A program made the translations under genes and the position numbers. 64,000 bases of DNA from Nannochloropsis oceanica. Its lineage: Eukaryota > Sar > Eustigmatophyceae > Eustigmatales > Monodopsidaceae. The notes below the pieces were generated by a model that saw nothing but the letters and a program-made list of their open reading frames with translations, was not told where the DNA came from and searched no databases. Of the stretch, positions 1 to 64,000 are shown in pieces. The stretch lies in the NCBI GenBank assembly GCA_004519485.1, contig CP038117.1:703501-767500 (forward strand), written 5' to 3'. The first letter of the stretch is position 1. Each line of letters opens with the position of its first letter.

Positions 1-234
1 AGCTTGTCGTCATCATACTTCACTCAGAGAGGGCGCTATTGCTATAGCTCTTGCCCAGCATGACAGACTCCAGCACTCTCACTTTTGACCGCACACTTCC
101 ACGCAACAATGTTTCATACATTCGGATAAATAGCTGTTTCCAAGATCACCAGGTTGGATCTGTGGAACTGAACAACCAGCGAGTCGAAAGCAGGAGCCCG
201 AGCGACAAGCACCACACCGACTGCCAGTCAAGCA
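1..234. other. 5' flank of the DeSI-like gene
   Basis: No gene is recognised here. The stretch would hold the promoter and 5' UTR of the peptidase gene that starts at 235. A long open frame crosses the start of that gene in another frame and has no recognisable product. Confidence 0.4.
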
Positions 235-1498
235 ATGTATTCCGGTCCCGCAACGGGCACTGGAACTACGGTGTACCTAAATGTCTACGACCTCCACACA
301 GCAAACCGATATGCCCACACTTTCGGGGTTGGCGTCTATCATACTGGTACGTAGGGGGTAGCTGGGCGCAGGGAGATGGGCGTGGGGAGGGGTGCCCTGG
401 ATTTATGCCTTGGAGCATATTGATGTGCGTCCTTGCCGGCTTGATCCCGGCCTAAAGGGGCCTGCTAGCTAAGGATCATGGCATCTTCTCTTAGCTCTCT
501 GCGTTTTGGCTGACCTGTGTCGTAGCTGTCCTCCCGTGCTCGTCCATCTGTTGACCCCATCCCCCCCATCCTTCCGTTTTTCCTGCCCCCTACCTTGTTT
601 TCCAACTCAGGCGTGGAGATAGCCGGGAACGAATACACTTATGCAGGTGGCGCTGGTATATTTGCGATGTCCCCAAAGGTGGCGCCAGGTGCGGTTTTCC
701 GTGAGTCTATACGCCTGGGAAACCTGGTTGACGCACCTGGAGCTTTGCGGCGGGCGCTGGACATTCTGAGACCAGACTTCGGGCCAGACGATTACAGCTT
801 AGTCAAGAACAATTGTAACCATTTTGTACGTATTCCCCTCTTCTATTTCGGGGTCCAGTAGGATCATGTGTAGCGTGCTGCGGGAGATTTGCATCACTCA
901 GTGCACTTGCAAATCCGCCCCCCCTCCCTCCAACAGGCCAACGCCCTCGTCATGGAGCTTTTGGGCAAGCCCATTCCCAGCTACCTCAATCGTCTGGCCT
1001 CTTTTGGTTCATTTTTCTCCTGCTTCCTTCCCGCGGATATGACGAGCCAAGCGCCCGTGAATCAAGGTGCGTATCGTCTCTCTCCCTATCTCTCTCCCAC
1101 ACACACACCTCTTTTTTTCACTCTCTTTGGAGGAGCTGGTCTCCGTCTTCATATTTTCCTTGGAGGCGATGAATTCCCCTCCACTCCTTACTGGTCTTCC
1201 CCTCCGCTTCTTTCTGATCCCCAACTACACACACCAACACACAGAAGGAGGTGGTGGAGGAGGTGCTGCTTACCCCTCTGTGCAACGGTATGTCGGGGCG
1301 CCAACACCGACTTATACGGCTTTTGGTGGTGAGGGCATGAGGATGAGTCAAGGTCCAGTCAAATCAGCGAGGAATGAGAGCGAGATTGAAAAGAGGGAGA
1401 TGATTCGGCAGGCGACGCTTGCGAGGATGGAAGGAGGAGGAGGTAGAGTAGGAGATGGAGGAAGAGGGACAGGTGCGGGGACGGCGTCTTTATCGTAG
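235..1498 (+). CDS. DeSI/PPPDE-type cysteine peptidase (deSUMOylating isopeptidase-like)
   Basis: Four exons are inferred: 235-346, 611-825, 937-1066 and 1245-1498, giving 236 residues with matching phases (1, 0, 1) and GT-AG borders. The family hydrolyses isopeptide or thioester bonds (deSUMOylation, depalmitoylation). The catalytic His lies in GVYHTGVEI, created by the exon 1-2 junction, and the catalytic Cys in NNCNHF at the end of exon 2; GKPIPSYLNRLA follows, as in DeSI-2 proteins. The last exon is a Gly-rich, charged tail with no recognised domain. The start ATG at 235 opens MYSGPATG directly before the first family strand (VYLNVYDL). A nuclear/cytosolic role is inferred. The family call is strong; the substrate is unknown. 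Confidence 0.88.
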
Positions 1499-2459
1499 TG
1501 GGATTTTTGTTATTGAAGAATCACAATATATTTACACAGCAGTGAAACAGAGTGGTAAATGATTGAGAACGATCACAAGTATGGGGGGGGAAGTACTTGA
1601 GCGGGAAATGAGTGTCAAAAAGTCACATTATTGGAAAACTCAAACCCACGGAGAACGCTCCGATGCGATGAATTTTGATGTGCGGACGTTGGAAGGCTCC
1701 AAAATCACAATCGTCACTTTCCTCAGTGAGTTGGCCACTGGTGGATGGACGCCTGCACCACGCACATAACCTATCACCAGCACCACTATGCACCACGCAC
1801 ATAACCTATCACATCGTAACGTCCCGAGCCGGATGGAGAGAGCTTTGGGTGGAGTTTCCGTGTGTCACGTGCCGTGCCTTACACACCCCATCACTACGTC
1901 ACTCGATCAATCGGTAAGCATCCAGCCATTAACGCCGGCAGCGAGCGAGTGGATGGGCAGCAAGAGAACAAATACCCATTTTTCACTGGAAGGTTTCGAT
2001 CTGTGGTATTGTAAATTCTTTCTGTTTTCTTTGCTTCAATCATCTGTTTGTATTCGTATTCGTCACATTTCTTTTTCATGAAATCGCTCGGTGCCCTACC
2101 TAGCTTTCCTCTCTCACCCACCATCGCCTAACAGTTTTTTGTGATTCCTGCTCGTTTCTTCTTGCCTCGAAGTGTTCCCTCTCTTCCAATGCAGTACTTA
2201 CCCTTCTCTCGGTACCACACCCTCCATCTCTCTCTGTCTCCTTCTCTCTTGTAATTCTGTACACATTCACTCGTACACTTATGTTTCATTCTACCTTCTC
2301 GCTGCCGCTGTTTGGCCTTTCTCCCATTACTGCTGCTGCTGCTTCGACTGTTACTGTGATAGCTGCTTCTCCACGACTTCTGCGATTACTTCTCATACTG
2401 TTATTGCTATTGCTACTACTGCAGCTGCGCTGCTGCTGTTGCAGCCCCATCCCCTCCCA
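1499..2459. other. Intergenic spacer between convergent genes
   Basis: Holds the 3' ends of the DeSI-like gene (+) and SMC5 (-). From about 2100 it is pyrimidine-rich with CTG/TGC-type low-complexity DNA, which produces spurious Leu/Cys/Ser-rich open frames. No RNA gene or coding exon is seen. Confidence 0.5.
1754..1812. repeat. 24-bp exact direct repeat, two copies
   Basis: TGCACCACGCACATAACC and its continuation CTATCAC are present at 1754-1777 and again at 1789-1812, about 35 bp apart, in the intergenic spacer. This looks like a small local tandem duplication. No function is evident. Confidence 0.7.
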
Positions 2460-5400
2460 CTACTCATCGCTATCATCCACATCCACAGGCTGTCTATTTC
2501 TCGCCGCCCCTCCTCCTATCGACCTCCCCCGCTTGCTGGATCCCCCTCCTCCCCCAGCCATCCCCCTCTTCCTCCTCGCCGCCTCCAGAAACCCTTTCAC
2601 GCTCCATTTATCAAACGGCAGCAATTCCGGCGCATTGAACACAAACAAGACAGTGACATGTTCCATCTCCATGGCAGTCAACCCCGGTAGTAATTTAGGA
2701 GTCACCAAAAAATACTGGACGTTCGCCGAATTCGCCACGATCCTGGAAAAGACCAACCGCTCATTCCGCTCATCCATCCCCTGATTTATCTCATCCACCG
2801 CCCGAAACGGACTCGCCACCGTGCTCTGGAGCCCCATCAAAAACAGAATTGTCGACACCGACCTCTCCCCCCCCGACTGCACTTTGGCCTGCAATGGCTG
2901 CAACGTCGTGCCCTCCCGAAACCGGACCCGTAGGACCAAACCCCACCGCTCGTAATCATCAGGCTCCTCCGCCAAGACCACCTCCCCCTCACAGCCCATC
3001 TGCCGCATGTACTCGCCGAACCTCATGTGCAGTTTGGCCACCAAGGGCTTCAAGGCATCTTTCCATTTCTTGGCCAGTTCGTCCACCCTCTTCTGACCCG
3101 AACTGCACGTCACCATGTGCTCCGCCAGCTCCTTCTCTCGAGCCGCCACCTGCTTCACCAACTCCTTGTACTGGGCAATCACTGCCGGGTTATCATAAAT
3201 CGATTCCGCGTGCTGCAATGCCTCCTCGTACATGTTCTGGCACTCTTCACACGTCTTTTTGTCCAACTCCCCCCCCAGCATATCAATCACAGACACATCA
3301 GCTTTCGGCCCTTTGAGCGGCACGTCCCTCTCCAAAATCCCTTTTGCTTTCTTTATCACCTCAATCAATGCCCGATAATCTCTATTCAACACCTCCAACT
3401 CCTCCTTCAACCCCTCATGTTTCTGACTTTGCTCTTTCAGCTCCTGGTCTGCCCCTCTTGATAAAGATTTCCCCATCGCTTGTGCCATCTTCCCCCCCAA
3501 ATTCCGCTCCCACCTTCCCACAAACGACACAACCTCCTCCGTGTGCTTGCACAACACGTCCACATACCCCTTCGCTGCCGCCTTCATCTTCTTTTCTAAG
3601 TCCGCCCGCTGTTGGCTAACGTCTATTTCCATCTCTGCCTCTATTTCTGCGAGCTTCTTTTCCAGCCTCTTCACAGTGTTCTGGACCCCCATCGCTTCCT
3701 TTATCCGAGCCTGCAGCTTCGACTGCTCCTTCTGCAACTTGGTCGCCTCCCTCCCTGCCGTGTTCTGCTCCTCCTCCCTGTCCCTGATCGCCGCCTGGAG
3801 CTTCGCTGCCTTCTCCATCCCCTCCGCAATCACCCTTTCGTACTCTTTCTGCTTCCTTGACAGCTCCCGCGCCTCCTCCTCATCTGTTGCCCCCTCTCCC
3901 AGTACCTCGGGCGGCTTGGACAGCTTCGAGGCCGTGGATAGTTTGTTCGAGTAATGACTGATAGTCCCTCTGTGCTGAACACACACCCCATCCTTCCGCT
4001 CTGTGTACACGACAGCACTCCCTCCCCCTTTTCCACCATCTCCACCTTGCCCACCGCTGCCGCCGCGGCGACAAAGTTGCTCGAGAAAGCCGTTGGCAAT
4101 CCGTTGTTCAGTGTGGTCGTTCCCGATGAGGACACGATGCACATTCGCTTGGGTGCACAGCGCGGAGAGGACCTGGTCGGGAGCATTAATGTGGTCAAGC
4201 ATGATGCCTTTGATACCCTCTTTCTCAAGCTGGGCCAAATCGCCGGGGTTGTAGAATTCCCGCTTGAGATCTTCGCGCCAACGAGATTCTGGGGAAGGGC
4301 AGGGGGGGAGAGAGGAAAGGGTTGTGTAAATGGATAAGCCAAAGTCACCCGAAAAACAAGGCCACAGCCAACCAGAGCCTGAACGCACCAGAGAAGCACT
4401 CTGCCCTTTATCACTTCCCCCCCCTCTCTCCCCAAAACCACTTACGCAGCTGCTGCACGACAATTTTGGCTTTCCGGTTCGTCTTCCATTCATCGACCAG
4501 GGTCTTCTTGTCCTCGTCATTTTCCACCACGAACGTCAGCTGCGTGGACGGGGTGCATTGCTGCTCCACCATCGCCGCCACCGCTCGATCCTCCACCGAC
4601 ATCTCAAGAATCAACGGCCCATACACCCTCCCTGAAAACCGCCCTCCATTCCAATGCACCCACTCATGTACCTCACAGGCTGTCCGGGCATTCGGCCCCA
4701 GATGCCGCGAGTGCTTCAATCGATTCAACCGCTGATTTTCCTGCCGCTCCTCATTCTTCTTTCTCTGCTCCAAATCATAAATTTCCTTGTTGACGTCATT
4801 CATATCCTGCTTCAACCTCCCAACCACCCTCCCCTTGTCGTCCTGTGTCCTTTTTGCATCCCGTCCCAACCGCGTGAGCTTCGCAATGCTATCCTTCATC
4901 TCCTCCACATTCACCGACGGCAGGGCCAAGGCCTCCTGCAGCTCCGCCTGGACCTTGCTTCGCTCTTTCTCCTTGAACGCCCGTCGTTGCTCAAGCTCTT
5001 CCACGGCCGCCCCTGCATCCTGCAATGCATCACTCGCCGGCTCCACTTTCCCACAGCAGGCATCGATTTTCGCCCTCCCTTTCTTCCAGAGCGCCTGTCC
5101 GTCCTTGACTAGGATGCCAGCACTCTCCACGAGCGCCCTGAATCCCTCCGCCCGTGTCGTGTAAGGCTGGATTGTCACTCCTGCAGCCTCTAACTCGTGC
5201 TCTTTGGCCTGTTTCTCGTCTCGAAGCTTCTTCGCTTGCAGTTGGTCCCGGCGGAAGACCATCCACGAATAGCATTTTTTCAACGTCTCGGCCTTGGCCT
5301 TGAGTCGCTCCTTCTCCTCCATCTTATCCTTGTCGCCCCTCAGACCCTCCCGACGCTCCAGCAGCTTTTTGAGCTCCTTTTCGCACGTTTCTTTCTCGGT

Positions 5401-6305
5401 GTCGCAGGTCTTGAGTGCGCTGTTTTGGGCAGTGGGAATGGTGGAGAGGAGGGTAAAAGAGGCAGAATCAATAAATGAACAAGAGTGGGGATGCATGGCG
5501 ATCTTGCAAAAAACGGAACCAACCACAATTTATATCTTCCCTATGCACTCTCTGGCCTGCCCCTTCTTCCATTAAAAAAGAAAGAGGGGGTGAACACGAG
5601 ACACAGAAAAGATCGAAACACCTCCGTACCACAGATCGTACAAGCTGCCCAGCTCTCGATTGAAACCCCTTTGACTTGTCCCTAACCCATGAAACAAAAA
5701 CCAAAAAACGTGAACGCATCCACACATACATCGCGTTCGTGCACGTACCGTTGCCGGGCGATGAGGTCCTCGTGCGTTGAAAACAGGTCAAAGCTCTCGG
5801 TACACACCACCTTTTCCGTCTCCATCAACAGCTTCTGCGGGTCCATCTCGGTAAACTTCCCCACCTTCTCCTGCGGTAAAAATGTGCATAGATTATTCAC
5901 CTGAATCCCCAGCTCCTGCACCTTTTGATGAACCAACGCCTGCGTGGCAACCTCCCCATTCAACTTGTACGACGACCGGTTGCTAGCCCGCTCCAAATCC
6001 CGGCGGATGACTATGGTTGGGTCCCCCTCTCGCTTTCCCTTCAGCTCAATCTCCATCCAGCCCTTTTCCTTGTCACGCATTACAAAGCAGCCAACACCGT
6101 CCCCGCGTTCCAGGGCATTCGCACTCGACCCTAGGCCCAGCGCAATAGCGCACAAAATCGTGGACTTGCCGCTCCCATTGGGCCCCACCACCACGTTCAA
6201 TCGGGGCCCCGGCCGCACCTCTGCGTCCGCGTATGTCAGAAAATTATGCATGCGGATGCGCAGAATCGAGCCTGGCTTGTAGTCTAAAGATGTAGGTGCC
6301 ACCAT
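2460..6305 (-). CDS. SMC5: SMC5, structural maintenance of chromosomes protein 5
   Basis: Three exons are inferred on the minus strand: 6305-5749, 5419-4446 and 4288-2460, with phases 2 and 1, giving 1119 residues, the usual SMC5 size. SMC5 is the ATPase partner of SMC6 in the SMC5/6 complex that acts in homologous recombination and resolution of replication intermediates in the nucleus. The Walker A motif GPNGSGKST is at residues 41-49, followed by the SMC5-typical LPQEKVGKF. Two long coiled-coil arms flank a hinge around residues 440-510. The C-terminal half carries the ABC signature QSGGERSVSTILFLMGLQ from about 981 and the degenerate Walker B VDEINQGMDERNE, both diagnostic for SMC5. The Gly/Arg-rich tail ends in an acidic stretch. 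It is divergent from the glucosyltransferase gene. Confidence 0.95.
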
Positions 6306-7089
6306 GGCTGGTGCTTTCGTTTGGTGGGCGGGGAAGTGAGGAAGAGTGCTGTGTTCTGTGGCTCAGCGTGCCCGATTTTTTCGAGTTGGTTTCCTCGGAT
6401 GCCCCTGCCTGCCTTTTAATACCGCCCGGAGGCCTGCGTCGTAAGTGGTTGGAGTAAGGGGGGCGTGAGGGCGGTGAGTTTGCGTGTGCATAGCATTCAA
6501 GCACTACTGGGGCCTGGGGCCTCGGAGAGTAGAGATGTGATGATCAGAATGAAACCACGCCAAAAGCAAAAGACGTGCACCAGGAATTCTATCATTAACA
6601 ACACATCCGCTCTCACTGCCGCAATCATTGTGCCAGAGAAGCCCGCGGTGTACGAAAAGTGGGAGGTGGCGCAGTTGAGAACGACTTCTTCATCCTTTTT
6701 CGGGCGAAGAAAGCTTCGCGCCTTTCGAGTCCAAGGTGGGCACGTGAAGCCACCTCACCTGGCCCTCTCCTACCCTTGGGGGGAATCAGTAAGTTATAAC
6801 TTTCTTCCCGTTCTTTGATATTGACGCTGACGCGCTCGTATTATCCTCTTTCATCCGTAACTGTAGGCGTGAGGGGCTCACAAACCAAGGGGTCTCCACT
6901 CGAAGACCCACATCAAGCCACAGTTTCACATCAACCCCGGCGTCAGAAGCTAGGCCTCGACGTGTGTTAGTTCAACTACAATAAATACGCTTTGGCATGC
7001 CCACCACCTCTCCGCAGTTCGACAGGCCGTGTAGCTGCTGCGGCGTTCCTTGCTAGGCGCCAAGGCGGCGTCTTGTCTACTGACAGACC
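6306..7089. promoter_or_regulatory. Bidirectional promoter region, SMC5 / glucosyltransferase
   Basis: 784 bp separate the start codons of SMC5 (-) and the PH-glucosyltransferase (+), so both promoters and 5' UTRs must lie here. No TATA box or conserved operator stands out, and the open frames present match no family I know. Confidence 0.45.
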
Positions 7090-10000
7090 ATGATGTCCTC
7101 AGTCTCCTCCCCGTCATCTCTCGAGGATGATGTGCCCCCCGCCTCGCAGCAACCACAGCAAGAAGAAGCGGCGGCCGCATCTACTCCTCCAGCCACCACC
7201 ACGTTGTCTGCATCAATCGATGCCAGGCCACCCACGATTTATCGCGACCTGGGCATGGAGGAAAGCCCTCAGCGGCGGGATCGGAGTGGCAGCACGGCCA
7301 GCAACAGCAGCGGAGGCGGTAGTGGGGGCATAAATGAAGGACTCCACACTCTCCCGCCCTCGCCATTTTCTTCTAGAATACCAGGGAATGTTGTGCCGCC
7401 GATGTCTTCATTCGTTTGGTCTTCTTCGTCCTCGTCTTCGGTGGTAGCGGCTGCTGTTGCTGTTGCCAGCAGTAGCATGGCTGAGGCTTCGATGCCGGGG
7501 CCGGAGGAGAGCAACACCTCGACCAGCACGCTGGACGGTTCTGTAGTCGCTCATGGCAGCAGTAGCACTTGTAGCATTAGGAGGGAAGCATCGCCTTTAT
7601 CACTACAAGAGCAAAATCAAGGGATGTGTATGGAGGAGGAGGAGGAGGAGGGGGAGGGGGAGGAGGAAGGGAAGGAGGAGGATGACGACGACGACTTTGT
7701 GCGGATAGAACCAGATATGCACCGAGGCCACGTGGAAGTTCGCGTCTTGAAAGAGGGCTGGTTGCAGAAGCAAAGCTTTCGTGTGGTGGATGGTCGTCCA
7801 ACCATATGGCGTCACTTTGCCTTTTGGAAACTACGGTATTTTGTCTTGGGCTCGGATGGGGTCTTGCGCTATTACAAAGACAAGGAGCTCCAGAAGTTCC
7901 GGCGGGCGATTCCACTGGCGGGGATGGAAGTGACAGATCATTTTTATGCGCCGGTGGATCATGATCAGATCATGGAGGGAGGAAAGGAGGAAGGGGAGGG
8001 GGGTTTGATGTCGAGTGTGACGATGATGGCGGCGGCGGTGGGCTCGGCGGAGGACCGGATGGCGGAAAAGGGGGGAAGGTGTCTGATTGTTCGTCCGAAG
8101 CAAATGCCACACCCTCTTACGAGGCGTCGGGCAGGGTCGAGTGGTGGGCAGTCGCAGCAGCAGAAGGAGTTGTTGTTGAAGGAAGAGGAGGAGATGAAGT
8201 TGCTCGCTCCATCGAAAGAGGATATGCAGGAGTGGCTTGCGGCACTCAGGGGTGAGGTGGAAGCGACCGAACGACAAGGGCAGACGCTATTCCACACGGC
8301 ATGGAGCTTGCTTCGGTCTTACGTCGATCGACCTCACGCAGAGGAGGAATGGGAGGACGGCGGGGAGCAGGGAGGACGGGTGGAGTCGGAGCGCAGCAAC
8401 AGCAGCGATTTTGTGCATGTGGAGGGGGAGGACGATCAAACCTCGCCACCGCCCTCCCACGCACCTTCTTGCCGCCAAGGACAGTCATCCTCCACCTCCA
8501 TCGGTGGGACGACTGCCGCAGCTGCTGCCGCTGCTGCGGACGTGAGCTTCGTTCCTCCCTCCGTCCCCATTCCGAGGATGAATGTGGTGATGATGGTGGT
8601 GGGCACGCGGGGCGACGTTCAGCCTTTCCTTGCCCTTGGTCAACTACTGCGGGCGCACGGGCATCGAGTGCGCTTAGCGACACATGCCATGTATCGCCCG
8701 CTAGTGGTGGAAGAGGCAGGGTTGGAGTTCTACCCGCTGGGGGGAGATCCTCTCAAGTTGTCTGCGTACATGGTGAAGACGTCTGGAAGGATTTTCCCTT
8801 TCAAGCTGCCTGGCCACGAGGAAATGATCAAAGACGTGCCGGAGCAAAGGGCGATGTTGTCGGAGATAATATTGAGCACCTGGCCGGCTTGCTCCGCCGC
8901 TGATCCCGATGACTCACTGAAGAGGGAGTTTCGAGCAGATGCGATCATCAGTAATCCGCCTGTGTACGGGCATGTACATTGCGCAGAGGCGTTGAACGTG
9001 CCATTGCACATCATGTTTCCCCAACCCTGGTCGCCGACGAAGGCCTTCCCGCACCCCTTGTCAGGCTTACCGTACCACGGGCATTGGTGCAAAGAGAATT
9101 ACTATTCATACTTGGTGGTGGACAAGTTTCTGTGGCTGGGAATCCAGGACATTGTGAATGAATTGAGGGTGGCGAGGTTGGGACTCTCGCCATTAAGGCT
9201 GGGCGAACATGGCGGAGACCTGCTCAATCGCCACCGAGTCCCCTTCGCCAAAATGTGGTCGCCCTGCCTGGTGCCCAAGCCAAAGGACTGGGGTCCGCAC
9301 ATCGACGTTGTTGGACATTTTTTTGGACCTCAGACCACCGGCACTCCGCCGGGGGCCGAGGCCTTGGAGGCATGGCTCCGACCAGCTGCCCCAGGACTTC
9401 CCCCCCCGGAACCTCCGATTTTTGTGGGGTTTGGGAGTATGGTCATTTCGGATGCTCGCTCCCTGGTGGCGATGATTTTAGAAGCGGCCCGCTTGACCGG
9501 AACGAGAGTCATCCTCCAATCCTCCTGGACGGAACTCCCCGTGCCTTCCTCCACGTCCTCATCCTTCACCCCGTCTTCGTCCTCCTCCAGCGATGTCTTT
9601 TCTATCGGAAATTGTCCCCACGATTGGCTGCTGAAACGCTGCTGTGCCGTCATTCATCACGGAGGTGCCGGCACCGTCGCCGCGGGCCTCCGCGCAGGGA
9701 AGCCGACGATGGTCTGTCCTTTTTTCGGGGATCAATTTTTCTGGGGCCAAATGGTACATCAGGCGCACGTGGGTGTGAGGCCTATTCCAGTCGTGCAACT
9801 GACAGCAGAGAAGCTGGCGGCGGCTTTCCAGGAATTGAGATCGCCGAGTTTGGTGGCGGCGGCGGAGATGCTGGCACAGCGATTGGCGAGGGAGGATGGG
9901 GCGAAGGAGGGGTTGAGAGCTTTTTATCGGCACTTGCCTGTGGAGGATATGGTGTGTGACGTGAGCTTGTTCATGGGAAAGCCGCTGTTGGCGCGTATAT

Positions 10001-10728
10001 TTTGTTCGACCTGTGGGTTGAAGATGTCAGCGGAGGCCCACGCGGCTGTACACGAATGCTCCTCCGAGGAGGGGCGGGAGGAGGGGGAGGAGGGGGTGTT
10101 GCTCTCGGAACATCATGATGTGCATGGATATTCAGCTATGGATTGGGCAAGCATGTTGGGGCCGAAGGACGCGACGGAGGGTTTGGTCCAAGGCCTCACC
10201 TCGCTGACGCACGAGTGTCTGGGAAGCATGGCTGGAGTCGTAACGGAGCCCGTGGTAGGGGCGCAGAAGACGGGGATGCGAGGAGCAGCGAGAGGTTTAG
10301 CATCAGGCTTGGCCAATCTGATAAGGAGGCCGATTCGGGGAGGTTTCATCTTTGTGGATAAAGTTACGGCGGGTGTGAGTAATCAGCTTCATCTCCAGCA
10401 GCACGGTGGGGGAAAGAGTTTGTCTTCCTCCCCTTCTTCAGTCTTGTCCTCCTCCTCATCCACGTCGCCACCGTCCACCACTTCCTGGCCTGGGGGGGAG
10501 AAGCGGGAAGGAGGGAGGGGAGGATCAGGAGGAGGGAAAGAGGGTGGCGTTGTTCTATCACCGGAGTTGGTGGCTGAGTTGAAGGCGGCTCAAGTGCAGG
10601 CGCTTCGATGTAAAAAAATGTTTTTAAGATTGAGTAAAGGGGATCCACGGTGTGTGCCCAAGGAGGGGGTGCTGCGTTTATTGGAGGACATGGGTGGAGG
10701 AGTAAAAAGCAGGAGCGGTAGCAGTAGT

Positions 10729-10762
<34 letters not shown>

Positions 10763-11199
10763 GCGGCTTCAGCGGTGGCAGCAGTGGGATTGGCGCAAGT
10801 TTGTCGTTTCATTTAGAGCAACAGCAACAGCAACTGCAGGAGACGAGGGTGTTGTCAAAAGCCTTACTTGATCGAATCGATGCGGTTGGCGCCGGCCACA
10901 TATCGTTCCAGCAGTTCTGTGTCCTCTTCAAAGCACTTCGACAGGGGGGGTTGTTACAGCAGCAGCAAGCAGAGAGGAGAGGAAGTGAGGGAGGTGATGA
11001 AGGTGCAGCTTCACTTATGGCTACGACGGTGGCAGCAACAGAAATGGCCGTAGCTGCAGCAACAGCAACAGCAACAGCAACAGCAGGACTTGGGAAGGTG
11101 GTGGGTGAAGCAGCAGCAGTAGTACCAGCAGTAGATATCGCTATAGCACCAATGGTGACCATGGTTGTAAGGGCCGGGGCAGAGCAAAGTAACAGCAGA

Positions 11200-11231
<32 letters not shown>

Positions 11232-11772
11232 TAGCAACAAGAGCAGCAAGAATACGGTGTTGGACTCCCTTATTTTTGACACGATCTTTTTAGATAAGAC
11301 GCCGCCAGGGCTTACATCTCCGGCGTCTCTTTCTCCTCTCACTTCTCCCTCGCTTCCGTCTTTTGCTTCAACTACTTGCATTCATGCTGCTGCAGAAGCA
11401 GTAGCGGAAGGAAGAAGGGGAGAGGGAGAAGAGGGGCCCGAAAGTGGGAAGGATCAAGAGCACGAGGGAGAAGACGGCTGCGACAGCGGCGAGAAAGCAG
11501 ACGAGGATACTCGGAGCCATGTTTCCTCTTCCTCCACTTCCTCCTCAGAATCCATGGAAGACATCGAGATTCAAGTCGAGTTACCTGCGGCCTCCGAGAA
11601 TACCACCAGCCAGGGAAGACGAGGGGGAGGAGGGGGGGAGGAAGCAAGAAAGGGCAATGTTCAAGGGGAGGAGAAGCGATCGGTGGTGGAGGAGAGAGAT
11701 GAGGACAAGGAGGAAAAGCATGTGGCGAATGCCAGAGCTGCTGCATTGTTTGCTGTTGTGGAGCGAGGATGA
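7090..11772 (+). CDS. PH-domain UDP-glucose:sterol glucosyltransferase (UGT80/Atg26-like)
   Basis: A single-exon frame of 1560 residues. After a Ser-rich and acidic N-terminus comes a PH domain (about 212-390) starting VEVRVLKEGWLQKQ and split by a low-complexity insert. The GT28/GT-B fold starts near 497 (MMVVGTRGDVQPFLALG) and carries the UDP-sugar and acceptor motif near 855 (HHGGAGTVAAGLRAGKPT, then FFGDQFFWG), as in sterol 3-beta-glucosyltransferases. Next come a CSTCG...HECS cysteine cluster, a Gly-rich amphipathic segment (GLASGLANLIRRPIRGG) and a degenerate EF-hand (near 1258-1282, IDAVGAGHISFQQF) that lacks key calcium ligands. Poly-Ser, Gln/Ala and Glu tracts from AGC, GCA and GAG repeats separate the domains. 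It probably acts at phosphoinositide membranes and makes steryl glucosides. The lipid specificity is inferred. Confidence 0.9.
10730..10761 (+). repeat. (AGC)n microsatellite inside the glucosyltransferase CDS
   Basis: A run of AGC codons encodes poly-Ser in the linker before the degenerate EF-hand. A similar AGC run lies near 11200-11230. Both are likely to vary in length between strains without changing frame. Confidence 0.85.
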
Positions 11773-12899
11773 GGGAGAATTATTATGAAAGGAAATCAAA
11801 AGAAAAGAAAGGAACGCTTTATGTCCGTGTATAGATGAAGAAAAAAAGGGGTGTATCTTCAATGTGTGTGGAAAGGAACCATGGGCGTGTATGTGGATGG
11901 TGAATGTGTAATATCAACGTGCTGGTAGGAATAATTGTGGACGAGCGGTAGAAGTAAAAACTCTTAATATATAAAATAAGAAACAAGAAACATATCCATA
12001 CAGATCCGGAGTCAGTACAAAAACTAAAAACATACACTTTTACATAGCGAGAGAGAAGGGGGGAAAATGTTAACAAACGTGTCGCGTGGCGAGCCCGGCC
12101 TGCGCCCATGCCCCGAGAAGATAGAGGGAAAGAATTAGAGGGAGTACTTGGAAAATGTGCACAATGACGTGTATGGATCGGTGAAAGAAGGGCAGGATGA
12201 AGTTATGGGGAGATGGGAAGTGCGTGAGAAAAAATGTGAAGGGCAGCAGCAGGATGTTTTTTGTACAGGATTTACACAGGGGCCTCTTTTGGATGTGTCT
12301 CATCGAGTCGATACGCAGTGTGAGCACGTAGATGGAAAGAAAAAAGGGGAAGAAGAAATTGAAAAAGCAAATCAAAGACACATTGCATGTAAATGTCAAT
12401 TAATTTCCTCGGAAAGCAAGCAATTTGTATAAGCCGTTGCAACGCCATGGCAGGCCCTTATATGACTGCTGCCCTGAGCACTGCTTGTGCATCGGCGTTC
12501 CTCGCACCGATTTTCTTCTCAGAGAAATTTCAACGCCAAGGCAGGGCCGTACCCCGACTGCTGTATGCATCACCCATGGTGCACCCATGCACCATTCCCT
12601 TGCTTCTTCCGTCCCCATACCCGGATTTCCGCGTCCATAAAATTGTCCGTCCGCCCTTTTCTGGGGGTTAGCTGTATTGGCTCCGACCGTGTATATAATC
12701 TCAACTTGTGATGCACAATTACGCTCCTGCACATTTACAGATCTCTCCCACCATCTCTTCATCCTGCGGGTGCCGTGGTCAGGCGTAACAAGGCACCCCC
12801 AAGGCGTGAATCGAAGGCACATACACTTACCGCGCGGCCGTCCAGTGCATTTTGACTTTTAAAAGACGATTGTATCCACATTCACGCGCGTGCAAAACC
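11773..12899. other. Intergenic spacer
   Basis: Contains the 3' region of the glucosyltransferase and the promoter of the Kelch gene. An imperfect direct repeat of about 32 bp starts at 12440 and 12531 (CAACGCCA-GGCAGG core, then ACTGCTG). No coding exon or RNA gene is recognised. Confidence 0.45.
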
Positions 12900-15370
12900 A
12901 TGAGCCGCATCGGCGGTCACCAAGGCGAGGGTGGTGCAAGCAGCGGTGAAGGTAGTTGCGGCCGCGGAGGTGGCCGAGTAACCATCACGACGGAGCCCCC
13001 CACGATTGATGTGAGTCTTTTGATGCTGTCCCACCAAACATAATTGCACCTCTGCAACCCACTAATATGCGTCTTTCTCTTCCCTCTCTCGCACAATTTT
13101 GAACGCACCTACAGTCCTCTGTCCGCTTGGAGGACGGAGAACAAGGAAACGACGACATGATTTCCTCGCCCTTGCCTCGAGGTTTGGCATCCCCCACCAG
13201 CGCGGCCGAAGCTACAGCAGCAGAAGCAGTAGATGTGCTGTCTTATAACTCAAGCCTGTGTCGGAAACGAAGGCGGGCGGCAGGCCGCAATGACAAGACT
13301 CTGCTCGACGACGGTGGCGGGGGGGGGGGGAGTGAGGACGGAGCCAATGCCTCGTCTTCCTCCCCCTTGTCCTCCTCCTCTTACTTGTCCCGAAGCCGCT
13401 CCCTACCCGTGTTGGTGGCGACACGACAGCACCACTATCACCATCAGCAGAAACAATTATTATTGCAGCCAACACCGACATACTTGCCGGCCACGGGGGA
13501 GTATGCGTCTGAGATGTTGCAATTAATGCGACGCTTGCGAGACAATGGAGCATTGTGCGATGTGATCGTGCGTGGAGATAAAGTGGAAGTAAAGGCACAT
13601 CGCTTAGTATTGGCGGCGGCGAGTGAGTATTTCCGGGCTTGTTTGACGGGACCGATGCAGGAGAGCTCGGATAAAGTGATCGCGCTTTCGGGGATAGATG
13701 ATGAGGCGTTGGGTGAGTTGATTAATTTCGCCTATTGTGGCCGGGTGTCCCTGACGGAGGAGACAGTGTTGGAGCTGCTGGTGGCTGCCAACAGGCTACA
13801 GATGCCGCAGGTGGTTACACAATGTTGTGATTTTCTGTTGCAGCGGATGGACTGTGGGAACTGTTTGACGATTTTGGGGATCGCGAATACGTATCATTGT
13901 TCGCATATGCGGACGAAGGCCGAGGCTTACATCCACCGGCACTTTGAATCGGTATATTTGGGCGAGGAATTTTTAGCCATGTCGCTTGAGCAACTTGTTC
14001 AGCTTTTGGCCAGTGACGCAGTGAGTGTATCGTCGGAAGAGATTATTTTTCGGGCGGCAGTCCGGTGGATGACCCATGCCTTTGAAACACGCCGCGCCCA
14101 CATCCTGCCCCTCCTCCGAACCGTCCGCCTGCAGCTCGTCCCTACCTCCTTTATTGCCGATGTCATCCACCAACATGACCTCGTCCAACAGTGCCCGGAA
14201 GCTCAAAATCTCCTCCTGCAAGCGTATAGATGGCATAATTCTGCCCGTTCAGACGCACGAAGGCAAGCGTTTCATTTTGTTCGACAACAGGCGATCCGTC
14301 GGGTGATTTATGCGATTGGCGGCGATGACGGACACGACGACCGCAACCCCTACTGCACCGTCATGAGTTTGGACATGCAGATGGGGATGTGGCGTAGCGT
14401 GGCACCGCTGCAGCAAAAGCGGTCGGTGTGTGGAGCGGCGGCGTTGGGGGGTAAGATTTATGTGGTGGGGGGTTACAATGGCGAGAGAGCTGTAGAGACT
14501 GTCGAGGAGTTCGATCCAAGCACAAATAGCTGGAGGAATGTCGCTAGTCTGAGTCAGAGACGCTGTTCGTGTGGTTGTGCTGTGTTGGATGGGCTGCTTT
14601 ATGTGGTGGGAGGGGTATGTGGGCCACTGGCTTTGAGTGAGGTGGAGAGGTATGACCCTGTGGTGGATGAATGGACAAGGATCTCCCCGATGCAAGATGG
14701 CAGGTCGGGGTGTGGGGTGGCGGAGTTGGGAGGGCTGATATACGCTGTGGGGGGGATAAGTGGGAATGGGGAGACCGTTTGTACGGCGGAATGTTTTGAT
14801 CCCAAGACGCAACGGTGGCAGAGTGTGCAAAACATGCATGAGGCGAGGAGGAGTTTTGGGTTGGCGGCGATAGGGGGCTTGTTGTACGCATGTGGGGGGA
14901 ATGATGGAGTGAATGATCTGAATTCGTTGGAGGTGTACAATCCGAGAACAAATCGATGGAAGCCCTCAGGGCCGATGAGGTATGCAAGGATGTATTGCTC
15001 CGTGGCGGTTTTGGATGGGAAACTTTACGCCGTAGGAGGGCTAGATGGCACGACCACCCTGGATGTGGTGGAGATGTATGACCCGGAAAGGGGCGCGTGG
15101 TGCGAGGTGCTGCCCAGGCTGGATCGTTCTGTGTGTGGGTGTGGGTTGGCTGTGATGGATTGTGTGGTGCGACCACTTATAGGGCAAGGGAAGGAGGGGG
15201 AGGAGGCGAAGGGGGGAAGGAGGGTGAAGGAGGGGATTTCGGACAGGAGGAGAAGAGTGAGGGAGGAGGGGGGGGGGGGAGGAAGAGGCGGGGGGGGGAG
15301 GAGGAGAAGGATGAGGAAGGGGAGGGTGAAGGAGAATAAGATGGAGGACGACGAGGACGACGAGAAGTGA
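12900..15370 (+). CDS. BTB-BACK-Kelch protein (KLHL-type CUL3 adaptor)
   Basis: Two exons, 12900-13010 and 13115-15370 (phase 0), give 788 residues. KLHL proteins are substrate adaptors of CUL3 ubiquitin ligases: BTB binds CUL3 and the Kelch propeller binds substrate. BTB starts near residue 180 (LCDVIVRGDKVEVKAHRLVL), BACK follows (CGNCLTILGIANTYHC), then six Kelch blades from about 430 to 700, each with a GG doublet (YVVGGYNGE, YAVGGLDGT and others) and a spaced Tyr/Trp. The N-terminal 150 residues are Ser/Gly-rich; the C-terminal 60 residues are a Lys/Arg/Gly tail ending in acidic residues, not typical of KLHL proteins. G homopolymers of 9-12 bases at 13319-13330 and 15268-15298 encode Gly and could hide indels. 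The substrate is unknown. Confidence 0.92.
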
Positions 15371-16218
15371 GGACAAATGTGGCTGAGGCGATGGGTAGGA
15401 GGGGGGTGGCGGGGATGGAGCGGGGAATGCTTAAATTATCTGTTGTGATTTTTGTACAGAGATAGGATTTTCATTGTTATGTAGTCTCAACACGTGCGGG
15501 CAGATGGTGTGTGTGCTTGTGACATGCCATACACGAATGGTCGCACGAGGCGAAATAGGGAGTGAGTGTACATATGACAAAGGGAAGGAGGAGCGCGAGA
15601 ACGGATAAGAGAAAAATTGTGTGTGAAGAGTCAGAAAAGCAAGCCAGAGCGCCAGTGAAAGTTTTGCGATCAAGTCGTTGTGACTTCGTTGTCATATTTT
15701 GCTTGAATATGGCAGAGATAGAAACAAAAACACCAGAAGAAAAATACATGAATGCATACGCGACAGCTCCGGAAACCAACGTCTTGATCTCGTCTCCTGA
15801 ATCGATTTTATGTTTTTTCTCTCCTCCTTTAATTCCCTCATTTTTCTCCTTTTTGCGTGTCGCTTATGTACTCCACTCTCTCGCTGCCTACATCCGAATC
15901 TGCGCCGCTCCCGCGGGGTCGCTGATCATGATTATGATGATGACTATGACGATGCTGATAATCAGGATGCCTTGTCCTTCTACACCCCTCTTTTATTTCC
16001 TTCTTCGATATTTTCGTCTACTCTTCAAGGGGCACCGAAACACTTGCTGTGTCTCGCTCTTTTCATCTTTTCCCTCTCAACGTTCTAAGCATCTCTCTTT
16101 CAAAAGCAAGCACTCCGTAACAGCAGCCAAAATCTCGGCTGGTCGTTGGGAGGAAAACTCACTTGGATTACTCACTTTCCCCCCTCCTTGTGATTTTAAA
16201 GAAACCGATTCGATTTTA
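15371..16218. other. Spacer between convergent Kelch and cathepsin genes
   Basis: 3' regions of the two genes. A 260-codon open frame on the plus strand runs through it and into the cathepsin exons, but its sequence is low-complexity and matches nothing I recognise. I treat it as chance. Confidence 0.5.
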
Positions 16219-18834
16219 TTAGACACTGCCTGCCGTGATATCCGATTCAAATCCGCATTCGTCCTGTCCCCGGATAATGCGGAAAAGACCCTCATCACCC
16301 CATGCCTGGGAATGTACATGGTGTATGCATGTTTCCACGTTTGAGTCGGCATGAGTGGCCTTCTGTAAGCGACACGCGAATTCGACAAAAATGTCACCCG
16401 GACAAAAAATCGCCAAGAAAACAACAAACGCAAAAAATGACGAAAAGACAACCTTCCCTCCCCCCCTCCCTCCCTCCATCCCTCCATCCCTCCCTATCTC
16501 TCCCATCGTACCTTGTTCCACGAGTTGACGACGAGCCAGTACGGTGTCCCGTTCTCCACGCCCCACCCAATCAACCTGCGCAGAAAGAGTTTTTTTTTGG
16601 AATATGAAACTAAGTGAATGACTTGAAAAACGAAAGGGAATAGAATGAGGTCCGGAAGTCTATCCTCCTCCTCCTCCTCCTCCTCCTCCTCCTCCTCCTC
16701 CTCCTCCTCCTCCTCCTCCCCCCTTCCCCTCGCTTACTTGACCGCATGGCCCCCCAACGGTGCGCCCGTTACGTGGGTGTAGACGCCTTCCCCCGAGTAG
16801 GCCAGAAAGTCCTGATACACCGTAAATGCCGCCGACACCGGCCCATTTTCCATGATTTCCTTCTGGATCTCCTCTACCTTGGCCCTCACGGCATACCCGG
16901 CCGTCCCCATCCGCTTGTCCTCCTTATAGTCCTTCTCGAACTCTTCCTCCGAGCAACTATGCTTGCATTTGGGTGTCTCAAAATCTTCCGCGGGGCACGC
17001 AGGCAATTCTTCCGTCGGTTCCACGTGGTGCGCACACGTCAAGAAAGGGTAAGGCAAGCACGAGTCTCCCGAGCCGACCTCTTCGAACAGCCCGCCCGAC
17101 ACCACCCCCTGGGAGGCGAAAAAGGCCCAGGCCCCAGCCGGTTGTCCGCCGTTGCACCCTTGAGAAAATCCGCAGGCCATGCCACTGCAGCAGGCGAGGG
17201 TGTCGGTGGGGGAAAGGAGGTCCTTGGAGCCGTGCACTACGCCAAGAAAAGGAGGGAGAGAGGGAGGAAAGGAGGGAGGGTGAGTAGAAAGTTGGAGAGG
17301 AAGGGGGGGGGGGGAATAGAATAGAGACGTACCGATGCACTGCCTGTCCTCGAAAGCGGCAGAGCTGGCAAAAGCCCAGCACGAGCCACAGGCACTCTGA
17401 TCCTTGACCTACGGAAAGAAGGAAGGAGGGAGGAGAGGAGAGGTGACATTCATCTTCACATGACAGATCGTACGCCGCGGTGCCCTTGCCTACATCCATA
17501 CCTTGCCGATAACCTCGCTACACGCCGGCCACGCCTCTCGCGAGTCGAAACTTTCAGGAATCGTCACATTATCCCCTTTGTCTGTCACACCAAAAACCTG
17601 GTCCTTGTACGGTAAAGTCATGTGCAATGGATGCCCCCTCAGCCACGTCCCCATCATTCCCTGCACTTGCTTCAGGTTCGCGCCAGCAAATCTGGGGGAG
17701 AAATGCGGCGTCCACGTCGTGCCGCTCATCAACACGTCAGTGACCAATGACGAATCAATTGCAGGGAGGCGCCCAAGGTGCTCCAGAGTATACTCACCCA
17801 CCGCCAGCTCAATCTCGACCTCAGTGCAACTGATTACGCCCGTGGCATCCGAGGCCTGGACGACTGCCTTGAGGTCCTTGACGGGAGGAATACCCTCGGG
17901 GAGTGTTTGGGTAGCGGATACTTGGACGGCTTCGCCTGCTTTCAGAGGGCAGGTCAGGCTGGTTTGGCTGCACATGTCCACGCTGTGTTCGAAGACCTGT
18001 GTTGTAGCGTGGGAGGACCATGAATTGATTTGAGTAAATTTTAGTGTTGCGGCTGCTGGTGTTGCGGCTGCTGTTGCAGCTGCTTACGACACCAACGCGC
18101 AAGCGAATTCGAACCACCTTACCTTACTTACATTTTACCTTACTATGCATATATATAGACACAGAGAGAGACAGAGAGAGACAGAGAGGGATGCAGACGC
18201 ACACAAATACACGTATACACTCATACCTGCATGTTTTTGATCATGACAGCGGCGGATAGCTTAGTCCCGGACACGATGTCTTTGGTCGGGTTGAAAACGA
18301 CCGTAAACGTGGTAGGATGTCCTGGGTGGATGGGCCATTCAGACACCACCAATTTGGTCACACCTTTTTGAGGGTGGGGGAAGGGGTTGTATTGAAAATT
18401 TGGTGTGTAAATGGTGAGCGGCGTGTGAAAAATGCTGGAACAATACGAAAGGGAAGTAGAACACAAACTAACACATCAAAATAGATTACATCTGTCACCA
18501 AGATTATAATGAATATCTTGGCTATGAGCATAAACCAATGAGCCCCTGGCCCGGCGAGGAACACAGCGACAACAGGGAAGGCAGGAATTTCCGGGCTCAA
18601 CACGCCATTGAGATAAACCAAGGGGCCAAAGACAAGACACATGCTTCAAATGGGCACATAATTATTACACTCAGTCCAGGCGAGCACCCACACACACTCA
18701 CGGACAAACAAAGAACGATCAGTACGCAACTCACCTAGAGCATCGCTTGAGGAGCAAGACGAAAAGGGGACGTCCACGGCGGCTGTCACGCCCACGGTCA
18801 CAGCCAGGGCTAGGCTGCGCCCAAAAAAATGCAT
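16219..18834 (-). CDS. Secreted/lysosomal fusion: ML (NPC2-like) lipid-binding domain + cathepsin B
   Basis: Seven exons are inferred on the minus strand: 18834-18735, 18363-18227, 17996-17502, 17408-17333, 17236-16738, 16575-16512 and 16305-16219. They total 485 residues and all phases agree. Residues 1-20 are a signal peptide ([19 protein letters not shown]). An ML domain follows ([14 protein letters not shown], then [16 protein letters not shown], ending [10 protein letters not shown]). Without interruption the frame continues into a cathepsin B propeptide ([12 protein letters not shown]) and mature C1A peptidase with catalytic Cys in [12 protein letters not shown], occluding-loop double His in CAHHVEP, catalytic His in GGHAVKLIGWG and Asn in VNSWNK, ending [18 protein letters not shown] lysosomal/vacuolar protease with a lipid-binding module is inferred. 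An alternative is two genes, but the ML-to-propeptide junction lies inside one exon. Confidence 0.88.
16663..16720. repeat. (TCC)n microsatellite in a cathepsin intron
   Basis: About 19 TCC triplets lie in the intron 16737-16576. On the sense (minus) strand of the gene this is a GGA repeat, so it is not the polypyrimidine tract. Confidence 0.9.
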
Positions 18835-19937
18835 TTTCGCTGTGTCGTGTCGTCGTGGATGCGCGTTGTGTGTAAGTATGCCGGTGGTGTGGGTGCTTGA
18901 GTGGGGGTCTGCATACTCGTTTGAAATTTGGTTGCCGTCTCGGCTCTCTCTCGCACCACCGCACTGAAGAGCCCCGCTAGGGCTCAACACGGCCCCAGCC
19001 TGGATCTCTTTCCAGTGGCTCCCTGGTACACATGTGTGCACGGCTTTAGCGGGCATGTGCTCGTAGCCTGATGATTTCTTGAAAAGCGACGTGGTCAACG
19101 GCTCGCTTCATCACTAATTCAGCGATAAGTTTGAAGCTTCTCTGACCCACTTCCACCCTCCCATTCCCACACACCCATGCACACAGCAAGCCACAATTTA
19201 CAAGGAAGGTATAGTATCATTCAAAATGAAGCCCGCAGCATGCAAAAGTCCTTAATAAAACCCAAAAAACCTTTATAACCCACGGTAGAGGAAGAAGAAG
19301 AAGAGCAAGGAGGCTGCAGGCGAACAACACGACGAAAGAGGAAGATCACTTGTGTCACGACGTTGTCGCAAGCGAGGGTGTGTGTTGATGATTGACCCGC
19401 CCAAACAAACAGCCTTCAAACATGTTTACGGTGGTGACTGCGAGCATGGGATATTCGCAGCTCTTCGACTTCGATGGGCGAGGAATTGTAATCCATGACA
19501 CATGATGTGATTGTCGTGTTACAAACATTTACAATGCTTGCTTATTCTTTCTTGTCATCCTCGTCGCTTGCCGCCCTCTTTTCTAGCTGGTGCACAAGCC
19601 TACACGGCACTTTCATTCACCACGTGCATTCTGGCTTGAGAAATTACCGTTTTGGCTTGTGTCGTTCCGTCTGCTGCTGCTGTTGCTGTTACTACTGCTA
19701 CTCCTGTGAAAGTTGTATCTTGATCTCTTATCTACATACAAAAGAACACATTCACAAACTCTCAAAGGTACACTTACACCTACATACACACACATTTTCA
19801 GAAGAAAACACGGAAGAGTAGGGGGTCCACCCTACCACTCTCCAGCTCTTCCTCTTCTCGGTAGTGTTGTTGTTGTCGTGCCCTGGCCCTCCCCTCTCCA
19901 ACGTTACTACCTGTCCTTATCTACTCCTTCCCATGCT
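18835..19937. other. Intergenic spacer
   Basis: Promoter of the ML-cathepsin gene and 3' region of the RSH gene, both on the minus strand. It is rich in CA/CT repeats in its right half. No gene is recognised. Confidence 0.45.
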
Positions 19938-22900
19938 TCACCCAAACGCCCCTAGGAAGAAGATAGCCGTAGTCGTAACCATTCCCAGTCTGCCCACCAC
20001 TCGCTCCTGCTCCTTCAGCCACGCCAACGGAAAAGTCCTCGTCAAACAAGCTGAAGTTCCTCCAAGCCCTCCCTGCTGTATGTTCAATCCACTGCCCCTA
20101 ATACTGCAACTACTATCCCCCACCTCTCCCTCTATACTATGCTTCCCTCCCTCAGCCGCAGCCGCCCACGACGCTTCCTCGTTAGCTGATACTTGTGCTG
20201 CAGCTGGTACACTCCCACGTCCTGCCATCCGCCGGCGCCTCATATTCTGATATCGGGTATTGAAAGCGACCGTTTCAGGCACGATTCCGCCGAGCACCTC
20301 GCCCGCTCCCACCAAGCTCAGCGTCTGAAAATTTTCTAGCGACGATAAAGGAGGAAATGCAGCATTTAACCAGGGAGCAAAATTAAGAACACTCCAAGTC
20401 GCACCCGAAGCAGCAGCCGCTGCAGCTGCCGCTCCAGAGGTCGCCGCTTCCATAAACATCTCCTCCGCGCCGGATTCTTCCAGCACTGCCGCTGCTGATG
20501 CTGCTGCCGTGATATCCATTTCCATCAACCCTCCTCCTCCTGCCCCGAAATCTCCGCCTCCGCTTACTGCCGCGAGGAGAGCATGTAAGAATCCGTATGT
20601 AAGCACACCAAGGGCAAGGCGCCCGTGGCGAAGCTCGCATTCACGGAGCCAGATTATCTCTCCACTGTCCCAGACACTTTCCGGTTCTTTGATTTTGACT
20701 TGTCCAAAGACTTTCTTCTTTTCTTCGCGGCGAGCTCGAGTGGGGGATGTACCCCACATTTTATTCGAGAGCAAGTCGGTTGATGAAGAGGAGGACGAAG
20801 AAGAGGAAAAGGAGAGGCTGCTGCTTCTACTGATGCTCCTGTCGGCATTGCCAATCAAACACCAGGGCCACACAAAGAGCGGAGCCTGCCAGATCCACAA
20901 CACCTCTCCCTCTTCCCTTGATGCTGCTGTCCCCTCCCCCGCTGCTGTTTTCGCGGCTGTCCAGGAGTCACTCTTCCCCGACCCCTCCATTTTCGCATGA
21001 TACACAAAATCAACCACATCACCCGTCCGCAAAGGCCGAGATAAGCTCACCCGCTGACCATTCACCGAGGCACCTGCCACCTCCAACTGCTGCATCGGCG
21101 TCACAACAGCACTGCTGCTTCTGCTGCTACTGCTGAGAAGTTGTGCTGTCGCTGCTTCACGCACCGTTACCGCTGCTTCTCCTTCAGGGACGTCGAGAGA
21201 TAAGACCTCCCCGTCGCTGGTTAGGACCAGGCGCTTCACTGCTAGCTGCTCTTGCAGCGTGCCGATAATTTGCTGCGCTGTCAAGGTCGGCTCTTCTCTG
21301 ACCACCCTCTTGGTCTGTGCTGACAAAGACTGGAGCCATCCTAACTCGAGAGGCACTGCCGCTGCTGCTGCTGCTGATGATGATGATGCTGATGCTGTCC
21401 CCGCTGCCGGAGAAATGCCTCCTGCCCCTCTGAGCAACAATGGCTGGTGCTGCTCCATCACGTTACTACTCGTCGTTCTCGTCGTTGGCCCATCCCACAA
21501 AGCCAATAACCCAAACTGCGCGACCTGGTCCATCCAGTCAGTGCTCACGTGCACCTCCAAGGGAAATGGAAACCCAGGTACTCTCAAATCGTCATGCAAT
21601 GCCTGATAGCCGTTATCCAAGGGAAAGGAAATGAAATCACGCACGCTGCTGTGCAGGGAGGGAGAACGAAGCTCCGCCTGAATCTCCTCCATGACCATCA
21701 TACACAACGCCCGGTCTGCTTTTAGGTCTCGTCGCTGTGTTCGTCGAGGACTCGAAGAAGGAGTGGGGGGAGGGAGGGAGGAAGCAGTAATTTCGCCCCA
21801 GCTGCTGGGACCCGCGACGTGCTCCGAGGAGACGACTACCTTAAGAGTTAGGAGGTCAGGTTGTGTGTCGACGGGGCCGAGCACGGAAGCGTTTCGGGTG
21901 AATAAGTGATACGGTTGTTTTTCCTCAAGACGGACGGAGACATCGTGTCCTTTCAGTGCTCCTCTGGATCTGAGCAGGCGAGGGAGGGCTTCTGTCAGGG
22001 CATCCGTCATGCTTAGCCGCTGGCCACCAAAACGGTTCGTGTGCAGGGAGGCCAGAAGTTCGTGACGCTTTTCCAGGGCGCGGGTCATGGCGGCATGTTG
22101 GGAAGGATGAAGGGTTTGGAAGGAGAGGTCTTCCAGCTCTGTTTTTAGGCGCCATACTCCGAGCTTGCGGGCGAGGGGGACATAGACGTCCTGTGTCGGT
22201 AACGGAGAAGAGGTAGAAAGATAAAAGAAAGAGGGACACATGTGTTCCTAGATTTTAGTCGTAGTCTTTGTCTTTTATTAAAGCAAATCTAAATCTATCA
22301 TAACTGACGGGTCAAACCCAAAAAACAGGACAAATACGTACCAGCGTCTCCCTCGCAATCTTCATCTGTTTTGCTGGCGACATAAATCCAAGCGTCCGCA
22401 TGTTATGCAATCTATCAGCGAGCTTCACTACCAAAACTCTAAAATCCTGCGCCATTGCCATCAGCAAATGTAAAAGGTTGGCCAACTGATCGTCAGTCAT
22501 AGGCGGGGCCAACACTGCCTCCCCCCCTTCCGTCCCACTCCTCACAGCAGGAGCTACGGCACAGTCCGCGTTCCGGCTCAGGCACTTGGGCAATTTGCTA
22601 ACCTTCGTCTCGCCCTCAACAAGCCTCCGTACAGCAGCGCCAAACACAGCTTGCACGTCCGCCACAGAGACAGGAGTATCCTCGACAGTGTCGTGCAACA
22701 AGCCTGCTGTTATCGAATCAGCGTCCATGCCCAACTCACACAAAATCTTCGCCACCTCAATCGGGTGCCTCACAAACGGCTCTCCGCTCCGTCTTACTTG
22801 ACCCAAATGGGCGTGATATGCGACTTGCAATGCCGTTTCCACCTTGGCTTGATCCTCACGGGCGGGCAAGTACGTCAACAGGGGCTGCAACTCTTCCCAT

Positions 22901-23394
22901 GCTTGCTCCAGAAAAGCAGCATCGGCAGGGGAGACGCACCACCCGTGAATCACGAAAAGTTTGTTCAAACCACGCTCAAGACAGTCGACAACCTTTTCGG
23001 CATCGGCAGCCGAAAGGGCCGCGGCTTCGGGGTCTTGTTGTTGCTCAGAGATGGATGGTGTGGAAGAAGAGCAGGAAGGGGGCATGAGAGGACGAGGATC
23101 CTTGGGGATGCGAAGGAGGGATTCAAAACCAAACGTCGAGGCATGGAGTGGGAGTGGCGCATGGTGAGGGAGTGAAGGCAGTGGTGTCAATGGTGCGGTC
23201 GATTGCCAGGGTGTCCGCTGATGGTGCTGATGATATGGATGCCGTGCGCGGATGCATGATTCGGAAGAGGATGGCGGAAAGAGGGGCACGACAAAGCCTT
23301 CACCCCTTCGACCAGATCCGAATGCCACTAAAAAGATCAGGAGGTGCTTGCAGTAGTGATGCCGCTGTGGCGGATTGTCTTTCCCCGTTCTCAT
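19938..23394 (-). CDS. Plastid RelA/SpoT homologue (ppGpp enzyme) fused to a light-harvesting-like (LHC) C-terminus
   Basis: Two exons, 23394-22342 and 22190-19938 (phase 0), give 1101 residues. A hydrophobic N-terminus and a GEGF motif near residue 33 suggest bipartite plastid targeting. The HD hydrolase domain (about 185-345) keeps HPIEVAKIL and the HDTVEDT motif (234-240). The synthetase domain (about 430-585) keeps DLLTLKVVV, NGYQALH and LEVHVS but is diverged, with an insert near 480-505. A TGS domain lies at about 670-750 (VLTSDGEVLSLDVPEG, VNGQRVSLSRPL). From 862 the protein reads like an LHC protein: ECELRHGRLALG (E870 to R875) and, at the very C-terminus, KEQERVVGRLGM (E1080 to R1085), each leading into a hydrophobic helix. 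Family knowledge: RSH proteins make and degrade ppGpp, and plastid forms control chloroplast transcription and translation. Thylakoid anchoring is inferred. Confidence 0.88.
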
Positions 23395-23851
23395 CCTTCA
23401 AGAGAGGGGCTTGGACAACGAAGGGCAAAGCCTATGCTGCTTGCGATTTACCGCAGGGATGCCGCGGGGCCGCAATTCCGCCATTGAAGCATGGTGATAT
23501 ACAAAGGTTGAAGTCTGTGTATTGTGTGTGTTTATGTTTATGTGTTTATGTGTATGGATGCATAGGATTGTGATGTGCGCTGGTATGGCTGAAACCTCAA
23601 CGTCAGAGCAAGTCGCAGTGTTGCTCTTGATCACGGCACTCGCATTGGTGATGAGGGAGACGGGCACGTAATCGAGCATTGTTACTCATCGGATGCATAA
23701 AATAATCTCTCTACGGTGCATCGTGCCTAATTGGTTCTCTTTCCCACTGTACGGCTCAAGCTCGTTAACGCCCAGCTCCCATCCCTTGACGCAGCCGTAC
23801 ACACAGAAGTCAAACCAAGCTAGCCTCCCTAGGCTACCACGGAGTCATCAT
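23395..23851. promoter_or_regulatory. Bidirectional promoter region, RSH / aminotransferase
   Basis: 457 bp lie between the two divergent start codons. A GT-rich simple stretch is present near 23520-23560. No defined regulatory motif is visible. Confidence 0.4.
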
Positions 23852-25180
23852 ATGGCCGTATACACCGTCGCACGCGCCGACACAGCCACCGCAGTCACGG
23901 CCGCATCGACGGAAGAGGATGCTAGGACTTACTTGGAGAGGAATCCGCGGTGAGTGCTTCGCACTTACATGTGGAGAGATACAGATATGACAGCAAGGGA
24001 AAGATCAAGGGAGGCTGTGATGTTGAGGCTCGGCAACAGCACTCACTCACTCTCCTCCGATGCTTCTACTCATTCACAGAGGCGCCTATACCACGGCTCG
24101 AACAGTGCAACTATCTAAAATTTTTGAACTCGATGCGCACGTGGAGCGGTTAGCAAGCACGGCGGCGCTGATGTGGCCTGACCAAGGTACGCACAGCATA
24201 AGGGAAAGGGGAAGGGCGGCTTTTCCGTGGGAAATATGAAAGGGCAGAGAATACAGCAGCATATTATATATTGACTCTCCGATTGACTCTCCCTTTCTTC
24301 CCTCCCTCCCCCAGACTTGCCCGCAGACCTCGTGGAGGCTGCTCGGCTGCGGCCCTTGGTCACAAGCACACTACGCGCCGCAATGAACCACTACAGGTTT
24401 GGCTACATGTGTATATATAATATCCATGAGGATTTTCATTCCCACTTTATATCTGTGTTTGCTTTTTTGGTCCTTTCAACTCATCGTTCACGTCCCCCTT
24501 CACCCCATTTGCTCTCTCCCTCCTGAAATGCACCCCCAAAAAGGCATACAACCGTCGCTGACCCTACATTAGCCACTACAGAACTTAAGTTCACCATACT
24601 GCTGATCTGGCACTCAGACACCTGCTTAATCGAATGCCTCTGTCATGCCTGCGCTCTCCCACCTCGTCCATGCCCGCCAATCAACGTCGAGATACGTGGT
24701 GCCCCCCGAACCAACGCCAAAGCCAAAGACTCCGCCTGGGTTAAGAAAAGAAAGCGTTTAGAAGCTCTCAAGTCCAATGATGTGAATGAAATTGTCTTGC
24801 ATGACGAAAGCGGCGCGCTGTTGGAAGGAACTCAAACCAATTTCTATGCCATCATAAAGGGAAAGCTCTACACTGCAGGCGAGGGGGTATTAGAGGGGAC
24901 AGTCCGGCGACTGCTGCTCCAGATCTGTGCTGTACATGACGTGCCTGTCATTCTGGATCCACCGCCTAACATAGAGGATTTGAGAAATTGGGAGGGAGCG
25001 TTGCTGAGCTCAACGTCACGCTTGGCCTTGCCTATTGATTGGATTGGGGTGCCGAAGGAGGGAAAGCCTTTTGCGGCCGGGGATTTAAGTCGAGCTTTTA
25101 ACTATGATGATAGGTGCTTGACACGCCGTTTGGTACGGTGGGTGGAGGAAGAAGTGGCGCAGGTCAGCATGGAGCCGTGA
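23852..25180 (+). CDS. Class IV PLP-dependent aminotransferase (D-amino acid aminotransferase-like)
   Basis: Four exons, 23852-23949, 24080-24186, 24315-24396 and 24544-25180 (phases 2, 1, 2), give 307 residues. The fold-type IV family includes branched-chain and D-amino acid aminotransferases and aminodeoxychorismate lyase. N-terminal GAYTTARTVQ and HVERL fit the small domain. The large domain has VEIRGAPRTNAKAKDSAWVK, whose Lys beside Asp-Ser-Trp is the likely PLP Schiff-base residue, followed by NEIVLHDESGALLEGTQTNF (the E-G-xx-xNF motif of the family) and a YTAGEGVLEGTVRRLLL segment. It most resembles the plant DAAT-like group of uncertain substrate. No targeting peptide is evident. The exon 3-4 acceptor (AAAAAG) is weak, but it is the only one that keeps the frame. 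Confidence 0.82.
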
Positions 25181-25549
25181 GGCCACTGGTCATTATTTGT
25201 ATGTACGAAACAAAAATGGCGCCCGGAATTCGCATGTTGGCACTACTCTGACCCTGTGACCCTCGCTGGAAATTTATCTAGGGTGGTTTTTCAGGGAAGA
25301 AGTGAAAATTGAGTATTTAAATAAACAGTGATATTGTGGGTATTTTCCGATCGTTTCCTTGCTCGCATATTATTATTATGATTGATTTATCATAAGCCTT
25401 ACCGTTATTTACCTTTTCTTGCACGTCTGTTTGTAAGACAGACACCACACACCTCCCTGACTTAAAATATTGTGCTCACGAAAAAGCGTTTTGGAGCAAA
25501 GAACGACACCCACTATATGACTAACCCCTCTTGGGGTTAGTAATTCCTC
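25181..25549. other. Intergenic, AT-richer spacer
   Basis: 3' flank of the aminotransferase up to the Fanzor-like remnant. Near 25520-25550 a short palindromic stretch (TAACCCC...GGGGTTA) could form a hairpin just beyond the end of the mobile-element coding remnant. Confidence 0.4.
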
Positions 25550-26463
25550 CTAACAAGTGCTTTCAACAAGTGGTTTTTGGCAGCATTTACATACCGGTCT
25601 TTTCATCGTGCCCACAACGTCCACACTTGAAAAGACTTTGCATACCCCTAACCCCTCGTTGACCAGACCGCAAGAGCTGCACGTTGTACTCGTGCCGTGC
25701 TCGTCCAGATCCAAGACGATCTTCCTACAACCCTCGGCCTTCATCCTGATACGCGGTTGAAGAGGCCGTTTCGTTGGAAACGCATCGTCTCCTTGGTCCC
25801 TGCCGTCAGAACACTCGTTCTCCCCGACATTCTTCCCACACCCACTTTCGGAGCTTCGATCTCATCGAAGCGTCGAAAGAGAAAGGCGATCTTCTTGAAA
25901 TGAAGATCGCTTACCATGCTGCTAGCTCTCGCAATGGCGCGGTACCAAGCCTTGCTAACGTTCTTAATCTTTCATTGCAGGCTTCTAACCTTTTCCCAAT
26001 TTCTCACCTTCTTCTCTAGTAACGCCTCTTTCTCCAATTCAGCAATTCTTCCCCGGATGCGTCGACTCCATGCTGGGTTTCTCGCACATCTTGATACCTT
26101 TCTCCATCCCAAAATTATGCCGGGTGGAAAGACGGAAAGCTCCGTCAATTTTGTGTCCTCGCTTATCAGGACCTTGATACTCTTCTCCTCGACGCCAAAG
26201 GAATCACTGGTCATGCGCTTGGACTTGGACTTGATATGGAATGCCGTGGATGGCTTCCCTCCCCCTCCCCCTCCCCCTCCCCCTTCACTTGCCCCTCGCC
26301 ATAGTTTGATTTTCCTGGGATTCCCCTTATTGCTCTTCTGCTTCTTCTTTTTGTTCTTTTTATTCTTCTTGCTGTCACCCTGCCCGCTTTTCCTCGTCCA
26401 CCTCCCTGATTGCGTCCCCTGTCGCAGTTTCTGATTCTCGAGTCGTGCCTCGGCTGTATACAT
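25550..26463 (-). pseudogene. Fanzor (eukaryotic TnpB/OrfB) nuclease remnant
   Basis: Read on the minus strand in one frame. 26463-25975 encodes a Lys-rich start, then a wedge-like segment (FHIKSKSKRMTSDSFGV) and RIRGRIAELEKEA. An in-frame TGA at 25974-25972 interrupts the frame, and the same frame then continues to a stop at 25550 with AWYRAIARASSMVSDLHFKK, FLFRRFDEIEAPKVG (RuvC-II region), FPTKRPLQPRIR, IVLDLDEHGTSTTCSSCG and a second CxxC pair (CKCCQK), i.e. the zinc ribbon and RuvC-III region of TnpB/Fanzor proteins. The catalytic DPG block of RuvC-I is not recognisable. Family role: RNA-guided endonucleases of IS200/IS605/IS607-type and eukaryotic transposons. With a nonsense codon and missing motif this copy is judged dead. 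The N-terminus is not found. Confidence 0.72.
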
Positions 26464-27945
26464 TTTTCAATCCTCTATAAGTGTGTAGATGTATGGTCGG
26501 GTATTGGTGTGGGTACGTGTAACTGGGGGGGAAGCAGTGGTCAAGGCAAGTGCGAATGCTACTCCAGGGAAGCGGAACATATGCTTTTCCCCCATGTCCT
26601 TTTTCGCTCCTCTGTCCCCACGGTGCTGTCTCGACCGTGCCGATATTTGAAAGCACTTTTGTGCATATAAATGTGTGTGTCTGGGTATGTGTGTGAACAG
26701 GTGAGTGTGGGTGGGTGTCGACGTGCGGTTGTTCTTAACGTACTGTCATTTGTTAGGGCCTTTATGTCTGAAAATTCGCCTGTTCCAAAAAAACAAAAAG
26801 GAGGAAGGATCGAAGAGCACGAAGGCTGCAACGGCTGCAACGGCCTCTTCCCCCTCCCGGCGTTGTTCCTCACGTGCAACTGCCACAGCGTCCTTGTGTT
26901 CGATGATTCGAGACCAGGAACAGTTGCTCGATGACGCTACCCCCTTGGAACGACGACATAGAACCACGTGGTTCCCCGGTGACTATGCTGCTTCGTTTTT
27001 GTCGGTTCGAGGGAAGCAGTGGGCGAAAACAAATGCCACGCAACGGAGGCTGCACATAAGCTTTTTCATGCCGAGTCCCGGGCCGCGAGAGTCTCCAACA
27101 ATCGAATTTCGAGTCATCGAAGACAGGAATTCAGTTGTAGTTCCACGTGACCTACGTCGCCGGGAGAGAAGCGGCGGCGTTGCACCTTTTACCTCCTCCA
27201 ATCTTTTCTTCTTCCTTCGAGTGTGTCTGCATAAAATGCGCTTTAGCCCACCTTGTTACTCGCCCTTTGCTTTTCCTCACTACTTTACCCAGCCCTTCCA
27301 CACTACCAACACTATATAAATGTATACATCAACACTCATGAAGGCCAAAACATGCACGTGCCGTCACTGAAGGCGTGGCATTTGGCTCGCTGTTCGCTGT
27401 TTTTTTACTGCCACCACCACCCTCTCCCCTTGACACCCACACCCATTTTCCCGACACACCCACATCTACAACCACCCAAATGGACATGTGTCATATCCAC
27501 ATTCGGTTCTCGAAATGTCACAAGAATTTTGTGCAGACGCGACCCGTGATGAATCGGAGTTAGAGCACTTGACCAAGCACTTGCATGTAAATGCGACCAT
27601 CTTGAACTGGTTCACAGGTCCTACGTCCCTCACAGATATCGCCTGTTGAGGATTGTAAAACTGCCGGGGTGGTCGTGGGAGTCCATTACGATCCTAGATG
27701 GGTAAGAAGACAAGCAGGATATTCCGAAAGAGGGAACAAGAAGAAAGCGGGCGTAATAGGGGGAAAGTAAAGCAATGCAGAGGTAATGACTCCACAACAT
27801 TGGCGTGTTCGGAGCTGACACTGACAGGCGTCCTAAGTTCGTGGTGTCGCTTATGTATATTCTTGTAGTTTGTAATATGCGAAAAAGGGAAAAATGATGT
27901 AAACCAAGGTGCGTCCAAAATCTGTATTTGTTCAATCTCAAACGA
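26464..27945. other. Gene-poor spacer beyond the Fanzor remnant
   Basis: About 1.5 kb of mixed-composition DNA. Short open frames on both strands have no family features. It could include the decayed 5' part of the mobile element, but I see no terminal repeats or homology. Confidence 0.35.
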
Positions 27946-28488
27946 CTATCCCCAGTTGGTGTATTTGCTTCCCCTCCCAATCAATGTCTCAACGCGCCAA
28001 CTCGACCCTATCTCTCTATTCTCCGTCCTCCCCGCCCCCCTCTTCTCCTCCTCCTTCTCCTTCTTCTCCTCTGACGACGACTCAGAGGGAGAGGAGGCGC
28101 TGAGGCCCTGTCTCCCCCCCCGGCGGCGCTTCCGGCGGGATTTATTCGCGTTAACCCAGCGCTTCATTGCTGCCGCGTTGAACGCCTTCTCCTTGACTCG
28201 TCGGCGGCTGGTCTTCTTCGTCTCGTCCTTCTTCTTGTGCTGTGACACCGTCAGGCTGATGCAGCCCCACACAGGCCGCTTCCGTTTCGCTTTACTTAGA
28301 ACAATCCCCGCACAGGGGGTAGGTGAAGTAAGGAAGTAAAACTCATGCGCTCTGACACCGGTTGTCCGCCTACTTCCTCCTCCTCCTTTGACCGGGGTCG
28401 TTGTTTTTCTCTTTCTTCCCTCAACCCGGGAAAAAAGGCACGAGTGGAAGATCGCTCTTCCGCTTTTCTCCAAAAGATTCTTTTTCAA
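27946..28488 (-). CDS. Unrecognised highly basic open frame (doubtful gene)
   Basis: 180 codons on the minus strand. The central part is strongly basic (KKKDETKKTSRRRVKEKAF, then NANKSRRKRRRGG) and is followed by a Ser/Glu/Lys tract (SSPSESSSEEKKEKEEEK). That composition resembles nucleolar or chromatin proteins, but no domain is recognisable, and no splice partners or upstream exon were found. It may be a lone exon, part of the nearby mobile-element remnant, or chance. Confidence 0.25.
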   Translation of the reverse strand: MKKNLLEKSGRAIFHSCLFSRVEGRKRKTTTPVKGGGGSRRTTGVRAHEFYFLTSPTPCAGIVLSKAKRKRPVWGCISLTVSQHKKKDETKKTSRRRVKEKAFNAAAMKRWVNANKSRRKRRRGGRQGLSASSPSESSSEEKKEKEEEKRGAGRTENREIGSSWRVETLIGRGSKYTNWG

Positions 28489-29237
28489 TTAACTTAATTA
28501 TGCTACGACCACTTTCACTATTTACAAAAGTATCCTTCCTCGTAGAGAAGGATTTTTTTCCTTCTCTTATTCATCATGTCAATCGCTTTAGTTTGAAAGG
28601 GTATTTTATTTTTACTGTTGCTTATTCCCTCCCTCCGCAATGCTCACCTCTTCGGCCCTTCGTCCACTTGTGCACGAGAAATAGTCAGAGATTTAGGAAG
28701 TCGACGAGACGAAATTTTATACCGATGCCAAAAACCGACAAAGGCACGCACACGCGCAAAACAGATTCGCCTGTATCAAGCCACCTCATCTATTTCTTTC
28801 TCACGTCTACCTCTCCTCCATCTCTCCACTCCTTTCCCCAGTTCCGAGCCGTCAGCGATTGCGATTCGCGATAGAAGTACTCCCATTTGTATGTCAAATG
28901 CATAGCTTTATCCATCCACGCCCGCCAGTCCCGCATGAGCTTGTGAAGCATTAGTTCGGTCTCCCCTCCTTGTGCTCGCCTCCTGCTTCGCTGCCTTTCT
29001 TTGACTTAGATGGGTCGACAAGTAGGGTCATCAAAATAGCATGTCGTATCCCAGCTCATTGAAGCAAGCGCACTTCTCTGGTCCCACGCAACACCTAATG
29101 CACGGCGACCCACACACACCACGTGTACAGGAGGCAGCGGGAAGTTCTAAATGCACAACCAGTAGCAACAGCAGGAGTCTGGGTAGCATTTCGCGAAGCG
29201 TCTCCATTACATTCCACGGCGCTCTTTTCAAGCAGCC
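28489..29237. other. Intergenic spacer upstream of the CYP38-like gene
   Basis: Promoter and 5' UTR of the CYP38-like gene are expected here. It is AT-richer than average between 28490 and 28640. No gene is recognised. Confidence 0.4.
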
Positions 29238-30917
29238 ATGCGTGGCCTCCTCCCAGCCCTGCTGCCTGTTTGCCTCCTCTTCTTTATCCTACCCGCATCG
29301 TCAGCCTTCATCCGCATGCCTCTCCCCTCCTCTACCTCCACGTCGCGTAGAAGACATGATTCTTTCCCGGGCTTAGCACAGACAGCACCCTCAGAGGACC
29401 AGCCACCACCGCCATTATCGAAATCAACACCACTACCCCCGTCACCCTACCGATCCCACCGCACCAGTCGAGTTGCGCAAAACTGGAGCACTCTGAGCCG
29501 GCGTAGAGCCATAGGTGTAGCTTCCGCATTAGTCCCTGCCCTGCTGACGATTGCCGCACCAACACCAGGCAAGAAGGGAGTTGCACAAGCAGCGCTTGAA
29601 GAGTTCCCATGGGTGACCAAAGGCGGGCTCCTTGACGGAGTACTACCCGAATCAGTGCTCGTCGAGTCCCTTCCCTTAGATAATCAAGCCATCAAGAGCA
29701 TGGGGCAAGCACTTAGTAGGATCAATGAGTTGCGGGGGTTGAACGTGCTGCAAGGAACCGGGTTCTGTAACGAGGCAGGTCAAGTCCAGGCGGACCTCAG
29801 TTTCGTCGCACCCGAGTCACACGCAACAGGAGCCAACGGAACAACGGCATTTGATGCAATGGAAAGCGCCAACGGTGAAGACATATCAACCTTTCGTTGG
29901 GCAAAAATCAAAGGACTGGCTGAAAATGTACGTGCAACGTACAACAGGGAAAAGGACGCTTTTCCTTATGCCTTAACCATCCGACCCAACACTACCGCCG
30001 AGTCGCAATCCCGGCGCCGGGCACGGTTTGCTAACGAGCTATTGTTGCTAGATGATGCAATTGCAAGCTTGGAGAATGCGACAAAAAGGGAAAGTGTATC
30101 GGATACGTTGAGGTACCAAGAGGAGTCTTTGCTGCATCTTGGGCATTTAGGCGAGTTGATGGTGGCCAAATTTCCTTTCTCTCCGCCCAAGAATGATGAT
30201 CGTCGAGAAGACGATTATTTTAATTTGCCGCGGTTGTTTGGGCGGGCGGAGGCGACGTTCTTTGTGAGGGAATTGCCGAAAGAAAATGGTGCGAAGGATG
30301 ACGAGCTCCGAATGGGAAATATCACTATTGTCGTCGACGGGTTCAATGCGCCCATTTCGGCGGGTAACTTTATAGACTTATGCCAGCGGGGATTTTATAA
30401 CCGATTGCCGCTGGTGAAGGAGAAGGTTCGGAGTGCGAGTAAGGAGGGAGGCGAGGTGGAGCTGGTGGTGGGGGGGAGGTACAAGACAGGGTTTATTGAC
30501 CCCATTACGGGAAAACAACGCCGGGTGCCCTTGGAAGTAATGCGTGCGGAGGCGGAGGGGAACAAACCTTTTTATGGACAGGCAAGAAATACTGGGATAT
30601 TCACACGGGCGCCGCCTTTGTTGAGCTATCGGACCCCACGAGCGGTGGGCTTGCTACACCCAGAGCAGGACGGAAACGGCGCGAATAGCGAATTTTTTTG
30701 GTTGAAAGATGACGCGCGGTGTGTGGATTCGGCGAAGGGGCTTGACGGAAAATTTACATTGATTGGTTATGTGGTGGGGGGGGGCAGGGAGGATGACCTG
30801 TTCCCGTATTTGAATGAGGGATTCCAGGTGGAGAGCGTGCAGGTAGCGTGGGGGTATGATCATTTGGTCCGTTCCCGAGTAGGATTTATTGATATTTTGC
30901 TGCAGGGTGACGAGTAA
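29238..30917 (+). CDS. CYP38: Thylakoid-lumen cyclophilin-like protein (CYP38/TLP40 type)
   Basis: A single-exon frame of 559 residues. Residues 1-24 form an ER signal peptide ending SSAF, the heterokont plastid motif. A Ser/Pro/Arg-rich transit region follows. A twin-arginine segment (SRRRAIGVASALVPALLTIA) ends in AQAA, the lumenal cleavage signal, so the precursor is tripartite. The mature part has the helical N-terminal domain of CYP38 (SMGQALSRINELRGLN, LHLGHLGELMV) and a divergent cyclophilin barrel (ITIVVDGFNAPISAGNFIDLCQRGFYNRLP, then SEFFWLKDD and FTLIGYVVGG). CYP38 helps assemble and maintain photosystem II. The PPIase active-site residues are poorly conserved, as in other CYP38 members, so a chaperone role is likelier than catalysis. 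Confidence 0.9.
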   Translation: MRGLLPALLPVCLLFFILPASSAFIRMPLPSSTSTSRRRHDSFPGLAQTAPSEDQPPPPLSKSTPLPPSPYRSHRTSRVAQNWSTLSRRRAIGVASALVPALLTIAAPTPGKKGVAQAALEEFPWVTKGGLLDGVLPESVLVESLPLDNQAIKSMGQALSRINELRGLNVLQGTGFCNEAGQVQADLSFVAPESHATGANGTTAFDAMESANGEDISTFRWAKIKGLAENVRATYNREKDAFPYALTIRPNTTAESQSRRRARFANELLLLDDAIASLENATKRESVSDTLRYQEESLLHLGHLGELMVAKFPFSPPKNDDRREDDYFNLPRLFGRAEATFFVRELPKENGAKDDELRMGNITIVVDGFNAPISAGNFIDLCQRGFYNRLPLVKEKVRSASKEGGEVELVVGGRYKTGFIDPITGKQRRVPLEVMRAEAEGNKPFYGQARNTGIFTRAPPLLSYRTPRAVGLLHPEQDGNGANSEFFWLKDDARCVDSAKGLDGKFTLIGYVVGGGREDDLFPYLNEGFQVESVQVAWGYDHLVRSRVGFIDILLQGDE

Positions 30918-31506
30918 AGACCCTAGGGACGTAAAGGAGGGAAGGGATAGGTAGCTTGCTGGGTAAAAAAATTGCCTTTGTGTTGATATATTTGGTGGAG
31001 ATGAAAAGGAGGAAGGGGAGGAGCAAGAGGTAAGGAAGGAGGGCTCTGCTCACAGGGTTGGAGCAGAGGTGTCTTTTGGGGGTGGTCTCCTGATTGAAAA
31101 CCATTTGTTTACGATAGTGAACGAAATAATTCTATGTTATATCGGCACGGTACAGAAGCAAGCAAGGAAGTTACAACGATGAGGGCTGCAGCATTTTAAT
31201 GAGAGAGCCTCCTGTGCATCCCTCCATATCTTGCGCCATCGACGGCCACTTTCCAGCCTAGGCACGACTAAACCAAAACCCAAATATATTTAATGAAAGG
31301 AAACGAAAAACTGAAACCAGTCTTCGAGAAAATAAGGCGTGGAGTAAAACCCGCTCATCCACACACACTCATACATGCACACTCTCTTTGTCTCCGCACC
31401 CTCTTCGTCTCTTTCTTTTCGTTTAGCTCCATTTTGATGTATCTACAAGTACGACATGTCATTTTTTTGCGCTTCCAGCCGTCTCGTTTTACTGTTTTTT
31501 ATCATC
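30918..31506. other. Spacer between convergent CYP38-like and PITHD1 genes
   Basis: 3' untranslated regions of both genes. AT-rich islands such as AAATATATTTAATGAAA near 31280 may hold polyadenylation signals. No coding exon is recognised. Confidence 0.45.
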
Positions 31507-32537
31507 TTAATTTCCTGACACATCCGGCAATAAAAATTCCCCCGCATCCTGCTTGTGATCCGCCGCCTGAGGCGCCGACTCGTATACACATTCCACCACC
31601 CCATGCCGCGCCGTCGTCACCTCGCCTTTAAACCCCACATACGACACCGACGTCACATCACTCCCCTCATTTTCACTAAAGAAAATGGTCAAGCTGTCAA
31701 CATTCTGAAACTTGCTCACTTTTAAAGGATAATCGATTCCACCCCCATCTCCCATAGAGGCCGCGTTCGCTACCAGCTCCAATTCTTGTGCCGCAGGTAG
31801 CTCCCCACAGTTGCTGAAATCGATGTCGTCTCGATTCATGAAGCTAAGAGGAGTTAAAATGGGGTAGACAAAGGAATGGCATGGGAATAAGAGAAGTAGG
31901 GAGAGAACGAGAAAAGGAAGAAGCGCTACAACATCAGAGGTCCGCATTAAAAAACTCAACCCTTCCTACTTACAGTTTGATCTTGGTCGGTGCTGTGCCC
32001 TCACCTGCATGGCCCCCAATTATATTGATGCTCTTGAGTTTGACAACGCGGGTAAACGGCACAAAGAGCAGTAGCTCCGGGTCGTCGTCGTGGCTGTCTA
32101 GGCAGGGTTCGGCCTCCCGGCGTCGACTGTAGGGCTTGAAAGGATGCAGGCACGCACCGAACTCACTCTCGTTTAAACAGCGGACCTTGCTCGTATCAAT
32201 AGCTGAATACATGGACTGCCCATCGGGGTCCTCGGCCTCATGGTCGCTGTGTTACAGGAACGAATGAATGAGGAGTGTAAGATTGGTGAAGGGGAGAGAG
32301 AGGAGGCAAAGGAGGAGGCTGACCGCGGCTCTTCCCTAAAGAGACGCACGATGCCACTGATAGAAACAAGTATACACAAAATCCCTACTCCGCACGCTGC
32401 AAACAAGCACTCTACCACCACTTATGTCCTTCTCGACGCTAAGTCATGATACTTCCAGCGCTCGCTCACCATTCTTCTCCGTGACCGTGGTCGTGGCCGT
32501 GCCCACAGGAATCAATGTGCTCACCCCGGCAGCTCAT
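31507..32537 (-). CDS. PITHD1: PITH domain-containing protein 1 homologue
   Basis: Three exons, 32537-32470, 32246-31974 and 31843-31507 (phases 2 and 2), give 225 residues, the usual PITHD1 length. The N-terminus has the His/Gly-rich CGHGHDHGHGEE. The PITH domain then runs from VRCLNES through ELLLFVPFTRVVKLKSINI, VSKFQNVDSLTIFFSENEGSD and SVSYVGFKGE to the PITHD1-specific end ECVYESAPQAADHK. PITH domains associate with the 26S proteasome in thioredoxin-like proteins; PITHD1 has been linked to proteasome function, but its exact role in algae is unknown. It has no thioredoxin domain. It is divergent from the EFHC-like gene. Confidence 0.92.
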
Positions 32538-32992
32538 TCCTCCTGCTCTCCTAGTGTGATCTAGCACCCTTAACGATGCTGGGGTGGGCAGGGGGATGTG
32601 TTGTGGGTGTGAGAAGCAAAACAGGAAGGCAGTATGTTGTGCTTTTCAACAGAGTTCTGCTATTAATGTGATGATGTCACGATGTGTGTGTGACTCACAA
32701 CGACTTACGAAATGCAGGCGATTCGCTTTTTTGATCGGCGCCCCCCCCAAGAAAGTACTTAAATTATGAATGCATGCAAGGATGTCAGCAAATGCTCGCT
32801 CTTTAATCAGAACCGTGCATTTTGACAAAGGAGACCGGCCTTACTGGCCCATAGCCAAACTCACTCACTACTCACGGCCCATGCCACTTTTTGCACGCTA
32901 CGTCTTTTTCCAGCTCCTTTTGTCCAAATTCTCACGGCATACTTTCACCTATTTCCTACTTTTTATATTTGGGCAGAGCCCGTCCCGCAAAA
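32538..32992. promoter_or_regulatory. Bidirectional promoter region, PITHD1 / EFHC-like
   Basis: 455 bp lie between the two divergent start codons. A TTTTTATATTT stretch at about 32959-32970, just upstream of the EFHC-like ATG, could be a core promoter element. Otherwise nothing is visible. Confidence 0.4.
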
Positions 32993-34551
32993 ATGAATCA
33001 GGGCTCACGACGACCTGCTGGGGGGGAAGAGGAGGAGACCGTCCTCCCGTTGACTCCCGGCCTGCGGCGGGCCCCGAACCCTTACATGGCGCGCGCCTTA
33101 GCCACGTCCCCAGGCTTTAGCGGGCGCAGACAGCAGCAGAAGGTTTTGACAGATTCGCTTGTACGTGCCATCCTCGACACCTTTTCTCTACTCTTGTTGG
33201 GATGAACCCGTCTTCTTCCTCACTATTCATTACCACCACCGGTTTTCCTCAAACACAGGGCGGGCTCGCCATGTCTTCGGCCAATGGTCTTGACAACAGC
33301 AATCACAATTTTTCCCATGATGCTGAAATTGTCGCCTCTGCTGTGGTGGACTCGCCTCCCCCCTGGTTGCAGAAGGACGACCGAGAAGTGCTGAGGTATT
33401 ACGCGTACTCCCATGAGCCTGTTTACGAAGGTGGGGATGTGAATGTGAAAGTGTTTCGGGTCCGATACTTCACCATCTACTATTTTACTTCTTCGGGTAT
33501 GTACGTTTTTGTTGCCATTGGTGAAGTCGAACGGATACTTTATAGATGGCAAATGAAGATTGAAATAGAAATGTGTTGGGCGGCCTTCGTGCACATTATC
33601 ACAGTACCTGTTACTTGGATAATATATACAGCTTGCATGCACGCCGGTTGCAAGCACGCACAAATGGACTGCCTGATAGAGACTAACTTCACGCGCTTTA
33701 TACATGCTCGCTCAAACATGAATTTCTAATCGCATCTCTGAACCTTAGGGATGCTTTCTGTGAAAGAGCCCGCACAAGTGAACTCGGGCATCACACAAGG
33801 CACCTATTTGCGCAAGCAAAAGGTGCCCAAGGCCACCTGTCAGCAGCAACTTGAGGGCAACGAGCGAAATCCTCGCTTTTTCAACCCGTCGGACTTCGCT
33901 GTTGGTGCCACTGTGGCATTTTACGGTCGGCCCTTGGTCATAACAGATGCAGACACGTACACGCGCGAGTGGCATGCGCGGACATTGGGTCAGCCACTTG
34001 GAGCGCGGCTCGACAGTCCCGTCGACGGACATCGTAATCAGCGGCTTTGCATGGAACAACCTTTGTTGGTGCGTCGCCAAAAGCAGGAAGTGCGGCGGCA
34101 GCAAGAGCGAGAGCAGCAGGGGCAAGATAATGCGGTCGCCATACCGAAAACAAGAAAGCTCCTACCTTACCCACGACGGGACACCACAGTATTGCGCTTT
34201 TTCTGTGCATTCGGAGATGAGCGCTGTGTTGGGGGCCCTCACCGTTGTGTGCTCTACTATTACGTGGGCAACCAAGAGATGGAGATCAAGGAGACAAAGG
34301 AGCAGGGTCGGTACCATTTTCCCAACTTCTTAAACCGGCAACAGGTCTTGTCGGAATCCGGTCAAGTGTATCAGGCAGAAGACTTGCGGTGCGGGGATTT
34401 TATAAAGGTGTACGGACGGCAACTCCTCTTGGTATTCTGCGATGCAAGTACTGTCGAGTGGTACGCAACCAGAAGCATTTCGCAGGTGCCGTTGCCAATC
34501 ACCTCAAGCGACTCTGCAGGCCCTCCTTCCAACGCCACCACGAGGGTTTGA
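32993..34551 (+). CDS. EFHC/Rib72-like axonemal protein with two DM10 domains
   Basis: Three exons, 32993-33160, 33259-33496 and 33749-34551 (phases 0 and 1), give 402 residues. EFHC1/2 (Rib72) are inner-junction proteins of ciliary doublet microtubules. DM10-1 (about 99-213) reads EVLRYYAYSHEPVYE, YFTIYYFTSSGMLSVKEP across the exon 2-3 junction, NSGITQGTYLRKQKVPK, then VAFYGRPLVITDADTYTREW. DM10-2 (about 282-380) reads TVLRFFCAFGD, VLYYYVGNQEMEIKE and LRCGDFIKVYGRQLLLVFCDAST. Family members normally have a third DM10 and often a C-terminal EF-hand. Here the frame ends after DM10-2, about 360 bp before the tandem array, so either the gene is naturally short or its 3' part was lost or lies in exons I cannot detect. 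Confidence 0.83.
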
Positions 34552-34914
34552 CATATTGAGCACATTCTCTACTCTCAAGGGCATTTTCCGAAGTTTTGCA
34601 CAGACAATGCGCTGCATCCGATCTGATTGTTAAAAGAATCCGCCCGGATCTGACGATTTCAGATGCTTCCCCGTATTTTGCTGTTTCTTTTCCGCCAAAA
34701 TCGACGAGTGATTTCCTCTATGCCACCATGTGACATTTTTGATCCCTATGGGACTTTCAAACACTGTGTGGAGGATAAAAATCAGCATTGTTAATTGCAA
34801 TAAGTAATAAAAATGTTTTTCTTTTGCCGCCCTTGCTTCCCTTTCAAAGCTCCCAAAGAATATGATAAATCAACAAAATGCCTCTCTAGATGCATCATGG
34901 CCATATTCCAAGAC
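34552..34914. other. Spacer between the EFHC-like gene and the tandem array
   Basis: AT-rich 3' flank with ATAAAAAT-type stretches near 34800. No third DM10 or EF-hand exon is visible. Similarity to the repeat units begins at about 34915. Confidence 0.45.
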
Positions 34915-35844
34915 GATGGAGCACGTACACGGTCAACTCAACAACGAGCACTCCGTAAACTTCCAACGCGCGAGTTTGTTTCCTTTCTCCATGGTTTGAT
35001 TAGATTGTCTTGCTTGTTTTGTCTCTTCCGCACGACCGCCGCCAACTGCGTATCCCACTTGCTCAATCGTGCTCCCGGAATGTAAAGTGTCAATCAAGGA
35101 AGGCGATCTGTCAAACCTGGTTTCACAAGCCTTGCTCGGGTTGAAAGCGCGGTGGGGAGGGAGGGAGCCGGGAGGTCATGATAGGGTGTACAATGTGAAA
35201 TTGCGGTCGTCGTGTATTGACCAAAAGATGTGAGAAGCCGGGAGAAGAACCAGTACGGGGACTGCGGATGATGTCATTGTGTTGTCACTCGTCCTCAAGC
35301 CCAGCAGCAAGACCTGGTTTTGTGTGTGCTGGAGCAACATGGCACGTAAAGTCAGTCAACACCGCCGCAACCGACGACCGTCGTGACGTGTGAGGAGTTG
35401 ACACGGGGTTCCACACCAGTCTTGCTTGTGTCCCGTGCCCGAGTCTTGAGTGTGGCACCACAAGCACTCAATACTTCCACCGCCACCCTCACATACAGGT
35501 CCGTCACGTCGCCCTGTGTATTGTACCGGCGTCGGTGGCTGGCTCGTGGTGGTGGATGTTGCTCGCTCCAATGATGGCATGCCATAAGTTACCATCGAGC
35601 CAGGCCTCCTCCTCGTCCCTCCTGTGTCTTTGGTGTTGCCCTTTGGCACGCCATGGGATGGCCGCGTGGCCACCATATTGTGGCCTGGCGTGCGCGGGAA
35701 ATGGCGAAGTGTAATGCCGAGGCGGCCGTGGTCTCAAATGCTTTGGGGAAACCGACCTCTCACACTCATTCGCCGTCCCTCCCCACAAGAAGACGCACTG
35801 GTTGGTTGCTGCTTTGGTCAACCGCAGCCATCAGAGAGAGCCAC

Positions 35845-36642
35845 ATGAGCATGCCTTGGAGGTCCGCCACGAAGGGTGGAGCCATGGCATGGCGAGGGGG
35901 CGCGTTTCCCGGTCCAGGTAGGGTCTTGTGAGGGTTTGATGTTAGGGTTGTAGGCGGAAGGAGTGGGGGAACTGCCCGTGGCTTGTTTGATGACAGATTG
36001 TCCGGATGTCTGTCTTGTTTGAGAGTGAGTCTTTGTTGTGCGGGCAAGGGGCCGCGCCAAGGTGTTCACGCACAAGCACATTCATACTCGCCAACAGGGA
36101 AGGGACGCGCGCTGCGGGGGGCATTCCTGTCGACAACGCACACGGGTACTGGGAATGCAGGAGGCTCTGGAAGCATGCGGTTGCTCCGAGGTTCCTTTGA
36201 TATCAACGCATTGGCAGCTACTGTAGGTGTGACGATAGCGGTTATCACCTCTACCGCTGTGGCCGTCCATCATTACGACGAGAACATGTCGGCACTCAAA
36301 CTGAAAGCAGAGGTCGCGCGGATGCAGGACATGGCGGCGAAGGAGGTCGCTCAAGCGAAAGCAGAGGTCGCGCGGATGCAGGACATGGCGACGACGGAGG
36401 TCACTCAAGCGAAAGCAGAGGTCGCGCGGATCCAGGACATGGCGACGACGGAGGTCGCGCGGGTCAAGGGCGAGCGGGAGTTGGCAGAACAAATGTGGAA
36501 GAATGAGGTGGAGCGTCACAAACGAGATGTACAACTTGCATATACACAAGATTACACGCCTTATCAGGCGGCGATTTCAAAGGGAAACGATAGGAGGACA
36601 GGGACCGGAGGACCGCGAAAGGATGAGGAGAAGAAAGGGTAG
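35845..36642 (+). CDS. Array gene copy 1: membrane-anchored 7/11-module coiled-coil protein
   Basis: Exons 35845-35917 and 36098-36642 (phase 1) give 205 residues. The start MSMPWRSATK opens a presequence rich in Arg, Gly, Ser and Thr; the first acidic residue is D59, which suggests mitochondrial import (inference). Residues about 62-81 (ALAATVGVTIAVITSTAVAV) are one membrane helix. Then comes a helical region of modules KAEVARMQDMA (11) and AKEVAQA or TTEVTQA (7) in the order 11-7-11-7-11, followed by VKGERELAEQMWKNEVERHKRD and a basic tail ending DEEKKG. The splice model is inferred: exon 1 ends CCAG/GTAGGG, exon 2 starts after CCAACAG, and the frame is preserved in every copy. No known family is recognised. 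Confidence 0.6.
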
Positions 36643-37692
36643 CTTCCGGTAGTCACTTGCGTGGATGTGCATTGAAGACCATGTAAAAGACGCATTCAAA
36701 GACACTGTAGAGTAGCCAGGGTAATATGGTGGACGTGGGACGGTGACTTGAGGGGATGGGGCGCGTACACGGTCAACTCAACAACGAGCACTCCGTAAAC
36801 TTCCAACGCGCGAGTTTGTTTCCTTTCTCTATGGTTTGATTAGATTGTCTTGCTCGTTTTGTCTCTTCCGCACGACCGCCGCCAACTGCGTATCCCACTT
36901 GCTCAATCGTGCTCCCGGAATGTAAAGTGTCAATCAAGGGAGGCGATCTGTCAAACCTGGTTTCACAAGCCTTGCTCGGGTTGAAAGCGCGGTGGGGAGG
37001 GAGGGAGCCGGGAGGTCATGATAGGGTGTACAATGTGAAATTGCGGTCGTCGTGTGTTGACCAAAAGATGTGAGAAGCCGGGAGAAGAACCAGTACGGGG
37101 ACTGCGGATGATGTCATTGTGTTGTCACTCGTCCTCAAGCCCAGCAGCAAGACCTGGTTTTGTGTGTGCTGGAGCAACATGGCACGTAAAGTCAGTCAAC
37201 ACCGCCGCAACCGACGACCGTCGTGACGTGTGAGGAGTTGACACGGGGTTCCACACCAGTCTTGCTTGTGTCCCGTGCCCGAGTCTTGAGTGTGGCACCA
37301 CAAGCACTCAATACTTCCACCGCCACCCTCACATACAGGTCCGTCACACGCCCTGTGTATTGTACCGGCGTCGGTGGCTGGCTCGTGGTGGTGGATGTTG
37401 CTCGCTCCAATGATGGCATGCCATAAGTTACCATCGAGCCAGGCCTCCTCCACGTCCCTCCTGTGTCTTTGGTGTTGCCCTTTGGCACGCCATGGGATGG
37501 CCGCGTGGCCACCATATTGTGGCCTGGCGTGCGCGGGAAATGACGAAGTGTAATGCCGAGGCGGCCGTGATCTCAAATGCTTTGTAGTACGGTTGAAAAC
37601 CGACCTCTCACACTCATTCGCCGTCCCTCCCCACAAGAAGACGCACTGGTTGGTTGCTGCTTTGGTCAACCACAGCCATCAGAGAGAGCCAC

Positions 37693-38379
37693 ATGAGCAT
37701 GCCTTGGAGGTCCGCCACGAAGGGTGGAGCCATGGCATGGCGAGGGGGCGCGTTTCCCGGTCCAGGTAGGGTCTTGTGAGGGTTTGATATTAGGGTTGTA
37801 GGCGGAAGGAGTGGGGGAACTGCCCGTGGCTTGTTTGATGACAGATTGTGCGGATGTCTGTCTTGTTTGAGAGTGAGTCTTTGTTGTGCGGGCAAGGGGC
37901 CGCGCCAAGGTGTTCACGCACAAGCACATTCATACTCGCCAACAGGGAAGGGACGCGCGCTGCGGGGGGCATTCCTGTCGACAACGCACACGGGTACTGG
38001 GAATGCAGGAGGCTCTGGAAGCATGCGGTTGCTCCGAGGTTCCTTTGATATCAACGCATTGGCAGCTACTGTAGGTGTGACGATAGCGGTTATCACCTCT
38101 ACCGCTGTGGCCGTCCATCATTACGATGAGAACATGTCGGCGCTCAAACTGAAAGCAGAGGTCGCTCAAGCGAAAGCAGAAGTCGCGCGGATGCAGGACA
38201 TGGCGACGAAGGAGGTAACTCAAGCGAAAGCAGAGGTCGCGCGGATGCAGGACATGGCGACGACGGAGGTCGCGCGGGTCAAGGGCGAGCGGGAGTTGGC
38301 AGAACAAATGTGGAAGAATGAGGTGGAGCGCCACAAACGAGATGTACAACTTGCATATACACAAGATTACACGCCTTAG
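37693..38379 (+). pseudogene. Array gene copy 2: truncated by a nonsense codon
   Basis: Exons 37693-37765 and 37946-38379. Modules are 7-11-7-11. At 38377-38379 the Tyr codon TAT of the conserved DYTPYQ motif is TAG, ending the frame after 168 residues; the other copies read on to a stop equivalent to 38457 (194 residues). The loss removes only the basic C-terminal tail, so a shortened protein could still be made. Confidence 0.55.
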
Positions 38380-39498
38380 CAGGCGGCGATTTCAAAGGGA
38401 AACGATAGGAGGAAAGGGACCGGAGGACCGCGAAAGGATGAGGAGAAGAAAGGGTAGCTTCCGGTAGTCACTTGCGTGGATGTGCATTGAAGACCATGTA
38501 AAAGACGCATTCAAAGACACTGTAGAGTAGCCAGGGTATTATGGTGGACAAGGGAGGGCGGCTAGAAGGGATGGGGCGCGTACACGGTCAACTCAACAAC
38601 GAGCACTCCGTAAACTTCCAACGCACGAGTTTGTTTCCTTTCTCTATGGTTTGATTAGATTGTCTTGCTCGTTTTGTCTCTTCCGCACGACCGCCGCCAA
38701 CTGCGTATCCCACTTGCTCAATCGTGCTCCCGGAATGTAAAGTGTCAATCAAGGGAGGCGATCTGATAAACCTGGTTTCACAAGCCTTGCTCGGGTTGAA
38801 AGCGCGGTGGGGAGGGAGGGAGCCGGGAGGTCATGATAGGGTGTACAATGTGAAATTGCGGTCGTCGTGTATTGACCAAAAGATGTGAGAAGCCGGGAGA
38901 AGAACCAGTACGGGGACTGCGGATGATGTCATTGTGTTGTCACTCGTCCTCAAGCCCAGCAGCAAGACCTGGTTTTGTGTGTGTTGGAGCAACATGGCAC
39001 GTAAAGTCAGTCAACACCGCCGCAACCGACGACCGTCGTGACGTGTGAGGAGTTGACACGGGGTTCCACACCAGTCTTGCTTGTGTCCCGTGCCCGAGTC
39101 TTGAGTGTGGCACCACAAGCACTCAATACTTCCACCGCCACCCTCACATACAGGTCCGTCACACGCCCTGTGTATTGTACCGGCGTCGGTGGCTGGCTCG
39201 TGGTGGTGGATGTTGCTCGCTCCAATGATGGCATGCCATAAGTTACCATCGAGCCAGGCCTCCTCCACGTCCCTCCTGTGTCTTTGGTGTTGCCCTTTGG
39301 CACGCCATGGGATGGCCGTGTGGCCACCATATCGTGGCCAGGCGTGCGCGGGAAATGACGAAGTGTAATGCCGAGGCGGCCGTGATCTCAAATGCTTTGT
39401 GGAAACCGACCTCTCACACTCATTCGCCGTCCCTCCCCACAAGAAGACGCACTGGTTGGTTGCTGCTTTGGTCAACCACAGCCATCAGAGAGAGCCAC

Positions 39499-40230
39499 AT
39501 GAGCATGCCTTGGAGGTCCGCCACGAAGGGTGGAGCCATGGCATGGCGAGGGGGCGCGTTTCCCGGTCCAGGTAGGGTCTTGTGAGGGTTTGATATTAGG
39601 GTTGTAGGCGGAAGGAGTGGGGGAACTGCCCGTGGCTTGTTTGATGACAGATTGTGCGGATGTCTGTCTTGTTTGAGAGTGAGTCTTTGTTGTGCGGGCA
39701 AGGGGCCGCGCCAAGGTGTTCACGCACAAGCACATTCATACTCGCCAACAGGGAAGGGACGCGCGCTGCGGGGGGCATTCCTGTCGACAACGCACACGGG
39801 TACTGGGAATGCAGGAGGCTCTGGAAGCATGCGGTTGCTCCGAGGTTCCTTTGATATCAACGCATTGGCAGCTACTGTAGGTGTGACGATAGCGGTTATC
39901 ACCTCTACCGCTGTGGCCGTTCATCATTACGACGAGAACATGTCGGCACTCAAACTGAAAGCAGAGGTCGCGCGGATGCAGGACATGGCGGCGAAGGAGG
40001 TCGCTCAAGCGAAAGCAGACGTCACTCAAGCGAAAGCAGAGGTCGCGCGGGTCAAGGGCGAGCGGGAGTTGGCAGAACAAATGTGGAAGAATGAGGTGGA
40101 GCGCCACAAACGAGATGTACAACTTGCATATACACAAGATTACACGCCTTATCAGGCGGCGATTTCAAAGGGAAACGATAGGAGGAAAGGGACCGGAGGA
40201 CCGCAAAAGGATGAGGAGAAGAAAGGGTAG
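39499..40230 (+). CDS. Array gene copy 3: coiled-coil protein, 183 residues
   Basis: Exons 39499-39571 and 39752-40230. Same presequence and membrane helix as copy 1. Modules are 11-7-7 (the third is KADVTQA), the second-shortest coiled coil in the array. The C-terminal tail is intact, with QKDEEKKG in place of RKDEEKKG. Confidence 0.58.
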
Positions 40231-41272
40231 CTTCCGGTAGTCACTTGCGTGGATGTGCATTGAAGACCATGTAAAAGACGCATTCAAAGACACTGTAGAG
40301 TAGCCAGGGTAATATGGTGGACAAGGGAGGGCGGCTAGAAGGGATGGGGCGCGTACACGGTCAACTCAACAACGAGCACTCCGTAAACTTCCAACGCGCG
40401 AGTTTGTTTCCTTTCTCTGTGGTTTGATTAGATTGTCTTGCTTGTTTTGTCTCTTCCGCACGACCGCCGCCAACTGCGTATCCCACTTGCTCAATCGTGC
40501 TCCCGGAATGTAAAGTGTCAATCAAGGGAGGCGATCTGATAAACTTGGTTTCACAAGCCTTGCTCGGGTTGAAAGCGCGGTGGGGAGGGAGGGAGACGGG
40601 AGGTCATGATAGGGTGTACAATGTGAAATTGCGGTCGTCGTGTGTTGACCAAAAGATGTGAGAAGCCGGGAGAAGAACCAGTACGGGGGCTGCGGATGAT
40701 GTCATTGTGTTGTCACTCGTCCTCAAGCCCAGCAGCAGGACCTGGTTTTGTGTGTGCTGGAGCAACATGGCACGTAAAGTCAGTCAACACCGCCGCAACC
40801 GACGACCGTCGTGACGTGTGAGGAGTTGACACGGGGTTCCACACCAGTCTTGCTTGTGTCCCGTGCCCGAGTCTTGAGTGTGGCACCACAAGCACTCAAT
40901 ACTTCCACCGCCACCCTCACATACAGGTCCGTCACGTCGCCCTGTGTATTGTACCGGCGTCGGTGGCTGGCTCGTGGTGGTGGATGTTGCTCGCTCCATT
41001 GATGGCATGCCATAAGTTACCATCGAGCCAGGCCTCCTCCACGTCCCTCCTGTGTCTTTGGTGTTGCCCTTTGGCACGCCATGGGATGGCCGTGTGGCCA
41101 CCATATCGTGGCCAGGCGTGCGCGGGAAATGACGAAGTGTAATGCCGAGGCGGCCGTGATCTCAAATGCTTTGTGGAAACCGACCTCTCACACTCATTCG
41201 CCGTCCCTCCCCACAAGAAGACGCACTGGTTGGTTGCTGCTTTGGTCAACCACAGCCATCAGAGAGAGCCAC

Positions 41273-42025
41273 ATGAGCATGCCTTGGAGGTCCGCCACGA
41301 AGGCTGGAGCCATGGCATGGCGAGGGGGCGCGTTTCCCGGTCCAGGTAGGGTCTTGTGAGGGTTTGATGTTAGGGTTGTAGGCGGAAGGAGTGGGGGAAC
41401 TGCCCGTGGCTTGTTTGATGACAGATTGTGCGGATGTCTGTCTTGTTTGAGAGTGAGTCTTTGTTGTGCGGGCAAGGGGCCGCGCCAAGGTGTTCACGCA
41501 CAAGCACATTCATACTCGCCAACAGGGAAGGGACGCGCGCTGCGGGGGGCATTCCTGTCGACAACGCACACGGGTACTGGGAATACAGGAGGCTCTGGAA
41601 GCATGCGGTTGCTCCGAGGTTCCTTTGATATCAACGCATTGGCAGCTACTGTAGGTGTGACGATAGCGGTTATCACCTCTACCGCTGTGGCCGTCCATCA
41701 TTACGATGAGAACATGTCGGCGCTCAAACTGAAAGCAGCGGTCGCTCAAGCGAAAGCAGAAGTCGCGCAGATGCAGGACATGGCGGCGAAGGAGGTCGCC
41801 CATGCGAAAGCAAAAATCACTCAAGCGAAAGCAGAGGTCGCGCGGGTCAAGGGCGAGCGGGAGTTGGCAGAACAAATGTGGAAGAATGAGGTGGAGCGTC
41901 ACAAACGAGATGTACAACTTGCATATACACAAGATTACACGCCTTATCAGGCGGCGATTTCAAAGGGAAACGATAGGAGGACAGGGACCGGAGGACCGCG
42001 AAAGGATGAGGAGAGGAAAGGGTAG
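41273..42025 (+). CDS. Array gene copy 4: coiled-coil protein, 190 residues
   Basis: Exons 41273-41345 and 41526-42025. Modules are 7-11-7-7 (KAAVAQA, KAEVAQMQDMA, AKEVAHA, KAKITQA). Exon 1 has TKAGAM instead of TKGGAM, and exon 2 has GTGNTGG instead of GTGNAGG. The predicted protein is identical to copy 5. Confidence 0.58.
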
Positions 42026-43067
42026 CTTCCGGTAGTCACTTGCGTGGATGTGCATTGAAGACCATGTAAAAGACGCATTTACAGACACTGTAGAGTAGCC
42101 AGGGTAATATGGTGGACAAGGGAGGATGGCTGGAGGGGATGGGGTGCGTACACGGTCAACTCAACAACGAGCACTCCGTAAACTTCCAACGCGCGAGTTT
42201 GTTTCCTTTCTCTGTGGTTTGATTAGATTGTCTTGCTTGTTTTGTCTCTTCCGCACGACCGCCGCCAACTGCGTATCCCACTTGCTCAATCGTGCTCCCG
42301 GAATGTAAAGTGTCAATCAAGGGAGGCGATCTGATAAACTTGGTTTCACAAGCCTTGCTCGGGTTGAAAGCGCGGTGGGGAGGGAGGGAGACGGGAGGTC
42401 ATGATAGGGTGTACAATGTGAAATTGCGGTCGTCGTGTGTTGACCAAAAGATGTGAGAAGCCGGGAGAAGAACCAGTACGGGGGCTGCGGATGATGTCAT
42501 TGTGTTGTCACTCGTCCTCAAGCCCAGCAGCAGGACCTGGTTTTGTGTGTGCTGGAGCAACATGGCACGTAAAGTCAGTCAACACCGCCGCAACCGACGA
42601 CCGTCGTGACGTGTGAGGAGTTGACACGGGGTTCCACACCAGTCTTGCTTGTGTCCCGTGCCCGAGTCTTGAGTGTGGCACCACAAGCACTCAATACTTC
42701 CACCGCCACCCTCACATACAGGTCCGTCACGTCGCCCTGTGTATTGTACCGGCGTCGGTGGCTGGCTCGTGGTGGTGGATGTTGCTCGCTCCATTGATGG
42801 CATGCCATAAGTTACCATCGAGCCAGGCCTCCTCCACGTCCCTCCTGTGTCTTTGGTGTTGCCCTTTGGCACGCCATGGGATGGCCGTGTGGCCACCATA
42901 TCGTGGCCAGGCGTGCGCGGGAAATGACGAAGTGTAATGCCGAGGCGGCCGTGATCTCAAATGCTTTGTGGAAACCGACCTCTCACACTCATTCGCCGTC
43001 CCTCCCCACAAGAAGACGCACTGGTTGGTTGCTGCTTTGGTCAACCACAGCCATCAGAGAGAGCCAC

Positions 43068-43820
43068 ATGAGCATGCCTTGGAGGTCCGCCACGAAGGCT
43101 GGAGCCATGGCATGGCGAGGGGGCGCGTTTCCCGGTCCAGGTAGGGTCTTGTGAGGGTTTGATGTTAGGGTTGTAGGCGGAAGGAGTGGGGGAACTGCCC
43201 GTGGCTTGTTTGATGACAGATTGTGCGGATGTCTGTCTTGTTTGAGAGTGAGTCTTTGTTGTGCGGGCAAGGGGCCGCGCCAAGGTGTTCACGCACAAGC
43301 ACATTCATACTCGCCAACAGGGAAGGGACGCGCGCTGCGGGGGGCATTCCTGTCGACAACGCACACGGGTACTGGGAATACAGGAGGCTCTGGAAGCATG
43401 CGGTTGCTCCGAGGTTCCTTTGATATCAACGCATTGGCAGCTACTGTAGGTGTGACGATAGCGGTTATCACCTCTACCGCTGTGGCCGTCCATCATTACG
43501 ATGAGAACATGTCGGCGCTCAAACTGAAAGCAGCGGTCGCTCAAGCGAAAGCAGAAGTCGCGCAGATGCAGGACATGGCGGCGAAGGAGGTCGCCCATGC
43601 GAAAGCAAAAATCACTCAAGCGAAAGCAGAGGTCGCGCGGGTCAAGGGCGAGCGGGAGTTGGCAGAACAAATGTGGAAGAATGAGGTGGAGCGTCACAAA
43701 CGAGATGTACAACTTGCATATACACAAGATTACACGCCTTATCAGGCGGCGATTTCAAAGGGAAACGATAGGAGGACAGGGACCGGAGGACCGCGAAAGG
43801 ATGAGGAGAGGAAAGGGTAG
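43068..43820 (+). CDS. Array gene copy 5: coiled-coil protein, 190 residues
   Basis: Exons 43068-43140 and 43321-43820. The protein is identical to copy 4, and units 4 and 5 are both 1795 bp long, so this is the most recent duplication in the array. Confidence 0.58.
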
Positions 43821-44862
43821 CTTCCGGTAGTCACTTGCGTGGATGTGCATTGAAGACCATGTAAAAGACGCATTTACAGACACTGTAGAGTAGCCAGGGT
43901 AATATGGTGGACAAGGGAGGATGGCTGGAGGGGATGGGGTGCGTACACGGTCAACTCAACAACGAGCACTCCGTAAACTTCCAACGCGCGAGTTTGTTTC
44001 CTTTCTCTATGGTTTGATTAGATTGTCTTGCTCGTTTTGTCTCTTCCGCACGACCGCCGCCAACTGCGTATCCCACTTGCTCAATCGTGCTCCCGGAATG
44101 TAAAGTGTCAATCAAGGAAGGCGATCTGTCAAACCTGGTTTCACAAGCCTTGCTCGGGTTGAAAGCGCGGTGGGGAGGGAGGGAGACGGGAGGTCATGAT
44201 AGGGTGTACAATGTGAAATTGCGGTCGTCGTGTGTTGACCAAAAGATGTGAGAAGCCGGGAGAAGAACCAGTACGGGGACTGCGGATGATGTCATTGTGT
44301 TGTCACTCGTCCTCAAGCCCAGCAGCAAGACCTGGTTTTGTGTGTGCTGGAGCAACATGGCACGTAAAGTCAGTCAACACCGCCGCAACCGACGACCGTC
44401 GTGACGTGTGAGGAGTTGACACGGGGTTCCACACCAGTCTTGCTTGTGTCCCGTGCCCGAGTCTTGAGTGTGGCACCACAAGCACTCAATACTTCCACCG
44501 CCACCCTCACATACAGGTCCGTCACGTCGCCCTGTGTATTGTACCGGCGTCGGTGGCTGGCTCGTGGTGGTGGATGTTGCTCGCTCCATTGATGGCATGC
44601 CATAAGTTACCATCGAGCCAGGCCTCCTCCACGTCCCTCCTGTGTCTTTGGTGTTGCCCTTTGGCACGCCATGGGATGGCCGTGTGGCCACCATATCGTG
44701 GCCAGGCGTGCGCGGGAAATGACGAAGTGTAATGCCGAGGCGGCCGTGATCTCAAATGCTTTGTGGAAACCGACCTCTCACACTCATTCGCCGTCCCTCC
44801 CCACAAGAAGACGCACTGGTTGGTTGCTGCTTTGGTCAACCACAGCCATCAGAGAGAGCCAC

Positions 44863-45648
44863 ATGAGCATGCCTTGGAGGTCCGCCACGAAGGGTGGAGC
44901 CATGGCATGGCGAGGGGGCGCGTTTCCCGGTCCAGGTAGGGTCTTGTGAGGGTTTGATATTAGGGTTGTAGGCGGAAGGAGTGGGGGAACTGCCCGTGGC
45001 TTGTTTGATGACAGATTGTGCGGATGTCTGTCTTGTTTGAGAGTGAGTCTTTGTTGTGCGGGCAAGGGGCCGCGCCAAGGTGTTCACGCACAAGCACATT
45101 CATACTCGCCAACAGGGAAGGGACGCGCGCTGCGGGGGGCATTCCTGTCGACAACGCACACGGGTACTGGGAATGCAGGAGGCTCTGGAAGCATGCGGTT
45201 GCTCCGAGGTTCCTTTGATATCAACGCATTGGCAGCTACTGTAGGTGTGACGATAGCGGTTATCACCTCTACCGCTGTGGCCGTCCATCATTACGATGAG
45301 AACATGTCGGCGCTCAAACTGAAAGCAGAGGTCGCGCGGATGCAGGACATGGCGGCGAAGGAGGTCGCTCAAGCGAAAGCAGAAGTCGCGCAGATGCAGG
45401 ACATGGCGGCGAAGGAGGTCGCCCATGCGAAAGCAAAAATCACTCAAGCGAAAGCAGAGGTCGCGCGGGTCAAGGGCGAGCGGGAGTTGGCAGAACAAAT
45501 GTGGAAGAATGAGGTGGAGCGTCACAAACGAGATGTACAACTTGCATATACACAAGATTACACGCCTTATCAGGCGGCGATTTCAAAGGGAAACGAAAAG
45601 AGGACAGGGACCGGAGGACCGCGAAAGGATGAGGAGAGGAAAGGGTAG
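44863..45648 (+). CDS. Array gene copy 6: coiled-coil protein, 201 residues
   Basis: Exons 44863-44935 and 45116-45648. Modules are 11-7-11-7-7. The 3' module set (KAEVAQMQDMA, AKEVAHA, KAKITQA) matches copies 4 and 5, while the first two modules match copies 1 and 3, as expected of a recombinant. The tail reads KGNEKRTG instead of KGNDRRTG. Confidence 0.58.
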
Positions 45649-46690
45649 CTTCCGGTAGTCACTTGCGTGGATGTGCATTGAAGACCATGTAAAAGACGCA
45701 TTTACAGACACTGTAGAGTAGCCAGGGTAATATGGTGGACAAGGGAGGGTGGCTGGAGGGGATGGGGTGCGTACACGGTCAACTCAACAACGAGCACTCC
45801 GTAAACTTCCAACGCGCGAGTTTGTTTCCTTTCTCTATGGTTTGATTAGATTGTCTTGCTCGTTTTGTCTCTTCCGCACGACCGCCGCCAACTGCGTATC
45901 CCACTTGCTCAATCGTGCTCCCGGAATGTAAAGTGTCAATCAAGGGAGGCGATCTGTCAAACCTGGTTTCACAAGCCTTGCTCGGGTTGAAAGCGCGGTG
46001 GGGAGGGAGGGAGACGGGAGGTCATGATAGGGTGTACAATGTGAAATTGCGGTCGTCGTGTGTTGACCAAAAGATGTGAGAAGCCGGGAGAAGAACCAGT
46101 ACGGGGACTGCGGATGATGTCATTGTGTTGTCACTCGTCCTCAAGCCCAGCAGCAAGACCTGGTTTTGTGTGTGCTGGAGCAACATGGCACGTAAAGTCA
46201 GTCAACACCGCCGCAACCGACGACCGTCGTGACGTGTGAGGAGTTGACACGGGGTTCCACACCAGTCTTGCTTGTGTCCCGTGCCCGAGTCTTGAGTGTG
46301 GCACCACAAGCACTCAATACTTCCACCGCCACCCTCACATACAGGTCCGTCACGTCGCCCTGTGTATTGTACCGGCGTCGGTGGATGGCTGGTGGTGGTG
46401 GATGTTGCTCGCTCCAATGATGGCATGCCATAAGTTACCATCGAGCCAGGCCTCCTCCACGTCCCTCCTGTGTCTTTGGTGTTGCCCTTTGGCACGCCAT
46501 GGGATGGCCGTGTGGGCACCATATTGTGGCCTGGCGTGCGCGGGAAATGACGAAGTGTAATGCCGAGGCGACCGTGATCTCAAATGCTTTGTGGAAACCG
46601 ACCTCTCACACTCATTCGCCGTCCCTCCCCACAAGAAGACGCACTGGTTGGTTGCTGCTTTGGTCAACCGCAGCCATCAGAGAGAGCCAC

Positions 46691-47409
46691 ATGAGCATGC
46701 CTTGGAGGTCCGCCACGAAGGCTGGAGCCATGGCATGGCGAGGGGGCGCGTTTCCCGGTCCAGGTAGGGTCTTGTGAGGACTTGATGTTAGGAGATTGGG
46801 AGTGTGGGCGGAAGGAGTGGGGGAACTGCCCGTGGCTTGTTTGATGACAGATTGTGCGGATGTCTGTCTTGTTTGAGAGTGAGTCTTTGTTGTGCGGGCA
46901 AGGGGCCGCGCCAAGGTGTTCACGCACAAGCACATTCATACTCGCCAACAGGGAAGGGACGCGCGCTGCGGGGGGCATTCCTGTCGACAACGCACACGGG
47001 TACTGGGAATACAGGAGGCTCTGGAAGCATGCGGTTGCTCCGAGGTTCCTTTGATATCAACGCATTGGCAGCTACTGTAGGTGTGACGATAGCGGTTATC
47101 ACCTCTACCGCTGTGGCCGTCCATCATTACGATGAGAACATGTCGGCGCTCAAACTGAAAGCAGAGGTTGCACAAGCGAAAGCAGAAGTCGCGCGGATGC
47201 AGGACATGGCGACGACGGAGGTCGCGCGGGTCAAGGGCGAGCGGGAGTTGGCAGAACAAATGTTGAAGAATGAGGTGGAGCGCCACAAACGAGATGTACA
47301 ACTTGCATATACACAAGATTACACGCCTTATCAGGCGGCGATTTCAAAGGGAAACGATAGGAGGACAGGGACCGGAGGACCGCGAAAGGATGAGGAGAAG
47401 AAAGGGTAG
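46691..47409 (+). CDS. Array gene copy 7: coiled-coil protein, 176 residues
   Basis: Exons 46691-46763 and 46952-47409. Modules are 7-11, the shortest coiled coil in the array. The intron differs from the other copies near 46780-46800 (8 bp longer) while both splice borders are kept. One substitution changes EQMWKNE to EQMLKNE. Confidence 0.56.
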
Positions 47410-47937
47410 CTTCCGGTAGTCACTTGCGTGGATGTGCATTGAAGACCATGTAAAAGACGCATTCAAAGACACTGTAGAGTAGCCAGGGTAATATGGTGGA
47501 CGTGGGACGGTGACTTGAGGGGATGGGGCGCGTACACGGTCAACTCAACAACGAGCACTCCGTAAACTTCCAACGCGCGAGTTTGTTTCCTTTCTCTATG
47601 GTTTGATTAGATTGTCTTGCTCGTTTTGTCTCTTCCGCACGACCGCCGCCAACTGCGTATCCCACTTGCTCAATCGTGCTCCCGGAATGTAAAGTGTCAA
47701 TCAAGGGAGGCGATCTGTCAAACCTGGTTTCACAAGCCTTGCTCGGGTTGAAAGCGCGGTGGGGAGGGAGGGAGACGGGAGGTCATGATAGGGTGTACAA
47801 TGTGAAATTGCGGTCGTCGTGTATTGACCAAAAGATGTGAGAAGCCGGGAGAAGAACCAGTACGGGGACTGCGGATGATGTCATTGTGTTGTCACTCGTC
47901 CTCAAGCCCAGCAGCAAGACCTGGTTTTGTGTGTGCT

Positions 47938-48127
47938 GGAGCAACATGGCACGTAAAGTCAGTCAACACCGCCGCAACCGACGACCGTCGTGACGTGTGA
48001 GGAGTTGACACGGGGTTCCACACCAGTCTTGCGGAGCAACATGGCACGTAAAGTCAGTCAACACCGCCGCAACCGACGACCGTCGTGACGTGTGAGGAGT
48101 TGACACGGGGTTCCACACCAGTCTTGC
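47938..48127. repeat. 95-bp direct duplication in array unit 8
   Basis: The segment starting GGAGCAACATGGCACG at 47938 is repeated from 48033 with a period of 95 bp. The other units have it once. It lies outside the predicted gene. Confidence 0.9.
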
Positions 48128-48546
48128 TTGTGTCCCGTGCCCGAGTCTTGAGTGTGGCACCACAAGCACTCAATACTTCCACCGCCACCCTCACATACAG
48201 GTCCGTCACGTCGCCCTGTGTATTGTACCGGCGTCGGTGGCTGGCTCGTGGTGGTGGATGTTGCTCGCTCCAATGATGGCATGCCATAAGTTACCATCGA
48301 GCCAGGCCTCCTCCTCGTCCCTCCTGTGTCTTTGGTGTTGCCCTTTGGCACGCCATGGGATGGCCGCGTGGCCACCATATTGTGGCCTGGCGTGCGCGGG
48401 AAATGGCGAAGTGTAATGCCGAGGCGGCCGTGGTCTCAAATGCTTTGGGGAAACCGACCTCTCACACTCATTCGCCGTCCCTCCCCACAAGAAGACGCAC
48501 TGGTTGGTTGCTGCTTTGGTCAACCGCAGCCATCAGAGAGAGCCAC

Positions 48547-49365
48547 ATGAGCATGCCTTGGAGGTCCGCCACGAAGGGTGGAGCCATGGCATGGCGAGGG
48601 GGCGCGTTTCCCGGTCCAGGTAGGGTCTTGTGAGGGTTTGATGTTAGGGTTGTAGGCGGAAGGAGTGGGGGAACTGCCCGTGGCTTGTTTGATGACAGAT
48701 TGTCTGGATGTCTGTCTTGTTTGAGAGTGAGTCTTTGTTGTGCGGGCAAGGGGCCGCGCCAAGGTGTTCACGCACAAGCACATTCATACTCGCCAACAGG
48801 GAAGGGACGCGCGCTGCGGGGGGCATTCCTGTCGACAACGCACACGGGTACTGGGAATGCAGGAGGCTCTGGAAGCATGCGGTTGCTCCGAGGTTCCTTT
48901 GATATCAACGCATTGGCAGCTACTGTAGGTGTGACGATAGCGGTTATCACCTCTACCGCTGTGGCCGTCCATCATTACGATGAGAACATGTCGGCGCTCA
49001 AACTGAAAGCAGCGGTCGCTCAAGCGAAAGCAGAGGTCGCGCGGATGCAGGACATGGCGGCGAAGGAGGTCGCTCAAGCGAAAGCAGAGGTCGCGCGGAT
49101 GCAGGACATGGCGACGACGGAGGTAACTCAAGCGAAAGCAGAAGTCGCGCGGATCCAGGAAATGGCGACGACGGAGGTCGCGCGGGTCAAGGGCGAGCGG
49201 GAGTTGGCAGAACAAATGTGGAAGAATGAGGTGGAGCGCCACAAACGAGATGTACAACTTGCATATACACAAGATTACACGCCTTATCAGGCGGCGATTT
49301 CAAAGGGAAACGATAGGAGGACAGGGACCGGAGGACCGCGAAAGGATGAGGAGAAGAAAGGGTAG
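48547..49365 (+). CDS. Array gene copy 8: coiled-coil protein, 212 residues
   Basis: Exons 48547-48619 and 48800-49365. Modules are 7-11-7-11-7-11, a perfectly alternating set. The unit also carries a 95-bp direct duplication upstream of the gene. Confidence 0.58.
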
Positions 49366-50416
49366 CTTCCGGTAGTCACTTGCGTGGATGTGCATTGAAG
49401 ACCATGTAAAAGACGCATTCAAAGACACTGTAGAGTAGCCAGGGTAATGTGGTGGACGTGGGACGGTGACTTGAGGGGATGGGGCGCGTACACGGTCAAC
49501 TCAACAACGAGCACTCCGTAAACTTCCAACGCGCGAGTTTGTTTCCTTTCTCTATGGTTTGATTAGATTGTCTTGCTCGTTTTGTCTCTTCCGCACGACC
49601 GCCGCCAACTGCGTATCCCACTTGCTCAATCGTGCTCCCGGAATGTAAAGTGTCAATCAAGGAAGGCGATCTGTCAAACCTGGTTTCACAAGCCTTGCTC
49701 GGGTTGAAAGCGCGGTGGGGAGGGAGGGAGCCGGGAGGTCATGATAGGGTGTACAATGTGAAATTGCGGTCGTCGTGTATTGACCAAAAGATGTGAGAAG
49801 CCGGGAGAAGAACCAGTACGGGGACTGCGGATGATGTCATTGTGTTGTCACTCGTCCTCAAGCCCAGCAGCAAGACCTGGTTTTGTGTGTGCTGGAGCAA
49901 CATGGCACGTAAAGTCAGTCAACACCGCCGCAACCGACGACCGTCGTGACGTGTGAGGAGTTGACACGGGGTTCCACACCAGTCTTGCTTGTGTCCCGTG
50001 CCCGAGTCTTGAGTGTGGCACCACAAGCACTCAATACTTCCACCGCCACCCTCACATACAGGTCCGTCACGTCGCCCTGTGTATTGTACCGGCGTCGGTG
50101 GCTGGCTCGTGGTGGTGGATGGTGCTCGCTCCAATGATGGCATGCCATAAGTTACCATCGAGCCAGGCCTCCTCCACGTCCCTCCTGTGTCTTTGGTGTT
50201 GCCCTTTGGCACGCCATGGGATGGCCGCGTGGCCACCATATTGTGGCCTGGCGTGCGCGGGAAATGACGAAGTGTAATGCCGAGGCGGCCGTGATCTCAA
50301 ATACTTTGTAGTACGGTTGAAAACCGACCTCCAACACTCATTCGCCGTCCCTCCCCACAAGAAGACGCACTGGTTGGTTGCTGCTTTGGTCAACCGCAGC
50401 CATCAGAGAGAGCCAC

Positions 50417-51268
50417 ATGAGCATGCCTTGGAGGTCCGCCACGAAAGCTGGAGCCATGGCATGGCGAGGGGGCGCGTTTCCCGGTCCAGGTAGGGTCTTG
50501 TGAGGACTTGATATTAGGGTTGTAGGCAGAAGGAGTGGGGGAACTGCCCGTGGCTTGTTTGATGACAGATTGTCCGGATGTCTGTCTTGTTTGAGAGTGA
50601 GTCTTTGTTGTGCGGGCAAGGGGCCGCGCCAAGGTGTTCACGCACAAGCACATTCATACTCGCCAACAGGGAAGGGACGCGCGCTGCGGGGGGCATTCCT
50701 GTCGACAACGCGCACGGGTACTGGGGATGCAGGAGGCTCTGGAAGCATGCGGTTGCTCCGAGGTTCCTTTGATATCAACGCATTGGCAGCTACTGTAGGT
50801 GTGACGATAGCGGTTATCACCTCTACCGCTGTGGCCGTCCATCATTACGATGAGAACATGTCGGCGCTCAAACTGAAAGCAGAGGTCGCGCGGATGCAGG
50901 ACATGGCGGCGAAGGAGGTCACTCAAGCGAAAGCAGAGGTCGCGTGGATGCAGGACATGGCGGCGAAGGAGGTCGCTCATGCGAAAGCAGAGTTCGCGCG
51001 GATGCAGGACATGGCGGCGAAGGAGGTCACTCAAGCGAAAGCAGAAGTTGCGCGGATCCAGGACATGGCGACGACGGAGGTCGCGCGGGTCAAGGGCGAG
51101 CGGGAGTTGGCAGAACAAATGTGGAAGAATGAGGTGGAGCGCCACAAACGAGATGTACAACTTGCATATACACAAGATTACACGCCTTACCAGGCGGCGA
51201 TTTCAAAGGGAAACGATAGGAGGAAAGGGACCGGAGGACCGCAAAAGGATGAGGAGAAGAAAGGGTAG
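50417..51268 (+). CDS. Array gene copy 9: coiled-coil protein, 223 residues (longest)
   Basis: Exons 50417-50489 and 50670-51268. Modules are 11-7-11-7-11-7-11. Substitutions in individual modules (KAEVAWMQDMA, KAEFARMQDMA) show that the modules diverge independently. It is the last complete copy before the truncated unit 10. Confidence 0.58.
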
Positions 51269-51389
51269 CTTCCGGTAGTCACTTGCGTGGATGTGCATTG
51301 AAGACCATGTAAAAGACGCATTCAAAGACACTGTAGAGTAGCCAGGGTAATATGGTGGACGTGGGACGGTGACTTGAGGGGATGGGGCG

Positions 51390-51726
51390 CGTACACGGTC
51401 AACTCAACAACGAGCACTCCGTAAACTTCCAACGCGCGAGTTTGTTTCCTTTCTCTATGGTTTGATTAGATTGTCTTGCTCGTTTTGTCTCTTCCGCACG
51501 ACCGCCGCCAACTGCGTATCCCACTTGCTCAATCGTGCTCCCGGAATGTAAAGTGTCAATCAAGGAAGGCGATCTGTCAAACCTGGTTTCACAAGCCTTG
51601 CTCGGGTTGAAAGCGCGGTGGGGAGGGAGGGAGCCGGGAGGTCATGATAGGGTGTACAATGTGAAATTGCGGTCGTCGTGTATTGACCAGAAGATGTGAG
51701 AAGCCGGGAGAAAAGCCAGTACGGGG
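51390..51726 (+). repeat. Truncated tenth unit of the tandem array
   Basis: The first 337 bp of the unit (anchor through GCCAGTACGGGG) are present with a few substitutions, then similarity stops. The predicted gene is absent, so this is the array edge. Confidence 0.9.
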
Positions 51727-53288
51727 TTTCCCTCCATAGCGTCTGGTGTGTTGCATACATCCACGTCTTTTGCCTCGAGACCCGTCTATTCAAATTGGGG
51801 GGGAAAAGAACACCCTACTATACTTAGCGTTATGTTTTCCGGGACAAAATGCCACTTTCGTCCCCCAGATAAGCGTTTGCCGTGGCCCTATCACCCGCCA
51901 GCACTGCAAAATTACCATGTCGCAGACTCACGTAAGGGTGACTGAGTTTCATGCGAGGAAGTCTCGGGAAAAATTCATCCCCGATCCGAACGCTTGCTTG
52001 TGAATTTTTGGCGAGGTGCCCCTGAAAGCTTCGTGCAGCTTAGAATGCAGACGCTTGCCAACGTCCGCCTGGAAGGCGTTGAAATCGCGGTCCTATTGGG
52101 GGACGAGACAGCTTTCGAAGAGATGGTCGGACTGGACCCGCGATTTGCGAACTCGTTGGCATGGGGCTGTTCGTTACCAAGTCAAATCGGTGAGTTGCCG
52201 AAGTAGCGCGCGACGGGAAGGACGGTGTCGTCAAGAGCGAGGAAGACCGAGGAAATTTTCCTTGTTTACTTTGCGAAAGAGCTCAAGCAAGAGAAATGGT
52301 AGCTCTTCAAGTCAGCTCTTACCTGCTATCGGGAGGGTGAAGACATGCCTAAAACGTGGAATTAGCGCAGTGATTGCATTGAAATTCCCTGCCATGGTAA
52401 GCATGCCGATTCGGGCAATCCTATTTAGGATCGAAGGGAGAGGTAAGGATGATCAGGGCCAATAAGTATGTAGATTGACGGAGGGAAAAAAGGCTGCGTT
52501 GGCACTGTTTATAACGTAGATGTATTATAAATTATATAGTATTGATATAATAACTTGTTGAGGTTGAAATAAGCAATGATTGATACGTTCTTGGCGTCCT
52601 TTTGGTCGTTTTCGCGATCAGCCCCAGGGGGGGTGGGGAGGTTAGAAAACCGGCAAAAACCAAAAATGCGACAACTTTTTTTTGCGTACATAATTTCGAG
52701 TCTAGCCATGCCGATTGAGTTGCTTATAAGCACACACTGTATTCGGGGCAATGTGGTGGCAAACGGAACACTCGGAACAAATTCATATGAAGCCCTCTCC
52801 CTGAGCGTTCCGACACCTCCCTCTTAAATGTAGGCCAAAGGGCTACGAAGCGAAAAAGACAACGTATTCATTTTTCTGTGATGAGAAAGTGAAATGGAAA
52901 ACAAGAGATTACGGGTGCACCTGGAAGAATGACTGAATAAATAGGTCAATTAAGTCGCAACATGCAGACAACGCACAGAACACACAAATTGGGGGTTCGA
53001 AGTCATTACAAGTTAAGTTGTCGTTTAATTAACTGGCTCACGTCGTAAAACACTCGACTTGCTCAGCAATTTCCTTGTAGTATTGAAAGAGCCAGAGCTA
53101 TAATTATTTTTATTACCATAGATTGTACAATGCGCGGCAACACTGTAGCTCATGCATTTAGATTTTCATTGTTCTTCGTTTCCAAATTTTTATCACCCCC
53201 TGTTACAAATGAGCATCTTGTTATTCGCAAGCATTCTGTCAATCTAGTCTTTGTTAGCCCCCTTCTAAAATCTTGTTCCTCCTCTTCC
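51727..53288. other. AT-rich spacer right of the array with a decayed reading frame
   Basis: At 51994-52465 a protein-like frame (ESFVQLRMQTLANVRLEGVE, later EEIFLVYFAKELKQEKW) is broken by in-frame stops at about 52204, 52310 and 52363. It may be an old pseudogene or transposon piece of unknown family. From 52490 the DNA is AT-rich and featureless up to the CHL1 stop. A GGTTCGAA motif near 52990 lacks a partner A-box, so no tRNA is called. Confidence 0.3.
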
Positions 53289-56200
53289 TCATTCCTTTTC
53301 GCTAGCAACTCTCCCTTCTGCCTTATTTCGAACAAATTGCGAGAGGTGGACGAAGACTTGGCGAAAGTCGAGGCTTTGCTGGTGGGGGACCACGCGATCG
53401 GCGATCCACTTTGGTAAAAGTGGAAAAATTGACGGATCCATAATGTAGCGGCGATCGACGAGCACAATGGCTGCCCAGTCGTTGGCATGTCTTATAGCCC
53501 GACCAATAGATTGGTTGACCGCTCGCATGCATAAATTCTGATAGTAGCTCTTGCCACTCATCGGTCCAAATGCACTACCCCCTCTCGCCTCCCAACTACT
53601 TCCGCTACAACTGCATGGTACGCCCCCTTGGGACGATTGCAAGCTGTCCAGATATTGCAGCTTCTGTTGAAGCTCCGGATCTCGGCGATCTGGATACGGC
53701 AGGCCCACCATAACAACGCAACGGGCCATATCGTCGGCAAAGTTTATACCTTCCGACATTTTGGCGCCCACCACACAAAATAGAATAGCCCCACCCCCGC
53801 CCCCGCCACCGCCACAACTACGACTGTTGCCCTTACTAGTATCGTCATGGTTAGGGTTACTGACAATGGCTGCTGAAAAGGCTTGGAGCACGGCATCAAC
53901 GTCTTTCGCGCGCTTGGGCTCGGTGAAGGTCGACTTCTTGGTCTGCAATTTAGACATTAGCCCCGTTTCCCGCCAACGACGCACTACCATTTCCTCGTAA
54001 CCATACGAGGGGAAGAAGACTACGACCCCACCCGGTATTATAGTACACACATTGAGCAGCAACCGGCCAAGCTCATCCATCTGCTCGGGAAGGACCCGAC
54101 TCTTGTGCGTAAAATCAAATCCCACGCCTGTCGGGCCTTTGCTCACGCACAAGCTCGTCAGATTTTCGGGCGGGATCACGTGGCCGCAAGAGAAGACATC
54201 GAGCTGGGAGGCCGACAAGTCCGGAAATAGCTGCGCCACAATAGGCGCGACAGGTCGCATGGTCCCACCTACCAGAACAACGGAGCGTGCCTCGGCAACG
54301 ATCTTGCGGAAGTGCACCGCTGCGTTCAGCATGATGTACTTGAGTCCTGCAGCAGGCCGCTTGCGTCCCCTTTGAGGGCCATGGCCCGTCTCGAGCACGA
54401 TGCGCCCGTCTTGGTTGGATCCTGTTAGCGTCGTTAGGAAAGTCTGCACAGTCTGCAATGAGGAGATGTGACTGCTCACATATTCGGCGTTCTCGTCTGC
54501 ATCCTCTGGGGCCCCAGCAGCGGCAGAGGGGATTACAGAAGAAGACAAAGTGGAACCCGATTCTGATTCTGACCTGTGGATCTGCACCTCACCCAAGCGC
54601 CTGTCTGCGAAGCCCAGCACTTTCTTGGCGATTTGGCTTTGCTCCATATACCGCACCAGCTTGAACAGGTTCACGTTGTCCATATCTGCTTCAAATACCA
54701 GCTCATTTACCGACATGATAATCGTGCTGACTGCCTCATCATCTGCAGTAGCTGTCGCTCCACTTGCCATCCACCCGCTTGTCGCACCTCCCGAATAGGC
54801 CTTGGCCCGGACAACATCGACTAGGCCCTTGAGTATCCGTATGATTTGCTGAACATACACCGCGTTCTTGCCACTCAGCCGGGTGTTGTAACGCTCCCAA
54901 TAAAGCGTCACTTGGACGAGAGCCCGACTCATCGCTTGCAACGATAGTTGACTCGAATGTATGGCGTTGATGGCTTCGACCAGATTATGCGCCTCGTCCA
55001 CAAGCACTACGTTACCCTTGAGCGGAATCTTCATCGACTCCCGAGTGCCCTTGTGTAGGAGCGTGGCATAGGGCATGCAAATGACCTCCGCCTGTGCCAA
55101 TGCCCGCCGCGTCCCGTAGTAGGAGCAGGTACCCAGCTTCTTGCCTAATTCCGCCAAATCTTCCAGGTTTCGGATTTGACTCAGAGCATGGTCCCGATAC
55201 AGAGTCTGCTGCTTGACGCCGTCCGATGGAAGAAAAGGGCACTTGGTCGTCTGCTTGCTGGAAGGTGGGGCACGGGTGCGCTTCTTGCTGGTCATAACAG
55301 TAGGGTCGTTTGGACCAGCGCTGCGGCTGGTCGCGACCGTGGCCGCGGTAGGTTTCTTCATCTTGGTCTTCTGCATGTCGAGGCAGCGGTCGCTGATCCG
55401 GCCATCGCTCCCAAGCTTCAGCACGTCGTCGTTGATGCACAGATTTTTACGGGAGCTCAAGGAAATAACTCGAGTGTTGTCTTTGAAGGCAGTCTTTTGA
55501 ATCTCCATAACAAATTGTGAGAGCTGGGAGTGCGTCCGGCTGCAGTACAAGATCTGTTTTGTAGGGGTGTATGAAAGAAATAGGGATGAGGAATGGCTTT
55601 GAATATCTTGCTTCCAATGAAAACTTACCTTCATAGTGCTACGATCTAGTTCTTCGCCTTCTTCCTCCTCCTTCTCATCCTTTTTGTTGAGGCCGGCGCC
55701 AACAGTGTCCTCGTCGCTGTCGTCGTCGCTCTCCTTGCTACTCTCGTACTCAGCTGGCAGAAGGTCCGAGTCCTCCTCCTCGTCCATGTCCTCTTTGTCC
55801 TTGGCGTTAGTCTTACACCCTTTTCCTGTCCCGGATCGCTTCTTGTTGTGTTGTGTCCTTCCGTCGTCATTGCTACCGGGACGCCTTTCTGGTCGTAGCG
55901 CGCTCAGACGATGGCTGGCATGTCGCGCCTCCTCCAGGCGAAGACGCAGCTCTTGCCGGCGCCCGCAAACTTTACCCCGCTTCTCAGCTGCCGCCGTGCG
56001 CTCCTTGTCTTTATCATAATCCCGCAGCCAATCTGGTTCTGCGGCAGCTTTGATTGTGGTGTCTGTAGTAGCGCAGGTCGAGGACGACGAAGCAGCAACG
56101 GGATCATCCTCACCAGCGTCATCCTTGCGCTGCCGCTCCTTGAGCCAATAGAGTCCGGCACAAATTAAACTAAGGGATTTGCCCGTGCCTGTAGGACTTT

Positions 56201-56428
56201 CAAAAAGCCCCACATGGCCAGTATCGAGGGTCTGATAGAGCTGCTGCATCAAGGCCTATATAGAAGGGGGCGGGAATGATGGTGAGATAACCAAGGACCA
56301 GAAAGAAAGGTAAGGCAGACATATGCAAGCACCTTTTGTGCAGGATAGGGCTGGAATGGGAAGGGGATAGGCAGCTCCAGCTTCTGTTGTTGCTGCGGTG
56401 GTGTTGGCGGACGGAGAGGGTGGGACAT
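53289..56428 (-). CDS. CHL1: CHL1/DDX11 iron-sulphur DNA helicase (XPD/RAD3 family)
   Basis: Three exons, 56428-56333, 56255-55629 and 55553-53289 (all phase 0), give 995 residues. The family unwinds DNA 5' to 3' and supports sister-chromatid cohesion and replication-fork stability in the nucleus. It opens with FPFQPYPAQKALMQQLYQTL, the Q-motif region. Walker A is SPTGTGKS (52-59). A DDX11-type acidic insert (about 150-240) precedes ILYCSRTHSQLSQF. Four cysteines expected for the 4Fe-4S cluster follow (NLCIND, DRCLDM, TKCPFL, GTCSYYG), then the DEAH box VLVDEAHNLVEA and motif VI QSIGRAIRHANDW. The 75-nt intron 55628-55554 is a multiple of three and has no stop, so the exon appears continuous; removing it restores the family sequence STMKILYCSRTH. 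The start at 56428 is the first in-frame ATG before the Q-motif region. Confidence 0.94.
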
Positions 56429-57414
56429 CGTCGGCACGCCTCAGCGATGATAGCCCGACCGTGTCAAGCAGTTCTGGCGAACGTGTTCTGTCTTGGGGCG
56501 GATAGGAAACGAGCAAGACGACGTGAGGAGAACTAGCAAGAAATGGGAGATACTGTCTGCGTGAATGAACTGCGCATACTAAATATTAGTAACGAATTGT
56601 GGTGCCAAAAAGAAGAACAAGCAAAGTGAGAGATGGACCAACTTGAAGTTTTGGGCAAAGTCACTGTGTGCGAGACACATCCAGCACCCCTTGGACTGAC
56701 TTGCCACAACCCACAAAAACTTGGGGCTATGACGCGCAGGGGATAAAATTTAAGGACAGCAGGCATTGACTGAATTCGTTGACCCAATTAAAATGCCCGT
56801 CGATTGGTAGCAAGGGGATAACCACAAATTTATTATATTAGTGGTTTTGGTGTCTCTCTTTCATCCTATGTTCACATAATATTTTCTACACATCATAAGT
56901 GATTGATTACAAGGAGACACATGGTGGAGCCTGAATTATTCGCTGTCATTCTTCTTTCCCTTGCCACTTCGCCGGTAGCTCATCGCTTTCCGTCGCTGTC
57001 CCCTCAGCCTTCATGGTCAGTTTCTTCATTCTATTTCCCTCCCATATTTTGGGTTTGAGGATCTCAGATCTAGTCCTTCGATGGTTCGATGTGTTAGCCT
57101 TTTGAAGCATTTTATGCCATCGTCTGTTGCGCGTGGTCGGACATCGACAAGGGCGTATTTTATGGAGGACGGCGAGAGGGTCAGGCGCTAATTAAAGGAG
57201 AGGGCGTTTAGCGATTTCCCTTATGGATGGCAAGCACTCAGTGATCCCGTCAGGGGAGGATCAAGCCAGTCGGTGAGGTCGCTGTGGAGGAAAAGGAAAG
57301 ATGCCTTGCATTTCGTCCACCGGTGCTTCCGACTGTCGAGCTTATTTGAATTACAAATCCCACCCTTCTAACGCTGAATCAACTTTATTGTGTGGAACTT
57401 TATGCATCGAAATC
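56429..57414. other. Intergenic spacer
   Basis: CHL1 promoter side and GatC 3' side. It is AT-rich around 56790-56900. No coding exon or RNA gene is recognised; an 83-codon frame at 57301-57552 on the plus strand is antisense to the last GatC exon and intron. Confidence 0.45.
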
Positions 57415-58434
57415 TCACTTGCAGTTGACGAGCGGGACGACAAACTGATTATGGGCTGTCTCCTTGGTATTAGCCAGCACCTGATCCTCCTTGTCCAGTC
57501 CTGCAATCAGAGATGTGCGGGCGAAGTATATAGATGTGGGAGTATGATGTGACAAAAATGACTGAAGATGTTTAAGCACCCAAAATATTGCTCTCTTCCT
57601 CCGATTCCCTACAATCTCACCTCCTTCCGTGACCACATCTTTTCTTAGGCGTGCCGATGCTTGGGCGTATTCAGGCGGCGCATACATCTCCTCCTTGCTC
57701 ACGTCACTTAGGTCCGCCGTCTACGTTTGACAAAATATTATGAGTATGAGAGATTTGAATGACCTTGACCTTGTTTCTGAAGTATATGGTCCTCAACTCG
57801 TCCCGAATTCACTCAATTAAAGAGAGAGCAGTAACAGACAGACCTGCAGCAATGTCATGCAATTGATAATGGCCCCAAGGTCCCGCTGCAAGGACTCCCG
57901 ATCGACGTTCACCCCGTCCAAATCCAAATGTGCATATCCAGCTAGCCGTGATAGCTGACCATTATCATATGCGTGAGCAAGGGGGAAAATAAAGAAAAAT
58001 AAGTTGAACGGAGACATGCAACGTGCGGACTCAGCGCCTGCATATATTGGAACCTATGTACACACACCACCCATTCCCAACAACTTTCTGAATCCTTTTA
58101 TTGGCGAGAACAACAATTGCTTCAGACGCAAAATGCCTCCCCCTTCTGATCTCCCTACCTCGTCTTCGTTCAAGGCGTCGCTCCCTGCCCCCGCGACTGC
58201 ATCCTTGTGCAGCAATCCCAAATCGTGGAGGGACCAGGTGGATGGCGGCACCAACGGGCTATTGTGACCGCTACTGCTGCTATCGTCTTGATTTCTGCAT
58301 AGGTAGGGCTTGCTGGTGATGGCTCGAGAATGCGGGGGTACAAGTGTCCTGCACAATTGGGTGAAGGTGAGAGGAGATGAGGGGCAACATAACTGAGGAG
58401 AGGACAAGGAATGGAAAGCGCCATACACACACAT
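57415..58434 (-). CDS. GATC: GatC, subunit C of organellar Glu-tRNA(Gln) amidotransferase
   Basis: Four exons, 58434-58159, 57954-57844, 57720-57621 and 57500-57415 (phases 0, 0, 1), give 190 residues. GatCAB converts Glu-tRNA(Gln) to Gln-tRNA(Gln) in mitochondria and plastids. The core ALNEDELSRLAGYAHLDL forms across the first junction. The second gives MTLLQTADLSDVS; the last two exons give YAPPEYAQASARLRKDVVTEGG then LANTKETAHNQFVVPLVN, the characteristic GatC C-terminus (LREDVVTEG...VLxNAPE...FVVP). The N-terminal 70 residues (FTQLCRTLVPPHSRAITS) are an organelle presequence; which organelle is unclear. The frame stays open upstream to 58563, so the start could lie 43 codons earlier. Confidence 0.85.
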
Positions 58435-58823
58435 GCCACTACATGACGGTGAATTCAACGAACGTACCTCAGTCGCACGATGCCTCTCCTCATGCTGTGA
58501 GATGAGACATTCCAGGCTAGGCGAATCCGTCTCATGGTACAGGAAGAGAAGGGAGAGGCGCAAAGGCCTGTATGTCTTGCGCGTGAAAGGGAAATGGACA
58601 GCTTCAGCACCAAATTACAGATATCATTGGGGCACAGATCACCAAACGAACGATATTATCGATTGGTAGCGTAATGCGTCCATTTGGCAATGCATCTTAG
58701 GGCGAGGGACAAGTAGGGGAGGAGGTCGGCGTCTTCAAGACGCAAGTTGCTTCTACCTTCCCTTACACAACTCAAAACCCTTACCGACCGCCAACCCACA
58801 CCCTCCATACACAGGACAATAAG
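58435..58823. promoter_or_regulatory. Bidirectional promoter region, GatC / CPBP protease
   Basis: 389 bp lie between the chosen starts (260 bp if GatC begins at 58563). No clear core element is visible. Confidence 0.35.
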
Positions 58824-60323
58824 ATGCCACCCTTCGCCCCTAACAGGGGAGGCTCGCGCTGTCTCGGTTGTGGCAGCCTGGTGATCATCATCGTGCTCGC
58901 TTCATCAGCATCATCCTCGGTTGCCTTCGGCCCGCCTTTTCGCACTGCTTTGCCGCGTCTACACCGCATATCATTGCCCTACGGTAGCAGCGCCGGCAGC
59001 AGCTCGTTCCCGAACGTGCGAAGAACCTCCTTGCCATGTGCACCCTTGTCTTCTCCTTCTGGTTTCGCGAATTACCGCATATTGCCTACCCTCTTTACCC
59101 GGCCAAGCTCGAGCGAGGACCAAGAAGCACGACAAGTCGACCTTTCCGGACAACCACGCTGGCGTCGCGCTGCCAACCATCTATTTACAGCCTGGAGAAG
59201 AATACAGCACCAACGTGTATTCCTCATGCAACCCTTACAAAGCTCAGCCATGGCTTCACCCCCTGGTGAAAGTGGGGACGCGTGGGGGGCGAGTGAATTG
59301 CCTTCCTACAAAATCAGACCCGATTGGGCTCCAGCTTGGGTACCTACGTGGGCAGTAACGCTGCATCCGCTCATTCAAGTCGTCATTATGATAGCTTTGT
59401 ATTTTTTTCACATGCTCGTGTTGAGTAAACTGGCCATGCCCTTCCCCTTTCAGTTGGTGCCGAATTCCCATGGTCTGTTTCAGAGCATTGGCATGGACTC
59501 ACTTGCCGGCTTGCTCGTCCTGGGCATCATGGCCTACTTTCGTCATTCACGCGGGCTGCCCATGCGGCCTATTATTTTTGGGGATCGTCCGCTGCCGTTT
59601 AACCCCCCGAAGAAAGGAAGGGGGAAGGTGTGGCGGATTTTGGCCTTGTTGATGGTGGCTTATCTGACGTCAGGCTCGGCGAGCAAGTGGGTGGAGGATG
59701 TATTTGGCTTGTCGGACCTAAATGTGGCCTTAGGGAGGGCGGTGCAAGTGTTGGCGGGGCACTTGGTGTGGGTGACTTTGGGGGTGGCAATTTTGAAGAT
59801 GCAGGCGGGGGGACCAGGAAGGGGACCTTTCTTCGGGAAGAAGAGTGTCTGGATGAAATCGACTTTCAACACGTATTGGTTGTGGTGGGCCATTGGGGGT
59901 TACTACGTCTCATCGTTGGCGTTCCACGTGGCAGACACCATCAATCAGGTGGTGTTGCCGGCGTCGGCGTTTGAGGTTGACTCGGTTGTGACTCAGATGA
60001 TTAATCCGGAGGGGAATGATGTAATGGCTATGTTGGTTGGATCGCTTGCCCCCTGTGTGTCGGCGCCTTGGTGGGAAGAGGTATTGTATCGTGGATTTTT
60101 ATTGCCAGCCTTGTATCTGTTTTATCCTCCCGATGTGGCGACGCTTGTGAGTGCGGTGATATTTGCAGCGCACCACATGAGTATGAGTGGAATGATTCCC
60201 TTGACGACCTTAGGTTACTTATGGGCGGTCCTGTATCTTTTGTCGGGCAACCTACTCGTACCCATAGCCATTCACTCGCTTTGGAACTCGCGTGTGTTTT
60301 TGGGTTCTCTTCTTGGTATCTAG
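58824..60323 (+). CDS. Plastid CPBP-family intramembrane metalloprotease (CAAX/Abi type)
   Basis: A single exon of 499 residues. Residues 1-35 form a signal peptide (SLVIIIVLASSASSS) ending VAF, then an Arg/Ser-rich transit region, so plastid import through the heterokont bipartite route is inferred. Several membrane helices follow. The catalytic glutamate motif WWEEVLYRGF (EExxxR) is near residue 416; motif 2 FAAHH comes about 40 residues later, and motif 3 HSLWNSRVF is near the C-terminus. These are the metal-binding motifs of Rce1-like and bacterial CPBP proteases. Plant plastid members (SCO4, BCM types) act in chloroplast biogenesis and chlorophyll regulation; the substrate here is unknown. 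Confidence 0.9.
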   Translation: MPPFAPNRGGSRCLGCGSLVIIIVLASSASSSVAFGPPFRTALPRLHRISLPYGSSAGSSSFPNVRRTSLPCAPLSSPSGFANYRILPTLFTRPSSSEDQEARQVDLSGQPRWRRAANHLFTAWRRIQHQRVFLMQPLQSSAMASPPGESGDAWGASELPSYKIRPDWAPAWVPTWAVTLHPLIQVVIMIALYFFHMLVLSKLAMPFPFQLVPNSHGLFQSIGMDSLAGLLVLGIMAYFRHSRGLPMRPIIFGDRPLPFNPPKKGRGKVWRILALLMVAYLTSGSASKWVEDVFGLSDLNVALGRAVQVLAGHLVWVTLGVAILKMQAGGPGRGPFFGKKSVWMKSTFNTYWLWWAIGGYYVSSLAFHVADTINQVVLPASAFEVDSVVTQMINPEGNDVMAMLVGSLAPCVSAPWWEEVLYRGFLLPALYLFYPPDVATLVSAVIFAAHHMSMSGMIPLTTLGYLWAVLYLLSGNLLVPIAIHSLWNSRVFLGSLLGI

Positions 60324-60883
60324 TACGCACGGTAATGTGCAAAACATGTGTATCAGAATTAAACGAGCTAAAGCAAAACGTTTGCTACCGTGATAGAGAG
60401 GAAAAATTCAGCGTTTAGTTTTTTCATTTCTCTCGCAGGATTTGTTTTGAGCAAGATTTCTCCTTCCTTTTCCTCGCCAAGGGCAACATTTGTTTTCGTT
60501 CAAAACTTAACTGTTGTCCATTGAGGAGACGCCGATCAACCTCTTGCCCTCCTTCCGAGGAAGTGCACAGCGACTGATAGGACAAGCCGCAACCATTGCT
60601 TAAACATATGTGCTCATGCTAATAAAAAGTATGGGAAAGAACATGGACTTCGTGAAAAGCGGGCGCGGGGGTGTGAGACGGAGGGCACCATGAATGTGAG
60701 CGTTTGCGTCTTTCCATCTCTTTCACGGGTTCCAGGATCTGCAAAACAAGAGGAAAGACAGCGCTGGGGCTTCATCTCTCGTTTGAACGAGGCGGAGAGA
60801 GATCTACTCCATCACCTCCTCCTCAATTTTGAAATACTCTGCCAAATAGCACTTGGGCAGGAGACCTACGGGCATTTACATTA
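60324..60883. other. Spacer between the CPBP gene and the Helitron end
   Basis: 3' flank of the CPBP gene, AT-rich at its start. A 65-codon frame at 60690-60887 has no family features. Confidence 0.4.
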
Positions 60884-60911
60884 CTAGCTGGAAATCCCGC
60901 ATTTCTGCGGG
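60884..60911 (-). other. Helitron 3' terminus: hairpin plus CTAG
   Basis: Minus-strand CCCGCA-GAAA-TGCGGG (60911-60896; arms 6 bp, loop 4) is followed after 8 nt by CTAG at 60887-60884 and then T. Helitrons end in a hairpin and CTRR and insert between A and T. Confidence 0.65.
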
Positions 60912-61072
60912 CATGTGCTCGAAAGAAGTTCCAGTAGTGAGAGAAGTTGTAACAGAAAGTGTAGAACAGGTGAGAAGCGGGGAGACATCTGTGGATGTGA
61001 ATGTGGATGTTGTGATGGAGGTGTGTGTATTTGTCTTGGGCGTTGAAGCAAATAGCAGTTGGCCATCGATGG

Positions 61073-61925
61073 GAGAATAAGTGACCATAATGGTGATGTT
61101 GTTGGGGTTCTCAACCCTGAACAGAGCGACGTAGAGCTGGCCGTAGGCGAAGACAGGGGTGGGCAAGTAGAGGGCAATTTTCTTGAAGGTCTGACCCTGG
61201 GACTTGTTGCTGGTCAAAGCGAAGGCGGGACGCAGAGAAAATTGTCGTTAACGGATTTGTATGGGAACGCGGAGGTCCTCAGGGTCGGTATCCATGTTGC
61301 ACGGGGAATGCCGAAGACATTGACATTGCCGACATGACTGCCGGTGAGGATCTTGGCCTGGATGATGGAACGGGATAAGTGCGTGACCACCAAGCGTGTG
61401 CCATCGGCAAGGCCTTGAGCAGGACTTATATTGCGGAGCACGATAAAAGGAGTGCCAACCTTGAGGTGGAGCCGGTGGTGGGCGAAACCGGGAGATTTGC
61501 AGTAGTGGATGTCTTCGGCAGGGTAAGTTAATTCATGTGCTGGGTCGGCAACATCGTCAGAAGACGTGCTCTTTTCCCGGAAAGGATGCAACGGCCACGT
61601 CATTGAGGGCGTCTACGTCTTTGTTAGTAGGGGCGAGGATGGCGCGTTCGATGAGGTGGTCGTGGTCTCGGTTGGCGGGGTCGAAGGAGCCGTAGATATG
61701 GTTTATGAGGCATTTCAGGTCGTTGGCCAACTCGGGCGGGGGAGGCGTGAAGACCGGGATGAGTCTATGATTGTGGTGAGAAGGAGGCGGTGGCGTTGCA
61801 TGTGGGTTGTGCAGCGGGTCTGGGGGGGCAGAGGGCCGCCTTTCGCCAATGGCGAGGAGGAAGTCGGCGAACCACTCGAGCTGGTGGTCAGGTTGGCCGG
61901 CCAGGCGAGCTGCGTGAATGCGCAT
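61073..61925 (-). pseudogene. PIF1-like Helitron helicase C-terminal fragment, frameshifted
   Basis: Three frame segments align in order with the C-terminal third of Helitron/PIF1 helicases: 61925-61557 (NMRIHAARLAG, FADFLLAIGERR, ERAILAPTNKDVDALND), 61603-61214 (LHLKVGTPFIVLRNISPAQG, GTRLVVTHL, ILTGSHVGNVN) and 61217-61073 (SNKSQGQTFKKIALYLP, GQLYVALFRVENPN). Single-base shifts near 61570 and 61230 separate them. Helicase motifs I-IV are absent. It is not functional. Confidence 0.82.
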
Positions 61926-62441
61926 GTTCGAGTCGAGGTGATGGAGCAGCTTTTGTCACCAGAGGTAACTCAAGCAAGGGGAGGCACGGACGGTGGCGGA
62001 AGTCCAGGCGCGCGCGCGCGATGCGGCGCCGTAAGGGGTCGGGGTGCTGGTGTGCATGGGGCTTGGGGGGGTCTTCTTGTGGTGCACGAGCTTGTTCGGC
62101 TTCAAGAGTAGCGCGGATTTGTTGGGCAGCGTGTGCGGCATGTTCTTGGCGAATGCCTTCTCGATATGCGGATTGACGGTGCTGCTCGGCTCGGCGGTGG
62201 GCTTGCTGTCGGTGCTGTTCGGCTTGGCGGTGGGCTTGCTGTCGGTGCTGCTGAGATGTAGGTCGTCCGCGGGGCCGGCAGGCAACGTTGGTGGACCCAC
62301 GCGGACGACCAGGGCGACGGCGAGGTTGGTCTTCATCTGGCGGTATTTCGTTGTTGGACTGGCTGCCAAGGGCGAAGGTGGCCCGGCGGGCGCGACCGTG
62401 CTATAGTATATTAAGAGTAACGGCAAATCGCCAAGTATAGA

Positions 62442-62712
62442 AGCAAACGAAGGCTTCTTCCACATACATCCTCAAAGCCATTGATCCTTCACTGGCTGGC
62501 AACGTCCACGGTTGCTGCCATGGCTGCACGCACGTGCCAGGAGCCACGAGAGTACCTATAGGTGGAAGCCTTGTGATACGCTGGCTTGTCAAGCCAGGTG
62601 TGCATGCAAGGGACGTATAACAATGGAGCGGCAGGAATTCAAATTCACCATCATGGTGTGCTCACGACCACACCGCAACCATGCATGCACCAGAGATTCT
62701 CTCCGATCCAAC
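62442..62712. other. Spacer upstream of the PDI gene
   Basis: Promoter and 5' UTR of the PDI gene are expected here. No motif is recognised. Confidence 0.35.
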
Positions 62713-64000
62713 ATGAGGCTCTTCTCTCTCCTGACCCTGGCAGTAGTGGCGACGGCGGTGCAGGTAAGAACGTCGTGACAATGGCATGCATGTCCTTTTC
62801 ACAAGTGGAGTGACAGCGGTCGCTCATCTCTCGAACTCCTTCCTTCATTCATTCCCCCACCAGGCTGCGGTCGTGGTCCTGACCCCTGCCAACTTCGATC
62901 AGATTGTCGACGGCACTCGTAATGTCCTCGTCGAATTCTACGCTCCGTGGTGCGGGCACTGGTACGTTTTTTGTGAGACATCTTCCACGGAATAGGCTAG
63001 GTAGGGAAAAGGGGGAGATTCTTCTACCACTGACCTGTCGTTGTGTGAGCACTCCGTGGTGCTTGATTTCAGATTACGTGCAGTAACTTAAATTGAAACG
63101 ATTCTGTTATCTCCACTTCTGCCTTTCTCTTGAAACTTCCATCCCCTTCCACCGTCTTCAATTTGTCTCCCTCTCTCCCCCCAACCACATAGCAAGACCC
63201 TAGCCCCCGAGTACGAAATTGCCGGGGACACCTACAAGGCCGGTGACGGTGTGGTCATCGCCAAGGTCGATGCCGACGCCGAACGCAGCCTGGGCGAGCG
63301 TTTTGAGGTGAAGGGCTTCCCCACCCTGAAGTGGTTCCCTAAGGGGAGTACCAGCCCCGAGGATTACGATGGTGGCCGCACAGCCGACACGATTGTTTCG
63401 TGGGTGAATGGAAAGACTGGTCTGACCCGCAAGATTAAGAAGACGCCCTCCGCAGTGGTGGAATTGACGGCGGCGAACTTTGATTCCATTGCCATGGACC
63501 CGACGAAAGACGTTCTCGTCGGTTTCACCGCACCGTGGTGTGGGCACTGGCAAGTATTGAGGAAGAAAAGGACAAGGGATGTCAAGACAGATTTGCTTTG
63601 CACCGCCAGCCACCTTTTCATGCAAGCAAAATGATTCTTATCCTTTCGCTCACACCATTCATCAAATTCTTCCTCTCCCCCCATCCCCACCTCCCCCACC
63701 CCAGCAAAACCCTCGTGCCCAAATACGAGGCCGTGGCAAAAATCTTCGCGGGAGAGAAGGACGTGATCGTTGCCAAGGTAGACGCCACAGAACAACGCGA
63801 TCTCGCCACCCGCTTCGACGTCTCGGGCTACCCCACCTTGAAGTTCTTCCCCAAGGGCGAGGACAAAGAGGCGCAGACCTACGACAAGAGTCGTGAAATC
63901 AGCGGCTTCGTCGCTTTCTTGAACGAAAAAGCTGGGACGGCATACACGGCGGAGGGAGGTCTCCTGCCGTCTGCGGGGCGTATCCCCGCGCTCGACGTGT
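62713..64000 (+). CDS. Protein disulphide isomerase with two thioredoxin domains (PDIL2/ERp38 type), 3' end outside window
   Basis: Exons 62713-62763, 62864-62961, 63193-63549 and from 63705 past 64000. The product catalyses disulphide exchange in the ER lumen. It starts with a signal peptide ([17 protein letters not shown]). Thioredoxin domain 1 ([13 protein letters not shown]) has the active site APWCGHCK formed across intron 2; domain 2 ([13 protein letters not shown]) has APWCGHCK formed across intron 3. Both introns split the second active-site Cys codon as TG/C. Intron 3 (63550-63704) begins GC, a GC-AG intron. After domain 2 the frame reads [14 protein letters not shown], matching the junction to the C-terminal ERp29-like domain of plant PDIL2-type proteins. 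No ER-retention signal is seen because the gene runs off the window. Confidence 0.92.

Follow-up and report, generated by a model that had tools for sequence, protein, structure and literature searches.

A gene of Nannochloropsis oceanica encodes an RSH-family protein in which a predicted ppGpp hydrolase is fused to a C-terminal domain of light-harvesting complex (LHC) type. We found it in the window, i.e., the whole stretch of 64,000 nucleotides analyzed here (contig CP038117.1, positions 703,501 to 767,500). The sequence evidence establishes the fusion itself, the LHC homology of the C-terminal domain, the presence of intact hydrolase motifs beside a broken synthetase motif, and the placement of the protein in a single ochrophyte branch. 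We propose that the product is probably a plastid ppGpp hydrolase anchored in the thylakoid, with an LHC module that would replace the usual RSH regulatory tail.

The gene occupies positions 23394..19938 of the window, and all its features given below lie on the minus strand. It has two exons, which encode 1101 amino acids with one terminal stop in the joined model. Exon 1 (23394..22342) encodes residues 1-351, which cover the presequence and the greater part of the domain for ppGpp hydrolysis (HD); the intron (22341..22191) runs from GT to AG, and its junction is identical in the NCBI N. oceanica protein VYU27_008352 (P0001); exon 2 (22190..19938) encodes residues 352-1101 and the stop in a single open frame. 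This second exon contains, in order, the end of the HD domain, a pseudo-synthetase, TGS, a linker, and the LHC-type domain. The order in the whole protein is a plastid presequence, the HD hydrolase, a degenerate RelA_SpoT (SYN) domain, TGS, a WPW linker, and a final domain of roughly 245 residues at the C-terminus. Since SYN, TGS, and the C-terminus share one uninterrupted frame in exon 2, the fusion is not the product of two joined gene models, and the claim of the preliminary description that the RSH continues beyond its TGS domain is borne out. VYU27_008352 is 100% identical to the window protein across the queried C-terminus and differs from it at the start and at one residue or more. The NCBI model begins at residue 104, so that window 23086-23394 (minus), with the likely plastid presequence, is left out of it.

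Residues 1-34 (23293..23394) consist of a hydrophobic core followed by GEGF|VV. We read them as a predicted heterokont bipartite plastid presequence, composed of a signal peptide with a Phe at the cleavage site (a plastid presequence had been proposed from the sequence alone); the call rests on sequence and hydropathy, in which a presequence of heterokont type is visible. All 14 N-termini examined match a permissive small-x-small-F pattern, and 12 of them are convincing by eye; the N-terminus of P0004 has a weak hydrophobic core, and in P0016 the match to the pattern sits inside the core. Elsewhere in the window, an open frame at 7090-11772 (plus) combines a PH domain with a family-28 glycosyltransferase and is probably a sterol glucosyltransferase. 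A BTB-BACK-Kelch protein (13127-15370, plus) and an exon of a papain-family cysteine protease (16734-17237, minus) have no tie to the RSH finding.

At least 15 proteins, aligned together, share this layout: eight of Nannochloropsis type and seven others. The first group is made of P0001 and of P0002-P0008, which are 42-86% identical to P0001 and were taken as eustigmatophyte. The second includes the brown-algal proteins P0023 (Ectocarpus), P0123 (Scytosiphon), and P0121 (EukProt; 79% identical to Ectocarpus), those of Chrysoparadoxa (P0026) and Phaeothamnion (P0135), plus P0024 and P0134. Homologs were collected as the best 120 matches of each search, scored among the candidates sharing words with the query. 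The C-terminus, used as query, gave P0001-P0003 only, probably because low-complexity words (poly-Ser, poly-Ala) crowded the candidates. Queries with the catalytic part and with Ectocarpus P0023 found further members, and a restriction of the fusion to Nannochloropsis was rejected. Among the matches listed, the same architecture, which the preliminary description had suggested looking for in other heterokonts, occurs in brown algae, Chrysoparadoxa, and Phaeothamnion, and other groups, diatoms included, may have it too.

In a tree of the catalytic domains (44 rows, C-terminus excluded), 17 rows of the LHC-RSH type form one branch (100/99), which contains N. oceanica and its close kin, brown algae, Chrysoparadoxa, and Phaeothamnion. 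The tree is unrooted and has few outgroups; in it, this branch is separate from diatom RSH1, from other plastid RSH1, and from bacteria. Thirteen of the 17 rows carry the LHC domain, the four others (P0016, P0011, P0025, and P0019) being truncated proteins; P0002 and P0003, which have no HD domain, were left out of the tree together with the N. oceanica RSHs on C4 and C5. The helices are present in every member whose sequence continues beyond TGS and ends properly (15/15). Helices are absent from 22 of the 25 brown-algal-type rows, and 20 of these 22 end 15-90 residues past, or just before or at, a conserved RFVFDPQG.ILDL, with tails unlike one another. The shared end and the unlike tails give these rows the look of single-exon predictions entering an intron. 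P0016 ends within helix 1, and P0133 shortly past RFVFDPQG.ILDL.

At the thresholds used, N. oceanica has four RSH loci, i.e., the window gene and one each on C6, C4, and C5. The C6 protein has intact hydrolase and synthetase motifs, and those of C4 and C5 have a synthetase motif and no HD motif. Hence, the window gene is one of two candidate ppGpp hydrolases in this alga. In the C4 locus (L012, an 879-aa open frame), the synthetase domain is preceded by a stretch that resembles an EF-hand by eye (DVNRDGQLSFEEF); N-terminal EF-hands are described in two related RSH4 proteins (Avilan 2019, PMC6881373).

The hydrolase half appears complete. The HD domain matches Pfam HD_4 at E values of 3.8e-34 and 1.7e-41, and the N. 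oceanica protein has the site motifs HDTVED and KLADRLHNMRT, and also HD..ED, R.SG..HP, and DRLHN..T. Where the alignment covers them, HD..ED is kept in 15/15 proteins, and the D and N of DRLHN in 16/16. In P0005 and P0008, an insert between HDT and VED resembles an intron that the gene prediction left unspliced. The synthetase half is reduced to a RelA_SpoT remnant (residues 529-583, 21495..21659) scoring 16.7-17.1 bits, below the Pfam cut-off of 27, and in the ATP site just upstream of it the N. oceanica protein has Glu in place of Arg and Arg in place of Lys. Over the 18 rows counted, the last Lys of the ATP-site motif GR.K....K is gone from all (replaced by Arg in seven of the eight Nannochloropsis-type rows) and the Arg from 16, P0006 and P0134 retaining it, with the middle Lys retained in 15. 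On the contrary, 14 of 15 comparison RSHs retain the Arg and both Lys, the exception being Klebsormidium P0154, which has lost the Arg. The 18 rows included six of the 25 brown-algal-type rows, and the other 19 were inspected separately; this wider set agrees with a broken motif, the motif not being found in P0128. Some RSHs with substituted residues are still active (Avilan 2019, PMC6881373); because of this, and because the lost Lys is mostly Arg in the Nannochloropsis type, a dead synthetase is a strong prediction and no proof. The protein looks like a predicted hydrolase, with a dead synthetase half and an intact hydrolase site, and we class it as a putative RSH-derived hydrolase rather than a bifunctional RSH. 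A bifunctional synthetase/hydrolase was rejected because the group as a whole has a broken ATP-site motif; of the initial naming as a synthetase/hydrolase, the second term is retained and the first is dropped.

After the catalytic part comes the TGS domain (residues 722-747, 21003..21080; 22.7-22.9 bits, cut-off 22.2), which is matched at E<=1 in 12/15 members. ACT is absent from the 12 Pfam families matched by any of the 15 members at E<=1, although a very divergent ACT may be present. Between TGS and the LHC domain stands a WPW-type element, FVWPWCLIGN (residues 790-799, 20847..20876), whose Pro is kept in 14/15 and whose Trp-Pro is kept in 13/15 relatives.

The C-terminal domain of the N. 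oceanica protein contains three helices predicted from sequence. Helix 1 (residues 857-895, 20559..20675) carries an E..H.R motif, with E870, H873, and R875; helix 2 (residues 968-1009, 20217..20342) carries E982; and helix 3 (residues 1073-1100, 19944..20027), which stops one residue short of the C-terminus, carries an E...GR motif, with E1080, G1084, and R1085. Among 19-residue segments of the protein, the two most hydrophobic begin at residues 876 (1.81) and 1082 (1.62), the latter reaching the C-terminus; the helix 2 segment, at 975 (1.29), ranks fourth, behind one in the HD domain. The preliminary description had given the positions of E870, R875, E1080, and R1085 exactly and had rightly seen the second motif lead into a C-terminal hydrophobic helix. 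Its helices are of LHC type by homology, and their number has to be raised from two to three. Taken alone, the N. oceanica domain is a weak match: its last 270 residues hit Pfam Chloroa_b-bind (PF00504) at E 0.0013 (19.7 bits), over helix 1 only, and its scores of 15.6-19.7 bits lie below the cut-off of 22.3. The helix-3 Asn/His position, a chlorophyll ligand, is V1083 here; Asn is found in 3/15 members, and the ligand is lost in 12/15. A structure model, of low confidence, has three helices alignable to LHC chains. As the profile score is under the curated cut-off, we file the domain as LHC-derived and not as an antenna protein.

The weakness of this domain on its own could be taken to mean that the ExxxxR motifs are due to chance or that annotation has merged an adjacent LHC gene with the RSH. 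The relatives, in addition to the single open frame spanning SYN, TGS, and the helices, make this very improbable. The same layout recurs in at least 15 proteins from several sources, and 14 of the 15, N. oceanica included, match Chloroa_b-bind at E<=1. The best match reaches 1.8e-12, and the similarity expected from the preliminary description is thus present in the group, although the N. oceanica score by itself falls short of the cut-off. PF00504 is also in the precomputed annotation of seven relatives (P0023, P0024, P0026, P0121, P0123, P0134, and P0135). With a profile built from six N. oceanica LHC frames, the 15 C-termini score 11.1-49.2 bits, and the best of 3000 shuffles 5.5; three of the 15 are under the hmmsearch inclusion threshold, among them N. 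oceanica (12.7 bits, E 0.012). Over 226 fetched RSH proteins, an LHC profile is passed at the inclusion threshold by 14 of the 15 and by no others, P0008 (4.1 bits) ranking under one unrelated row, P0151 (4.7).

Comparisons between profiles extend the homology to the whole domain. The seven domains that are not of Nannochloropsis type match the N. oceanica LHCs at 1.5e-16 over all three helices, and the eight Nannochloropsis-type domains match these seven at 1.4e-13 (9.6e-10 over 78 columns, covering helices 1 and 2, with smaller sub-alignments). Compared directly with LHCs, the eight reach 1.4e-6, over helix 1 only. In the PDB profile searches, the matches shown were almost only antenna proteins, one search matching mostly through helix 1; residues 224-248 of 9k7v_R, a chain named PsbR, also align with helix 1 in the Nannochloropsis-type profile, at E 0.024. 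When the C-terminus of P0024 was searched against the 29 Mb genome, ten places were returned, i.e., nine Chloroa_b-bind loci and the RSH locus, which came seventh (E 0.032). Within N. oceanica, the domain of a relative is matched best by an LHC frame of C8 (E 1.7e-8), and the domain is highly diverged. The distance between the Glu residues of helices 1 and 3 is 94-106 in the six N. oceanica LHCs, 80-143 in six of the seven other members (P0134, the seventh, has 265), and 134-210 among proteins of Nannochloropsis type; the long inserts are thus chiefly a feature of the latter. A chance motif or merged gene models were rejected on the open frame, the relatives, the profile scores against shuffles, and the genome search. 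These comparisons confirm the descent of the C-terminal domain, with its three predicted helices, from an LHC protein.

E870, H873, E982, E1080, G1084, and R1085 are identical in 15/15 aligned proteins and R875 in 14/15, so that the Glu and Arg residues for which pairing had been proposed at the outset are kept across the group. LHC proteins have a stromal N-terminus, and with this topology the catalytic part would lie on the stromal side. We infer a thylakoid location, an orientation, a pigment occupancy, and a regulation for LHC-RSH as follows. An RSH-family plastid enzyme would have lost its synthetase activity, and a three-helix domain descended from LHC proteins would have come to occupy the place of the usual regulatory C-terminus, with its helical, zinc-finger, and ACT parts. 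Once the protein is imported, its helices would insert into the thylakoid with LHC topology, the N-terminus being stromal, and the HD hydrolase would clear ppGpp at the surface of this membrane, the site where plastid ribosomes and photosynthesis are regulated. Most likely, the helices would serve for anchoring and docking, two Glu-Arg pairs that join helix 1 to helix 3 holding the module together. They may carry a few pigments and could relay the state of the antenna or of its pigments to the hydrolase. The module sits where RSHs have the tail that reads the ribosome and by which activity is switched; a role in regulation or positioning is therefore likely.

There are two other readings. In the first, the helices are nothing more than a thylakoid tether for the hydrolase; they have lost pigment binding and do no sensing. 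The degenerate helix 3, the score under the Pfam cut-off, and the long variable inserts fit such a tether, and ferrochelatase offers a precedent for an LHC-type helix on an enzyme (PMC3563542); it is quite conceivable, but a plain anchor would not need the helix-1 His and the helix-2 Glu, which are invariant in 15/15. In the second reading, chlorophyll or carotenoid occupancy, or excitation, of the LHC domain switches the hydrolase, and the state of the antenna sets ppGpp. In LHCs, chlorophyll is bound by the Glu-Arg pairs and by the His of helix 1, and the retention of these residues in 14-15 of 15 proteins, at the usual position of the regulatory tail, speaks for a sensor. However, the helix-3 ligand is mostly gone, and the Glu-Arg pairs may serve folding alone. 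According to a 2022 review (PMC10107265), the dark accumulation of ppGpp in cyanobacteria and algae takes place without plant-type EF-hand RSHs, so the mechanism must differ from that of plants, and this calls for another input. On the other hand, the EF-hand-like stretch of L012 weakens the case for the absence of a calcium input in these algae, and such an input may exist here; moreover, the ferrochelatase CAB domain showed no direct binding of pigment (PMC3563542). We consider pigment gating a serious but unproven option, and a rather unlikely one. We favor the anchored hydrolase on the precedent of this CAB domain, which tunes its enzyme with no detectable pigment binding (PMC3563542).

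For the link between light and ppGpp, a predicted hydrolase carried on an LHC domain, and conserved in both Nannochloropsis and brown algae, offers a concrete candidate. The shared design suggests a direct and testable connection between the ppGpp stress signal and the photosynthetic membrane. If pigment does act on it, a pigment-responsive second-messenger enzyme would wire light harvesting directly to the plastid stringent response in ochrophytes.

Several known systems can be compared with this one. Land-plant RSH1 is likewise a plastid RSH with an intact hydrolase and a dead synthetase, but its C-terminal region is bacteria-like, and no LHC helices are mentioned for it (PMC10107265); the only streptophyte row of our tree, Klebsormidium P0154, falls in the other half from the LHC-RSH branch. 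PtRSH1 of diatoms shares the HD and TGS domains and a bipartite plastid presequence, but it is bifunctional, with an active synthetase and an ACT-type tail (PMC6881373), and the diatom rows are in the other half of the tree. The type II ferrochelatase with a C-terminal CAB domain, and the LIL/HLIP proteins, also illustrate an LHC-type helix at the C-terminus of a plastid enzyme, and removal of the CAB domain raised the kcat of ferrochelatase (PMC3563542). Ferrochelatase, a tetrapyrrole enzyme, has captured one HLIP-like helix, whereas LHC-RSH has a three-helix domain on a hydrolase of a nucleotide signal.

The closest likeness is with Ectocarpus siliculosus RSH1. The preliminary description knew of no RSH with an LHC domain; this has to be corrected, since Avilan 2019 (PMC6881373) had credited this protein, in one sentence, with a Chlorophyll A-B binding domain, which the paper gives as one of few domain acquisitions in an extended RSH1 family. 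Our literature search, which covered titles and abstract openings, with few subscription journals among them, found no account of an LHC-fused RSH family or mechanism beyond that sentence. The likeness is one of architecture: P0023, assumed to be the RSH1 of that paper, has HD, SYN, TGS, and PF00504 and belongs to the branch of the window gene. In contrast with that description, we find a conserved ochrophyte branch that includes Nannochloropsis, lies outside the diatom RSH1 rows, shows no match to ACT, and has a synthetase motif that is broken. What appears new is this conserved branch in several ochrophyte groups, with its three recognizable helices, invariant pairing residues, and broken synthetase.
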